In this document: piece after piece, positions 1 through 64,000 of the stretch
Position numbering within the stretch: the first letter of the stretch is position 1
How the letters are laid out: every line of letters begins with the position of its first letter
Source: Botryococcus braunii
Lineage: Eukaryota > Chlorophyta > Trebouxiophyceae
Direction: 5' to 3'
Length of the DNA: 64,000 bases
Assembly: GCA_002005505.1 (NCBI GenBank)
Contig: KV908648.1
Coordinates: 63,210 to 127,209, forward strand
Made by a program: the position numbers and the translations under genes
Notes under the pieces: model-generated
Database searches by the model: none
The model's input: the letters and a program-made list of their open reading frames with translations, nothing else
What the model was told of the DNA's origin: nothing

Positions 1-924
1 AATGACATTGGACATTAAATGCAAATCATTGCATATATGGTTAGTAGCACCCGTGTCAACAATCCACTGCCCTTCCCCAGTGTTTTGTAACTTTGAGGAT
101 GCCATCCCTGCCCTTGGATTTACCTCTTCTCCAGTGGGTGGGTTACCTCGGTTAGGAGGGTGCACAAGTCTTGGGCAGTTCACTTTAATGTGCCCCCTCT
201 CACCACACTCATAGCATGTCCGATTATCGTTCCTGACAGCCGGACCCGGCTTGCGGACAACAGCCGCCCTTGGAGCCCTTGGTTGCTGATCATTGAAACC
301 AATGGTTTCTGCAACCACCCTTATAGCAGCCAAGGTTTGGTTAATATTGCATGTAGCAGTGGAAGAAGATAAACTTGGTTTATGAGCATCAAACTGGTAC
401 GGAAGGCACTTCAGGATTGACTTCTTGAGTTTTGTTTGCGTTACTGGCATGTTGTTATCGTTCAGTCTTTTTGCCAGCAGCTCTTTCCTAGCCACATATT
501 CTTCCAACGTGCCCTCATTCCCCATTATTTCACTGTCCAACAGCTCCAGCCATTGGTCATTGATTTCCAAGTTTGCTCCCCCTTGGAACTGGCTCATAAT
601 CCATTTAAATGCCACTGCTGCAGATTCAGCAAATGCCACCTTCTGAGCCCACACTTCTGGAACCTTTTGCAGCAACAAATGCAGTGCCACTGCATCCCCT
701 TTAGTCCCCGGCATGGACGTTTTTAGGCATTCCAGCACATTCCTGCTCACGGCACAATGGAACACATTTTGTTTCCAGATGTCCAACGAAAAACCCAGTC
801 TATCTAAGGAGGTGGTGACCTGCAGACTGGAGTTCACTGGACTCGTCGGATCTTCCCGGCCAGATGTACTGGCCGGTTCAGATCCCCTAGCCACTGCTGT
901 TCCAACTCCTGAATCTCTTCCCAT
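1..924 (-). CDS. gag-pol: cop0 gag-protease, 5' part of gag-pol
   Basis: An open minus-strand frame starts at ATG 924-922 (MGRDSGVGTAVARG) and stays open to the window edge. It shows a copia-type capsid region (KTSMPGTKGDAVALHLLLQ, then a stretch ending QWLELLDSE), a CX2CX4HX4C zinc knuckle (CYECGERGHIKVNC, near 216-175) and an aspartic protease active site (WIVDTGATNHI, near 73-41). Gag packages the RNA and the protease cleaves the polyprotein. The start overlaps the end of the upstream leader ORF by 91 bases and lies in the -1 frame relative to it, so either reinitiation or frameshifting could express it. No stop is seen in the visible part. Integrase and reverse transcriptase (RT) would lie left of the window. 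Confidence 0.85.
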   Translation of the reverse strand, partial: MGRDSGVGTAVARGSEPASTSGREDPTSPVNSSLQVTTSLDRLGFSLDIWKQNVFHCAVSRNVLECLKTSMPGTKGDAVALHLLLQKVPEVWAQKVAFAESAAVAFKWIMSQFQGGANLEINDQWLELLDSEIMGNEGTLEEYVARKELLAKRLNDNNMPVTQTKLKKSILKCLPYQFDAHKPSLSSSTATCNINQTLAAIRVVAETIGFNDQQPRAPRAAVVRKPGPAVRNDNRTCYECGERGHIKVNCPRLVHPPNRGNPPTGEEVNPRAGMASSKLQNTGEGQWIVDTGATNHICNDLHLMSNVI

Positions 925-1814
925 GTCAGTCGCTGTAACCCCATCACTGGTTCCAGCCACCCCCGTGAGATCCCCTCGTAGGTCTGGAAGTAATCCGGAT
1001 GGAGCCGCAACGGATTGAGTCCCAGCTCCTCCACCTCCCTCCATGATGGCAGTCGGTCAAATACTGCCTTACTCTGCCCTTGGTGTAAACGGAACTGGAA
1101 CTGTACCAGCTCGATATACACGTGGTATTCTCTGTACCACCTGAGTACCTGTCCTGTTCCCTCTCTTCCCTCAACAATAGCTCTGTCGAGAAAGAACGAA
1201 GGAAAACCTTCCAGTGGCCCGCCTGCAGTTAGCTTAAATAACTCCTGCAAACGGTTCCACACTTTCAGAAAATAGTGCACCTCCCAGTCTTCTTTTGGAA
1301 GGCTCTTCCCGTATAGCTCTGCTACCTCATGCACCAGGCTATCAGCAAGGGGATCACTGAACACAATCAATTCCTCCCACTTGACCAAAATGGGCTCCTC
1401 TCGTGGCTGTGTCAGACCAGCCAAGAATGCCGTTGATATGATTCCTTCACACAGAGCGGACCCTTCTTCACTTTCACAAGTCTTAACAAAGATGTAGTTT
1501 GCTCGTTCAACAGGATCAGGAAGATTGTTCAGCACAATGTCTTGGTGATGCACAATTGGCCTTTGAAATTGACCCTTTGGAACACCAGGCCTCTCAATAT
1601 GAATATACAGACCCGGGTCTCCAAAATAGTCAGGAACTTTAAAGTGAGTCCTGACAAAAGGAATGGGATACTCTGAGTATTCCGGTCTTCTTGGATGCTG
1701 TTGACGTACTGCAGGTCGCAGTCCTCTTCCTCTCGTTGTTGGGAAAGGTCTCGGCGTCCGTTGCTCTTCAGGTTCCGGTGTATCTTCGATCACAATGACT
1801 TCCTCCTCTGGCAT
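834..1814 (-). CDS. cop0 leader ORF upstream of gag (unknown protein)
   Basis: A 326-codon ORF lies between the primer-binding site and gag, with ATG at 1814-1812, 11 bases past the primer site. It resembles no retroelement domain I know: no zinc knuckle, protease or polymerase motif. The N-terminus is acidic around an aliphatic core (PEEEVIVIEDTPEPEE), which resembles a SUMO-interacting motif. A basic, Arg/Pro-rich stretch follows (about residues 18-45), then a probably folded, Trp/Tyr/Leu-rich region. The cop6 leader encodes a stunted relative (QDDDVILIEDT), so the N-terminus is conserved in the family. Its last 91 bases overlap gag in another frame. Function is unknown; a nucleocapsid accessory or targeting factor is only a guess. 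Confidence 0.75.
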   Translation of the reverse strand: MPEEEVIVIEDTPEPEEQRTPRPFPTTRGRGLRPAVRQQHPRRPEYSEYPIPFVRTHFKVPDYFGDPGLYIHIERPGVPKGQFQRPIVHHQDIVLNNLPDPVERANYIFVKTCESEEGSALCEGIISTAFLAGLTQPREEPILVKWEELIVFSDPLADSLVHEVAELYGKSLPKEDWEVHYFLKVWNRLQELFKLTAGGPLEGFPSFFLDRAIVEGREGTGQVLRWYREYHVYIELVQFQFRLHQGQSKAVFDRLPSWREVEELGLNPLRLHPDYFQTYEGISRGWLEPVMGLQRLTWEEIQELEQQWLGDLNRPVHLAGKIRRVQ

Positions 1815-1825
1815 GCAGCAAGTTG

Positions 1826-1838
1826 TGGGCCCAGCACC
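1826..1838 (-). promoter_or_regulatory. cop0 primer-binding site
   Basis: The minus strand reads GGTGCTGGGCCCA two bases after the LTR end. It matches GGTTATGGGCCCA of the other copia elements here except at positions 4 and 5. That consensus is complementary to the anticodon-arm region of initiator tRNA-Met, as in Drosophila copia, which is primed by a 5' tRNA half. Confidence 0.7.
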
Positions 1839-1840
1839 TT

Positions 1841-2677
1841 TGTTGTGTATTAGTTGGAAGATGCCGTAACTGTAAGCGGTACGTATGCCGTTGGAGAATC
1901 ACTTCCTGTGAACACCACCAAGTAATCTCAATGTCTATATAGACCAGTGCTCGCACTGCCGTCTATATCTGCCGACTGCTCTCCGATCAGGACACCCTTG
2001 GCCCTTCAGCAGTCCCAGGAGTTTAATGGCTACTCCCAACCAATCGCTATAACCAGTGTGCAACTCGTCACACACAAATAGCCTTACTGTTCGCACAACA
2101 GTAACATACAAGCAATGCAGCTCCTGTATTGAAATGAATGTGACAGCAGTATATCAAGCAGTCCTTCAATACAGAGCAAACACTATTCAGCTTGGAGCTC
2201 GAAGCCCAGATGCATTCCACACCCCATCGACTGCCAAGCTTGCTCGCGATCTGGCGTTTCTATGCCTTCTGATCGTAACCGGCTGTAACGGTACAGTTCC
2301 TTTCGAGAGGCTGTACCATACTGCATGGTCACATAAACAACCCTGACTTGGCCCTATGCCAACGTGTAGCTCTATAGCTGCACCAGGGATCTCGTACTTA
2401 TACACGCGTACACACTCAATGGAGTCTTTACCTTGTGACCTTACCGTCACTAGTACAAGACCTGTACTGCATGGAGGTCACTTATATGATCAACCTAACT
2501 GAACATAATACAATACCCTTTGACACGCAATCAGGCGCATCTTCTTACTTGTACTCCACACGTGGAGAAATTCAAGTTATACAATGTTTCCTAAAACCAC
2601 TTGATAAACTGATAGCGCCCCTGTATCTTGTACGTTTGCCATCACGTATCTATACGTACCTATCAGTTTATACAACA
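1841..2677 (-). repeat. cop0 5' LTR, single spliced R
   Basis: 837 bp, minus strand, beginning TGTTGTATAAAC and ending TACACAACA. It aligns with the cop6 LTR over U3. It contains the 330-bp R segment only once and without introns: the junctions ATACAG/GAGCTGC, TATAGCG/ATTGG and CAGTCG/GCAGAT are all in spliced form. The unspliced copy, spacer and TGTAA signal present in cop6 are missing. The tail after R (GAAGTGATTC onward) differs from that of cop6. Confidence 0.85.
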
Positions 2678-4493
2678 GATGTTTTTTAAGGATGTTTTTT
2701 GGGGCAGAATGTGGGTTTTTTGGGGGGGGGGGGTGATTTTTCAGGAGGGGGGCTTTTTAGGGGCGTGCGATTTTTGATGGAGATGGGTTTTCCATTGGTG
2801 GAGCGTGGGTGTATTTCAAGGCCTCTGCCTTATGCGCATTTTTTCCGCCGCTGCTCGGTCTGTTGCACTGCTTAGAATTTCTGGGTTCTCACCTCTGGAC
2901 ATGCACCTTCGGACTCGGGCGTTTTATCCTTGGACACAGGCGTCCTCGTCCGGATTCCGCCCTTTCATTCTGTCGAACTGCACCGGACTTGTCAGGATTC
3001 GGGCCTTTCATTCTCGAGATTCAGTGTTTCCGTGTCTTCCCGCGTCCGACGCCGTGTCGCGCTGTAATTTTCGCTATCATCGGAATTCCTCCGTCGCTCC
3101 AGTTTGTCGCCGAAGGCTGCGACTCCTCCGGAGGAGGAGGAGCAGCCGGAGGCGACAAACTCTCCACGAGCCGGAGGCGAGTTCATTTTGTAGACAGTCC
3201 GTTGACCACTGAAGCCGTTTACGAGAGAGACGTTCGTGCGGACGGTATGCGTTGCATAGCCCCAAACACAACGAAACCCGCGATTCTTGTCCAATGGGAA
3301 AGCTTGTGAGGATGCGTGTTGACATTTTGGTAATTGAAATCTAAAAAACGCCGCGCGGACCACGAGTTGGCCGCACGACTTCGATGGACTTTCTGTACGA
3401 TTATGACTTCGGCAACAATGTCGTATGGCCATTCGACTGTTGCGTTTTAGGCCATGCATTTTACGATTTTTACTTCCATGTTGACGGTTGGCGATGCTCT
3501 GCTGTGATGCTCTGTTCGTCAGTCGGTTTGAGGTCGTATGTTCGTCACCCATCCGGATTTCCCGTAGTGTGCTCCAGTATATCGAATCAGACCATGACTT
3601 CAGTTTGTTGCATGATTTGCCGGCTCAGAAGGCTACCAGCAATTGGGATCCGTGCATCATTTATGTGCAAACATCCCACCCAAGGACAAATATTTTGTGC
3701 AGTTTTCTGGAGGTCCACCGTTTTGACGGATTGATTGGCAAAATATGGGAATTTGTAGAGGGATAGTGGCCCCTTTGGAATCAGTACTCTATGAGCCTTT
3801 TTTGAGATATGAGTTTGTGCCTGCCCCGGACTTGTGTACTTGACAAATTAGCCGGGCGTGCCGGCGTGGCAGGTTGACTGATTGCGAAAACGGGGGCCAC
3901 TTGTCGACAGCACCACAAACAAGCGCAGTAACTACGTGTCAAGAAAGACACCCTTCATGTTGTGTGAATAGGGCTACTGATTGCGCGTTCTTAGTTTTAA
4001 GCGCACTCCTTCTTCCCTCGCATCTGTACAGGATTTTCACAAGTGGACACCGTTTTCGCTAGAAAAGCTCGCGTTTTGCAACATATTGCTTGGGCTTTGT
4101 TGTTGATAGATTTGGGAAGCAATTTTGTGTCAGGGGTGGGTTGCAAGGGAGGGACCTGAGCTCCTTTGAGTGCCTCGGTGGGGGCCGGGGAAATGCGGTT
4201 TGTCCTTTGGCACGGGAGGCTCAGACTAGGTGGTAATTTGTTGGATTAGGCCCCCGTACAGTTTAGAGCTGCAAATCAGGGGGCCATCTTTAATTAGGCA
4301 TGGAAGAAAGCACACGGCTGCAAACAGAAATACAAGCTCACCATGAGGTAGCCCAACGAACAGCCTTGACACTACATTTAACTTGGGTGAATCCCATGCC
4401 TGGCACATGCGCTATAGCACTTTCCCTCGAAGGCAGTGTTGCACAAACCTTTTGTCCTTGGGGGATCCGAAAATTCCTGGGTGGTTAATGGTG
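2678..4493. other. Stretch with no recognised gene
   Basis: Overlapping ORFs up to 186 codons exist on both strands at 2805-3552, but none resembles a known family and they overlap a long hairpin at 3102-3160, so I do not call a gene. There is an 11-base G run near 2721. A further short ORF at 4300-4488 is unrecognised. This may be old host intergenic sequence, the oldest layer of the locus. Confidence 0.6.
3102..3160. repeat. Long near-perfect palindrome (hairpin)
   Basis: The arms are GTTTGTCGCC (3102-3111) with GGCGACAAAC (3151-3160), then GGCTGC (3115-3120) with GCAGCC (3142-3147), then CTCCTCC (3123-3129) with GGAGGAG (3133-3139). All are centred on 3131 with only short mismatched steps between. 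The predicted stem is GC-rich and would be very stable as DNA cruciform or RNA. Confidence 0.85.
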
Positions 4494-4866
4494 TATAAAA
4501 AGATCCGTATAAAACCTTCACGTTGGCCTGTATATCCTCCTCTTGAGTATCGTTGGGATATCATTGGCATGATTCATGATGTACTCGGACATTCCGGCAT
4601 TGCGCAAACTGTGACACTGCTGCATATGCACTTCCACTGGCCCGGTGTCAAAGACGACATCACATTGTTCATTAAAACGTGTGATGCTTGTCAAAGAGTA
4701 AAGGCTAATGTTCCCTACATACCTCCTCCAGAACGCCCCACGTTGTACTAGCCTCTTAATCATGTGCATCTTGACTTGTTTGGACCATATGACAAAAATA
4801 ATGGCTAACCCTTCTTCTGGGAAACGGGATAGCTCACGTGTCTTTGTTATTCTTATGGTGGATTAC
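4494..4866 (+). pseudogene. Ty3/gypsy integrase fragment
   Basis: The frame ending at 4751 encodes an HHCC zinc-binding domain: IHDVLGH (HX4H), then HMHFHWPGVKDDI, then CDACQRVKA (CX2C). A stop at 4749-4751 follows. The next frame continues with LNHVHLDLFGPYDK, the first catalytic Asp region of the core, and FVILMVDYC. The fragment is cut at 4866 by the cop3 LTR. No LTRs of its own are visible, so it is the oldest recognisable retroelement remnant here. Upstream protease and RT are absent. Confidence 0.75.
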
Positions 4867-5287
4867 TGTAGAGTTGTGAACATACATTATAGAATGCCTT
4901 GTGCTTTAGATGATCTTCAAATGTACATTATTAGGATACGGGTCCACTATCCACATAAGGTACCTCAAGACACGTTCGGAGGAGGTCTATTTCGAACATA
5001 AGGTACAATCTGATTTAGATTACGCGTTAGTGTGAAAGGACTATTAAAGCTGCGATCACCGCATAGTCGAGCAACTGGTTTGGAAAGATACTGGGCACAT
5101 AAGGATGCCAGTCTTGTTCATGCAGTTGCATGTGTCTAAAGAGCAGACAGTCGTCAAGGACTGTAGCTGGAGAGGCACGAACTTACGACCTGTCTGCTTG
5201 CTTACAGGTGCGGTGACGCAGGGTGTGTATTGGTAATGTGTTCATGTTTGATTGCTTGTTTGTAAGTGAACCATCTTAGTGGACAAT
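4867..5287 (+). repeat. cop3 5' LTR, first segment
   Basis: Starts TGTAGAGTTGTG, where the 3' LTR at 35155 reads TGTTGAGTTGTG. It covers U3, R copy 1 (5073-5207) ending TTACAG/GTGCGG, and part of the spacer. It is cut by cop2 after ACAAT (5283-5287) and resumes at 26728. The two pieces total 701 bp, equal to the 3' LTR. Confidence 0.9.
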
Positions 5288-6016
5288 TGTTATAATAGTG
5301 ACTGAACATTTTGGTGCCTTTCGCTCAGAAGAGTAATAGTGGCCAGATCAGCTCCAATTACCAGTGAGACAACTTATTAAAATGAGTAATAGGTGGCAGA
5401 ACCTAGAAGTTCTGCCAGAACCAATCTAGACCAATTGCACGTTAATAAGGGAGGATGAGGTAATCAGAAACGGTTTGCTCGAAAGGATATATGCTCCTGG
5501 CTCGAAGGGTTGAGGCACTTGATTGGGACATCAAAAGCACTTCGGGTGTTTGCTACTTCACTGTTGCCAGTCAAGTCATCTCATTCACAGTCGACACTGC
5601 TTGTTACTCGACACACAACAAGAGTGTCGCCGGGCTAAACACCCTCGTGCCGGGTCATACAGGTAAACTGCTGTTAGGACATCACATGCACAAGAACAAT
5701 GGATTAGGAAAGGGTCTAGATAATGTGTTCTAGAAAGGTGCTACTGCTTAGCTCATCGGACATCAGTAATGCAGACTATCAGTAACTTCGTAGATAGAGT
5801 AGTTTGAATTGCTGAGTGATGAGAGAGAGCAATAAGCATTGTAAGACTTGATTGGGACATCAAAAGCACTTCGGGTGTTTGCTACTTCACTGTTGCCAGT
5901 CAAGTCATCTCATTCACAGTCGACACTGCTTGTTACTCGACACACAACAAGAGTGTCGCCGGGCTAAACACCCTCGTGCCGGGTCATACAGGGAACGCCG
6001 AACTCAGAAGTTTACA
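5288..6016 (+). repeat. cop2 5' LTR with doubled R
   Basis: Starts TGTTATAATAG and ends GTTTACA. R copy 1 is 5517-5662 (146 bp), ending CATACAG followed by donor-like GTAAAC. The spacer is 5663-5845, ending TGTAAG. R copy 2 is 5846-5991 (146 bp, same sequence). The tail is 5992-6016. Confidence 0.92.
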
Positions 6017-6029
6017 GGTTATGGGCCCA
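6017..6029 (+). promoter_or_regulatory. cop2 primer-binding site (half tRNA-iMet type)
   Basis: GGTTATGGGCCCA directly follows the LTR. It is complementary to TGGGCCCATAACC of the initiator tRNA-Met anticodon arm, the known priming site of Drosophila copia. It is not complementary to a tRNA 3' end. Confidence 0.85.
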
Positions 6030-6082
6030 CCACTTTTCTGCTGAGGCATGAAAAATGTATGACTTGGGCAAAGTAGTCTGCG

Positions 6083-6506
6083 ATGGCGCGAAAGAGACCA
6101 ACCGGACGTATGAGCACGGGCGGAAGTAGACCTCCTCCACCTCCACCTCCTCCTCCAACATATAACGAGCGAAGAAAGGCAGGAGGAGAGAAAGGCCCAC
6201 GGACGATAGAAGAACGAGCATTCCTGGTGAAGGACTTCGTCCACGAAGCACACGGACGGGGAGCACTCGCGCCCCCTCAGTGGTTCCGAGAGCGTTTTCC
6301 GATATATCCAGCTTATAAATTCACTGTTTGGGAAATCTCATTCATCAATGGAGAGCCAGGATATCTGACACGAGCAATTTTTGAGAGGTGCTTACAGAAA
6401 ACGGGAGGTCCATCGCACGAAGCTTATTGGACAGAGAAAGCTGCCTACGCAGCGATTGAGCTAGCTTTGAGCAGCCTGGGAGACGACTTCATTGATCATC
6501 TAATTC
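6083..6506 (+). pseudogene. cop2 leader ORF, first part
   Basis: ATG at 6083 lies 53 bases past the primer site. The predicted protein has a basic N-terminus, a run of nine prolines (about residues 18-26), a basic stretch, and a Trp/Tyr-rich region with no family I recognise. cop1 is inserted after codon 141 with duplication AATTC. The same frame resumes at 13748 and ends at TGA 13846-13848, so without cop1 the leader would be one uninterrupted ORF of about 175 codons just upstream of gag. It occupies the same position as the cop0 leader ORF but is not visibly similar in sequence. Confidence 0.7.
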
Positions 6507-7385
6507 TGTTGAATGAATTGGTCAATACTGTACTTAGTGACATCCCCTGTCACATGCCATCAACAGCAGTGTAAACTATAGCCGTTATAGCCCTTTATGA
6601 ACGGTATAGATCATACTCGTACCTCAATGACATAACACGTGACTTGTACGATATGCGTTCTCAATAGACATTACGTATGGTAGTACTTTAGGATCCCTGC
6701 AGTCCGAGCCATCCCTGGGCAGCCCAGGAACGGCTCGGTACTTGTCCGAAGCATGTTGGTATCCTTGACCAACCTCTACTGTTGGAGAGTGCTGTGTGCT
6801 GTTCCTGGAAACGTTGTAGCGTGGACGGTTTTTCCCACAGGCTACGAAGTGACGCTGCCGTCGTGCCATCACTGCAGGTGTGTTTAGGATTCTCAAAGCC
6901 GTTCCAGATATGATTGTGCTCAAACATTCAGACCAGTTAGATATTACTGCTGTGTGCATTGATGAGAGTGCATGACGAGAGCGCACTGAATGTTTGACCT
7001 CATTGAGACTTATGTTGACGTCCACCGTTGTGGCGGTAAGATAGTTTCACTGTACAAACATCACAAAGAGACCTTGCTGAGTTACTGATGAACTATTATT
7101 GTATTCTAGTGACGTAAAGTAGACATCGCAAGGCCTCTTTGGTGCTGAACTCTGCTATCAGGCAAGGCGTAGTGTTACGTGGTCTTTAGCAAGAGTGAGA
7201 GCAGTTAAGATCATTTGTAAGACTTGTCCGAAGCATGTTGGTATCCTTGACCAACCTCTACTGTTGGAGAGTGCTGTGTGCTGTTCCTGGAAACGTTGTA
7301 GCGTGGACGGTTTTTCCCACAGGCTACGAAGTGACGCTGCCGTCGTGCCATCACTGCAGGTGACGCCGCAAGCAGAAATGTTTGA
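6507..7385 (+). repeat. cop1 5' LTR with doubled R
   Basis: Starts TGTTGAATGAATTGG and ends ATGTTTGA. R copy 1 is 6740-6877 (138 bp), ending CTGCAG followed by GTGTGT. The spacer ends TTTGTAAG at 7221. R copy 2 is 7222-7359 (138 bp). The tail is 7360-7385. The end is GA rather than the usual CA; the duplication AATTC fixes this boundary. Confidence 0.92.
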
Positions 7386-7398
7386 GGTTATGGGCCCA
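7386..7398 (+). promoter_or_regulatory. cop1 primer-binding site
   Basis: GGTTATGGGCCCA immediately follows the LTR: the half-tRNA-iMet type site, identical to that of cop2 and cop3. The 295 bases between it and gag (7399-7693) contain no leader ORF, unlike cop0 and cop2. Confidence 0.85.
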
Positions 7399-7693
7399 CG
7401 CTTTCCAAGCTGAGCTTGCAGTGACGCACGACAGATTTCCAGGGAGAAAAGGGGTTTCGGACCCCGCTTCGAGACTGCGAGCTTCACTGACGAGTGAGGT
7501 CTGGCCGTTCAAACATATCGAGCTAGTCACGTAAAATTATTCCTTCTGTAGTGCTGGAAGGAATTGTTGTACAGTAGCAACTGGGCTGGGAAAGCAGAAG
7601 TACTTCTGGGACTGATCAACTCAGTGTCAGAGCTAGGAAGAAGTGCTTCCAGGGGAAGTCATTTAAGGCTTGGAGTGAAGAACTGGCTTGATC

Positions 7694-10600
7694 ATGAAAA
7701 CTAGAAGCAGACAAGTGATCATGAAAACGAGAAGTAAGCGCACTGCAACGGAGTCTGGATCAGCTGGGTCTGGCTCCTCCATCAGTGCATCACCCAGCCA
7801 GCCAGCAAACTCCACTGCGCAGAGTGGAGAGATGTGCATCGCAATGACGAAAACCGGTGGCGTCGTCACCACGAATGTCAAATGTCCAGTGACTCTGGAC
7901 AGAGAGGGAGTGGAATTTCCACTCTGGGATCTGGCATATGTGGCAGCCTGTGGCCTCAAAAGGTGCAAGGCAGCCATTGAAGCTCCAATGCCAGACACAG
8001 AGGAGAATGCAGCAGCGCTCCTAATGCTGATTGAGAGCGTCCCCAAGGCGTGGGGTGCCAAGCTGGCTGCAATGCAAGTGGCAGCCAATGCCTACCAGTG
8101 GGTTCGAGAGCGTTTTACTGGAGGGGCAGACCAGGAGGTAACAGCACGCTGGCTGGAGCTCCTACACACCAGCATGGGAGAGACAGAAACGTTGGAGGAC
8201 TACTACAACAGGAAGGTGGCACTCTTCCATGCACTCAAGCGAAATGGGCACTCCATCATGGAGAGAGAAGCCAAGCTGGCAATCATCAAGGGCCTGCCAG
8301 AGGAAGCGAAGGAGACTGGGATGTTCTCCTCATCTGCTGGGAAGGATCTGGAGGGACTGTGGGAGATCATCTCCACCACAGCCAAGGGACTGGGCTTCAA
8401 CGACCAGGTCCCCAGAGTCACCCCTGTGGCCAGGGCAGCCATCACACCAGCCTACTCCACCACACCAGGGACTGCAAGCCCACAGGAGACCCAAGCTGGA
8501 GGCCAGGGGGGCCAAGCTTCATCGACCAAGGTGGAGGGACGGGACCGGCGTGACAACAGGCGCTGCCGCTACTGCAACAAGCTAGGCCATTTTGAGAGGA
8601 ACTGCCTCAAGAAGGAGGCGGACGAGAAGATGCAACAGAACCTGCAGCAAGTCATGGCTGCAATGGCCAATCTGCTTCCGCAATTCCAAAATCAAGCGTC
8701 GGCTGCAGTGGCTCGACCTCCGGAGGGCAGCGGGAACGGCAACAACTTTTTCCCCGGGGGATATCCACCACCCTCTGGTATGTCTGCCATGATTTCTCTG
8801 AATGTCTTAACACCAACACGCGTCATGCCAGAAGCGAGAAGTTTTCTGGTGGACAGTGGAGCCACCATCCACCTAGTCAATGATCTGTCCCTGCTACATT
8901 CCCCCACCCTGCACAGAAATCCCATTCCTTTGCATATGGCTACGTCAGATGCCACGGGACAGATAATTGCAACTGGTTCCCTGTGCTTGAGCAGTGCAGA
9001 ACAGCAACCCCTGTGGCTTCACAATGTGCATTGTGTTCCTTCAGCTACAGCTAATCTGATTTCAGTGACAGCTGCTATACGTGATGGGGCTAGTTTTGTG
9101 ACAGACAGTGTGGGAAGTTACACTGGTATGCGTGGCGCTCAAAACTGGTCTTGTTCAGTTGCACAGAGAAATGGCCTGTATTTCTTGCAGAAGGTCAGTC
9201 CAGTCAGAAACCCTGCCTCTGTGTTTGTTAACACAGCCAGAGCACCAGTCGCTCATGATTGCAGATTGAGAGCACTGTGGCACAGTAGACTGGGGCACCC
9301 AGGGGAGGTTAATATGAGGCGACTGCAGTCTGAAGATTTGGTCCTGGGCATCCCTGTATCTCTCTCCCCTTGCGCAAACTGTCACTCTTCGTGTGAAGCG
9401 TGCATTCAAGGAAAGCACAGTCGTCCCCCTTTTGGAACCAGTTCCAGAGCAGCCACTGAGCCCCTTGAGAGAATTCATTTGGACACAGTTGGCCCCATCT
9501 CCCCTACAGCTATTACTGGGGAGCGCTTCTTTGTCACGATTGTGGATGAGGCTACGCACTACGTCATAGCCCTGGCAGTAAAAACCAAGGATGCAATCAG
9601 CAGTGCAGTCAGAGACCTCCTGATTTTTTGGCAGAGGCAGTTGAACCGCTCTGTTAAGTGCATTCGTACTGACAGGGGGACAGAATTCCTCAACAGTACA
9701 TTGAAGGGTTTCTGTACGCAGGAGGGAATTAAATTTGAGACCTCTGCAGCATACACGCCTCAGCAAAATGGCGTTGCTGAACGGATGAACCGAACAATCA
9801 AGGAGAAGGCCAGAACACTCATGTTGCATGCAGCTGCCAAACAGTCACTCTGGAAGGAAGCAGTGGAGACAGCCTGCATCCTGTACAATATGGGACCTGT
9901 GACTGGACGTGACAAGACGCCTTATGAAGCCTTCCATGGGGTAAAGCCCGATGTATCCCTGCTCAGGACTTTTGGCTGTCTAGCACATGTGCACATACCT
10001 GATCACCAAAGGGGAGTGTTTGAGTCTAAGACCTCCCCTGGTCTCTTCACAGGGTATTCCAGTGTGTCAAAGGCATATAGAATTTATATGGGAAACGGGA
10101 TTTGGAAAGAAAGCAGAGATGTTACCTTTCTGGAGCACTTAAGGGGCGCAGACAGAGTGGGGCTTAGCACCATGTCTCCTGTGAGTCCAAATGCAGTCCA
10201 GCAGCCCTTTGCCTTGCCTTTTGTACAACAGGAGGGCCAGCAGTCCTTGGGTCAGTTGTCTTTTTGGGACTCAGATGATCCTGAGCCTCTCTGCAACCGA
10301 GAGGTCAACGTGCAGCAGTCCGGACCTGACTCCCCCTGTGCAACCACCCCCTGTGCAACTACCCCATGTGCAATCAACCCCTGTGAGAATTCTGAGACTA
10401 CAAGTGTCAACGTGGACGGGGAGCCCACTTCCTCGGAGCTGAGCCATACGCAGTCCGGCCACAGCTGGTCCGTACTCGGACACATGGAGAACCTGGCGCG
10501 AGGAGGCGAGGAGACCAAGTCACACATGCAACGTTTGAATAATGTGCAAGAATGTGTTCGAATGGAAGTTGGGGCCATGGGTGTCCGAGGGCAAGACGGG

Positions 10601-12838
10601 CTGACCCGGCAGCAACGGTATGATCAGAGAGTAGCAGCACGTGAGACTGCAGCTGAGGTCACTGTGGAACATGATGGAGATGTGAGTGATGGAGAGAATA
10701 GGAGAATGTCAGAGGCCATTTGCCCAGGGGAAGCAACGGAAGCTCAGCCTAATGGACAGGACTTGGCCAGGCTGGAGGGCATGTCTGATCATGTAAGCGC
10801 TGAGAGTGAGGCAAGAGAGGTCAGTTTGGAGATTTCCAATCAGACACTTGATGGACAAAGGGAGTCTTCAGATGGCCAGGCTCTGCGTGCTTGTGAGGGA
10901 CACACTGGGGAGTCACAGGTGTGTTGTGAGAGTACAAGCGTGGATGAGAGAGACACCACTGCAGGGTGTCGCACAGTGCCAGATTATGCTGCGCCTTTGA
11001 GTGATGAGTGCGTTTGGGACATGACGAGTGATGTAAGACCCAGATTGAGTGGAGCAGCATGTGAATCCTCCAAGGAGAGAAAGCTGCAGACACCTCCAGA
11101 GTGGGAGAGAGTCAGAGAGGTGTGTAACGCAGTAACCTCGAGCGAAAGAGTAGTGGAAGCACGTGCGTGTGAGCCTAGAGAGGATAGCCATGTTGTGCAT
11201 GATCACAATCTGAATCCTGTAAAGGGTAAGATACCTGGGGTGAGGTGGTCCAAGGTGCCAATCCCTGGAAACCTCAGGGAGGCGCAAAGATCCCCTCAGT
11301 GGGAATTCTGGCGCCAGGCAATGCAAGAGGAGCAAGATTCTCTTGATGCGCACGAGGTGATGGAGTACGTTGAGAGACCCAGGGGACACAAGGTGATCCC
11401 TGTGCATTGGATCTTCTCTGTGAAGACTGATGCACATGGGAACGTGTTGAGATTTAAGGCTCGGCTTGTAGCCCAGGGCTGTAGACAGATTCCTGGAGTT
11501 GATGTAGATGAGGTCTTTGCACCTACCAGTAGCTATGGGTCCAGGAGGACTTTGCTAGCAACTGCTGCAGCAAAGAACATGGAAATTCACCAGGTGGATA
11601 TAAAGACCGCCTTTTTGAATGGTGAATTAGAGGAGGAGGTGTATGTGACACAGCCTCCTGGATTTGATAATGGCAACCCCAACATTGTGTGCAGACTGCG
11701 TAAGGCCCTTTATGGCCTGAAGCAGGCTCCCAGGGCTTGGCACAAGACCCTGAATGAGAAGCTGCTGAGTATGGGATATGAAGTGTGTAAGAGCGATGCG
11801 GGAGTTTACATAAAGAGACACGAGGATGGGGAGCTGTCATACATGCTTGTGTATGTTGATGATCTTTTGATTGTGGCAATGGGTGCGGAAGAGATAGAAT
11901 GGGTGAAAAAGGAGCTGTTGGCAAGCTTCAAGATTCATGACCTTGGTGAAGTCAAGGACTTCTTGGGCTGCCAGATCCTGAGAGATAGAGAGAATCGGTG
12001 CTTATCACTGAGCTGCGTGCCTAAGATTGATGCACTGTGTGAGAAGTTTGGGGTGAGTGCTGAGTCACGTACAGTCGATACTCCCATGAGTAAAGACTTT
12101 GTGATGTCTGGGATGCCGCAGGTTACAGTGGGTGAGACCAGCTTTGGGTCTGGGACTCCACTGCCTCCCGGGCATAGATATTGTGAGCTTGTTGGGTCTC
12201 TGTTGTATATTGCTAATACAACTCGACCTGATATAGCTCAGGCTGTGGGTGTTCTGTCCCGTTACCGGAACGCTCCCACCACTGCCCACATGAATGAGGG
12301 CTTGAGGGTATTGAGGTATCTTCAGTCTACTCGAGAGTGTGTCTTAGTGCTGGGAGGGAAAGGGCCTGTGTTAGAAGGTCATGTTGATGCAGATTATGCT
12401 GGCGATATTGACAGCAGGCATTCTACCTCGGGATATGTGCTATCAGTGTTTGGCAGTGCTGTGGTCTGGGGTAGTAAGAAGCAACACTCAGTTGCTACCT
12501 CCACTGTGGAGGCAGAATTCATGGCAACCAGTCTGGCTATTAAGGAGCTTAACTGGCTGCGTGGGTTCATGGAGGAAATCGGAACTCCTCCTTGGTCAGT
12601 GAAGCTATACTGTGACAATCAGGGGTGCATTGCTAACCTGAAAAACCCACTGTATAGCAAGTATACTAAGCACATTGCAGTGTGCTTCCACTTTGCACGT
12701 GAAGCTATTGCAAAGGGGCAGGTTACACTCTGCTATGTGGAGTCTGCAAGGAACAAGGCAGACATGCTGACAAAGCCTCTCGCTCGCCCTGCCTTCCAGA
12801 CGCACAGGCGAGGGTTTGGACTTGTGAAGATGACATAG
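7694..12838 (+). CDS. gag-pol: cop1 Gag-Pol polyprotein
   Basis: One uninterrupted frame of 1,714 codons plus stop. ATG at 7694 is the first in-frame AUG (MKTRSRQVIMKTRSK). Order: capsid; zinc knuckle CRYCNKLGHFERNC (about residue 290); aspartic protease FLVDSGATIHLV (about 385); integrase HHCC (WHSRLGHPGEVN and CHSSCEACIQGKH, about 530-575), catalytic Asp in LDTVGPIS, TDRGTEF and Glu in QQNGVAERMNR (about 595-700); an acidic variable linker (about 820-1180); RT with VDIKTAFLNGELEEEVYV and YVDD in LVYVDDLLIVA (about 1390); RNase H with VDADYAGD, VEAEFMA and DNQGCIANL (about 1565-1650); and the usual ADMLTKPL end. All catalytic residues expected for copia are visible. Gag and Pol are fused with no stop or frameshift, so the Gag:Pol ratio must be set in another way. 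Expression would start from the LTR. Confidence 0.95.
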   Translation: MKTRSRQVIMKTRSKRTATESGSAGSGSSISASPSQPANSTAQSGEMCIAMTKTGGVVTTNVKCPVTLDREGVEFPLWDLAYVAACGLKRCKAAIEAPMPDTEENAAALLMLIESVPKAWGAKLAAMQVAANAYQWVRERFTGGADQEVTARWLELLHTSMGETETLEDYYNRKVALFHALKRNGHSIMEREAKLAIIKGLPEEAKETGMFSSSAGKDLEGLWEIISTTAKGLGFNDQVPRVTPVARAAITPAYSTTPGTASPQETQAGGQGGQASSTKVEGRDRRDNRRCRYCNKLGHFERNCLKKEADEKMQQNLQQVMAAMANLLPQFQNQASAAVARPPEGSGNGNNFFPGGYPPPSGMSAMISLNVLTPTRVMPEARSFLVDSGATIHLVNDLSLLHSPTLHRNPIPLHMATSDATGQIIATGSLCLSSAEQQPLWLHNVHCVPSATANLISVTAAIRDGASFVTDSVGSYTGMRGAQNWSCSVAQRNGLYFLQKVSPVRNPASVFVNTARAPVAHDCRLRALWHSRLGHPGEVNMRRLQSEDLVLGIPVSLSPCANCHSSCEACIQGKHSRPPFGTSSRAATEPLERIHLDTVGPISPTAITGERFFVTIVDEATHYVIALAVKTKDAISSAVRDLLIFWQRQLNRSVKCIRTDRGTEFLNSTLKGFCTQEGIKFETSAAYTPQQNGVAERMNRTIKEKARTLMLHAAAKQSLWKEAVETACILYNMGPVTGRDKTPYEAFHGVKPDVSLLRTFGCLAHVHIPDHQRGVFESKTSPGLFTGYSSVSKAYRIYMGNGIWKESRDVTFLEHLRGADRVGLSTMSPVSPNAVQQPFALPFVQQEGQQSLGQLSFWDSDDPEPLCNREVNVQQSGPDSPCATTPCATTPCAINPCENSETTSVNVDGEPTSSELSHTQSGHSWSVLGHMENLARGGEETKSHMQRLNNVQECVRMEVGAMGVRGQDGLTRQQRYDQRVAARETAAEVTVEHDGDVSDGENRRMSEAICPGEATEAQPNGQDLARLEGMSDHVSAESEAREVSLEISNQTLDGQRESSDGQALRACEGHTGESQVCCESTSVDERDTTAGCRTVPDYAAPLSDECVWDMTSDVRPRLSGAACESSKERKLQTPPEWERVREVCNAVTSSERVVEARACEPREDSHVVHDHNLNPVKGKIPGVRWSKVPIPGNLREAQRSPQWEFWRQAMQEEQDSLDAHEVMEYVERPRGHKVIPVHWIFSVKTDAHGNVLRFKARLVAQGCRQIPGVDVDEVFAPTSSYGSRRTLLATAAAKNMEIHQVDIKTAFLNGELEEEVYVTQPPGFDNGNPNIVCRLRKALYGLKQAPRAWHKTLNEKLLSMGYEVCKSDAGVYIKRHEDGELSYMLVYVDDLLIVAMGAEEIEWVKKELLASFKIHDLGEVKDFLGCQILRDRENRCLSLSCVPKIDALCEKFGVSAESRTVDTPMSKDFVMSGMPQVTVGETSFGSGTPLPPGHRYCELVGSLLYIANTTRPDIAQAVGVLSRYRNAPTTAHMNEGLRVLRYLQSTRECVLVLGGKGPVLEGHVDADYAGDIDSRHSTSGYVLSVFGSAVVWGSKKQHSVATSTVEAEFMATSLAIKELNWLRGFMEEIGTPPWSVKLYCDNQGCIANLKNPLYSKYTKHIAVCFHFAREAIAKGQVTLCYVESARNKADMLTKPLARPAFQTHRRGFGLVKMT

Positions 12839-12853
12839 GTGACAGGGTGCTGT

Positions 12854-12863
12854 CAAGGGGAAG
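12854..12863 (+). promoter_or_regulatory. cop1 PPT
   Basis: CAAGGGGAAG directly before the 3' LTR. The same purine core precedes the 3' LTRs of cop2, cop3, cop4 and cop7 (GCAAGGGGAAG), as expected for the plus-strand primer. Confidence 0.85.
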
Positions 12864-13742
12864 TGTTGAATGAATTGGTCAATACTGTACTTAGTGACAT
12901 CCCCTGTCACATGCCATCAACAGCAGTGTAAACTATAGCCGTTATAGCCCTTTATGAACGGTATAGATCATACTCGTACCTCAATGACATAACACGTGAC
13001 TTGTACGATATGCGTTCTCAATAGACATTACGTATGGTAGTACTTTAGGATCCCTGCAGTCCGAGCCATCCCTGGGCAGCCCAGGAACGGCTCGGTACTT
13101 GTCCGAAGCATGTTGGTATCCTTGACCAACCTCTACTGTTGGAGAGTGCTGTGTGCTGTTCCTGGAAACGTTGTAGCGTGGACGGTTTTTCCCACAGGCT
13201 ACGAAGTGACGCTGCCGTCGTGCCATCACTGCAGGTGTGTTTAGGATTCTCAAAGCCGTTCCAGATATGATTGTGCTCAAACATTCAGACCAGTTAGATA
13301 TTACTGCTGTGTGCATTGATGAGAGTGCATGACGAGAGCGCACTGAATGTTTGACCTCATTGAGACTTATGTTGACGTCCACCGTTGTGGCGGTAAGATA
13401 GTTTCACTGTACAAACATCACAAAGAGACCTTGCTGAGTTACTGATGAACTATTATTGTATTCTAGTGACGTAAAGTAGACATCGCAAGGCCTCTTTGGT
13501 GCTGAACTCTGCTATCAGGCAAGGCGTAGTGTTACGTGGTCTTTAGCAAGAGTGAGAGCAGTTAAGATCATTTGTAAGACTTGTCCGAAGCATGTTGGTA
13601 TCCTTGACCAACCTCTACTGTTGGAGAGTGCTGTGTGCTGTTCCTGGAAACGTTGTAGCGTGGACGGTTTTTCCCACAGGCTACGAAGTGACGCTGCCGT
13701 CGTGCCATCACTGCAGGTGACGCCGCAAGCAGAAATGTTTGA
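12864..13742 (+). repeat. cop1 3' LTR
   Basis: Same 879 bp as 6507-7385, including both R copies and the spacer. I saw no difference. It is followed by target duplication AATTC and the resumed cop2 leader ORF. Confidence 0.95.
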
Positions 13743-13747
13743 AATTC

Positions 13748-13848
13748 TCTACGGCGGGGGAGAATTTCATGTGGACGAGTGGGTCACAGAGGACGACAGT
13801 GAGGACGAGGACGGAGACTCCAGACTGTCAGAAAGGAGCAACGACTGA
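13748..13848 (+). pseudogene. cop2 leader ORF, last part
   Basis: Continuation, in the same frame, of the ORF that starts at 6083. The C-terminal tail is strongly acidic (TEDDSEDEDGDS) and the stop is 15 bases before the gag ATG at 13864. The short spacing suggests termination and reinitiation, or leaky scanning, into gag. The product is unrecognised. Confidence 0.7.
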
Positions 13849-13863
13849 CAGGGTCCGAACAGC

Positions 13864-16800
13864 ATGAAGAAGAAGGGTACGAGCACCAGCTCAGAATCTA
13901 AGTCAGCAGGAGAGGAGTCCACATCAACTCCTACCAGGGAGCCTTGCACTCCCAGCACCTCCAGAGGGGAAGGAGACACCCTTCCCAAGGTCATTGCCAC
14001 TCAGGTCAAGGTACATATAAAACTGCTACGTAAGGGCCAGAACTTTGTGGTGTGGGACAATGCTTTCACTGCAGCAAATGATGCCAAGGGTTCGTTGCCA
14101 GCCATTCAACAAGCTATGCCTGGGACCACCCACAATGCCGCAGCATTGTTGTTGCTGTATGAATCAGTACCAGAAGACTGGTTGGGGGAGCTGTGAAGTA
14201 AGCCATCGGCATATGATGCATATGTGTATATTTGTAGGAAGTTTGTGGGAGGCTACAATACTCAGGCCAATGCTGACTGGTTAAAGGAGATGTCCCGTGG
14301 CATGAAACAAGGTGAAACCATCTCTCAGTATGTCAATAGGATTATCAATCTGAAAGGTTGCTTGAAACGCAATGGACATGATCTTCTAGATGGGCACGTG
14401 GCCACCCAGATTGTGCAGGGCCTGCCAACAGCTGCCAACCCCCCTGGACTACTGCCTACAGCCGTTGCTTATCCCTTGGACCAACTAGCAGACCTCATCT
14501 CCACCACAGCAGAAGCAACGGGCTACGATGATGACCCAGATCTGCCTGCAGTGGTCATGACTCCACAACCAGTGCAGGCTGCTGCAGCCCCTGCCCCTAC
14601 TGCATGTGCTTTGACTCAGACCAGACAGCCTGCAGACACAGAGACCAAGGTGGAAGTACGTGGTACATGCAACTACTGCCACAAAAGGGGACACTTCTGG
14701 AGAGACTGCCGCAAGAGACAGAGGGACGCCGAAACCCAGAGGAATGTGGTGGCAGCAGTGCAGCAACTGGCAGGCATGTGGCCCCAAGGTCAGTTTCCTG
14801 GAGGACCCCAGCCCCCTCCAGCAGTCCAGCATGTCTTCCCTGCAGTGGGAGCGTTCCCAGTGTTGCACCCACCACCTGGTCCACCTTCTCCCCCACCTGA
14901 AGGTATGCCACACGTGGTATCCTATAATGTTCTCAAACCATGCAAGGGGAGAATTTCCAAACAGTCCTGGTTGGTAGACAGTGGAGCGACAGTCCATCTT
15001 GTCAATGATCTGTCACTGTTACATGCTCCCACAGTCCATGCTGCTCCTATCCCTCTGCAACTGGCCACGTCTGATGCAACAGGAGGAATTACTGCCACAG
15101 GATCAATCTGCCTTTTGAACCAGCAATCTATCCCACTGTGGCTGCATCATGTCCAGTGTGTTCCCTCTGCAACGATGAACATCTTGTCTGTTTCAGCTGC
15201 CCTTCGTGATGGAGCTTGCTTTACCACAGACAGCATGGGTGCTTTTACCACAGTCTCTGGCCCGAATGGCTGGAAGATGCCCGTTAGAGCAGAAAAAGGT
15301 CTTAATTATGTACATGACCGCTTATCTGTTCCCCCAGTGCAATGGTTGTCACCCGTGGCAGCTGCAGTGAAGAGCAAATCCAAGAAGAACCTGCAGCATG
15401 ATTGTGCGAAACGCTTTCTGTGGCACAGCAGAATGGGACATCCAGGTGAACCATGGATGCAGCGCCTGAGCAATGAACAGCTGGTCACAGGCATTGATAC
15501 CTCCCTGTCATCCTGTGAGAACTGTCCAAAGTATTGTGAAGCATGCATTGAGGGGAAGCACACCCGTCCTCCCTTTGGTGAAAGTTCCAGGCCTGCAATA
15601 AATCCTCTTGACAGAATCCATATTGACACTGTGGGCCCCATTTCACCAGCAGCCATCTCTGGGGAACGGTTTTGGGTGACTGTAGCTGATGAGGAATCTG
15701 GATGGAAGGTTGTCCTACCAGTAAAGTCAAAGGATGTAATTGCTTCAGTTGTCAGGGACCTGATCCTATTTTGGCAGACAGAAAGAGGGACAACTGTCAA
15801 GTGCATTCGGTGTGACAGAGGCACAGAATTTATTAATTCCAGATTCAAGGAGTTCTGTGCATCTCAGGGCACTAAGCTGGAGATGTCTGCCCCCTACACA
15901 CCCCAGCAGAACGGGATAGCAGAGCGAGCCAACAGGACCTTGAAGGAGCGAACCAGAACCCTCCTCAATTTTGCTGGTGCCAGCCCAGTTATGTGGAAAG
16001 AGGCCCTAGAGACAGCCTGCATCCTCCTGAATATGGGACCCAGTACAGGCAGGCCTCTCACTCCTTGTGAATTATTCATGAGATACAAGCCAGATGTGTC
16101 ACTTCTTCGTACGTGGGGATGCCTGGCATTTGTGCATGTGCCCGATCAGCAGAGGGGGGTATTTGCACCAAAGGCTGTGCCTGGCATGTTCACTGGCTAT
16201 TCCCCAGTGTCCAAGGCATATCGTATTTATCTGGGAGGGGGGGTCTGGAGAGAGAGCAGAGATGTCCAGTTTGTGGAACACATCCGAGGAGCCTCTCGGG
16301 TGGGAATGTCCACCCTCCCTGACCAACCACTACAGTTCACGTATCCTGAAGGTTTGCCAGCTCAGCAGCACATCAGCGACCTGACAGTCTCCTCACCTCA
16401 GTGAAGCACTCAGAATCAGGTTGTCAGAGCTCCCTGCCCCAGCAGCAGACCTGACAGCACCCTCCCAGGACCCCCTGACCAAGCTGCAACCGAGCCTGCA
16501 TGTCAGGGGAAGTCTTCCCAAGAGGAGGGCACTCCAGAAATTGATCATGGACCAAGTGAGAAACCACTGCAGCTGGATCTGGACCAGTCCGGGGCACTGG
16601 ATACGCTTCAGCGACTTGCACGTGGAGGCTCTGACAGTGGGCAGCATCAACGGACCTTGGAGCGAGCACAGCAGTCCCTCCGGAATACACCTCCTGCTAC
16701 TGTAACTCCGCCTTTGAATGGACCCTCTCGGGCCCAACGCTATGAGCATCGCACTGCTGCTCGCGAGCTCCTGCTGGCACAGGAGAAGGGAGAGAGCTGT

Positions 16801-18475
16801 GAGCGAGAGGGGCTGACTGAATGTGACACCGAGTCACAAGGACCAGGGGAAGTGCAGGAAAGAAGTCAGGATCCTGAGAGACCTGAGCTACATGTGAGTG
16901 ATGAGAGGGGGACAGTCTCTGATCAGACTGAAAACGGTCCAAGCGAGCTGAGATGTATGGGTGGGACCTGTTCAGTGCCTGAGGGGATTGTTCGAGATGT
17001 GAGTTCTGTCTGTAATGCCCAAAGACAAAGTGGTGCCAGCCACACAAGTGAGGGCCTTGCTTGTGAGGGTGTGGCTGGGCCTGCGCCCCAGCGCTCATGT
17101 TTGGTGGGGAGCAGACAGAGAGAGAGAGAGACATGGGCACAACACCAAGGCAGACCAAGTGTCTAAGCTGTGCAGAGTGGTTCAATTGCCTGTGAGAGCT
17201 CTGACGTGGCTGAAACCCGTCAGACATGTAAGAGGGTGGATGAGGAGGTGAATCGGAAGCTTGGACAGTGTGAGAATTTGCCCCATTATAAGAGCTTTCC
17301 GAGAGATACATGTGTCTGGGAGGATGATGTGAGAGTGCGAAGCAGTAAGCTTGAAAGGGCAAACTGTGAGTCGAAAAGAGAGAGAGAGCAGCGAGGAAAG
17401 TCAGAATCCTCACAACCTGCACCCAGGTGCAGTGCGGCGACATTCAGCGAAAGAGTAGTGGGTGAAAGAGAGAGTGAGAGCAAGCCAGATCAGGGGAAGC
17501 ACACAGGGGTACGGTTTGGAAAGATTAGTGTGCCTTCCAGCTTGAGGGAGGCACAGAAGTCCCCTCAGTGGGAATATTGGAAGGCTGCTATGCAAGAAGA
17601 GCAGAATTCCTTGGATGCCCACGAGGTCATGGAGTATGTCCCCAGACCTCGTGGCCATAAGGTGATTCCAGTTCATTGGATCTTTTCCGTGAAAATGGAT
17701 GCCCATGGCAATGTGCTGAGGTTCAAGGCTAGGCTGGTAGCTCAAGGATGCAGGCAAATTCCTGGAGTAGATGTCATGGAAGTTTTTGCCCCAACTAGCA
17801 GCTATGGGTCCAGGAGAGCCTTATTGTCAGTGGCTGCACAAGAGGGTCTTGAAATTCACCAGGTGGATGTCAAGACTGCGTTTCTGAATGGGGAATTAGA
17901 GGAGGAGGTGTATGTCACACAACCTCCTGGGTTTGAAAATGGGGATGGTAACATAGTGTGTCGCTTGAAGAAGGCATTGTATGGCCTGAAGCAAGCTCCA
18001 AGGGCATGGCATAAGACCCTTAATGAGAAGCTGCATACCATGGGATATGAAGTGTGCAAGAGTGATGCTGGTGTCTATGTGAATAGTTCAGTAGATGGAG
18101 GAAAGTCATTTGTGTTAATTTATGTAGATGATCTACTGATAGTTTCAAAGGGAATGGGAGAGATTGAGAGAGTGAAGGGGTTACTCAAGCAAGAGTTCAC
18201 CATTCATGATTCAGGAGAGGTGAAAGATTTTCTGGGCTGTCAAGTGATGAGAGATAGGGATAAAGGGCTCATTTCATTAAGTTGCATCCCTAAAATTGAT
18301 GCACTGGTTGAGAAATTTGGGCTGGATTTGGAGTCTGTGGGGCCCGACACCCCTATGACCAAAGATTTTGTGGCCACACAGCGACCTATGTCCAAGGACA
18401 ACAGTGACAGCATTGGTGCTGGAAGCCCACTTCCACCAGGACACAGGTACTGTGAACTGGTTGGGTCACTGTTGT
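13864..18475 (+). pseudogene. gag-pol: cop2 gag-pol, 5' part, broken by stop codons
   Basis: Starts at ATG 13864 (MKKKGTSTSSESKS). All parts lie in one frame, with in-frame stops at 14194 (TGA), 16402 (TGA) and 17164 (TAA) and no frameshift. Domains: capsid; knuckle CNYCHKRGHFWRDC (about 14665); protease WLVDSGATVHLV (about 14970); integrase WHSRMGHPGEP, CENCPKYCEACIEGKH, HIDTVGPIS, CDRGTEF, QQNGIAERANR (15420-15940); Ser/Glu-rich linker (16300-17500); RT with VDVKTAFLNGELEEEVYV and YVDD (about 18124). Ty3-1 interrupts the frame in the GSLLYIANTT motif, and the frame resumes at 25344. It is the same type as cop1 but clearly a different family. All stops could be C-to-T changes of CGA or CAA. 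Confidence 0.9.
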
Positions 18476-18772
18476 TGTAACAGGAATAGTCGCGTGTTAT
18501 AGGAAAATGACCGGACCACGAGGATTTGGACCTCCATAAAGGTCCCTTCGTGAGTTATGGTCCTCCACGCCAAGAAGTGGCTGCTTCACGCGCCAAGGGA
18601 GTGACCCCTTACTTGACAAGGCGCATTGGCGATGGAGACGGGGACACTTAGAACAGGATAGAATAAGGCTTTGGCAGAGGAAGGACCGGGCCGGACTGGA
18701 CGGGTACTGAGGTGGAGCCCAAACAACTTGTAACCATTGTTTTCGCATCCTTTGGCCGTTTCTACTGTATCA
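18476..18772 (+). repeat. Ty3-1 5' LTR
   Basis: Begins TGTAACAGGAATAG and ends CTACTGTATCA. A TGTAA poly(A)-like signal is at 18729-18733, 39 bases before the LTR end. It is compact and has no repeated R segment, unlike the copia LTRs here. Confidence 0.95.
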
Positions 18773-18773
18773 C

Positions 18774-18785
18774 TGGTATCGGCGA
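18774..18785 (+). promoter_or_regulatory. Ty3-1 primer-binding site
   Basis: TGGTATCGGCGA, one base after the LTR. The same 12 bases follow the LTRs of Ty3-2 (29804), Ty3-3 (33411) and, on the minus strand, the TRIM (33976-33965). It begins TGG as expected for pairing with a tRNA 3' CCA end, so Ty3 and copia elements here use different primers. Confidence 0.85.
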
Positions 18786-18988
18786 GAGGGGCCAAATTTT
18801 GAGCTCCTCTCGTTGAAAAAATTTCCCAAAGAAGTTTTTCAGAGAATTCTATAGATTCGGATTGGGTTAGTTGTGGTGTGTGTGGCGCTTTTAGGGGCCT
18901 ACGACTCGGGTCACCGAGTTTAGGGCCCCCACCCGGACTTTCTCGATTTCCTGTGTCACCGAGCCTCGCCAACACTGACAGCTCAGAA

Positions 18989-20320
18989 ATGGCTAGACGA
19001 CAAGTCGAAGAGCTGCAGGCTGCTTTGGCCGAGGCCGAGGGGCGTGAAGCGGCAATGGCTGCCGAACTGGCTGAGTTACGACAACAGGCAGAAAACGCTG
19101 AAGTTGCGGCTCAAAACCCCGCGAACCCACAGGCAAGAATCCCGACCGTTCGAACCCACTTACCGGAAAAATTCGAGGGACGCAGGGACGATCTCGAACA
19201 ATTCCTAGACGATGTGAGGTCATATTGTGAACTCACCGGTGTGCCCGCGAACCTCAGGGTTGACTACGCAGTGCGCTGCTTAGGAAAGAGCGTGAAAAAG
19301 GTGTGGTTAACAAAAAAAGCAGCTTACGTGAGGCAAAATCCAGGTGCTGTCGTGGATTTAGCTCTCTTTGGGGATCTGTTGTCTTCTGTCTATGATAACA
19401 CTGATAAGGTTGCAAAGGCAAGGGATAAACTTGATTCCGTATATCAGGGCAACGAATCAGTTGAGAAGTATGTTGAGCGCTTTACAACCTTGCTAGCAGA
19501 GGTAGAAGTCAGTGGGGACCTATCCATGGGGGAGAAAATCCATAGGTTTCGTAAAGGCCTACGTGAGGATTTAAAGAAATATTCAGCAATTAACCCTACA
19601 ACAGGCAAAGGTTTTGATGATTTGGATGCCTTGATAAGTTTACTCACACGGTACGATGCCGCGGTGGGCGGGCCCTTACAGGCAAAGAGACTGAGAACCG
19701 GCCCCGGGGGCCCTAACTCAAGCATTGCAACCGCCACCGTTGGCCAAGCACCGCACGTTGCTGGCGTCGGACAGGACTGGACAATCCCCTACTACAGTCA
19801 TGAATTTGGGATGATGGCAGCTGCACCGATGGTGGCAGCGCCAATCCAGATGGCCCATGGTTACCCTGCGCCGCTCGCCACGGTCGCCGCGATCCAAGGC
19901 GCGACTCCTTATCCCCGCAGGGATGGTTTACCTCCCGAGTATCGGAGGGACACTAGAGTTGCCTTTCCCCTCAACAGAAGCTGTTACGCGTGCAATACCC
20001 CTGGCCATGAATCTTGGTTTTGCCCACTCAAAAAACTTAGAGAGGACCCTAACGCCTATCTTAATCAACAACAGTGGGACATCTTGCAACACATTGTGAA
20101 GGCCAGACAGGAGGTAAACCAGCCTGCTCCACCAATTCCAGGTCTGGCTGGTGATTTGCTGCGGCGACGGGTAGGAGGGGGCCACAACAACTTTAGGTCC
20201 CTCGGTGTGGGAGCAGCCCCTATGCAAGGGTGGACAGCACAGGGTGGGGCCGGACGGGGACGGAGAATCAGAGGACGGGGCCGTGGACGGGGCCGGGCAA
20301 GGGGACGCGGTAGGCCATGA
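18989..20320 (+). CDS. gag: Ty3-1 Gag
   Basis: 443 codons from ATG 18989 (MARRQVEELQAALAEAEG). An in-frame GTG further upstream is a less likely start. The N-terminal 40 residues look like a coiled coil (Glu/Ala/Leu-rich). A Ty3-type capsid follows (RTHLPEKFEGRRDDLEQFL; later SVEKYVERFTTLLAEV and FRKGLREDLKKYS). There is one zinc knuckle, CYACNTPGHESWFC (about residues 330-345), and an Arg/Gly-rich tail that could bind RNA. The stop overlaps the next start as ATGA at 20317-20320, which suggests termination-reinitiation for pol. The frame is intact. Confidence 0.9.
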   Translation: MARRQVEELQAALAEAEGREAAMAAELAELRQQAENAEVAAQNPANPQARIPTVRTHLPEKFEGRRDDLEQFLDDVRSYCELTGVPANLRVDYAVRCLGKSVKKVWLTKKAAYVRQNPGAVVDLALFGDLLSSVYDNTDKVAKARDKLDSVYQGNESVEKYVERFTTLLAEVEVSGDLSMGEKIHRFRKGLREDLKKYSAINPTTGKGFDDLDALISLLTRYDAAVGGPLQAKRLRTGPGGPNSSIATATVGQAPHVAGVGQDWTIPYYSHEFGMMAAAPMVAAPIQMAHGYPAPLATVAAIQGATPYPRRDGLPPEYRRDTRVAFPLNRSCYACNTPGHESWFCPLKKLREDPNAYLNQQQWDILQHIVKARQEVNQPAPPIPGLAGDLLRRRVGGGHNNFRSLGVGAAPMQGWTAQGGAGRGRRIRGRGRGRGRARGRGRP

Positions 20321-23300
20321 GTGGAGTTAGAGAAGGAAACCTCCACACTTTTGTTCCTTGGGAATCTTTTCATTCTTCTATCGAGCAACGTTGTTCTGAG
20401 TTTTTGCATTGTTCTTTTTCTAGAGGCCCCTTTGACAATACCCTACCCGATGGAACGTCTAAACCGACATTTGTTGCAGTACCTATAGGTAAAGCGGAGG
20501 ACACCTTATCCACTTTCGCTCGTGAGCAACAAGCAAATAAACATTTAAGTGCTTGTTTTCTAATGGGTAGTAAAGTGGCGAAATCCAAGGCAGTGTACCC
20601 ATGGCTAAAAGGCATGAGAGTTATCCTGCAAGGTACCAAGGGACCTGATGTCCCCTACTCCTATGTAGTTTACCATGCCGGACCCAAATTTAGCGTATCT
20701 TTTGCTCAAGCTTTTTCAAATAGGCATTTAGCAATGCTTTTTCATGTTAACTGTACTGGTGTGAAGGGCGTCGCTTTAGTCGATACCGGGGCGACGCACT
20801 CGTTCGTCAGACATGACTTCCTAGCTACTCTCGGAGTGAGGCTGTCAAAGAAGTGTGTGGATGTCCAGCTTGCAGATGGGCAGACCATGCGCTCGGCGGG
20901 GACAGCTAAGCTCAGGGTGCACTTATCTCAAACAGAGGGATTTCATTGTCTGCGAAACTCTGTTGGATGGGGTGGACTTAATCCTTGGTGAGGATTTTCT
21001 GAAAGAAAGAAAAGCGTTAATTGACTACAATCATGGCGCAGTTCATCTTAAACCGCCTCATTCCTCACACTACATTACACTCCTCAACCCGCTGCCCCCT
21101 AGTGAAAGAGGTACCTTACCGGCGCAAAAAGTAAATGTTATAAGTGAGGGTCAAGCTAGGCGGGCTATGCGAAAGGGTTGTCCAGGGTTTTGGGGGGTTG
21201 TGCGAGAGGCAAGGAGTGGACAGGACTCAGTTTGTGCAACACACTATCTCCATAGGGTTGCAGTGGCAACTACAGAGGGGGATAATCCTTGGGACGAAGA
21301 CAGCGGAGCCACCGGCCTAGATTTAAACGAAAACTCCCGGCGTGTTATTGAGGGTATGACTGACAAGCCACAAGACTTGAAGCAATTGTTGTTAGAGTTT
21401 TTGGATGTTTTTCCAGAGAAATTGCCAGATTTACCTCCAGACAGGGGCATCTTGCACACTATACCTATGACACCCGGCCATACGCCGCCCTGTCGCCCCA
21501 CTTATAGGTTGGCTGAACCAGAAGTGGCGGAGTGTCGGAGGCAGGTTGAGGAATTACTAGCACAGGGTTTCATCAGGCCGAGTGCATCACCGTATGGTAG
21601 CCCCATATTGTTTGTGAGAAAGAAAGACGGAACATTCCGAATGGTTATAGATTACAGGGCAGTTAATAACTTAACAAGGAAGGACAAATATCCGTTGCCA
21701 CGGATAGACGATCTTCTGGACAAGCTGCAGGGTTCAAAGTTCTTTACCTCTTTTGATCTCTTGTCAGGTTACCATCAAGTGCGATTACATGAATCTGATG
21801 TTCCGCTTTTAGAACACCCTTAGGTTCATTTGAATTTTTGGTGCTTCCTTTTGGTCTCACGAATGCTCCCTCCACGTTTCAGAGACTGATGAACAGTGTG
21901 TTTCATGATTTTATTCGAGAGGGTTTTGTTGTGGTTTACCTAGATGATTTGTTGGTATACAGCAAGTCCAGGGAACAGCACTTAGAGCACTTAACTCGCA
22001 TCCTTACTCGGCTGAGAGAGGAAAAACTTTATGCAAAATTATCCAAGTGTGAGTTTTTTGCTGACGAGTTGCGGTATTTGGGACATGTCGTGGGGCGCGA
22101 CGGCATCAAAGTTGACCCTGCCAAAGTTCGGACTATTGTGGACTGGCCAACACCCACGGGGAGCACGCACGTACGACAATTCTTGGGACTAGCCAACTAC
22201 TTCCGCAAGTTCGTCCCGGGTTACAGTACGCTTGCGGCCCCCTTAACCCGGCTCACTGGCAAAGTTCCTTGGACGTGGGGAGAAGCTGAAGAGCACGCGT
22301 TTCAAAGTTTAAAAGAAACTTTGTCCAATGCTCCTGTACTAGCACTCCCAGACAGTAGCAAGCCTTTTAAAGTGATCTCAGATGCCAGTGACTATGGGGT
22401 GGGTGCAGTACTATTGCAAGAAGGTAGACCTGTAGCATACTTCAGTAAAAAGCTTAGTAATGCCGAACGCAATTATTCCACAACTGAGAAAGAGCTTGCA
22501 GGTGTGTTGTATGCCCTCAAGGAGTGGAGGTGTTACTTATTAGGGCAAACTTTCACAGTTGTTACGGACCATCTATCATCGCGCGAATAGTTTTTTGCAA
22601 ACCCAAACCCTACTCTCACCCAGACGGGCGCGCTGGGCGGAGTTTCTACAGTTATTCGACATCCAATGGGAATATGCGCCGGGATCCACTAACCCTGCTG
22701 ACCCATTGTCTAGGAGTCCTCACTTAGCCGGGGCCCACGTCCGAGCCCTAGCTCGGGCCCAGGCTGGGGTTCAGGCGTCGGTTCAGGCTAGGGCAGGGCC
22801 CCTGGGGGAGCACTCTCCCCCGGTCGGAGTAGGAGCGATGGGGGTTGGGGAGGCTGCAGACTCCACCACCCTACCCACGCCGATGGACGGGTTGAGGGGA
22901 TGGGGAAGGGTTTTAAGTGAGGCATATGAGATAGATGATTGGCTCCATCGTAAACAAAATCGCCGCAAGTTAAGCTTCCATAGTGGCTTGTGGAAGCGCG
23001 GTGCGCGCATTTACGTTCCCTCCCACCATATGAGTTCTGACGGTGTCGAACGTAACCTTCGTAGAGAAATCCTGGAAAATTTGCATGGACCACCTATAGT
23101 TGGTCATCCAGGCAGGGACAGGACCCTCGAATTAATTCAACGTTCCTGGTGGTGGCCAGGGATGGCCGCAGATGTGGCTGACTTTGTGGCCCAATGTGAC
23201 TCGTGTCAGCGTGTCAAAGCCCCAGCACACTTACCTGCAGGGTTACTACACCCTCTAGAAATACCTGACAGAAAGTGGCAATCAATGTCTATGGACCTAA

Positions 23301-24451
23301 TCACTGGACTGCCAAGAACTAAGGAAGGATATGACGCTATCTGGGTTGCTGTTGATAGGTTGTCAAAGTATGCGCACTTCGCTCCGACGACCACTGACGC
23401 AAGTGCAGAAGTGATAGCTCAACTGTTACGGACCCGGGTTTTCACCTTGCATGGGTTTCCCACTCACATTGTATCTGACAGAGATCCTAGGTGGGTGGGT
23501 CGCTTCTGTCAAGAGCTCTTTCGGTTGACCGGTTGTCGCTCTGCGCTATCTACAGCGTTTCATCCGCAGACCGACGGTCAAACGGAACGAATTAATAGGA
23601 TTTTGGAGGATTATTTGCGTCATTACGTCACTGGAAGACACAACGACTGGGATAAACATTTGTGTGAGGCTGAATTTTCTTACAACAACACTTTTCAGCA
23701 ATCAATCAATACTACTCCATTTAGGTTGACTTTCGGTCAGGATCCCACGATTCCCTTCCAGGAAGTCTATGAAGGTGTGACATCTTCTGTACGTGAGTAT
23801 GTACCGGCAGCAGCAGAGTTTGTACGAAGGATGAGATGGGATCTAGAAAGAGCGCGGACATGTCTCAAAGCTGCGCAGGACCGCATGAAGGCATATGCGG
23901 ACGCGAGGAGAAAAGATGCTCCTATTTTAAAAATAGGCCAACCTGTCCTCCTCTCAACAAAGAATCTGAAATTCAAGCATACTCGGACAAGAAAACTCTT
24001 ACCTCGGTTTATTGGGCCTTTTCCCATCGTCCAGGAGGTATCATCGGTAGCTTTCAGAATTAGGCTTCCAAAAACTCTGAGGGTTCATGATGTCTTCCAT
24101 GTTTCTATGCTTAAGCCTTATAAGGAAGGTGGGACGGTACAACCTCCTCCTCTACCTGAGATTATTGATGGAGAAGAGGAGTATGAGGTCGAGGCTGTGC
24201 TAGCTCATAGGGAACGAAAGTTACGAGGTCGAAAAACTGCGCGAGAATATCTTGTAAAGTGGACCGGGTATCAGGATATTCATAATACTTGGGAGCCAGA
24301 GGATAACTTAGAACACGCCAGGGCGGCGTTACAGCGGTACTGGGATTTAACCACGGAGCACAGGCCGGAACAAAAAGAAAAGGTGGACAAGAAACGTAAA
24401 GGACGTGGTAAAAATGCTAAGAAGCAGCGGAAGCGCGCTAGGCGCGCTTAG
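20317..24451 (+). pseudogene. pol: Ty3-1 Pol with chromodomain, three frameshifts
   Basis: The start codon shares ATGA with the gag stop. Order: aspartic protease LVDTGATHSFV (about 20780); RT ([22 protein letters not shown] at about 21940); RNase H (SDASDYGVGAVL, about 22380); integrase zinc domain (GHPGRDRTLELIQRSWWWPG with CDSCQ, 23100-23215); core with MDLITGLP, SDRDPRW and TDGQTERINR (23290-23600); chromodomain with EYEVEAVLAHRERK and YLVKWTGYQDIHNTWEPEDN (about 24180-24330); and a Lys/Arg-rich end. The frame shifts near 20940, near 21800 (just before the FEFLVLPFGLTNAPSTF motif) and near 22575 (a 7-base gain near the H of VVTDH). Domain order is that of chromoviruses. As written the sequence cannot make a full Pol, unless the indels are assembly errors. 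Confidence 0.92.
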
Positions 24452-25041
24452 TGCTCTGGCAGGTCGGGTCGGCCCCTCGGTGCGTCCTTGGGCCACCTTG
24501 GAAGCTCTAAGCTTGGCCCTTAGAGTGTACCCTGGGGGTATCCCAGTACTAGAGCGCACTCGGATGAATAGGACGTAAGCGGGGTAGAATGTCTACCTCG
24601 GGTGCGTGCGGTGATGACCGCTCACCCTGGACAGGACTCGTCGAGGTAGGGTGTCGTCTACCTCGGGTGCGTGCGGTGCTGACTGCTCACCCTTGTCAGG
24701 TTTCGGACGTCAATCATGTAATGTCGCGACATCCGTGCTAGCTCGCGCTGTAGCGTAACGCCCGACGCAGATGGGTGGCCCCACTGCCGTTGGGTAGAAT
24801 TCCTATTGGACAGGACGGGCGAATTCATGTATGGACGGGACAGACTTTACATTGTTAGACGGACAGGGCTGGACAAGACAGGACAGGGCAGGGGTCTGGC
24901 ATTGGGCTGGGGACGCCAGACTAGTACCCGCGGACAGGACGTGACAGGACCGTACCTCTGCCAAGTGTGTTAGGTGCGTAGTGTAGTTGTTTAGAGTGAG
25001 TCTCCCTCTTGGCCGTGACGTCCAAGCTAAGGGGGGGAGGG
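24452..25041 (+). other. Ty3-1 3' untranslated region with PPT
   Basis: 590 bases after pol with no ORF of note. There is a short repeat of about 30 bases around GTCTACCTCGGGTGCGTGCGGTG (seen at 24590 and 24657). A stem CTTGG/CCAAG (25008-25012 with 25022-25026, inner CG/CG pair) precedes the PPT AAGGGGGGGAGGG (25029-25041), which abuts the 3' LTR. Confidence 0.75.
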
Positions 25042-25338
25042 TGTAACAGGAATAGTCGCGTGTTATAGGAAAATGACCGGACCACGAGGATTTGGACCTC
25101 CATAAAGGTCCCTTCGTGAGTTATGGTCCTCCACGCCAAGAAGTGGCTGCTTCACGCGCCAAGGGAGTGACCCCTTACTTGACAAGGCGCATTGGCGATG
25201 GAGACGGGGACACTTAGAACAGGATAGAATAAGGCTTTGGCAGAGGAAGGACCGGGCCGGACTGGACGGGTACTGAGGTGGAGCCCAAACAACTTGTAAC
25301 CATTGTTTTCGCATCCTTTGGCCGTTTCTACTGTATCA
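25042..25338 (+). repeat. Ty3-1 3' LTR
   Basis: 297 bp, no difference seen from 18476-18772. Followed by duplication GTTGT and the resumed cop2 reading frame. Confidence 0.95.
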
Positions 25339-25343
25339 GTTGT

Positions 25344-25975
25344 ACATTGCAAATACCACCAGGCCTGATATTTCACAGGCTGTGGGAGTGCTTTCCAGGT
25401 ACAGGATTACCCCTACTACTGCTCACTGGAATGAAGCCATCAGAGTGTTGAAATATCTGAAGGCAACCAGAGATCTCGTTTTGGTCCTTGGAGGGAAGGA
25501 CACAGAGCTTGAGGGTTTTGTTGATGCAGATTATGGTGGGGATCAAGATCATCGATTTTCCACTACAGGGTATGTAATCAGAGTGTTTGGTGGAGCTGTA
25601 GTTTGGGGGAGCAAGAAGTAGTCTGCAGTTACCACATCCACTGTAGAAGCTGAGTTCATGGCAGCAAGTGCAGCTGTCAAAGAGGCCAATTGGATGAAGG
25701 GATTCCTTGAGGAAATTGGGATTTCCCCATGGATTGTCAAGATTCACTGTGATAATCAGGGATGCATCAATCATCTCAGAAATCCAGTGTTCTCTAAGCA
25801 TACCAAGCATATCGCTATCAGCTTCCACTTTGCACGGGAAGCTATTGCATTGGGTCAAGTTGATGTGAAATACGTTCCTTCTGCAAGGAATGTGGCAGAT
25901 ATATTCACGAAGCCTTTAACAAGGCAGGTATTTCAAGGACATCGTGAGGCTCTGGGTTTGGCCAAGTTTTTGTGA
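25344..25975 (+). pseudogene. cop2 RT end and RNase H
   Basis: Continues cop2 pol after Ty3-1: YIANTTRPDISQAVGVLSRY, then RNase H (FVDADYGGDQDHRF, VEAEFMAASAAVKE, CDNQGCINHL) and the terminal FTKPLTRQVFQGHREALGLAKFL before the stop at 25975. One in-frame stop, TAG at 25619-25621, sits where cop1 and cop3 have Gln (KKQ), so CAG became TAG. There is no frameshift. Confidence 0.92.
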
Positions 25976-25982
25976 GGAAAAG

Positions 25983-25993
25983 GCAAGGGGAAG
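25983..25993 (+). promoter_or_regulatory. cop2 PPT
   Basis: GCAAGGGGAAG immediately before the 3' LTR, the same core as in cop1, cop3, cop4 and cop7. Confidence 0.85.
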
Positions 25994-26722
25994 TGTTATA
26001 ATAGTGACTAAACATTTTGGTGCCTTTCCCTCAGAAGAGTAATAGTGGCCAGATCAGCTCCAATTACCAGTGAGACAACTTATTAAAAAGAGTAATAGGT
26101 GGCAGAACCTAGAAGTTCTGCCAGAACCAATCTAGACCAATTGCACGTTAATAAGGGAGGATGAGGTAATCAGACACGGTTTGCTCGAAAGGATACATGC
26201 TCCTGGCTCGAAGGGTTGAGGCACTTGATTGGGACATCAAAAGCACTTCGGGTGTTTGCTACTTCACTGTTGCCAGTCAAGTCATCTCATTCACAGTCGA
26301 CACTGCTTGTTACTCGACACACAACAAGAGTGTCGCCGGGCTAAACACCCTCGTGCCGGGTCATACAGGTAAACTGCTGTTAGGACATCACATGCACAAG
26401 AACAATGGATTAGGAAAGGGTCTAGATAATGTGTAATAGAAAGGTGCTACTGCTTAGCTCATCGGACATCAGTAATGCAGACTATCAGTAACTTCGTAGA
26501 TAGAGTAGTTTGAATTGCTGAGTGATGAGAGAGAGCAATAAGCATTGTAAGACTTGATTGGGACATCAAAAGCACTTCGGGTGTTTGCTACTTCACTGTT
26601 GCCAGTCAAGTCATCTCATTCACAGTCGACACTGCTTGTTACTCGACACACAACAAGAGTGTCGCCGGGCTAAACACCCTCGTGCCGGGTCATACAGGGA
26701 ACGCCGAACTCAGAAGTTTACA
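25994..26722 (+). repeat. cop2 3' LTR with doubled R
   Basis: 729 bp matching 5288-6016 with about 7 differences. It has the same architecture: R copy 1, donor-like GTAAAC, spacer ending CATTGTAAG, R copy 2, 25-base tail ending TTTACA. Followed by target duplication ACAAT. Confidence 0.93.
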
Positions 26723-26727
26723 ACAAT

Positions 26728-27007
26728 CAAGTCTCCCAAACAGCTAAGGGACGGAGTCTTGATTGAGTATAGGAAGGTACTTGCTTTCAGCCGTCAGGAG
26801 CTTATCCGTGTGTAGATGCTCATTGACAGATCAACATGTAACGGAACTGGTTTGGAAAGATACTGGGCACATAAGGATGCCAGTCTTGTTCATGCAGTTG
26901 CATGTGTCTAAAGAGCAGACAGTCGTCAAGGACTGTAGCTGGAGAGGCACGAACTTACGACCTGTCTGCTTGCTTACAGGATACGCCACTGCCCATAACC
27001 TTTTACA
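26728..27007 (+). repeat. cop3 5' LTR, second segment
   Basis: Continues the LTR cut by cop2: the rest of the spacer, ending ACATGTAAC (26836-26842), R copy 2 (26845-26979, 135 bp) ending TTACAG, and tail to TTTTACA at 27007. Confidence 0.92.
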
Positions 27008-27020
27008 GGTTATGGGCCCA
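27008..27020 (+). promoter_or_regulatory. cop3 primer-binding site
   Basis: GGTTATGGGCCCA directly after the LTR, half-tRNA-iMet type. The preceding tail contains CCCATAACC (26992-27000), the reverse complement of the start of the site, so the leader RNA can fold the primer site into a hairpin. cop4 and cop5 share this. Confidence 0.85.
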
Positions 27021-27420
27021 CGCCCTTCCAGCTGAGCCAAGGGCAGACAGGAGTGCGTGGCATCATCGGATGCATCTGTACTGGGTTTTCCACGGACTCG
27101 CCTGACGGCAAGAAGAAGTAAAAAAGGAACAACTGGATATTCACTCAGAAGGCCTACCGACAGAGTCTTCAATATCTTGGGAAGTTTTTTTTTCGTGAAG
27201 TGACCTGAGATTATCACCCGTCGTCGTTGTCGTGAGACCGTCAGTAGGTCCGGGTGGGCAAGCAATTGAATTGCTGAAGAATATTTTGCATATCTTGCAT
27301 ATTAAGGGTACATGCTAGACCTCGAAAGGGTGGAATACTTGAAAGTGCTGTGGTGTACTCCGGAAGGGTATACTTAAACCAGCTATGTCAGGCTGAACGC
27401 TGTGAGAGCAAGTGAAGTGT

Positions 27421-28719
27421 ATGACCAGACCTCAAACTCGTTCCCAAAGCAAGGTTTCTGAAAGTAATTCCAGCAGTACAGAGACTATGGCAACACCAGC
27501 AGGAGGCAGCACGGCCTCCTCAGGAGCTGGACAGTCAGGACAGACCACTGGAGGCACTGCAGCCAGCTCGTATGCATACACGATGAACTCCTCCAATCCC
27601 AAGATGTCTACACAGCTGAAGGCTGATCGCACAAATTTCAGGGCCTGGCGTGAAGAGCTGGAGTCCTGCGCAAGGCAAAAAGGAGCAATGGGAGCGCTGG
27701 AGACAGCTATGCCTAAGACCGCAGAGAACGCAGCAGTAAAACATTTCATTTTGCAGTCTGTCCCGTCCATGTGGCACGACGAAGTCAAACAGCGGGGGAG
27801 CGCTTTTGACTTCATTCAGTGGATGGCAGACCGCTGCACTGGAGGAAAGGACAGGGAAATCAACGAGAAGTGGATCAAGGGGCTCAAACAAGGCATGGTA
27901 AAGGGAGAGACAGTGCAAGAATGGTGCCACCGAGTCATCAGTATTGCCGCCTGCCTGGAGGCCAATAACCATCAGCTGAGCGACCGCCAGATCTGCAGGT
28001 ATATGTATAAGGGACTACCTGCAGTCTTGCAGAACGACGCTTGGGCAATTACCTCCGCCAAGTCAGACCCCTACAACATGCTGGAGACGATTCTCACTGC
28101 CATTGAGAACTTGGAGTACCAGGATATCCCGCTGGCAGAGTCAGTGCAAGTCACAGCATCAGCTGCAGCAGTTATGGCAGCAGCAGCAGGAGCCGTGCCA
28201 GCTCAGGGTGGAATCCCTGGGCCTCCCCAAGGCGCTGGAGCTGCACCGGGCGCTGGAGCAGCACCAGGAGTGGGAGCTGGAGCACCTGCTGATGGTCAGG
28301 CCCCCCATGGCCCTTCAGCTCACAACGCTGGAGGCAGGGGGCGAGGGTCTGGACGTGGCAGGAGGCAAAAGGAGGAACTGGCGTGTCGCTTCTGCAACGA
28401 GACGGGATTTTTCTGGAGAGAGTGCCTGGAACTGAAGAGGCTGCAAGCTCTACGTGGCACAATGCAAGCTGCAAGTGCGGGCCCAGCTGCGTGGTGGGGC
28501 ACTGGAGCTCCTCAGCAACAAGCCAGCTGGTGGGATGCTGGCCAGTCCAGAGGAGGCCCTCCCGTGGCACCCTCACATGCTCCTGGATCTGTGTCCACTA
28601 TCTTCCCCTTCTTCCCAGGCTGGCATCTCCCACCACCACCTCCTCCAGGTGCTGGTGAGCCTATGTTCGTTTCGTTAAATGTGCTTACCCCTACGTCTCA
28701 TGGGGCTTTCAGTACCTAA
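27421..28719 (+). pseudogene. gag: cop3 gag, ending at a deletion junction
   Basis: ATG at 27421 (MTRPQTRSQSKVSE). Copia capsid (DRTNFRAWREELESC; FILQSVPSMWHDEVKQRG; KQGMVKGETVQEWCHRV), Ala/Gly/Pro-rich linker, zinc knuckle CRFCNETGFFWREC (about 28384; the knuckle His of cop4, CNRTGHFWRKC, is Phe here), then a Pro-rich stretch and NVLTPTSHGAFST. The frame then hits TAA (28717-28719) at the junction of a deletion that removed the protease and the N-terminal half of integrase, roughly 0.9 kb judging by cop1. cop4 and cop5 lack an in-frame AUG at this place (a one-base difference), so the true gag start of the family is uncertain. Confidence 0.85.
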
Positions 28720-29595
28720 ATGGAGACCTCAGCTCCATCCACGCCTCAGCAAAATGGACTTGCTGAGCGCATGAATCGGACTCTGAAGGAGCGCACAAGG
28801 ACCCTGTTGGTGCACGCTGCAGCAGACCCTTCCTTGTGGAAGGAGGCACTGGAGTCTGCCACCCTGCTGTACAACGTGGGCCCCACCACAGGCAGGCCTC
28901 TGACCCCTACTGAGATGTTCTATGGGGTAAAGCCTGATGTTGCTTCCTTGCGCACATGGGGCTGTGTGGCACATGTTCACATTCCCCCAGGTCAGCGGTC
29001 TGTATTTGGACCAAAGACCATTCCAGGCATGTTCACTGGGTATTGCCCACAGTCCAAGGCCTATCGAGTGTACGTAGGCAATGGTGTATGGAAAGAGAGC
29101 AGGGATGTTACATTCCTTGAGCATTTGAGAGGAGGGGAGAGAGTGGGTATGTCTAAGGTGCAACCTGGATCCTCTCAATGGCTCTCAGGAGCGTCCTCGC
29201 AGGGCAGGGGAGGCAATTCCAATGTCCCCAGCTCACCAACAGCCATTCCCGTGAATTTTTGGGAAGCAGAGGATGACCCAGTGGTGGAGTGCAAGCCCAC
29301 TGGATCTCCTGCTACCACTGCCAGCTCTCCAGAGGATCACAGCAGGCTGAGGAGCTCAGTCGGACCTGTGGCTGGAGCCCCCAGCAGCCAGGATGGTTCC
29401 CCTGCCACTTCAGAGACCTCACAGCAGTCATGGTCAGTGCTGGGCCATCTTCAAAATTTAGCTCGGGGGGGTGCTGAAACGCACTCGCAGCTGGACAAAC
29501 TGCAGAAGATGCAGGAGGGGGTCAGGTTCCAGGGGAAGTCTCAACATATTCTTCCCCCAGGAACCACCCTCACAAGGGATCAGCGTTATGAACAG
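28720..29595 (+). pseudogene. cop3 integrase C-terminal half and linker
   Basis: After the deletion, the frame (same phase as gag) encodes TPQQNGLAERMNRTLKERTR with the last catalytic Glu, the C-terminal integrase region (GVKPDVASLRTWGCVAHVHI; FTGYCPQSKAYRVYVGNGVW) and a Ser/Thr-rich linker. It is interrupted at 29595 by Ty3-2 in the RYEQ/RQARR stretch. It carries no stop in this part. Confidence 0.88.
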
Positions 29596-29799
29596 TGTAA
29601 TAGGTGTTTTGGTCCCTAGCGGTTTGGTAGCGCGTGTACGCGTTGTAGGTGTCTCGAATGTGCCCCTAATGTCGCGAGCATAAGGAACGAGAAGAAGACA
29701 CAAGAGAAGATAGAGCATGAGGCGGATGCCGTCTGTTTGTAACAGACTCTTATTGCTATTTCTTGGTCTCCGTGCCATTGTGTGATTTTCCCTGTTACA
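29596..29799 (+). repeat. Ty3-2 5' LTR
   Basis: Begins TGTAATAGGTG and ends CCCTGTTACA. TGTAA is at 29738-29742, 57 bases before the end. Primer site TGGTATCGGCGA starts at 29804, four bases past the LTR. Confidence 0.93.
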
Positions 29800-29880
29800 T
29801 TTCTGGTATCGGCGACTGGTTGCCGATCGTCGGATTGTAGTCGACCTTTGTGCGTTTTGTTTTGTCTTTCCGTTTCAATC

Positions 29881-30624
29881 ATGGGTAAACTTCGTATTTT
29901 TGAGCCTTCGTTGATAACTTTTCACCATTGGGTTGGGGTTGCTGAGTCGTATTTCACGCTCAACAAAACCGCGGAGGAAAACAAGGTTCATACGGCGGTT
30001 CAGCGGCTTAGTGCCGGGCCGACCAAAACATGGTTATCTTTTGCAATGTCTATGGAACCTGCAGACCGAGTTTCGTGGCCTCATTTTAAGCGAACCATGG
30101 CAATGGTGTACGACTCCGCTGATCATGCACGCACTGCACGGCATAAGCTAGATTCTGCGTCAATGGCGGGTACCCTTGAGGAGTACACGCAGGAATTCAT
30201 GTCTTTGGTAGGGGATGTTTCGACGGAGTACACTATCTCGGCTCAAGACCAGGTCCACCTCTTCAAAAAGGGGCTGGCCCCCTACCTGAAGAGTGCAGTC
30301 ACCCTTAACCCGGCCACAGGAGAAGACTTTCAGAATTTGGCAGCTCTTCTTCAGTATACAGCTCGGTATGACGCAGGGGTATCAGCTGAAGTGAAGACAC
30401 AGCACATTGCAGACAAGAAAAATGTAGAGACGCTTGTCGTGACGCCTCCCGTCGTCGATGTGTCAGATTTAGCAGTGGCAGCGGTAAACTTCAAGCGCCG
30501 AGCAGACACAGAGCTACCTTATGTGCTGCGTTGTCATAAGTGTACTGGCTTTGGGCATAAGCAGAGTGTCTGCCCCTCAAAAGATTACTTTGATCAGACT
30601 GGCCTCAAGAAGAAGCGTTGGTAA
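29881..30624 (+). CDS. gag: Ty3-2 Gag
   Basis: 247 codons from ATG 29881 (MGKLRIFEPSLITF). A longer in-frame start at 29782 lies inside the LTR and is unlikely. Ty3-type capsid: VGVAESYFTLNKTAEENKVHT, FKRTMAMVYDSADHA, KLDSASMAGTLEEYTQEF, FKKGLAPYLKSAVTLNPATG. The zinc knuckle CHKCTGFGHKQSVC (CX2CX4HX4C, about residues 217-230) is near the C-terminus. Phrases parallel Ty3-1 Gag (GLREDLKKYSAINPTTG), so it is a related but distinct Gag. The frame is intact in a young insertion, which suggests the protein is still under selection. Confidence 0.9.
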   Translation: MGKLRIFEPSLITFHHWVGVAESYFTLNKTAEENKVHTAVQRLSAGPTKTWLSFAMSMEPADRVSWPHFKRTMAMVYDSADHARTARHKLDSASMAGTLEEYTQEFMSLVGDVSTEYTISAQDQVHLFKKGLAPYLKSAVTLNPATGEDFQNLAALLQYTARYDAGVSAEVKTQHIADKKNVETLVVTPPVVDVSDLAVAAVNFKRRADTELPYVLRCHKCTGFGHKQSVCPSKDYFDQTGLKKKRW

Positions 30625-31687
30625 TATGGTAAGTATTTGTTTTGATATTGCTCTGTGTTGATTCATGCACTTGTCAGCATGGTCTGAGCGAATGGGAGCT
30701 CAGGGTTGCCTTGCTTGTGATTGCTGCATGCTGACCTGTGCATAAGGAGGCCGGACCCGTGTCGAACGGTAGGCCTTGGCACGTCCCGTAGGATTTAGGG
30801 GCCTGAAGCATCGACGAGGACAGAGTTAGTTTTATCCCTAGACTAGAGGAGTCTCTATCTCATACTTTTTCTTAACCCTTACTTCACTGAGCAAGTACGC
30901 AGGGGCGGAGTCTAGCCATACTGACAAAGGGTGTTTTGCACCCTCACAGGTGCCTGCTAAAATGCCGACTGCACTGCGGTGGCAGGAGGGGTTCTGCGTG
31001 CTCGTCATTCAGTTCTCCTTCAGCAGGTACCCGGGGAGTTTCTCTCCGTGTCAGGGCTTTACGATGCACTGGGAGTAGGGGCCCCTGCTACTCGGTGACC
31101 CTTGTGGTTTTGTTCAGTGGGGTACCAAACAAGCTTAACACTAGTTACGCATGCGTACGTCGATGTTCTAAGGGGGCTAGTGGGGCTCCTGGGGTTAAAC
31201 CACAAGTCCTTACGGGAGGGGCTTGGCAGGTCGGGTGGGCCCTCTGGCATCCCTTAGTCACTGGGGGAAGGCTCTATGTGTGCCAACGGAGTCGCCGAAG
31301 AGGGGTTCTCCAGGAGTTAAGACTCCCGAAGACGAATGGAAGGGGGCTGGGCCAACGAGGGAGTCGCCCCTAGTCTGTGCATGCCTGGTGGATGAGATGA
31401 ATGTGCCCCAGCAGTGACAATGGGATCCATCCAGGAGGATAATTAATGCTTGATTGAACCGGTTAAGATATTTTATGCTTGTCATGTCATGGAGTTGTTT
31501 GTGTAAGCTGGACTTGGACTCGGACTTGGACGGGACTTGCTTGCATGTGTGCCTGCCTTGTTTGTCTGTATTGTTGTTATATGGTGGGGACCCCGAATAG
31601 ACGGCAGAAGGCCGGGGTCTGACGGGAGTGGAGGATGCCCAAGTTTGGGCGTGGCCCGTCTGTTCTATCCGTGTCTCATATTGCTCG
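30625..31687 (+). other. Ty3-2 internal non-coding region
   Basis: About 1.06 kb between gag and the hairpin with no ORF resembling pol. Fragmentary ORFs (30936-31373) are unrecognised. It presumably replaces pol and may hold cis-acting sequences. Confidence 0.7.
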
Positions 31688-31705
31688 GTGAGCGAGGACG
31701 CTCAC
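31688..31705 (+). promoter_or_regulatory. Ty3-2 PPT-proximal hairpin, AGGA loop
   Basis: Stem GTGAGCG (31688-31694) with CGCTCAC (31699-31705), 7 of 7 paired, loop AGGA. The PPT AAGGGGGGGAGGA (31709-31721) follows three bases later and abuts the LTR. Confidence 0.8.
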
Positions 31706-31721
31706 AATAAGGGGGGGAGGA

Positions 31722-31925
31722 TGTAATAGGTGTTTTGGTCCCTAGCGGTTTGGTAGCGCGTGTACGCGTTGTAGGTGTCTCGAATGTGCCCCTAATGTCG
31801 CGAGCATAAGGAACGAGAAGAAGACACAAGAGAAGATAGAGCATGAGGCGGATGCCGTCTGTTTGTAACAGACTCTTATTGCTATTTCTTGGTCTCCGTG
31901 CCATTGTGTGATTTTCCCTGTTACA
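31722..31925 (+). repeat. Ty3-2 3' LTR
   Basis: 204 bp with no difference seen from 29596-29799. Followed by AACAG and the resumed cop3 frame. Confidence 0.93.
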
Positions 31926-31930
31926 AACAG

Positions 31931-33255
31931 CGCCAGGCTAGGAGGGACTCAGGGGTCCCCATGCATGAGCCTGGCTCAGGCCAGGTACTTGTGAGTGAGC
32001 CACCCTTGGTAGGTCTCCCTGATTTGCAGAGGCAGGTTGAGACAGGGGAGGCTATGCTTGGAGAAGATGTTAGCGAGAAGAGTAGTGGGCTAGAAGTGCC
32101 AGCACCAGAGGAAGCACGGAGTCAAGTTGAGCTGGGAACCTGTCATGCTTATGGGGTGCAGCCTGACACAGTAGGCGCAGCTCAGGAAAGTCAGAGTAGT
32201 GTACCTAGGTGTGAGTCCAGGAGAGAGAGAGAGCTGCTGCTTCCACCTGCATTGAGGAAGGTGAGAGATTGTAATGGTGGAGCGCATGAGTCTGACAGTT
32301 CAAGAGAGAGAGTTGGGGAGGGCTCTGGCAGTTCTGGCTGTACTGCAGGATCTCAACATAAGGTACAAAATGTACCTTATTCTGGGAACCAGGATCAGAG
32401 GGAGATAAAAGACAACAGTCCCAGGAGTGCTGACAGTACTGCAGAGTCTCAGCATAAGGTACAAAATGTACCTTATGTCAAGCTGGGAAAGGTTCACGTG
32501 CCATCTAACCTGAGGGAAGCCCAATGCTCCCCTCAGTGGGATTTTTGGCAACAAGCAATGAGGGAAGAGATGGATTCCCTTGATACCCATGAGGTTCTAG
32601 AGTATGTGGACAGACCACATGGACAAAAAGTTATTCCTGTCCATTGGATATTCTCCACTAAAATTGATGCACATGGGAATGTTACTCGCTTTAAAGCGAG
32701 GTCAGTTGCCCAAGGGTGTAGACAGATCCCAGGGATAGATGTTGGGGAGGTATTTGCACCCACCAGCAGCTATGGGGCAAGGAGGGCTGTGCTGGCAGTG
32801 GCTGCCACACAGAATCTTGAGATCCACCAAGTGGATATCAAGACGGCTTTTCTCAATGGAGAGTTGGAGGAAGAGGTCTATGTGACTCAACCACCAGGAT
32901 TTGAGAATGGCAACACGAGGGTTGTGTGCAAGCTCAGGAAGGCACTATACGGTCTAAAACAAGCCCCACGGGCTTGGCACAAGACCTTGACCGACAAGTT
33001 GAGCGTGATGGGGTATAGTGTGTGCAAGAGTGATGCGGGTGTATACATCAGGAGGGCCCCTGATGGCAACCTGTCCTTTATTCTTGTTTATGTTGATGAT
33101 CTTCTCATAGTTGCCAGATTGGTTGCAGAGATTGAGTGGGGGAAAGAGTTGTTGAAGAAGGACTTCACCATCCATGATTTGGGAGAGGTGAATGATTTCC
33201 TGGGGTGTCAGGTCCTACGCAATAGAGTTCAGAGCACTATTTCCATGAGTTGCAC
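31931..33255 (+). pseudogene. cop3 linker and reverse transcriptase
   Basis: Resumes cop3 pol in register. Acidic/Ser-rich linker (to about 32480) with two palindromic repeats, then RT: WDFWQQAMREEMDSLDTHEVL, VIPVHWIFSTKIDAHGNV, FKARSVAQGCRQIPGIDVGEVFAPT, VDIKTAFLNGELEEEVYV, ALYGLKQAPRAWHK, and YVDD at about 33088. No stop up to 33255, where Ty3-3 is inserted in SMSC/T. With the two insertions removed, this part of the frame is open. Confidence 0.92.
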
Positions 33256-33409
33256 TGTTGTGCGGAGCGGATCGGGCCTGGTCACCCCGATCCGACTCGG
33301 GTACATAAGCGGGCGATTATTCGTACAATTACCTTGGTACTTTTAGCCGATCGGTTAGAACCCGGACTCTGGGTCGAGTCGGTCGAGGGTTCGATCCCCC
33401 GGCACAACA
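33256..33409 (+). repeat. Ty3-3 5' LTR with tRNA-like 3' half
   Basis: 154 bp. The second half reads like a tRNA gene: A box TAGCCGATCGG (33344-33354) and B box GGTTCGATCCC (33388-33398), with starts 44 bases apart as in a tRNA, ending GGCACAACA. Acceptor-stem pairing is poor, so I call it tRNA-like, not a tRNA gene. Confidence 0.7.
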
Positions 33410-33557
33410 TCTGGTATCGGCGATCTGGTTGATGGGCCATTTTTCATGGTAAATCGCCTCGGGTATGAGCGCGAGTCTGAGATGGGCCCATATCGATCGA
33501 AGGTGCTTGGTGCACGTGTTCGAGGCCCCACGGGAGTGGCCACGTGATCAGGCACGG

Positions 33558-34142
33558 TGTAACGACCGGGATTCGTACCCGGGACTGCGAGGTCCCTCGG
33601 AGGAATCCTACCAACTAGGCCGGGTGTGCCACGTGCCTAAAAGGTACGATCGGTGTTTATCGGCATTGCTCAGCGGTTAAGTAGGGCTCCGACTATCGGA
33701 CATCGCCCGATAGTCGTTACATTTCTCCCCCTCTTAGACCACAATCGTCCTCGATTGTGCCTGGGAACGGAGAATTGGTGGATGGTCCACGTGCCCATAC
33801 ACGTGGGTGGTGGTTGGTGAGTGAGCCCATGGATAAGGACTGTCCGTTACGGAGGGTCCGTTGGAAGATTGCGTCCGGATGTTACGGCCTGGAATCCCAT
33901 CCCCCTTGTGGGCAGGCGCGTCGCACCGCGTGATCGCAACGCGAGAGGAAAATGGGTTTCCTGCTCGCCGATACCAAATGTAACGACCGGGATTCGTACC
34001 CGGGACTGCGAGGTCCCTCGGAGGAATCCTACCAACTAGGCCGGGTGTGCCACGTGCCTAAAAGGTACGATCGGTGTTTATCGGCATTGCTCAGCGGTTA
34101 AGTAGGGCTCCGACTATCGGACATCGCCCGATAGTCGTTACA
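33558..34142 (-). mobile_element. Ty3-4: TRIM (miniature LTR element), 585 bp
   Basis: Two 164-bp LTRs (33558-33721 and 33979-34142) that look identical, beginning TGTAACGAC and ending GTTACA, around a 257-bp internal region. On the minus strand a primer site TGGTATCGGCGA (33976-33965) follows the right LTR after TT, and a hairpin plus PPT AGAGGGGGAGAAA precedes the left LTR. The target duplication is CACGG (33553-33557 and 34143-34147). No coding capacity. It shares primer site and PPT hairpin with the Ty3 elements that probably mobilise it. Confidence 0.92.
33740..33759 (-). promoter_or_regulatory. TRIM PPT-proximal hairpin, AGGA loop
   Basis: On the minus strand: stem CACAATCG (33759-33752), loop AGGA (33751-33748), stem CGATTGTG (33747-33740), 8 of 8 paired. 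The PPT follows after three bases. Confidence 0.8.
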
Positions 34143-34244
34143 CACGGTGCGAAGGGGGGATTCGGTGATCGGTGGCGATAATCGCGGGGACGTATGCGCG
34201 GTATATCTCTTTCCCGGGCGGCCAGGCGGGCTGCTGCAGGTGGA

Positions 34245-34284
34245 CCTAAGAATGAAGTACGAGCGAGGACGCTCGGTTCTTAGG
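34245..34284 (+). promoter_or_regulatory. Ty3-3 PPT-proximal hairpin, AGGA loop
   Basis: Outer stem CCTAAGAA (34245-34252) with TTCTTAGG (34277-34284), inner stem CGAGCG (34260-34265) with CGCTCG (34270-34275), loop AGGA (34266-34269). A purine tract GTGGGGAGAGA follows directly. Confidence 0.75.
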
Positions 34285-34317
34285 TGGGGAGAGATGCCGA
34301 CTCCGCACAACATGCAC

Positions 34318-35134
34318 TCCCAAGATTGATGCTCTTGTGGAAAAGTTTGGTGTTGCTGATGATGGACGTGTGGTTGATACCCCCATGTCCAAGGACTTCG
34401 TGGCTAGCAGCAGACCCGAGTCCTCAGATGGTTTATCACATGGGGCAGGTACCCCACTGCCACCTGGTCATCGGTACTGTGAGTTGATTGGATCGTTGCT
34501 ATATATTGCCAATACGACCCGGCCTGACATTTCTCAGGCTGTTGGAGTGTTGTCAAGGTATAGAATGACACCCACTACCTCACACTGGAATGAGGCCATT
34601 CGAGTGCTGAAGTACTTGAGAGATACGAGAGAATTAGCTCTTACTCTGGGTGGAAAGGGGCCTGAGCTAGAAGGCTATGTTGATGCCGACTATGCTGGGG
34701 ACCTGGACCACAGGTATTCCACCACTGGCTATGTTCTATCAGTCTATGGTAGTGCCGTGGTTTGGGGAAGCAAGAAGCAGAACTCAGTTGCTACCTCAAC
34801 TGTGCAAGCCGAGTTTATGGCAGCCGGCCATATTGTGAAGGAAGCCAACTGGCTTAGGGGCTTCTTGGAAGAGATTGGAGCTGCACCTTGGAGAGTCAAA
34901 ATTTTCTGTGACAACCAAGGATGCATTTCCAATTTACGGAACCCCCTTTATTCCAAATTCACAAAGCATGTTGCAGTAAGCTTCCACTATGCTAGGGAAG
35001 CTATGGCACTTGGGCAGGTAGATATCATCTATGTAGAATCTGCTCGAAATGTGGCTGACATTATGACCAAGCCACTTGCTAAGCCCGTGTTTGTTGGTCA
35101 TCGTGATTCACTAGGTTTGAGAAGATACACATAA
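34318..35134 (+). pseudogene. cop3 RT end and RNase H
   Basis: Continuation of cop3 pol after Ty3-3, still in register: PKIDALVEKFGVADDGR, LIGSLLYIANTTRPDISQ, RNase H (YVDADYAGDLDHRYST, VQAEFMAAGHIVKEANW, CDNQGCISNL, FHYAREAMALGQ) and the end DIMTKPLAKPVFVGHRDS, stop at 35134. No stop or frameshift. Apart from the protease/integrase deletion and the three insertions, cop3 coding is well preserved. Confidence 0.92.
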
Positions 35135-35144
35135 AGCATGCAGG

Positions 35145-35154
35145 CAAGGGGAAG
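35145..35154 (+). promoter_or_regulatory. cop3 PPT
   Basis: CAAGGGGAAG directly before the 3' LTR. Confidence 0.8.
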
Positions 35155-35855
35155 TGTTGAGTTGTGAACATACATTATAGAATGCCTTGTGCTTTAGATG
35201 ATCTTCAAATGTACATTATTAGGATACGGGTCCACTATCCACATAAGGTACCTCAAGACACGTTCGGAGGAGGTCTATTTCGAACATAAGGTACAATCTG
35301 ATTTAGATTACGCGTTAGTGTGAAAGGACTATTAAAGCTGCGATCACCGCATAGTCGAGCAACTTGTTTGGAAAGATACTGGGCACATAAGGATGCCAGT
35401 CTTGTTCATGCAGTTGCATGTGTCTAAAGAGCAGACAGTCGTCAAGGACTGTAGCTGGAGAGGCACGAACTTACGACCTGTCTGCTTGCTTACAGGTGCG
35501 GTGACGCAGGGTGTGTATTGGTAATGTGTTCATGTTTGATTGCTTGTTTGTAAGTGAACCATCTTAGTGGACAATCAAGTCTCCCAAACAGCTAAGGGAC
35601 GGAGTCTTGATTGAGTATAGGAAGGTACTTGCTTTCAGCCGTCAGGAGCTTATCCGTGTGTAGATGCTCATTGACAGATCAACATGTAACGGAACTGGTT
35701 TGGAAAGATACTGGGCACATAAGGATGCCAATCTTGTTCATGTAGTTGCATGTGTCTAAAGAGCAGACAGTCGTCAAGGACTGTAGCTGGAGAGGCACGA
35801 ACTTACGACCTGTCTGCTTGCTTACAGGATACGCCACTGCCCATAACCTTTTACA
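35155..35855 (+). repeat. cop3 3' LTR with doubled R
   Basis: 701 bp, TGTTGAGTTGTG to TTTTACA. R copy 1 is 35361-35495 (135 bp), ending TTACAG/GTGCGG. The spacer ends ACATGTAAC (35682-35690). R copy 2 is 35693-35827 (135 bp) with a few substitutions. The tail is 35828-35855. U3 carries ACATAAGGTAC twice (35241 and 35284). Confidence 0.93.
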
Positions 35856-36041
35856 GTGACATTCGACTCCACTGCTTGCTTCTCAAATACCAGCGTTGCA
35901 AGATCACGCGTTGATCTAGCAACCACGTGCAAATAACGTACGACGCTATTTATAACATGACCTTGTGTTTAACCATTGTTTATCAATTCCTTTTACGAGT
36001 TCATGTCTGTTCAAGAGGAAGGCAGTCTCACTATATGTCAC
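35856..36041. other. 186-bp segment with terminal inverted repeat (MITE-like)
   Basis: Begins GTGACAT and ends ATGTCAC, a perfect 7-bp inverted repeat, extended imperfectly by ACTGCTTGCTTC against ACTGCCTTCCTC. It has no ORF. It lies between cop3 and the truncated end of cop5. I see no convincing target duplication, so a DNA-transposon MITE is possible but a filler at a rearrangement breakpoint is equally so. Confidence 0.35.
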
Positions 36042-36051
36042 AAAAATGTAA

Positions 36052-36792
36052 CATAATGTCAGCCACATTGCGAGCAGATTCCACATAGAGGATATCTACC
36101 TGCCCAAGTGCCATAGCTTCCCTAGCATAGTGGAAGCTTACTGCAATATGCTTTGTGAATTTAGAATAAAGGGGGTTCCGTAAATTGGAAATGCATCCTT
36201 GGTTGTCACAGAAAATTTTGAACCTCCAAGGTGCAGCCCCTATCTCTTCCAAGAAGCCCCTAAGCCAGTTGGCTTCCTTCACAATATGGCCGGCTGCCAT
36301 AAACTCGGCCTGCACAGTTGAGGTAGCAACTGAACTCTGCTTCTTGCTTCCCCAAACCACGGCACTACCATGGACAGATAGAACATAGCCAGTGGTGGAG
36401 TACCTGTGGTCCAGGTCCCCAGCATAGTCGGCATCAACATAGCCTTCTAGCTCAGGCCCCTTTCCACCCAAAGTAAGAGCTATATCTCTGGTATCTCTCA
36501 AATACTTCAGCACTCGGATGGCCTCATTCCAGTGTGAAGTAGTGGGTGCCATTCTATACCTTGACAACACTCCAACAGCCTGTAAAATGTCAAGCCGTGT
36601 TGTATTGGCAATGTATAACAACGACCCAATCAACTCGCAATATCGATGACCAGGTGGCAGAGGGGTACCTGCCCCATGTGACATACCATCTGAGGACTCG
36701 GGTCTGCTGCTAGCCACGAAGTCCTTGGACATGGGCGTATCAACCACACGGCCCATCATTACCCACGCCAAACTTCTCCACAAGAGCATCAA
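36052..36792 (-). pseudogene. cop5 RT end and RNase H, truncated
   Basis: Encodes VDTPMSKDFVASSRPES, ELIGSLLYIANTTR, YVDADYAGDLDHRYST, VQAEFMAAGHIVKEANW, CDNQGCISNL and VESARNVADIM, then stops matching the family at 36052. Frame changes near 36780 separate it from the RT part upstream. Confidence 0.85.
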
Positions 36793-38438
36793 TCTTGGGA
36801 GTGCAGCTCATAGAAACAGTACCCTCATCTCTATTTCTAAGAACCTGGCATCCCAAAAAATCATGCACCTCTCCTAGATCATGAATGGTAAAGTCCTTCT
36901 TCAGAAGTTCCTTTACCCACTCAATCTCTGAGATCACTCGAGCAACAATGAGGAGGTCATCTACATAGACCAGAATGAATGACAGGTTGCCATCAGGGGC
37001 CCTCCTGATGTACACCCCTGCATCACTCTTGCAGACACTATACCCCATGACACTCAGCTTGACATTCAAGGTCTTATGCCATGCCCTAGGGGCTTGTTTA
37101 AGACCATAGAGTGCCTCTCTAAGTTTAACACTACTCTCGTATTGCTATTCTCAAAACCTGGAGGCTGAGTCACAAATACTTCCTCCTCCAATTCCCCATT
37201 AAGAAAAGCAGTCTTGATATCCACTTGGTGGATCTCAAGATTCTGTGTGGCAGCTACTGCCAGTACAGCCCTCCTTGCCCCATAGCTGCTGGTGGGTGCA
37301 AATACCTCCCCAACATCTATCCCAGGGATCTGTCTACACCCCTGGGCAACCAATCTCGCTTTAAAGCGAGTAACATTCCCATGTGCATCATTTTTAGTGG
37401 AGAAGATCCAATGGACATGAATAACTTTCTGTCCATGTGGCCTGTCCACATATCCTAGAACCTCATGGGTATCAAGGGAATCCATCTCTTCCCTCATTGC
37501 TTGTTGCCAAAAATCCCACTGAGGGGAGCATTGGGCTTCCCTCAGATTAGATGGCACGTGAACCTTTCCCAACTTGACATAAGGTACATTCTGTACCTTA
37601 TGCTGAGACTCTGCAGTACTGTCAGCACTCCTGGGACTGTTGTCTTTTATATCCCTCTGATCCTGGTTCCCATAATAAGGTACATTTTGTACCTTATGTT
37701 GAGACCCGGCAGTACATCCAGAACTGCTTGATCCCTTCCCAACTCTCTCTCTCTCTCTCTCTCTTGGACTGCCAGACTCATGCGCTCCACCGTTACAATC
37801 TCTCACCTTTCTCATGCAGGTGGAAGCAGCAGCTCTCTCTCTCTCCTGGACTCACACCTAGGTACACTACTCTGACTTTCCCTAGCTGCGCCTATTGTGT
37901 CCGACTGCACCCCATACGCATGATTGGCTCCCATCTCAAATTGGCTACATGCTTCCCCTGCTGCTGGCACTTCTAGCCCACTACTCTCCTCGCTAACATC
38001 GTCTCCAAGCATTGCCTCCCCTGTCTCAACCTGCCTCTGCAAATCAGGGAGAACTACCAAGGGTGGCTCACTCACAAGTAACTGGCTTGAGCCAGCGTCA
38101 TGCATGGGGACCCCTACTGGGTCCCTCCTAGCCTGGCGCTGTTCATAGCGCTGATCCCTTGTGAGGGTGGTTCCTGGGGGAAGTCTATGTTGAGACTTCC
38201 CCTGGAACCTGACCCCCTCCTGCATCCTCTGCAGTTTGTCCAGTTGCGATTGCGCTTCAGCACCCCCCCGAGCTAAATTTTGAAGATGTCCCAGCACTGA
38301 CCAGGATTGCTGTGAGGTCCCTGAGGTGGCAGGGGAACCATCCTGGCTGCTGGGGGCTCCAGCCACAGGTCCGACTGAGCTCCTCAGCCTGCTGTGGTCC
38401 TCTGGAGAGCTGGCAGTGGTAGCAGGAGATCCAGTGGG
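36740..38438 (-). pseudogene. cop5 linker and reverse transcriptase
   Basis: From 38438 (after the solo LTR): Ser/Gly linker (SSPEDHSRLRSSVGPVAG), acidic stretch, then RT (WDFWQQAMREEMDSLDTHEVL; FKARLVAQGCRQIPGIDVG; VDIKTAFLNGELEEEVFV). The frame is lost near 37130 (ALYGLKQAPRAWH is scrambled) and resumes 37069-36740 with YVDDLLIVAR and the HDLGEVHDFLGCQVL motif. A (CT)n run of about 20 bases at 37741-37762 and extra short indels mark decay. Confidence 0.85.
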
Positions 38439-38443
38439 CTTGC

Positions 38444-38919
38444 TGTCGTAGAATGCACAAGTTAGGGAGAAATTCCAAGTTGTGAGAGAGAGAGAGACAA
38501 GGCCGGATGGCCGACAAGTTGGACGCTCTTTCCAATTACAAGTAACCCCCACCTCACGGAGCTTCCACTCCCTACTTGTGGTCTACTAAGCTTCCAAATT
38601 ACCTGAGTGCGTGTCTTCCCGTGGCTTACGTCTCTATCCGTTCCTTCCCGTGGTTCGTGATCGTGTGTTCACGTTCCTCCAATGGTAGCGCACTAGTCCA
38701 CCAAACCTCTACAATAGTATCTAGAAAATATCCTAGAATCCTACTATGAGAGTAACGTCCATAACTATCCAATGGAATTCGACGGCTAGGAAGCCAAGGC
38801 TAGACGCTAGGCACGTGCGTACTCGCGTTGCTCGTACGACATGTGCGCCACATGTGCGCCTAGGCTAGGGGGTAAGGGAAATGTCTAGAAATGCCGGGAA
38901 ATCCCTACATTCCATCACA
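38444..38919 (-). repeat. Solo LTR of a Ty3-5-like family
   Basis: 476 bp between perfect 5-bp duplications CTTGC (38439-38443 and 38920-38924). On the minus strand it begins TGTGATGGAATGTAGG and ends TCTACGACA. The start resembles the Ty3-5 LTR (TGTAACGGAATGCGAGG, both followed by CATTT-containing sequence). TGTAA is present on the minus strand near 38543. The internal region is absent, as after LTR-LTR recombination. Confidence 0.9.
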
Positions 38920-38924
38920 CTTGC

Positions 38925-39464
38925 GCTCCTCCACTGGGTCATCCTCAGCTTCCCAAAAATTCACGGGAATGGCTGTTGGTGTGCTAGGGACATTGAAATT
39001 GCCTCCCCTCCCATGCGAGGACACTCCTGAGAGCCATTGAGGAGATCCGGGTTGCACCGTAGACATACCCACTCTCTCCCCCCCTCTCAAATGCTCAAGG
39101 AACGTAAGGTCCCTGCTCTCTTTCCATACACCATTGCCTACGTACACTCTATAGGCCTTAGACTGTGGGCAATACCCACTGAACATGCCTAGAATGGTCT
39201 TTGGTCCAAATACAGACCGCTGACCTGGGGGAATGTGAACATGTGCCACACAGCCCCATGTGCGCAAGGAAGCAACATCAGGCTTTACCCCATACAACAT
39301 CTCAGTAGGGGTCAGAGGCCTGCCTGTGGTGGGGCCCACGTTGTAAAGCAGAGTGGCAGACTCCAATGCCTCCTTCCATAGGGAAGGGTCTGCTGCAGCG
39401 TGCACCAACAGGGTCCTTGTGCGCTCCTTCAGTGTTTGATTCATGCGTTTAGCAAGTCCATTTT
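38925..39464 (-). pseudogene. cop5 integrase, C-terminal part
   Basis: Minus strand from the cop4 junction: NGLAKRMNQTLKERTRTLL (last catalytic Glu replaced: AERMNR is AKRMNQ here), ALESATLLYNVGPTTGRPL, GVKPDVASLRTWGCVAHVHI, FSGYCPQSKAYRVYVGNGVW, then the linker to FWEAEDDPVEERK, where the solo LTR begins. Confidence 0.88.
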
Positions 39465-40002
39465 TGTAAAAGGTTATGGACATTGGCGTATCCTGTAAGC
39501 AAGCAGACAGGTCGTAAGTTTGTGCCTCTCCAGCTACAGTCCTCGACGACTGTCTGCTCTTTAGACACATGCAACTGCATGAACAAGACTGGCATCCTTA
39601 TGTGCCCAGTATCTTTCCAAACCAGTTTCGTTACAGGTTGATCAGTCAATGAGCATCTACACACGGATAAGGTCCTGACGGCTGAAAGCAAGTACCTTCC
39701 TATACTCAATCAAGACTCCGTCCCTTAGCGTTTTGGGAGACTTGGTTGTACACTAACATGGTTCACTTACAAACAAGCAATCAAGCATGAACACATTACC
39801 AATACACACCCTGCGTCACCGCACCTGTAAGCAAGCAGACATGTCGTAAGTTCGTGCCTCTCCAGCTACAGTCCTCGACGACTGTCTGCTCTTTAGACAC
39901 ATGCAACTGCATGAACAAGACTGGCATCCTTATGTGCCCAGTATCTTTCCAAACCAGTTGCTCGACTATGCGGTGATTGCAGCTTTAAGAGTCCTTTCAC
40001 AC
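39465..40002 (-). repeat. cop4 3' LTR, distal segment
   Basis: The R copies, spacer and tail of the cop4 3' LTR, ending (minus strand) TTTTACA at 39465. The break at 40002/47783 has cop6 target duplication CACAC (39998-40002 and 47778-47782). The uninterrupted version is seen in the cop4 5' LTR at 53515-53560. Confidence 0.9.
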
Positions 40003-40549
40003 TGTTGTGTAAACTGATAGGTACGTATAGATACGTGATGGCAAACGTACAAGGGTACTATCAGTTTAACATGTGGTTTTAGGAAACATTGTATAACTAG
40101 AACCTCTCCACGTGTGGAGTACAAGTAAGAGGATGCGCCTGATTGCGTGTCTAGGGTTAATGTATTGTGATCAGTTTGGTTGATCATATAGAGACCTCCA
40201 TGCAGTACAGGTCTTGTACTGGTGACGATGTGTCACAAGTAATAGACTCCAGTGAGCGTGTACACGTGTATAAGTTCAGGATTTGTGGTACAGTTGTAAG
40301 GCTACACGATGGCATAGGGCCGTGTCAGGGTTCTTTATGTGGCCATGCAGTACGGTACAGCCTCTCGAAAGGAACTGTCCCGTTACCGCCGGTTACGATC
40401 AGGAGGTATAGAAACGCCAGATCGCGAGCAAGCTTGGCAGTCTCGATGGGGTGTGGAATGCATCTGGGCTTCGAGCTCCAAGCTGAATAGTGTTTGCTCT
40501 GTATTGAAGGACTGCTTGATATACTGCTGTCACATTCATTTCAATACAG

Positions 40550-40672
40550 GTAAGCTTGCGATCGCTGGCAAGGGTAACGGTCGCAGTCGTGTGGCTGCGA
40601 TCGTAGGCGTTAAGCACATGCATACTGATGTTTCTGCTGATTATGAAACATTACATTGGTCTTGTGTTGCAG
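40550..40672 (+). other. Intron 1 in cop6 R copy 1
   Basis: 123 bp, GTAAGC to TTGCAG, between ATACAG and GAGCTGC. The junction without it, ATACAGGAGCTGC, occurs in R copy 2 (41220), in the 3' LTR and in cop0 (minus). Confidence 0.9.
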
Positions 40673-40751
40673 GAGCTGCATTGCTTGTATGTTACTGTTG
40701 TGCGAACAGTAAGGCTATTTGTGTGTGACGAGTTGCACACTGGGTATAGCG

Positions 40752-40837
40752 GTGAGTACAGATACGTATAACAAGCTTGCTCCTGCAGGTTAAATAACTG
40801 TTTTGTTTTGATCTCTGATGATCCACATATTGTGCAG
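40752..40837 (+). other. Intron 2 in cop6 R copy 1
   Basis: 86 bp, GTGAGT to GTGCAG, between TATAGCG and ATTGGTTG. Absent from R copy 2 and from cop0. Confidence 0.9.
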
Positions 40838-40909
40838 ATTGGTTGGGAGTAGCCATTAAACTCCTGGGACTGCTGAAGGGCCAAGGGTGTCCTGATCGGA
40901 GAGCAGTCG

Positions 40910-41013
40910 GTACGTACACATATGTGGATAGGTTGCGTGTGTGTTTTATATGGTTTAGATATATTTTATGGACACTGATGAACCCACAAGTAAATCGTAA
41001 CGCTCGGGTGCAG
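40910..41013 (+). other. Intron 3 in cop6 R copy 1
   Basis: 104 bp, GTACGT to GTGCAG, between CAGTCG and GCAGATAT. Absent from R copy 2 and from cop0. Confidence 0.9.
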
Positions 41014-41505
41014 GCAGATATAGACGGCAGTGCGAGCACTGGTCTATATAGACATTGAGAGTACTTGGTGGTGTTCACAGGTAAATATACGTAAACCATT
41101 TGTAACCAGTCTCGATGGGGTGTGGAATGCATCTGGGCTTCGAGCTCCAAGCTGAATAGTGTTTGCTCTGTATTGAAGGACTGCTTGATATACTGCTGTC
41201 ACATTCATTTCAATACAGGAGCTGCATTGCTTGTATGTTACTGTTGTGCGAACAGTAAGGCTATTTGTGTGTGACGAGTTGCACACTGGGTATAGCGATT
41301 GGTTGGGAGTAGCCATTAAACTCCTGGGACTGCTGAAGGGCCAAGGGTGTCCTGATCGGAGAGCAGTCGGCAGATATAGACGGCAGTGCGAGCACTGGTC
41401 TATATAGACATTGAAAGTACTTGGTGGTGTTCACAGGGGATACGTCTCTCTTCATGCAAACGGACCGCTGACGGTTACGGCAGCCTCCACTCAATACACT
41501 ACAAA

Positions 41506-41518
41506 GGTCATGGGCCCA
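41506..41518 (+). promoter_or_regulatory. cop6 primer-binding site
   Basis: GGTCATGGGCCCA, two bases (AA) after the LTR, one mismatch from the GGTTATGGGCCCA of other copies. cop0 has the same AA spacer. Confidence 0.75.
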
Positions 41519-41529
41519 CCGCTCGTTGC

Positions 41530-41664
41530 ATGCAAGACGACGACGTCATCCTGATAGAAGACACTAGAGAGAAAAGAGCCACGCGGGGCCGTACGGTCAG
41601 TGGGGCTGCAGATAGAGTCAGAGTGGTAAAGATACACTCTGAAAGACAAGTGGTTACTGATTAG
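41530..41664 (+). CDS. cop6 stunted leader ORF
   Basis: 44 codons, ATG 11 bases after the primer site, as in cop0. The N-terminus QDDDVILIEDTREK parallels cop0 PEEEVIVIEDTPEP: an acidic flank around an aliphatic VIxI core. A basic Arg-rich stretch follows, then a stop at 41664, far short of the 326 codons in cop0. It is probably a remnant, or a minimal peptide kept for its N-terminus. Confidence 0.55.
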   Translation: MQDDDVILIEDTREKRATRGRTVSGAADRVRVVKIHSERQVVTD

Positions 41665-44600
41665 TAGCCAGCAGTACAGTGAGAGAGCAGCTGCAAAACA
41701 GGCGAGCGGGCTCGGGGTTTGAGACGACTGGATGGAGCTACATCGACAATTGGCTCCATTAGACAACATCGGATACGGCTTGCAACCTGGAGAGTTGTGC
41801 ATGTGGCAATGGGGATGCACCTTCTCATTGATTGTGGCCGAGCCAAATGATGTGTCATTTGAAAGATTGGGTTGTTGTTTGTATGCTTGCTTCAGGGGTG
41901 GTTGTTGTGAAAATGCTGGTTGGCGTGAAAGAGCGCAGTTGCATTTGATATCATTGATGTGTGGTGATGTGGAGTTTCAGCCAGGGTGATTACATAATTC
42001 ACATCACGGTGCATGGTACCAAATGTACTTTGGGAGCGTGATTTGGTGCTGTGTGAAGATCAAGATGTTGGGAGATTGCATGCAAGAGGAGTGAGTGGCT
42101 TCTTGTGAAGTTGTTGAAGCTATTATATCAGAGGCATGTGATGACTGGGTTTTGTTGATATCATGTTCATTGTTGAGTGAACATTGGAGTTCAAAATCCT
42201 TAGTGTATGTAAATCACTTAAAAGCGTGAGTCAGTTTTGGCATTGTGAAGCAATGAAGTGGAGGGAATATGGCTGGTCTGACTGGGCTGGCATGAGTAAA
42301 AGTGAGCATGACACTAATTTTGAGTTGCATTGATTGAGGATGCAGGGGAAGAGGATGGCTTGCGGGCTCATTGAGTACCTCAAAGCAACTCCTGCTGGAG
42401 CTGGCCCCACGATGAGGTGTCATTGGGGGCACATCCTCTCGGGCGGTCTACAGTTTCTTCTGTAGGTTTGTCCTATTGATGTTAGGATTTAAGCCTGAAC
42501 CAAGAAAAAGAAAAGGGGGCTCTTGGCAGGAGCCTACTTGGTGTCGAAGAGACAGTGATAATGAGTATGTGCAAGTTATGTATGTACATGGGCTGAGTTA
42601 CATGATACTAGATTGGGTGTAGAGTTAGTATGAATTGTCTCTGGTGCACATTCATCTGCATGTGTGTGTTGTAGGATAGTGCAGCACATGCATATCTTAA
42701 TCAACAGAGGGACTTGTTGATCAAGATAAGATATATAGGGTTGAGTGAGGATGAGAAATTGCATGGCAGCAACTAGAGCCTAAAAGTGTGTGAGCTGAGT
42801 ATGCTGTCCAAATGTGGGAGTGTTTGGGCCAAAGCTGATGCATAATTGGGTCATGAGAAGTTTAAAAGTTATCGGTGCGATCACGCGTTTAGGTGGTGAA
42901 GACTGGCTTTGCACCAAATTATTAGTGCTTTACCATGATGGCTTAAGGTAATGGCAATTGTCTTCAAACCTTGTGCCCAGATCTATGAAAGGGGAAATCA
43001 GAGTGGTTAGCGCAGAAATATTGGAGTGAGTAGGTTTCAGGTTATCGTTGCGTAAACGTGTGGGTTTCCAAGACTCAGGTTCTTGCCCGGAAGAGGGAGG
43101 GGAGTTTTGGGAGACGCAAAGAAGTGTACCTGGGGCTCAGAAAGTTGAGATGTGAGATCCTTCAAGCTCTACACCATCAGTTTTGAAAGTACAGAGGATT
43201 TCAAGTTGATTATGGGACTGATCATGATCCAGAGAGAGTAGACTTGGGAAGGAAAAATTGAGCAGGGTAGTGGAAATCTGGTATTCCTTTGAGGGTTCTG
43301 GGGAAGATGTAAATGTTAGTACTGCATCAGGTTGTGGTACATAAAGGGTGAAATCTGGATTAGATGATAAAGAATTGTTGGGGTACATGAGTTGTGATAA
43401 AAACACTTGGAACACATTCACAGTGATGGGATGGGTTGCAGTAGAAAGAGGGTGCTCTTCACATCAAAAACAAAAGAGGAAGGGGATGACAAGAAATGCT
43501 TAAATTTTGCTCAACAGTTGGTAGCAGAGTTAGAGCATCCATGGTGCATTTTGGTTCAAAAGGTTTAAACATAGAGGAGGGAAGTTCATGCCAAATTGGA
43601 CTGAGGTATCCTAGTATGGAGTAGGCATTTAATCCTCCTAATGTTGTGGTTGGGAATCCAAGAAAACAAAGGGATGAGATATTTCCTGTCTTGTTTTTGG
43701 TTGGTTTAGATGTTTAGGCATGTAGCTGAGAGTCAGGGGTAGGACTCAAGTAGCTGTACTTGCTTAAAACTCCTTGGAGACAGCATGTTTCGATCAACTC
43801 ATATGTCATGAGGGATGTGCCTGTGTGTATGTTTACACTAGCACCATGATCTGAAGATTTACATATGGCTGGATTGCCAGGTCATGCTTATGATTACGAT
43901 TGCATGTGTTAAGATGGGGCATCTGTTCTTGTTGAGAGCAGTTGCTGCCTTAATGGTGAGTATTTGTTGGAATATTGGTGCAAGGGGGACCATTCTGATG
44001 AGAGGCTGGTCACTTCCTTGTTTCCTGTGACAATTTTCTGACAAGATAAGACATGATGTTGATTGGAGTATTGAGGTGGGGATGGGCCATGATGTGTGAT
44101 GGCTGGAATACTCTTGTGTGTGTGACAGACAACCTTTTGAGGTGAAATCTAGTTGAGAAGATACTGCACATTGTTAAGGATTGTAATTTTTCCTCCAGGG
44201 TAGTCAACTTAATTCTACAATCTTCTGTAGAGTTGTTAAGATTTTGGTTAAAATTGGAAAGGGGTTGTGGCTGGTTAAGTGCTTTCAGACATCGTTGCGC
44301 TGGTGCGCAGCGTGCAAGATTGCCACTAGAAACACTTGGAAAGAGGTCTTTTAGTGTGGCATTACGGTTTAGATAATTTTTTTAAGAAAATACTTAGACA
44401 ATTTGGTGTGAACTGAGTGTTCTCCTGGTCCTGAATGGCTCAGGGAGGCCTTGTAGCTCTTACTGCACAGAAAACGTGCTAGGTCTAGTTCTCACACGTT
44501 AGTGAGAGAGACTGCACGTCGATTTCTGGTTTTACGGTTCGACTCGAGTGAGTTCGAGTGGTAGTCACGCGGTTTTAAGCTTGACACTCCGCGTCGAATC

Positions 44601-45470
44601 GTGAATTTTGTTGATCGGGGTACTGTTCGATACTCCGGACGATTCGTGGTTCGAATCTCCTAAGTTGTTTTTACCACTTGAGTTCGAGTGGTAGTCACGC
44701 GGTTTAGGCTTAAGACTCCGTGTCGAAGTGTGAATCCTGTTGATCGAGGTACTGGTCGATACTCCGGACGATTCGTGGTTCGAATCTCTTAAGTTGTTTT
44801 AACCTCATGATTTATCTCAGCCATGGTTATTGGCTGGGACCTTGCTGAGGATCTTTTGTGTTTTGGCCCTTGAACATTTGGTCACTGTGTGTGTGTGCCG
44901 TGCATCTCCCCAGGGTTTGAGGGGAGGTATTTGGAAACACTTAAGTATGTACTGACAGCCTTGTTTGTTGTCGGCGCTGAGCTCTCTACTGGTTGGTTGA
45001 GTACAATGGTAGAACTCATTAATTGGATTGCATTGCAGTTTGTTGCATGATATGCATCTTGTTTGCAGGTACTGGAGTGTACCTGGAAACTATATAGTGG
45101 TTTTAACAATAGAAGTGTTGGTTGGGGACTGCTAATTTGTAGTCCCGCGCTTCTGGTTATTCAAGCTTTGTGAATTGAGGTGGTTGGCACCTTATGGTAG
45201 AGGGTTGGTTCTGCTAACAACGGTGGTTCTAGACTAGTAAGTAATGTTAAGAGTGCTCGTACCTTTCTTGAAGGGGGAAGGGACAGCATGTAGTACATGT
45301 TTGTGTTGTGGTCATCAAAGAAAAAGTTGTACTTTGGATTCTTGCTGTGTTCCAATGCCAGGATGAGTACCGGTCGGGGGAAGCAAAGGAACGGGGAAGC
45401 AAGAAGTTGGTACGAAGTATTCTCAGATCTTTGGGGAAGAGAATGCGGGTTCTGGATCTTCACGGCCGGA
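41665..45470 (+). other. cop6 internal non-coding region
   Basis: About 3.8 kb where gag, protease, integrase and most of RT should be. I see no copia domain in any frame, only short ORFs. It contains TTATCGNTGCG-like motifs (42872, 43043, and a weaker one at 44292) and a tandem repeat at 44551-44810. The sequence may be captured host DNA or a highly decayed spacer. Confidence 0.75.
44551..44810 (+). repeat. Tandem duplication, 130-bp unit, tRNA-like boxes
   Basis: Two units (44551-44680 and 44681-44810) about 90% alike, each starting AGTTCGAGTGGTAGTCACGC. Each holds GTGGTTCGAATCT, a match to the B box, and TAGTCACGCGGTT, resembling the D arm of class II tRNAs. A further B-box-like ACGGTTCGACTCG is at 44534. 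Whether these are tRNA relics is uncertain. Confidence 0.55.
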
Positions 45471-46121
45471 CCGACACCGGTACTTGGAGCTCATCGGATC
45501 GCTGCAATATTTGGCCAATATCACACGGCCAGACATCTCACATGCAGTTAGCCTGCTGGCACGTTATCGTGCAGCCCCAACCACTGCACACATGCGTGCA
45601 GGGTTGAGGATTGTGAGGTATCTGTTAGGTACCAAGGATACGGGATTGGTGTACGAAGGAAAGGGGAAGCAAAGTCTGACTGGCTTTGTTGACTCTGATT
45701 TTGCGGGGGATGTTGATACAAGAAAATCAACACCGGTTTCGTGTTCATGCTAAATAGGGGAGCAGTGTCGTGGGGAAGTAAGAAGCAACAATCAGTTGCG
45801 ACTTCAACTGTTGAGGCCGAGTTTATTGCGGCAAGTCACGCAATAAAGGAAGGTGTGTGGCTTGGGAGCTTGTTGGAGGAGCTTGGTCAGGCAGTGTCGG
45901 GTGTAGAATTGAGGATGGACAACATGGGTTGTATTGCAAATCTGCAGAACCACGTGTTGTCCAAATACATCAAGCACATTAGCGTGTGCTATCATCAAGC
46001 GAGGGAGAAGCTGCATGGGGGCAAATCACGCCAGTGTACGTCAGCACAGAAGACAATGTGGCTGATATTTTCACAAAGCCGTTGGCCGGTCCTGTCTTCC
46101 CCAAGCACCGTGACAGCTTGA
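45471..46121 (+). pseudogene. cop6 RT end and RNase H remnant
   Basis: ELIGSLQYLANITRPDISHAV, then RNase H: FVDSDFAGDVDTRKST, frameshift near 45740, then RGAVSWGSKKQQSVATSTVEAEFIA, DNMGCIANLQNH, HQAREKLHGG, frameshift, and traces of the DIFTKPLAGPVFPKH end in another frame (46060-46110). Without RT core or integrase it cannot act alone. Confidence 0.88.
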
Positions 46122-46262
46122 GAATGGGTTAACCCTAGAGAGTTGAAGTTCTAGGGCTTTAGGGCTTTAGGGCTTCACAGTGCCTAAGTTAACTCGGAAG
46201 AGTAGTGCGTTGACTGGAACAATTGAACTCATCATTATTGAACGTTGTTATAAATGTTTTCT

Positions 46263-46274
46263 AAAAGGGGAAGA
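46263..46274 (+). promoter_or_regulatory. cop6 PPT
   Basis: AAAAGGGGAAGA close to the 3' LTR start at 46276. Confidence 0.75.
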
Positions 46275-46275
46275 T

Positions 46276-47777
46276 TGTTGTGTAAACTGATAGGTACGTA
46301 TAGATACGTGATGGCAAACGTACAAGGGTACTATCAGTTTAACATGTGGTTTTAGGAAACATTGTATAACTAGAACCTCTCCACGTGTGGAGTACAAGTA
46401 AGAGGATGCGCCTGATTGCGTGTCTAGGGTTAATGTATTGTGATCAGTTTGGTTGATCATATAGAGACCTCCATGCAGTACAGGTCTTGTACTGGTGACG
46501 ATGTGTCACAAGTAATAGACTCCAGTGAGCGTGTACACGTGTATAAGTTCAGGATTTGTGGTACAGTTGTAAGGCTACACGATGGCATAGGGCCGTGTCA
46601 GGGTTCTTTATGTGGCCATGCAGTACGGTACAGCCTCTCGAAAGGAACTGTCCCGTTACCGCCGGTTACGATCAGGAGGTATAGAAACGCCAGATCGCGA
46701 GCAAGCTTGGCAGTCTCGATGGGGTGTGGAATGCATCTGGGCTTCGAGCTCCAAGCTGAATAGTGTTTGCTCTGTATTGAAGGACTGCTTGATATACTGC
46801 TGTCACATTCATTTCAATACAGGTAAGCTTGCGATCGCTGGCAAGGGTAACGGTCGCAGTCGTGTGGCTGCGATCGTAGGCGTTAAGCACATGCATACTG
46901 ATGTTTCTGCTGATTATGAAACATTACATGTGTCTTGTGTTGCAGGAGCTGCATTGCTTGTATGTTACTGTTGTGCGAACAGTAAGGCTATTTGTGTGTG
47001 ACGAGTTGCACACTGGGTATAGCGGTGAGTACAGATACGTATAACAAGCTTGCTCCTGCAGGTTAAATAACTGTTTTGTTTTGATCTCTGATGATCCACA
47101 TATTGTGCAGATTGGTTGGGAGTAGCCATTAAACTCCCTGGGACTGCTGAAGGGCCAAGGGTGTCCTGATCGGAGAGCAGTCGGTACGTACACATATGTG
47201 GATAGGTTGCGTGTGTGTTTTATATGGTTTAGATATACTTTATGGACACTGATGAACCCACAAGTAAATCGTAACGCTCGGGTGCAGGCAGATATAGACG
47301 GCAGTGCGAGCACTGGTCTATATAGACATTGAGAGTACTTGGTGGTGTTCACAGGTAAATATACGTAAACCATTTGTAACCAGTCTCGATGGGGTGTGGA
47401 ATGCATCTGGGCTTCGAGCTCCAAGCTGAATAGTGTTTGCTCTGTATTGAAGGACTGCTTGATATACTGCTGTCACATTCATTTCAATACAGGAGCTGCA
47501 TTGCTTGTATGTTACTGTTGTGCGAACAGTAAGGCTATTTGTGTGTGACGAGTTGCACACTGGGTATCGCGATTGGTTGGGAGTAGCCATTAAACTCCTG
47601 GGACTGCTGAAGGGCCAAGGGTGTCCTGATCGGAGAGCAGTCGGCAGATATAGACGGCAGTGCGAGCACCGGTCTATATAGACATTGAGAGTACTTGGTG
47701 GTGTTCACAGGGGATACGTCTCTCTTCATGCAAACGGACCGCTGACGGTTACGGCAGCCTCCACTCAATACACTACA
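46276..47777 (+). repeat. cop6 3' LTR: unspliced R followed by spliced R
   Basis: Same architecture as the 5' LTR: R copy 1 begins at 46711 with the three introns, TGTAAC precedes 47381, R copy 2 is 47381-47710, tail to 47777. Differences from the 5' LTR include one inserted C near 47136 and several substitutions. Confidence 0.93.
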
Positions 47778-47782
47778 CACAC

Positions 47783-47944
47783 TAACGCGTAACCTAGATC
47801 AGATTGTAGCTTATGTTCGAAATCGTCCACACCCTAACGTGTTTTAAGGTACCTTATGTTCTCAATGGACCCATATCCTAATAGTGCACACCTGAAGATC
47901 ACTTAAAACACAAGGCATTCAATAATAATGTTCAGAACTCAACA
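47783..47944 (-). repeat. cop4 3' LTR, U3 start
   Basis: Minus strand from 47944: TGTTGAGTTCTGAACATT, with ACATAAGGTACC and a similar AAGCTACAATC copy of the repeated U3 motif. Preceded (minus) by the PPT GCAAGGGGAAG (47955-47945). Confidence 0.9.
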
Positions 47945-47999
47945 CTTCCCCTTGCCTGCATGCTTTATGTGTATCTTCCTCAAACCTAGTGAATCACGA

Positions 48000-49771
48000 T
48001 GACCAACAAACACGGGCTTAGCAAGTGGCTTGGTCATAATGTCAGCCACATTTCGAGCAGATTCTACATAGAGGATATCTACCTGCCCAAGTGCCATCCC
48101 TAGCATAGTGGAAGCTTACTGCAACATGCTTTGTGAATTTGGAATAAAGGGGGTTCCGTAAATTGGAAATGCATCCTTGGTTGTCACAGAAAATTTGACC
48201 CTCCGAGGTGCAGCCCCGATCTCTTCCAAGAAGCCCCTAAGCCAGTTGGCTTCCTTCACAATATGGCCGGCTGCCATAAACTCGGCTTGCACAGTTGAGG
48301 TAGCAACTGAGCTCTGCTTCTTGCTTCCCCAAACCACGGCACTACCATAGACTGATAGAACATAGCCAGTGGTGGAATACCTGTGGTCCAGGTCCCCAGC
48401 ATAGTCGGCATCAACATAGCCTTCTAGCTCTGGCCCCTTTCCACCCCAGGTAAGAGCTAATTCTCTGGTATCTCTCAAGTACTTCAGCACTCGAATGGCC
48501 TCATTCCAGTGTGAGGTAGTGGGTGTCATTCTATACCTTGACAACACTCCAACAGCCTGAGAAATGTCAGGCCGGTTCGTATTGGCAATATATAGCAACG
48601 ATCCAATCAACTCACAGTATGGATGACCATGTGGCTGTGGGGTACCTGCCCCATGTGACATACCATCTGAGGACTCGGGTCTGCTGCTAGCCACGAAGTC
48701 CTTGGACATGGGGGTATCAACCACACGCCCATCATCAGCAACGCCAAACTTTTCCACAAGAGCATCAATCTTGGGAGTGCAACTCATGGAAATAGTGCCC
48801 TGAACTCTATTGCGTAGGACCTGACACCCCAGGAAATCATTCACCTCTCCCAAATCATGGATGGTGAAGTCCTTCTTCAACAACCCTTTCCCCCACTCAA
48901 TCTCTGCAACCACTCTGGCAACTATGAGAAGATCATCAACATAAACAAGAATAAAGGACAGGTTACCATCAGGGGCCCTCCTGATGTATACGCCCGCATC
49001 GCTCTTGCACACACTATACCCCATCACGCTCAACTTGTCGCTCAAGGTCTTGTGCCAAGCCCGTGGGGCTTGTTTTAGACCGTATAGTGCCTTCCTGAGC
49101 TTGCACACAACCCTCGTGTTGCCATTCTCAAATCCTGGTGGTTGCGTCACATAGACCTCTTCCTCCAACTCTCCATTGAGAAAAGCCGTCTTGATATCCA
49201 CTTGGTGGATCTCAAGATTCTGTGTGGCAGCCACTGCCAGCACAGCCCTCCTTGCCCCATAGCTGCTGGTGGGTGCAAATACCTCCCCAACATCTATCCC
49301 AGGGATCTGTCTACACCCTTGGGCAACCAACCTCGCTTTAAAGCGAGTAACATTTCCATGTGCATCATTTTTATTGGAGAATATCCAATGGACAGGAATA
49401 ACTTTTTGTCCATGTGGTCTGTCCACATACTCTAGAACCTCATGGGTATCAAGGGAATCCATCTCTTCCCTCATTGCTTGTTGCCAAAAATCCCACTGAG
49501 GGGACCATTGGGCTTCCCTCAGGTTAGATGGCACGTGAACCTTTCCCAGCTTGACAGAAGGTACATTTTGTACCTTATGCTGAGACTCTGCAGTACTGTC
49601 AGCACTCCTGGGACTGTTGTCTTTTATATCTCTCTGATCCTGGTTCCCAGAATAAGGTACATTTTGTACCTTATGTTGAGATCCTGCAGTACAGCCAGAA
49701 CTGCCAGAGCCCTCCCCAACTCTCTCTCTTGAACTGCCAGACTCATGCGCTCCACCATTACAATCTCTCAC
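48000..49771 (-). pseudogene. cop4 reverse transcriptase and RNase H
   Basis: From 49771: linker with the two palindromic HKVQNVP repeats, RT (WDFWQQAMREEMDSLDTHEV; FKARLVAQGCRQIPGIDVG; VDIKTAFLNGELEEEVYV; YVDD at about 48950; HDLGEVNDFLGCQVL), then RNase H (YVDADYAGDLDHRYST; VQAEFMAAGHIVKEANW). A frameshift at about 48195 disrupts the CDNQGCI motif. The remaining DIMTKPLAKPVFVGH end is readable in another frame to about 47990. Otherwise RT is whole. Confidence 0.9.
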
Positions 49772-50938
49772 CTTTCTCTATGCAGGTGGAAGCAGCAGCT
49801 CTCTCTCACTCCTGGACTCACACTCAGGTACACTCTCTGACTTTCCTGAGCTGCGCCTATTGTGTCAGGCTGCACCCCATAAGCATGATTGGCTCCCAGC
49901 TCAACTTGGCTACGTGCTTCCCCTGCTGTTGGCACGTCTAGCCCACTACTCTCCTCGCTAACATCTTCTCCAAGCATAGCCTCCCCTGTCTCAACCTGCC
50001 TCTGCAAATCAGGGAGACCTACCACGGGTGGCTCACTCACAAGTACCTGGCCTGAGCCAGGGTCATGCATGGGGACCCCTACTGAGTCCCTCCGAGCCTG
50101 GCGCTGTTCATAACGCTGATCCCTTGTGAGGGTGGTTCCTGGGGGAAGTCTATGTTGAGACTTCCCCTGGAACCTGACCCCCTCCTGCATCTTCTGCAGT
50201 TTGTCCAGTTGCGATTGCGCTTCAGCACCCCCCAAGCTAAATTTTGAAGATGTCCCAGCAGTGACCAGGAAGGGTCTGCTGCAGCGTGCACCAACAGGGT
50301 CCTTGTGCGCTCCTTCAGAGTCCGATTCATGCGCTAAGCAAGTCCATTTTGCTGAGGCGTGGATGGAACTGAGGTCCCCATTTTAGTGCCCTGTTGAGCA
50401 CAAAATTCTTTGAACTGCTGATTCAGAAATTCTGTCCCTCTATCAGATCTCACACACTTCACCACTTTCTCATGAAATGTCTGCCAGTACTTCAAGAGCT
50501 CAATGAGGGCCTTAAGAATGGCTTCTTTCGACTTCACTGCCAATGAGGCTATCAGATGGGATTCTCATCAACCACAGTAACCCAAAAACGCTCTCCCGTG
50601 ATGGCAGCTGGTGAAATGGGCCCCACAGTGTCCATATGCACTCTATCAAACAGACTCTCTGCAGGCCTAGAGGAAGCTGGAAAGGGGGGGCGAGAATGTT
50701 TCTCTTGTATACATGACTCACACTGGGGAGGACACTCTGAGCATGGAGCAAGGGACACATTGATCCCAGTTACCAGATCTTCGTTGTCCAACCTTGTCAT
50801 ACTCTTAACCCCAGGATGACCCAACCTTGCATGCCACAGTAGTCTATCTATACACACGTGCCCTTTCCTGGCATGATACGAGGCAACATGAGGACTGGAC
50901 TGTGGCTGCGCAGCATGCTGGCTCTTGACTGGACACAC
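49772..50938 (-). pseudogene. cop4 integrase and linker with internal deletion
   Basis: Pre-integrase and HHCC region (WHARLGHPGVKSMTRL, CSECPPQCESCIQEKH), HMDTVGPISPAAITGERFW, frameshift at about 50555, SDRGTEFLNQQF, QQNGLA followed by an in-frame stop where family members read AERMNR, then MNRTLKERTRTLLVHAAADPS fused directly to WSLLGHLQNLAWG. The fusion at about 50270 marks a deletion of the integrase C-terminus and first linker part. The acidic linker resumes to 49772. Confidence 0.85.
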
Positions 50939-51211
50939 CCATTCTAAAAAAAACAGCCCTCGCTCTCTGGCTATCTAACCAGACTAGCCTGCTGGGCCTT
51001 TCATGGTCGTGTACCCACCTGCACTATCAGTGAGGAATGATGCTCCATCATGAATGGCTCCTGTGACAGAAATCAGATTAGTGTGTGCAGTGGGCACACA
51101 CTACACATTATGCAGCCAAAACACCTCTTGTCTGGCATTGACCAGACACAGAGACCCAGTTGCAACTATCCCTCCTTTGACGTCAGAAGTGGCCAAATGA
51201 AGAGGCAGGGG

Positions 51212-52522
51212 TTAGGCATGCATGACTGGGTTGTGTAGTAACGACAGATTTTTTACAAGGTGCACCGATGCACCACTATCTACCAGCCACGAGGTACTGC
51301 AAGCCCCATGAGACGTAGGGGTAAGCACATTCAACGAAACGAACATAGGCTCACCAGCACCTGGAGGAGGTGGTGGTGGGAGATGCCAGCCTGGGAAGAA
51401 GGGGAAGATAGTGGACACAGATCCAGGAGCATGTGAGGTTGACACGGGAGGGCCTCCTCTGGATTGGCCAGCATCCCACCAGCTGGCTTGTTGCTGAGGA
51501 GCTCCAGTGCCCCACCACGCAGCTGGGCCCGCACTTGCAGCTTGCATTGTGCCTTGTAGAGCTTGCAGCCTCTTCAGATCCAGGCACTTCCTCCAGAAAT
51601 GTCCCGTCCTGTTGCAGAAGCGACACGCCAGTTCCTCCTTTGGCCTCCTGCCGCGTCCAGACCCTCGCCCCCTGCCTCCAGCGTTGTGAGCAGAAGGGCC
51701 ATAGGGGGCCTGACCATCAGCAGGTGCTCCAGCTCCCACTCCTGGTGCTGCTCCAGCGCCCGGTGCAGCTCCAGCGCCTTGGGGAGGCCCAGGGATTCCA
51801 CCCTGAGCTGGCACGGCTGCTGCTGCTGCTGCCATAACTGCTGCAGCTGATGCTGTGACTTGCACTGACTCTGCCAACGGGATATCCTGGTACTCCAAGT
51901 TCTCAATGGCAGTGAGGATCGTCTCCAGCATGTTGTAGGGGTCTGACTTGGCGGAGGTAATTGCCCAAGCGTCGTTCTGCAAGACTGCAGGTAGCCCCTT
52001 ATACATATACCTGCAGATCTGGCGGTCGCCCAGCTGATGGTTATTGGCCTCCAGGGAGGCGGCAATACTGATGACTCGGTAGCACCATTCTTGCACTGTC
52101 TCTCCCTTCACCATGCCTTGTTTGAGCCCCTTGATCCACTTCTCGTTGATTTCCCTGTCCTTCCCTCCAGTGCAGCGGTCTGCCATCCACTGAATGAAGT
52201 CAAAAGCGCTCCCCCGCTGTTTGACTTCGTCCTGCCACATGGACGGGACAGACTGCAAAATGAAATGTTTTACTGCTGCGTTCTCTGCGGTCTTAGGCAT
52301 GGCTGTCTCCAACGCTCCCATACCTCCTTTTTGCATTGCGCAGGACTCCAGCTCTTCACGCCAGGCCCTGAAATTAGTGCGGTCAGCCTTCAGCTGCGTA
52401 GACATCTTGGGATTGGAGGAGTTCATCGTGTATGCATACGAGCTGGCTGCAGTGCCTCCAGTGGTCGGTCCTGACTGTCCAGCTCCTGAGGAGGCCGTGC
52501 TGCCTCCTGCTGGTGTTGCCAT
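51212..52522 (-). pseudogene. gag: cop4 gag and protease
   Basis: The frame is open from 52606. The first in-frame AUG is at about 52522 (MATPAGGSTASSG). Capsid (DRTNFRAWREELESCAMQKG; SVPSMWQDEVKQRG; CTGGKDREINEKWIKGLKQG), Ala/Gly/Pro-rich region, knuckle CRFCNRTGHFWRKC, and protease WLVDSGASVHLV. The stop at 51212 comes shortly after the protease active site, in NPVMHA. Gag itself is intact. Confidence 0.88.
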
Positions 52523-52984
52523 AGTCTCTGTACTGCTGGGATTACTTTCAGAAACCTTGCTTTGAGAACGAGTTTGAGGTCTGTCATACACTTCACTTCC
52601 TCTCACAGCGTTCAGCCTGACACAGCTGATTTAAGCATACCCTTCCGGCGTACACCACAGCACTTTCAAGTATTCCACTCTTTCGAGGTCTAGCATGTAG
52701 CCTTAATATGCAAGATATGCAAAATATTCTTCAGCAATTCAATTGCCTGATCACCCGGACCTACTGACGGTCTCACGATAACGACGACAGGCCATAAACT
52801 CAGGTCACTTCACGATAAAAACTTCCCAAGAGATTGAAGACTCTGTAGGTAGGCCTTCTGAGTGAATATCCAGTTGTTCCTTTTTACTTATTCTTGCCGT
52901 CAGGCGAGTCCGTGGAAACCCCGGTACAGATGCATCCGATGATGCCATGCACTCCTGTCTGCCCTTGGCCCAGCTGGAAGGGCG

Positions 52985-52997
52985 TGGGCCCATAACC
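52985..52997 (-). promoter_or_regulatory. cop4 primer-binding site
   Basis: The minus strand reads GGTTATGGGCCCA right after the LTR end TTTTACA. Confidence 0.85.
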
Positions 52998-53685
52998 TGT
53001 AAAAGGTTATGGACAGTGGCGTATCCTGTAAGCAAGGAGACAGGTCGTAAGTTCGTGCCTCTCCAGCTACAGTCCTCGACGACTGTCTGCTCTTTAGACA
53101 CATGCAAGTGCATGAACAAGACTGGCATCCTTATGTGCCCAGTATCTTTCCAAACCAGTTCCGTTACACGTTGATCTGTCAATGAGCATCTACACACGGA
53201 TAAGCTCCTGACGGCTGAAAGCAAGTACCTTCATATACTCAATCAAGACTCCGTCCCTTAGCTGTCTGGGAGACTTGATTGTACACTAAGATGGTTCACT
53301 TACAAACAACAACACATTACCAATACACACCCTGCGTCACCGCACTTGTAAGCAAGCAGACAGGTCGTAAGTTCGTGCCTCTCCAGCTACAGTCCTTGAC
53401 GACTGTCTTCTCTTTAGACACATGCAACTGCATGAACAAGACTGGAATCCTTATGTGCCCAGTATCTTTCCAAACCAGTTGCTCGACTATGCGGTGATTG
53501 CAGCTTTAAGAGTCCTTTCACACTAACGCGTAATCTAGATCAGATTGTACCTTATGTTCGAAATCGTCCACAACCTAACGTGTCTTAAGGTACCTTATGT
53601 TCTCAATGGACCCATATCCTAATAGTGCACACCTGAAGATCACTTAAAGCACAAGGCATTCAATAATAATGTTCAGAACTCAACA
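52998..53685 (-). repeat. cop4 5' LTR with doubled R
   Basis: 688 bp, minus strand, TGTTGAGTTCTG to TTTTACA, with two R copies separated by a spacer ending TGTAAC (53165-53160). Flanked on the plus side by duplication ATTTT. Confidence 0.9.
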
Positions 53686-53690
53686 ATTTT

Positions 53691-54279
53691 GCTGAGGCGT
53701 GGATGGAGCTAAAGTTTCCATTTCAGTGCCCTGCTGAGCACAAAATTCTTTGAACTGCTGATTCAGAAATTCTCTCCCTCAATCAGATCTCACACACTTC
53801 ACCACTTTCTAATGAAATGTCTTCCAGTATTTCAAGAGCTCAATGAGGGCCTTGGGAATGACTTCTTTCGACTTCACTGCCAAGGAGGCTATCAGATGAG
53901 ATTTTTCATCAACCACAGTAACCCAAAACCGCTCTCCCGTGATGGCAGCTGGTGAAATGGGCCCCACAGTATCCACGTGCACTCGATCCAACACACTCTC
54001 TGCAGGTCTGGATGAAGCTGGAAAGGGGGGGCGAGCATGCTTCCCTAGTATACATGACTCACACTAGGTCGGACACTCTGAGCATTGAGCAAGAGACACA
54101 TGGATCCCAGTTACAAGATCTTCGTTGTCCAACCTTGTCATATTCTTAACACCAGGATGACCCAACCTTGCATGCCACAGTAGTCTATCTATACACACGT
54201 GTCCTTTCCTAGCATGATAAGAGACAGCATGAGGACTGGACTGTGGCTGCGCAGCGTTCTGGCTCTTGACAAAACACAC
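53691..54279 (-). pseudogene. cop5 integrase, N-terminal part
   Basis: WHARLGHPGVKNMTRL with CSECP (stop follows, where cop4 has CPPQCESC), then HVDTVGPISPAAITGERFWVT, KALIELLKYW, SD-stop-GREF (SDRGTEF with CGA changed to TGA, next to a Thr-to-Arg change) and TPQQN, where cop4 is inserted. At least three breaks. Confidence 0.85.
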
Positions 54280-54341
54280 CTATTCTTAAAAAAATAGCCC
54301 TCGCTCTCTGGCTACCTGACCAGACCAGCCTGCTGGGCCTT

Positions 54342-55950
54342 TCATGGCCGTGTACCCACCTGCCTGTCAATGAGGAATGACGCTCCATCCTGAATGGCTC
54401 CTGTGACAGAAATCAGATTAGTGTGTGCAGTGGGCACACACTGCACATTATACAGCCAAAACACCTCTTGTCTGGCATTGACCCGACACACAGACCTAGT
54501 TGCAACTATCCCTCCTTTGGCGTCAGAAGTGGCCAAGTGAAGAGGGAGGGGTTGGGCATGCATGACAGGATTGTGGAGTAACGACGGATCATTTACAAGG
54601 TGCACCGATGCACCACTATCTATCAGCCACGAGGTACTGCAAGCCCCATGAGACGTAGGGGTAAGCACATTCAACGAAATGAACATAGGCTCACCAGCAC
54701 CTGGAGGAGGTGGTGGTGGGAGATGCCAGCCTGGGAAGAAAGGCTGGCATGGGAAGATAGTGGACACAGATCCAGCAGCATGTGAGTTTGACACGGGAGG
54801 GCCTCCTCTGGATTGGCCAGCATCCCACCAGCTGGCTTGTTGCTGAGAAGATCCAGGGCCCCACCACGCAGCCGGGCCCGCACTTGCAGCTTGCATTGTG
54901 CCATGTAGGGCTTGCAGCCTCTTCAGATCCAGACACTCTTTCCAGAAATGTCCTGTCCCGTTGCAGAAGCGACACGCCAGTTCCTCCTTTGGCCTCCTGC
55001 CACGTCCAGACCCTCGCCCCCTGCCTCCAGCGTTGTGAGCAGAAGGGCCATAGGGGGGCCTGACCATCAGCAGGTGCTCCAGCTCCCACTCCCGGTGCTG
55101 CTCCAGCGCCCGGTGTAGCTCCAGCGCCTTGAGGAGGCCCAGGGATTCCACCCTGAGCTGGTACGGCTGCTGCTGCTGCTGCCACAACTGCTACAGCTGA
55201 TGCTGTGACGTGCACTGACTCTGCCAACGGGATATCCTGGTACTCCAAGTTCTCAATGGCAGATCGTCTCCAGCATGTTATAGGGTCTGACTTGGAGGAG
55301 GTAATCGCCCAGGCGTCATTCTGCAAGACTGCAGGTAGCCCCTTATACATATACCTGCAGATCTGGCGATCGCCCAGCCAATGGTTATTGGCTTCCAGGG
55401 AGGCGGCAATACTGATGACTCGGTGGCACCATTCTTGCACTGTCTCTCCCTTCAACATGCCTTGTTTGAGCCCCTTGATCCACTTCTCGCTTATATCCCT
55501 GTCCTTCCCTCCAGTGCAGCGGTCTGCCATCCACTAAATGAAGTCAAAAGCGCTCCCCCGCTGTTTGACTTCGTCCTGCCACATTGGTGGAACAGACTGT
55601 AAAATGAAATGTTTTACTGCTGCGTTCTCTGCAGTATTCGGCATGGGTGTCTCCAAAGCTCCCATAGCTCCCTTCTGCATTGCGCAGGACTCCAGCTCTT
55701 CACGCCAGGCCCTGAAATTAGTGCGGTCAGCCTTCAGCTGCGTAGACATGTTGGGATTGGAGGAGTTCGTTGTGTATGCATACGAGCTGGCTGCAGTGCC
55801 TCCAGTGGTCTGTCCTGACTGTCCAGCTCCTGAGGAGGCTGTGCTGCCTCCTGCTGCTGTTGCCATAGTCCCTGTACTGCTGGGATTACTTCCAGAAACC
55901 TTGCTTTGGGAACGAGTGTGAGGTCTGTCATACACTTCACTTCCTCTCAC
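54342..55950 (-). pseudogene. gag: cop5 gag and protease
   Basis: The same gag as cop3/cop4 (DRTNFRAWREELESCAMQKG). The in-frame TAG at 55536-55534 replaces Gln in FIQWMADRC (CAG to TAG). The frame resumes 55530, with a small deletion in the ILTAIENLEYQD stretch and a frame change near 55030, then knuckle CRFCNGTGHFWKEC, protease WLIDSGASVHLV and following region to a stop at 54342. Confidence 0.85.
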
Positions 55951-56342
55951 AGCGTTCAGCCTGAAACATCTGATTTAAGCATAACCTTCCGGCGTACACC
56001 ACAGCACTTCCAAGTATTCCACCCTTTCGAGGTCTAGCATGTAAACTTGTGTAGCTTACTATGCAAAATGTTCTTCAGCAATTCAATCGCTTGACCACCC
56101 GGGCCTACTGACGGTCTCACGATAACGACGACAGGTCATAAACTCAGGTCACTTCACGATAAAAACTTCCCAAGAGATTTAAGACTCTGTAGGTAGGCCT
56201 TCTGAGTGAATATCCAGTTGTTTCTGTGTTTCCTCTTCTTGCCGTCAGGCGAGTCCGTGGATAACCCAGTACAGATGCATCCGATGATGACATGCACTCC
56301 TGTCTGCCCTTGGCTCAACTGGAAGGGCGTTGGCCCATAACC

Positions 56343-56802
56343 TGTAAAAGGTTATGGGCATTGGCGTATCCTGTACGAGGCAGACAGGTCGTCAGTATAC
56401 AAAGTTACTCCAGCTGCAGTCCATACGACTGTCTGCTGAGTATCATGCACAACAGTTGGACAAGACTAGCATCTGGAAATGCCCAGCATCTTTCACAACC
56501 AGTTCCGTTGCATCATTGTATTGCACTCAAGCATCGATCAAGCAATTACTAGATAAGGCCCTAGGCGGCTACGTTCAAGTACATGCCTATACTCCCTACA
56601 GTCACTATCCCTTGTCTAATTAAGTGACTACAGGTTACACTAAGCTTGTTCATTCTCACAATAGCAACAATGACACAACACACACTACCGCACCGCACCT
56701 GTACGAGGCCGACAGGTCGTCAGTATACGAAGTTACTCCAGCTGCACACATGAAGATCACATAAAGCACAAGGCTTTCACTAGTACTGTTCAGAACTCAA
56801 CA
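56343..56802 (-). repeat. cop5 5' LTR, shortened
   Basis: 460 bp on the minus strand, TGTTGAGTTCTG to TTTTACA. U3 is largely deleted: about 60 bases lead straight into the end of R copy 1 (CTCGTACAG/GTGCGG at about 56706). The spacer ends GATGCAAC (TGTAAC changed), then R copy 2 and tail. Primer site GGTTATGGGCCA (56342-56331), one base altered. Confidence 0.85.
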
Positions 56803-57609
56803 GTATTCTTGATGCTAGCCTTGTCCATTGAGTTGCATGTGCAATATAGGAGACAGTCGTCCGGAATGGAGCTTGAGGCACCTACTTTAACGACCTGGCT
56901 GCATGTTTACAGGTGCGACGAAGCAGTGTGTGGTGTGTAAGATGTGCATGTGTGATTGCTGAAGTGTGAGTGAACCATCTTAGTGTACAATCAAGCCATC
57001 CAAATAGTTAAGGGACGGAGGCTTGATTGAGTATAGGACGGTACTCGTTCTTAGCCGTCAGGAGCTTATCCGTGGTTGTTGATCGTAATGCTCACTGTCA
57101 GATCATCGTGTAACGAACTGGTTTGGAAAGATGCTGGGTATTCTTGATGCCAGTCTTGTCCAGTGAGTTGCATGTGCAATATAGCAGACAGTCGTCCGGT
57201 CAGGAGCTTGAGGCACCTACTTTAACGACCTGTCTGCATGTTTACAGGTGCGACGAAGCAGTGTGTGGTGTGTAAGATGTGCACGTGTGATTGCTGAAGT
57301 GTGAGTGAACTATCTTAGTGTACAATCAAGCCACCCAAACAGGCTAGGGACGGAGGCTTGATTGAGTAAAGGAAGGTACTCGTTCTTAGCCGTCAGGAGC
57401 TTATCCGTGGTTGTTGATCGTACTGCTCACTGTCAGATCATCGTGTAACGAACTGGTTTGGAAAGATGCTGGGTATTCTTGATGCTAGTCTTGTCCATTG
57501 AGTTGCGTGTGCAATATAGCAGACAGTCGTCCGGACTGGAGCTTGAGGCACCTACTTTAACGACCTGTCTGCATGTTTACAGGTGATGCCGAATGCCCAT
57601 AACCCAACA
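56803..57609 (+). repeat. cop7 5' LTR (partial) with tripled R
   Basis: R copy 1, truncated at its start, ends TTTACAG/GTGCGACG at 56912. Spacer ends TGTAAC (57109-57114). R copy 2 is 57116-57247 (132 bp), again followed by GTGCGACG and a second spacer ending TGTAAC (57444-57449). R copy 3 is 57451-57582 (132 bp). Tail GTGATGCC to CCCAACA at 57609. Confidence 0.9.
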
Positions 57610-57622
57610 GCTTATGGGCCCA
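57610..57622 (+). promoter_or_regulatory. cop7 primer-binding site
   Basis: GCTTATGGGCCCA directly after the LTR, one mismatch from the copia consensus of this window. Confidence 0.75.
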
Positions 57623-58390
57623 CACAACTCTGGGTGCTGAGGACAAGCCAATATGTGGTTTTGGGCAAGGCACTGATGGCCATCGGACACTACACAAGTC
57701 TACTCCAGTCCGCTAGGGAGCGACAGCAGGTGTGTACCCCGCCTTCAAGTCGCAGTATATGCTTCAGAATCCATTCGAATGGATTCTGAAATGCCAAAAA
57801 ATCTTGGCAGTTTCATCCGCAAGGCGAGCTGGTGAAATCCCGGTTGGAAGGGGACGAGGCGGAAGACCACCTTGGGATGCAGGAGTGAAATTTTAAATGC
57901 ATATGGGAGGTTGTGTATGATTTGGGTCCTGAAATTGTGAGTGTGTGGCTCAATGACTTGAGAGAGGAAGTGATGCTCCTGTGTTATAGTAAGTGGAGTG
58001 GGTGAGAGGTGAACCAATAGAAAGGCTTTTTTTGAGTCTGTCACCCACTTAAGGCTGGAGATCAAGGGGGTCAGATTTACAAGAGTAGTAATGAATGTCC
58101 TCTACCCACTGACATTAAGTGTGATGCTCAGCAGGAAGAAGTGGGTGGACCCTAGGGAGCCCCCACCTAGGTAGTGGTAGACACCATGAGCAACATAACA
58201 GGTACTGTAGCATGTGGATGGGCTTACATATGTGTTGTTTGTGTAAGCGTGTGTAAAGATGTCCATGAGTTGGGGCTTGAAAGACATTGATTGTGTATGT
58301 GTAAACAGCCAGGATTTGGTGCAATATGGTGGTAAGGGACTTTTGGTTCCCCAGTCCACTGAGCACATTCTTATTGTGGTTTGCGCTGCT

Positions 58391-58512
58391 ACTCGCTGAT
58401 GGCTAGTCCCTAATGATGAGGGTGAGAAAGGCTGATCAAATGTCGCGTTCGGACTCGCTGATGGCTAGTCCCTAATGTTGAGGGTGAGAAATGCCAGATC
58501 GGGAGTCGTGTG
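58391..58512. repeat. Tandem duplication, 62-bp unit
   Basis: ACTCGCTGATGGCTAGTCCC starts at 58391 and again at 58453. The rest of each unit (TAATGATGAGGGTGAGAAA) matches with few changes. Confidence 0.85.
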
Positions 58513-58838
58513 CCTCATTGAACTGTCGCGCACTTGCGGAGTCAAGACCTCTTATCGGAACGGCTGTGTATTAATCAATGTCATGACTTGTTTCATGTGC
58601 ATGGCATTACTTCCATGTTTTCCAGATTGTGAAACTAGACATTGACTGGTTGTGTCTGGTCAATGATGTGTAGTCAATGTGATGTGTGGCTGATGTTGTG
58701 TGGCCAACGCGGTTTTCAAACCTTGAGTGGTCCTACATAGGGTCATATATGGGTCCAGTGTGGCTTGTGAGACCTCTCTATGTGTGTCTGTGTATGTGGT
58801 GTTGTGAAAATCTCTAAGAAAGGTATGTTGAGTTTTTT

Positions 58839-59162
58839 GACCTGGTGTTGAAAGTTTTTGGGCTGACCAGGAGTGAGTTGTGGGTACAAGAAGATTACAA
58901 GTTTATCGTTGTGCAATGCATGCGCTTCACGCCCTGACCTACAGTCTGGCATGGACCATAGGGTAATTGACCCAGAATGTTTAAGATGATATACATGAAT
59001 GACCTGGTGTTGAAAGTTTTTGGGCTGACCAGGAGTGAGTTGTGGGTACCAAAAGATTACAATTTTATCGTTGCGCAATGCATGCGCCTCACGCCCTGAC
59101 CTACAGTCTGGCATGGACCATAGGGTGATTGACTTAGAATGTTTAAGGTGATATACATGAAT
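58839..59162. repeat. Tandem duplication, 162-bp unit
   Basis: Units start GACCTGGTGTTGAAAGTTTT at 58839 and 59001. Each contains TTATCGTTG.GCAATGCATGCG and CACGCCCTGACC. 162 is a multiple of three, so shadow ORFs repeat in phase. Confidence 0.9.
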
Positions 59163-60483
59163 GACTCTAGGAATGCAAAGAGGTGCAGTTGGGGTAGAAA
59201 TAGCTGCAAGTTAGTCTTAATCCATGGTGCGGGCTACACAAAAGGATATGAGTGTTAGATGGGCCAAATTATGAACACCAAAAATTGCCAACATGTGAAG
59301 CTAATTTTGAAATTGACATGGAAAAGAATTGGTTTCTGAGGACACTGAATTAATTTGAAGACTTTTGGGTTAATCAGTGACATAATGTGGTCAGGGGAAC
59401 CTCATCAGTTATCGTTGCGCCCTTGCGCGCGTTGCGCTTTGCACGCGTTTGGATGTTGAGTAGCCTAATGTCTAGTAGTGATGATGGAAAGGATCTACTG
59501 TGCTCAAGATGAGGTTACTGATAGGTACTTGTGGTAAGCTTAGATCCTCAAGCAAAGGATGGTGATATTTGACCCAACACACATAAGGGTTGGTGGCAAG
59601 CCATGTGTATTGTTGAAGCAACGCGCTTAGAGACTGATCATAGTACTGATAGTGTATAGATAAGATTATTTTTGGGGTTATGTGTATAAATAGGTTAGAG
59701 GTGAGCTACCATCATTGTGACCAATACAAGTGAGCTTTGGGTGGTAGAATTGTCAGTTACAGACAATTCAATCCTAACGCCTTGATGCATCGGTGCACCC
59801 TCACGTTAGAGGGCTAGACCGGGATAGCCAGTGAAATCAATGAAAGCTAGAGAGCCTTCTTAGAGATAGCCACAGAGCCAAGTTTGGGAGTTGTGGCCAT
59901 ATGTGAGAAATCTTGAAAAATTTCAGATGAAAGTTGTTGATGTCCAGACTCCAGGTTATATAACACGAAACATAGATGTTAGATGCGTTTTGGGTGCACG
60001 TCGCTTGAAACGGTGTCTTAGTCTTGATGCTTCAAATCCTTAACCAAATGAAAGTGTAGAGGCTGGAGACATATAATCAGTCGACGGACCGTGAAACATG
60101 TAATAGCACGTCCAGGGGAAGCGATGTGAGTTGAGGCTAGGGCAAGAAAACTTGAAAGAAACCATGACTTTTTCAATAGAGAGGTACTTAAGAAGTAAGC
60201 CCTGGGTCATGTTGGTTGTGCAAGTATTGGCCTCCATATGGTGATAGAAAGGGAACTCACACGGGAAATCACGGTCGAAACGAGTGTCGATGTCGCGCAG
60301 CGGACAAAAGGGTCAGATGAAATATATGGGGGGCTTTGAAAGGGAGGGGATGGAGGTTTGAGTTTACATGCATGTTAAGCTGTCATGATCATCATGATGG
60401 GTACGTATTAAGTTCATGTCATCATTTGAACACGTCGAGGAGACTAGTCTTCAATTGTTGTCAGAGGTATTAATACGGTAGAC

Positions 60484-61010
60484 ATGAGTGGTGTCTGTGG
60501 ACTTAGAACAGCGTTGCAAAACGTTGGAAAGGGTGTGTGTGAGGATGGTCGTGCAGTTGATACTCCAATGTGCAAGGACTTTGTGGCTAGCAGCAGGCTA
60601 GAGTCCAAGGATGTGGAGTCAGTAGGGTCAGGCACACCACTGGCTCCTGGCCATCGGTATTGTGAGCTTAAAGGGTCACTGCGGTACATTGCCAACACCA
60701 CCAGATCTGACATAGCACAGGCAGTTAGTGTGTTGCCAAGGTACAGAATGAGCTCTACCACTTCGCACTGGAGTGAATCCATTCGAGTGCTGAAGTATCT
60801 TAGGGACACCCAGGATTTAGCTTAACTCTTGGAGGGAAGGTACCCGAGCGTGAAGGCTTTGTGGATGCCACTATGCTAGGGAGGCCATAGGAAAGGGGCT
60901 GGCAGATATCCTGTGTGGAATCTGCTCACAATGTGGCTGACTTTATGACCAAACCACTTAACAAGCCCGTGGTGTTAGTCAAAAAGATTCACTAGGACAA
61001 AGAAGATACA
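60484..61010 (+). pseudogene. cop7 RT end and RNase H remnant
   Basis: EDGRAVDTPMCKDFVASSR, HRYCELKGSLRYIANTTRSD, TTSHWSESIRVLKYLRDTQD, stop at 60825, then a deletion joining FVDA to the HYAREA motif, then VESAHNVADFMTKPLNKP. Most of RNase H is gone. Confidence 0.85.
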
Positions 61011-61035
61011 CATAAAGCATGCAGGCAAGGGGAAG

Positions 61036-61676
61036 TGTTGAGTTGTGAACATACATTATGGAATGCCTTGTGCTTTAGGTGATCTTCAAATGTACAATAT
61101 TAGGATACGGGTCCACTATCCACATAAGGTACCTCGAGACATGTTCGGATGAGGTCTATTTCGAACATAAGGTACATTGTGATCGTGATCACACGTTTGT
61201 GGTCGAACTCTTAAGGGTGCTGTCGTCGCTTAGTCGGGCAACTGGTTTAGAAAGATGCTGGGTATTCTTGATGCTAGTCTTGTCCAGTGAGTTGCATGTG
61301 CAATATACCAGACAGTCGTCCGGACTGGAGCTTGAGGCACTTACTTTAACGACCATGTTTACAGGTGCGACGAAGCAGTGTGTGGTGTGTAAGATGTGCA
61401 TGTGTGATTGCTGAAGTGTGAGTGAACCATCTTAGTGTACAATCAAGCCACCCAAACTGTTAAGGGACAGAGGCTTGATTGAGTATAGGAAGGTACTCGT
61501 TCTTAGCCGTCAGGAGCTTATCCGTGGTTGTTGATCGTAATGCTCACTGTCAGATCATTGTGTAACGAACTGGTTTGGAAAGATGCTGGGTATTCTCGAT
61601 GCTAGTCTTGTTCATTGAGTTGCATGTGCAATATAGCAGACAGTCGTCCGGACTGGAGCTTGAGGCACCTACTTTA
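61036..61676 (+). repeat. cop7 3' LTR, 3' end lost
   Basis: TGTTGAGTTGTGAAC start after PPT GCAAGGGGAAG. U3 with two ACATAAGGTAC motifs (61118 on and 61165 on), R copy 1 from 61250 ending ACAG/GTGCGACG, spacer ending TGTAAC (61561-61566), R copy 2 from 61568, broken at 61676 in ACTTTA. Confidence 0.88.
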
Positions 61677-61885
61677 CACTGGGAGAACGGAATTATCCGA
61701 CATTGATCCCACGGTCCCAGATTGATCCCACGGCAATCCCACATTGATCCCACCAGAGTCCCACATCGATCCCTCGTTCGGTGGGATTTTGTAGTCGCAA
61801 TCCCACCAATCCCACATCGATCCCACCTCGATCCCACGTTCCCACACCAATCCCACATTGTTCCCAAAAGAATCCCAGACCAAGA
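61677..61885. repeat. Degenerate minisatellite built on ATCCCAC
   Basis: More than ten imperfect repeats of CACATTGATCCCAC/CACATCGATCCCAC-like units with varied spacing. It begins exactly where the cop7 LTR breaks off. Confidence 0.8.
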
Positions 61886-62135
61886 AAGTACCATTGCAAG
61901 GATGAATGTCACCTCATGACAGCTGTCCAAGGGTCACAGCCATCTGGACATCATGCAAAATGCATGTCCAACCTGTTTCCCATCCCCATGTCTGCAAAGA
62001 CCACTAAAAGTCCGATATATATAACCTTCCCCTAGGGTGCCAGAGGCCTCTCACAACCCCTCTCTGCCATGGCAGCAAATTTGAGCCATCAAAAGTTTTA
62101 ATCTGCAGCCACACCCAGCCACAGCCACAGCCACG

Positions 62136-62136
<1 letters not shown>
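61886..62136. other. Stretch with nothing recognised
   Basis: No ORF, repeat or element end that I can support between the minisatellite and the microsatellite. Confidence 0.5.
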
Positions 62137-62223
<87 letters not shown>

Positions 62224-62228
62224 CACAG

Positions 62229-62273
<45 letters not shown>
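62137..62273. repeat. CA/TG dinucleotide microsatellite
   Basis: Two (AC)n arrays (about 62137-62220 and 62230-62273) separated by AGGCACAGCC. Cys/Val ORFs on the minus strand here are artefacts. Confidence 0.97.
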
Positions 62274-62275
<2 letters not shown>

Positions 62276-62489
62276 CACAGCCACACACGTGCACGTACGC
62301 AGACAGCCACACAGACAGAACCAGAGAGAGAGAGGGGGGGTGGGGGAGAGGCAGGAACATCTTCTTGAGAGATTCAATATTCTTACAACTATATTAGCAC
62401 AATATTTTGCCACAGCGTCTACTTCACACTGTTTTTAGTTGTAATCTTGGGGCAGCCCCAGACACTGAAGTAGTTTTAGAAAGCCTCAG

Positions 62490-62968
62490 TGTAATAACTC
62501 AGCGGAATTTATAAGGAAGTAAGGCAGGAGGGGAGCAAGGAACGAGGCGCGACACGAGGTCCGTCACTTGGGGCAAGCAAGCGTTTACAAGAACCACCCC
62601 ACCACACAGCTTACCCTTGTGGTTTCTCCAGTTCTGTCCTCTCGTGTTAATCTACTCGGCACGCGGGTTCCTAGCCAAGGGGACGCCTATGATTCGGACT
62701 CGGCCCATGTACGACTTCTGTCCCTCTATCCTTCGTGAGAGCTCTAGATCGTCCACTCGCTGGCGTGCTAACGGTGACAACTATTGTCATCAAACACACG
62801 CAATGACGGAGTGCCAACTATGCATGGCGTAAGCAACCATCACCGACGGAAGGTGCTACTCTCGTTCGAGCGGCTAACCACGTGGCTCCCACGGGCGTGC
62901 AGTATGGCGCCAAAGGGCGTCTCCCGCAAATGTCCCGAAATGCTCGGAAATCCTCGCATTCCGTTACA
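62490..62968 (-). repeat. Ty3-5 3' LTR
   Basis: 479 bp on the minus strand, beginning TGTAACGGAATGCG and ending GAGTTATTACA. TGTAA lies at about 62588-62584 (minus). The start resembles the solo LTR at 38919. The other end of the element is outside the window. Confidence 0.8.
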
Positions 62969-64000
62969 TTATCCCCCCTTAGTCCTTTGCATGTCCTCAT
63001 GCAAACCCACTCGAGGATTTTCACTGAGAAGAACAACCAGAGAAACCGGTAAACTGGACGGCCCAAACCTCCAACTGCCGTCTGACCCCTGCCGAATTGG
63101 TGGTTCATGGGGTCCCCACTTCCAATGTATAATATCTCCAAGTAAACACTTCCTTGCCATTTATTTTTTTTTATGGCTTTTCTAGTACACTAGGTAGACT
63201 TGCGTCTAATCTTATTCGAAGAACAAACATGAAGAAATAAACGTTCAAACATGAAAAACAAGTGTCCCATTTCCCAAGTCCAAGAGAACATAAAAATCTA
63301 ATCCAAAAACATACAACACAAAAGAATAACTAAAGTGCTTAAGTCCAAAAAGTAGGGAACTTCCATGGAGAAGTTCCATGCTCCCAATGAGTCCCGTTCC
63401 CGTAATGGATGATCCCAAGTCAACATACTGTACAAATCCGCATAAGGTACATATTCCAGTTCATGCCGAACGACTCGGGTTGCGTTGGCTCTGAACCATG
63501 ATCCAAAAGGAACAAACAAACAAACAAAGAAACAAAGTCCAACGTTCCCAAAAGTCCCAACAACACAAACTTTCAAGGTCCAAGATTTCAAGAGAGTCCA
63601 AGTCCCCCTATTGACATAGACAGTCCAAGACCTGCCAGTCACATAGAAGAATCCCCAATCCCTCTCCAATTTCCAAGTCCCTTCCCGTCACATAGTCCAC
63701 CAATCACCTAAAAAGTGCCCAGGATCCACAACTGATTGCTTGTGCTAGCAGGTGTACTCCCCCCCCCACCTATCCAAAGCGTGCAGACTCCGGGCTGCAA
63801 CATGCCATGGTGTGTGACATCTGTCCACCCACACCGGAGTGGGCGACCCACTCCCAATCCCATCCCGAGGGGGTGCACACATTTGCAATCCTACCACCGG
63901 CTTGTCCGTGCAGATCCTTGCGTACCCGACAAGGACTCCCTCCTAAAGAGAGCAAAGACAAGGTAACCGACCGGAGGAGCTGGCAGCAGGGGGAAGGCCT
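62969..64000 (-). mobile_element. Ty3-5: 3' internal end of a minus-strand LTR element
   Basis: A PPT AAGGGGGGAT (62980-62971) precedes the LTR, and an AGGA-loop hairpin (63005-62986) precedes the PPT. The rest (63006-64000) shows no pol domain I recognise; a 123-codon minus ORF (63669-63298) is unassigned. It contains CATAAGGTAC at 63443, a motif also frequent in the copia family. Assignment to Ty3 rests on PPT, hairpin and LTR ends. Confidence 0.6.
62986..63005 (-). promoter_or_regulatory. Ty3-5 PPT-proximal hairpin, AGGA loop
   Basis: Minus strand: stem TTTGCATG (63005-62998), loop AGGA (62997-62994), stem CATGCAAA (62993-62986), 8 of 8 paired, five bases from the PPT. Confidence 0.8.

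Follow-up and report, generated by a model that had tools for sequence, protein, structure and literature searches.

Long terminal repeat (LTR) elements must ignore the poly(A) signal at one end of the element and use the same signal at the other. Usually, they must also keep their genomes unspliced. In Ty1/copia elements (Pseudoviridae), the primer-binding site (PBS) matches an internal part of initiator tRNA-Met. Some LTR elements, namely BARE1, copia, Ogre and EVADE, are reported to have spliceosomal introns (PMC3735527, PMC12786077). According to these accounts, the introns of BARE1, copia and Ogre lie inside or between coding regions, and those of EVADE and Ogre yield subgenomic RNAs (PMC3735527, PMC12786077). 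The relevant sections of both accounts describe no intron in the LTR, or in the part that templates it, for any of these elements. An artificial intron has been placed in TyH3, where its precise loss is presented as proof of an RNA intermediate (PMC12786077). For foamy viruses, R is reported to contain the major splice donor, which precedes the poly(A) signal of the LTR; attachment of U1 to the donor suppresses 5' polyadenylation, and upstream sequence relieves this suppression in the 3' LTR (PMC3694450). An R of ~10 bp has been reported for Sire (PMC3601003).

Here, we describe the cop6 family of LTR elements. Like Ty1/copia, cop6 has TG...CA LTRs, a 5-bp target repeat, a polypurine tract and a copia-type RNase H remnant. 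The PBS candidate is also alike. Unlike Ty1/copia, the cop6 LTR holds its leader twice, once unspliced and once spliced, with introns inside the LTR. As in foamy viruses, a candidate splice donor precedes the candidate LTR poly(A) signal. Unlike in foamy viruses, splicing of cop6 would remove the poly(A) signal itself. We know of no foamy virus LTR with a second, spliced R copy. Intron-marked Ty elements are engineered and their loss is one-way, whereas cop6 has loss and retention side by side in the LTR. A preliminary description of the locus was aware of no published LTR with this layout. We also found none in what was covered of the open-licence PubMed Central literature on LTR introns, splicing and poly(A) control. 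The replication step proposed below would, as far as found, be new.

Unspliced and spliced leaders share one LTR

The cop6 element spans positions 40003 to 47777 of the window, which is the whole stretch of 64,000 nucleotides analysed (Table 1). It is flanked by the target-site repeat CACAC (39998-40002 and 47778-47782). Each LTR is ~1.5 kb long and is ordered U3, copy 1, 26-bp spacer, copy 2, U5. The preliminary description placed three GT-AG introns (123, 86 and 104 bp) in copy 1 and found them exactly absent from copy 2. Our analysis confirms the coordinates, lengths and junctions. The copy 1 exons (112+79+72+67 bp) sum to 330 bp and copy 2 is also 330 bp long. In the 5' LTR, 329 of these 330 positions are identical, and the single substitution is in E4. 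The 3' LTR differs from the 5' LTR by few private changes, such as one additional C in E3 of copy 1. Hence, the layout of U3, unspliced copy, spliced copy and U5 stands. Calling both copies R probably does not, because the true R would be only ~10 nt. The terms "unspliced leader" and "spliced leader" probably fit better.

Table 1. Features of the cop6 element and of a related LTR in the window.
Feature	Position	Strand	Basis or detail
5' LTR (TGTTGTG...CACTACA), 1501 bp	40003..41503	+	sequence
U3, putative promoter region	40003..40437	+	upstream of copy 1
Copy 1, unspliced leader E1-I1-E2-I2-E3-I3-E4	40438..41080	+	sequence comparison
Intron 1, GTAAGC...TTGCAG, 123 bp	40550..40672	+	GT and AG both kept in 65/67 LTRs
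Intron 2, GTGAGT...GTGCAG, 86 bp	40752..40837	+	GT and AG both kept in 64/67 LTRs
Intron 3, GTACGT...GTGCAG, 104 bp	40910..41013	+	GT and AG both kept in 65/67 LTRs
Spacer, 26 bp, candidate poly(A) signal TGTAA at 41101-41105	41081..41106	+	sequence
Copy 2, spliced leader without all three introns	41107..41436	+	sequence
Putative intron 4 (spacer + copy 2)	41081..41436	+	donor GTAAAT at 41081, acceptor CACAG ending 41436
U5	41437..41503	+	sequence
Primer-binding site candidate GGTCATGGGCCCACC	41506..41520	+	sequence
Broken copia RNase H remnant, two frames	45367..46121	+	identity to the window's copia polyprotein
Polypurine tract AAAAGGGGAAGA	46263..46274	+	sequence
3' LTR	46276..47777	+	sequence; layout same as 5' LTR
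Parts of 3' LTR		+	copy 1 from 46711, spacer 47355-47380, copy 2 47381-47710
Subfamily B LTR, one fully spliced leader copy (2233-1906), without introns or spacer	1841..2677	-	

The window element has TG...CA LTR ends, a short target-site duplication, a PBS candidate and a polypurine tract, as expected of Ty1/copia. With the RNase H remnant, the LTR ends, PBS and polypurine tract indicate that cop6 is a copia-type element. The two remnant pieces share 59% and 56% identity with the copia polyprotein at 7679-12838; a Pfam search of remnants in the cop6 body gave no match. Besides these two pieces, the body (41504-46275) has no sense-strand open frame of at least 120 codons, and no open gag-pol. 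The PBS candidate is presumably complementary to the anticodon arm of initiator tRNA-Met. No tRNA gene was found in the window using ARAGORN. The complementary motif GGTGGGCCCATRACC occurs at 928+1044 (~1970) places in the genome with at most one mismatch, compared to 41+29 for the reversed control. Given the number of motif places, the genome may be very rich in elements primed in this way. The family includes subfamilies A and B, with 87% identity in U3. Several A-type LTR pairs lie at a near-constant spacing of 6.27-6.31 kb; the spacing is ~6.73 kb for subfamily B. Subfamily A may be a non-autonomous passenger of subfamily B.

The layout is a family trait

We searched the 176-Mb genome for the leader junctions. 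There were 131 places with the spliced E1/E2 junction and 118 with the unspliced E1/I1 junction (at most 3 mismatches). Exact gapped patterns located 142 spacer/copy-2 and 147 U3/copy-1 junctions. All reversed-pattern controls gave 0 matches. Among 100 listed of the 131 spliced junctions (0-1 mismatch), 79 had an unspliced E1/I1 junction 662-689 bp upstream, with pairing scored among matches listed on both sides (100 of 131 spliced, 100 of 118 unspliced). These numbers, 131 spliced junctions with 79 of 100 listed ones paired, rule out a chance origin of the layout. Eighteen of the 21 other listed spliced junctions were read. Nine had an intron-bearing copy 1, two were the two spliced copies of one triple LTR (L077), two had a truncated copy 1 (L087, L088) and five were single intron-less LTRs (L031-L035).

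When 16 loci were chosen by the unspliced junction alone, 13 had the spacer and copy 2 downstream. The exceptions were L062, with no copy 2 after the spacer, L063, with a single leader copy that keeps intron 1 and lacks introns 2 and 3, and L071, with neither spacer nor copy 2. The presumed partner of the last, L072, is normal. At L038, the sequence breaks off in copy 1. All 20 divergent LTRs had the layout; copy 2 was interrupted in L091 and L110, and partly masked in L095. These 20 were picked via a query that runs from copy 1 through the spacer into the beginning of copy 2 (40 of 206 candidates scored), and represent the reach of the layout rather than the frequency of its absence or an independent count. 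The pairing of intron-bearing and intron-free leaders is a family trait, present in most LTRs. The preliminary description had asked if every LTR of the family pairs both copies. Most do, and single, triple and partial forms also exist. The triple LTR (L077, C163:72160-73520) has three leader copies, unspliced/spliced/spliced, with a TGTAA spacer between each. At C48, both presumed LTRs of one element (L032 and L034, ~6.07 kb apart) are of the single spliced type. Given this pair, replication may generate the single spliced form or transmit it.

Copy 2 follows copy 1 across lineages

In 50 LTRs, the copy 1 exons and copy 2 differed by 1.03% within an LTR and by 5.1% between LTRs. Adding the 20 divergent LTRs, and excluding L091, L095 and L110 because copy 2 is interrupted or masked, gave a set of 67. 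Here, the difference was 1.45% within an LTR (boundary base included) and 10.7% between LTRs, with a maximum of 28.8%. The three excluded LTRs were also left out of the tree, variant and mosaic analyses. Distances for copy 1 and copy 2 were correlated across the 67 LTRs (r = 0.994). The nearest copy 2 was that of the same LTR in 49 of 67 cases, ties included, and uniquely so in 24; these counts are modest because many LTRs are near-identical. For 20 LTRs more than 4% apart, the own copy 2 was nearest in 17. In a maximum-likelihood tree of those 20, copy 1 and its own copy 2 were sisters in 15 cases, 11 strongly supported. The five remaining pairings lacked resolution and there were no contradictions.

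The same pattern was evident at individual sites. Across 102 variable exon columns, the two copies agreed in 6630 of 6781 cells (97.8%), where independence would give 69.7%. Minor alleles of copy 1 were present in copy 2 of the same LTR in 1281 of 1343 cells. In 58 elements, variants found in both copies recurred in other elements in 121 of 147 cases. Variants confined to copy 1 recurred in 9/104, and those confined to copy 2 in 5/87 (4/86 without the boundary G, 36 elements). Hence, shared variants recur and copy-specific ones rarely do, as predicted if every cycle makes copy 2 anew from copy 1.

Copy 2 thus follows copy 1 across lineages, with 6 of 67 LTRs (L039, L049, L061, L064, L065, L097) in which copy 2 is closer, by at least 3 differences, to the copy 1 of another LTR. 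For L097, this copy 1 belongs to the presumed partner L094. In L043 and L044, 7-8 sites differ between the copies in both LTRs, and the sampled LTRs include no donor. Transfer between elements could explain a better-fitting foreign copy 1, with a donor identified for L049 only. Intron interiors are nearly as conserved as exons, which we count against the rewriting model.

Some LTRs are mosaics of subfamilies A and B

Within each copy, A and B types are told apart by only two diagnostic bases, one of them an indel. In L049, U3 and copy 1 are B-type and copy 2 is A-type; U5 is A-type at 19 of 20 diagnostic sites. The type change falls after the E1 start of copy 1 and before that of copy 2. The leader downstream of U5 also has an A-type marker. 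This requires at least two switches, or DNA recombination. In L026 and L027, both copies and the last 60 bp of U3 have B-type bases and U5 is A-type. Their U3 is 98% A-type overall, so these LTRs are not simple descendants of an element like L049. In L030, A-type bases in both copies are flanked by B-type U3 and U5, and this LTR may simply represent another lineage. We take the mosaics as supporting, not decisive, evidence for rewriting.

The copies start with different bases

The base preceding AGT was C in copy 1 of 66 of the 67 LTRs. In copy 2, it was G in 52, C in 13, T in 1 and missing in 1. When all 70 LTRs were counted, including the three excluded above, copy 2 had G in 53, C in 14, T in 2 and a gap in 1; copy 1 had C in 69. 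Among 100 listed of the 142 spacer/copy-2 junctions, the boundary base was G in 79, C in 20 and T in 1. One or two variable bases separate TGTAA from AGT, both of which are present in 67 of 67 LTRs. For presumed LTR pairs among the listed junctions (5.9-6.9 kb apart), 21 of 22 share the junction, with 0.32 expected by chance. In the sole discordant pair, the copy 1 starts are of different types and apparently belong to two different elements. One presumed pair outside the listed 100 (L011/L020) also differs (CG/TG). The TG forms may have arisen by CG to TG transition.

Reverse transcriptases can add a base opposite the cap at the end of strong-stop cDNA. The G before copy 2 would fit with such copying of the RNA cap. 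If so, the RNA start would lie at A 40439. Counted against cap copying is the presence of C instead of G at 17-20% of copy 2 boundaries. Inheritance from the acceptor could account in part for the boundary base.

The spacer and copy 2 resemble a fourth intron

The spacer opens with GT, and copy 2 ends with AG, each in 63 of 67 LTRs. Hence, the spacer plus copy 2 looks like a fourth intron that would join E4 of copy 1 to U5. All 67 spacers contain TGTAA, a candidate poly(A) signal by the Chlamydomonas standard. By sequence, then, a candidate splice donor precedes the candidate poly(A) signal of the LTR. TGTAA is reported as the principal poly(A) signal of Chlamydomonas, at a mean distance of 14 nt from the downstream poly(A) site (PMC3439250). 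An RNA ending ~10 nt into copy 2 would have an R of ~10 nt. Removal of intron 4 would explain why copies do not accumulate and how the 5' poly(A) signal is skipped. The predicted RNA fold of the spliced leader plus U5 was not unusual (z = 0.04).

The genome also contains RbcS genes split by introns, which makes a green alga the probable host. One fragment (L111), which ends before the 3' end of the gene, has CAG/GT-like splice borders by eye. The encoded protein most resembles Rubisco small chains, among them 1uzh and 1gk8, which we take to be Chlamydomonas entries.

A proposed replication cycle that would rewrite copy 2

The best explanation overall is that cop6 is a family of copia-type elements with genomic RNA spliced in the leader, and with copy 2 rewritten in each cycle. 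We assign this a probability of about 0.85. Transcription would start at A 40439, at the beginning of copy 1. In RNA from the 5' LTR, introns 1-3 would be removed, as would intron 4, comprising the spacer and copy 2 and carrying the poly(A) signal. Hence, the 5' end of the spliced RNA would read E1-E2-E3-E4-U5-PBS. In the 3' LTR, the same introns would be left unspliced, and the RNA would end just past TGTAA, ~10 nt into copy 2. The tRNA-primed strong-stop cDNA would copy the spliced leader, often with one additional base opposite the cap, and anneal to the short (~10 nt) RNA 3' end. The new LTR would take U3, the unspliced leader and the spacer from the RNA 3' end, and the spliced leader and U5 from the RNA 5' end. 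Changes in copy 2 beyond its first bases would not be inherited, since copy 1 exons would rewrite copy 2 every cycle. The proposal of the preliminary description, that strong-stop DNA made from a spliced leader is joined to an unspliced RNA 3' end, is thus supported by the concerted evolution of the copies, the rare recurrence of copy-specific variants and the changed boundary base.

Nothing in the sequence accounts for the unspliced state of the 3' copy, and this counts against our explanation. Our guess is that distance from the cap, and the lack of a defined upstream exon, keep the 3' copy 1 unspliced. The triple LTR L077 is as expected if introns 1-3 were removed with intron 4 retained, and could also come from unequal crossover. 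Were intron 4 regularly kept, tandem leader addition would add one spliced copy per cycle. We rank this low; one triple LTR was found. The odd forms (single spliced, L077, L071, L063) could also reflect recombination between the repeated exons. We consider it likely that the retroelement genome is obligatorily spliced. Copy 2 would then be an intron in every genomic RNA, rebuilt for each DNA copy solely via reverse-transcribed spliced RNA.

The family would reverse what LTR elements usually do; the leader seems to be spliced, the poly(A) signal hidden in an intron, and the loss rebuilt during reverse transcription. If this is true, LTRs are not necessarily simple terminal repeats of the RNA. 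The family would also preserve a natural trace of how RNA is processed at the two ends of a retroelement genome, and would allow a clean test of the site of strand transfer. For such elements, dating of LTR pairs and annotation of LTRs would rest on too simple a model.

Alternative explanations

The precise loss of three introns suggests that spliced RNA was reverse transcribed at least once. Conceivably, this was a single past accident, with both copies since passively inherited in LTR DNA. The copies should then diverge as two lineages, yet the two copies of an LTR remain similar even where LTRs differ by as much as 28.8%, and variants private to one copy seldom recur. We regard a single accident as scarcely credible. 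Instead, copy 2 could have arisen once and been kept like copy 1 by gene conversion or recombination between the repeated exons at the DNA level. Exchanges between exon repeats may indeed occur, as suggested by the single, triple and partial forms (L031-L035, L063, L071, L077). However, exons of only 67-112 bp are homogenised over their full length, yet no intron-containing copy 2 was present among the LTRs read. Similarly, two spliced copies without an intron-bearing copy were found in 0 LTRs (97 judged of the 100 listed junctions). Gene conversion also does not explain why the base at the copy 2 start is altered, and we consider it very unlikely. A further possibility concerns origin and is compatible with recurrent rewriting. 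The intron-less state could be ancestral, with copy 1 acquiring three introns, or introner-like inserts, prior to the spread of the family. Single intron-less LTRs do exist (window 1841-2677; L032-L035). However, the most divergent LTRs read share the introns, though they were chosen for intron or layout. Furthermore, double LTRs of subfamily B match the window's single LTR at 99% identity across U3 and E1, so this single LTR looks derived. Intron gain is, in our view, highly improbable.

Recurrent rewriting might also take a different route, in which the spliced RNA that templates strong-stop DNA is a distinct molecule, and the DNA is in every case transferred to another, wholly unspliced genomic RNA. 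L049, whose copy 2 and U5 are foreign to its copy 1, suggests that intermolecular transfer takes place. However, with unspliced leaders frequent in particles, copy 2 would often derive from an earlier copy 2. A wholly unspliced genome must also pass the TGTAA of the 5' LTR some other way. Hence, we doubt that two RNAs are always involved, and prefer a cycle in which the genomic RNA itself is spliced in its leader.

Other repeats in the window

Just upstream of cop6, a 136-bp unit occurs at 39492-39627 and again at 39824-39959, with more copies elsewhere in the window. Separate from cop6, an open frame of 1719 codons occupies positions 7679-12838 of the forward strand; its product is a copia polyprotein (GAG-pre-integrase, integrase, RVT_2). 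The same strand also has, at 18803-24451, parts of a chromovirus of the Ty3/gypsy type (gag, RVT_1, integrase zinc finger, chromodomain).
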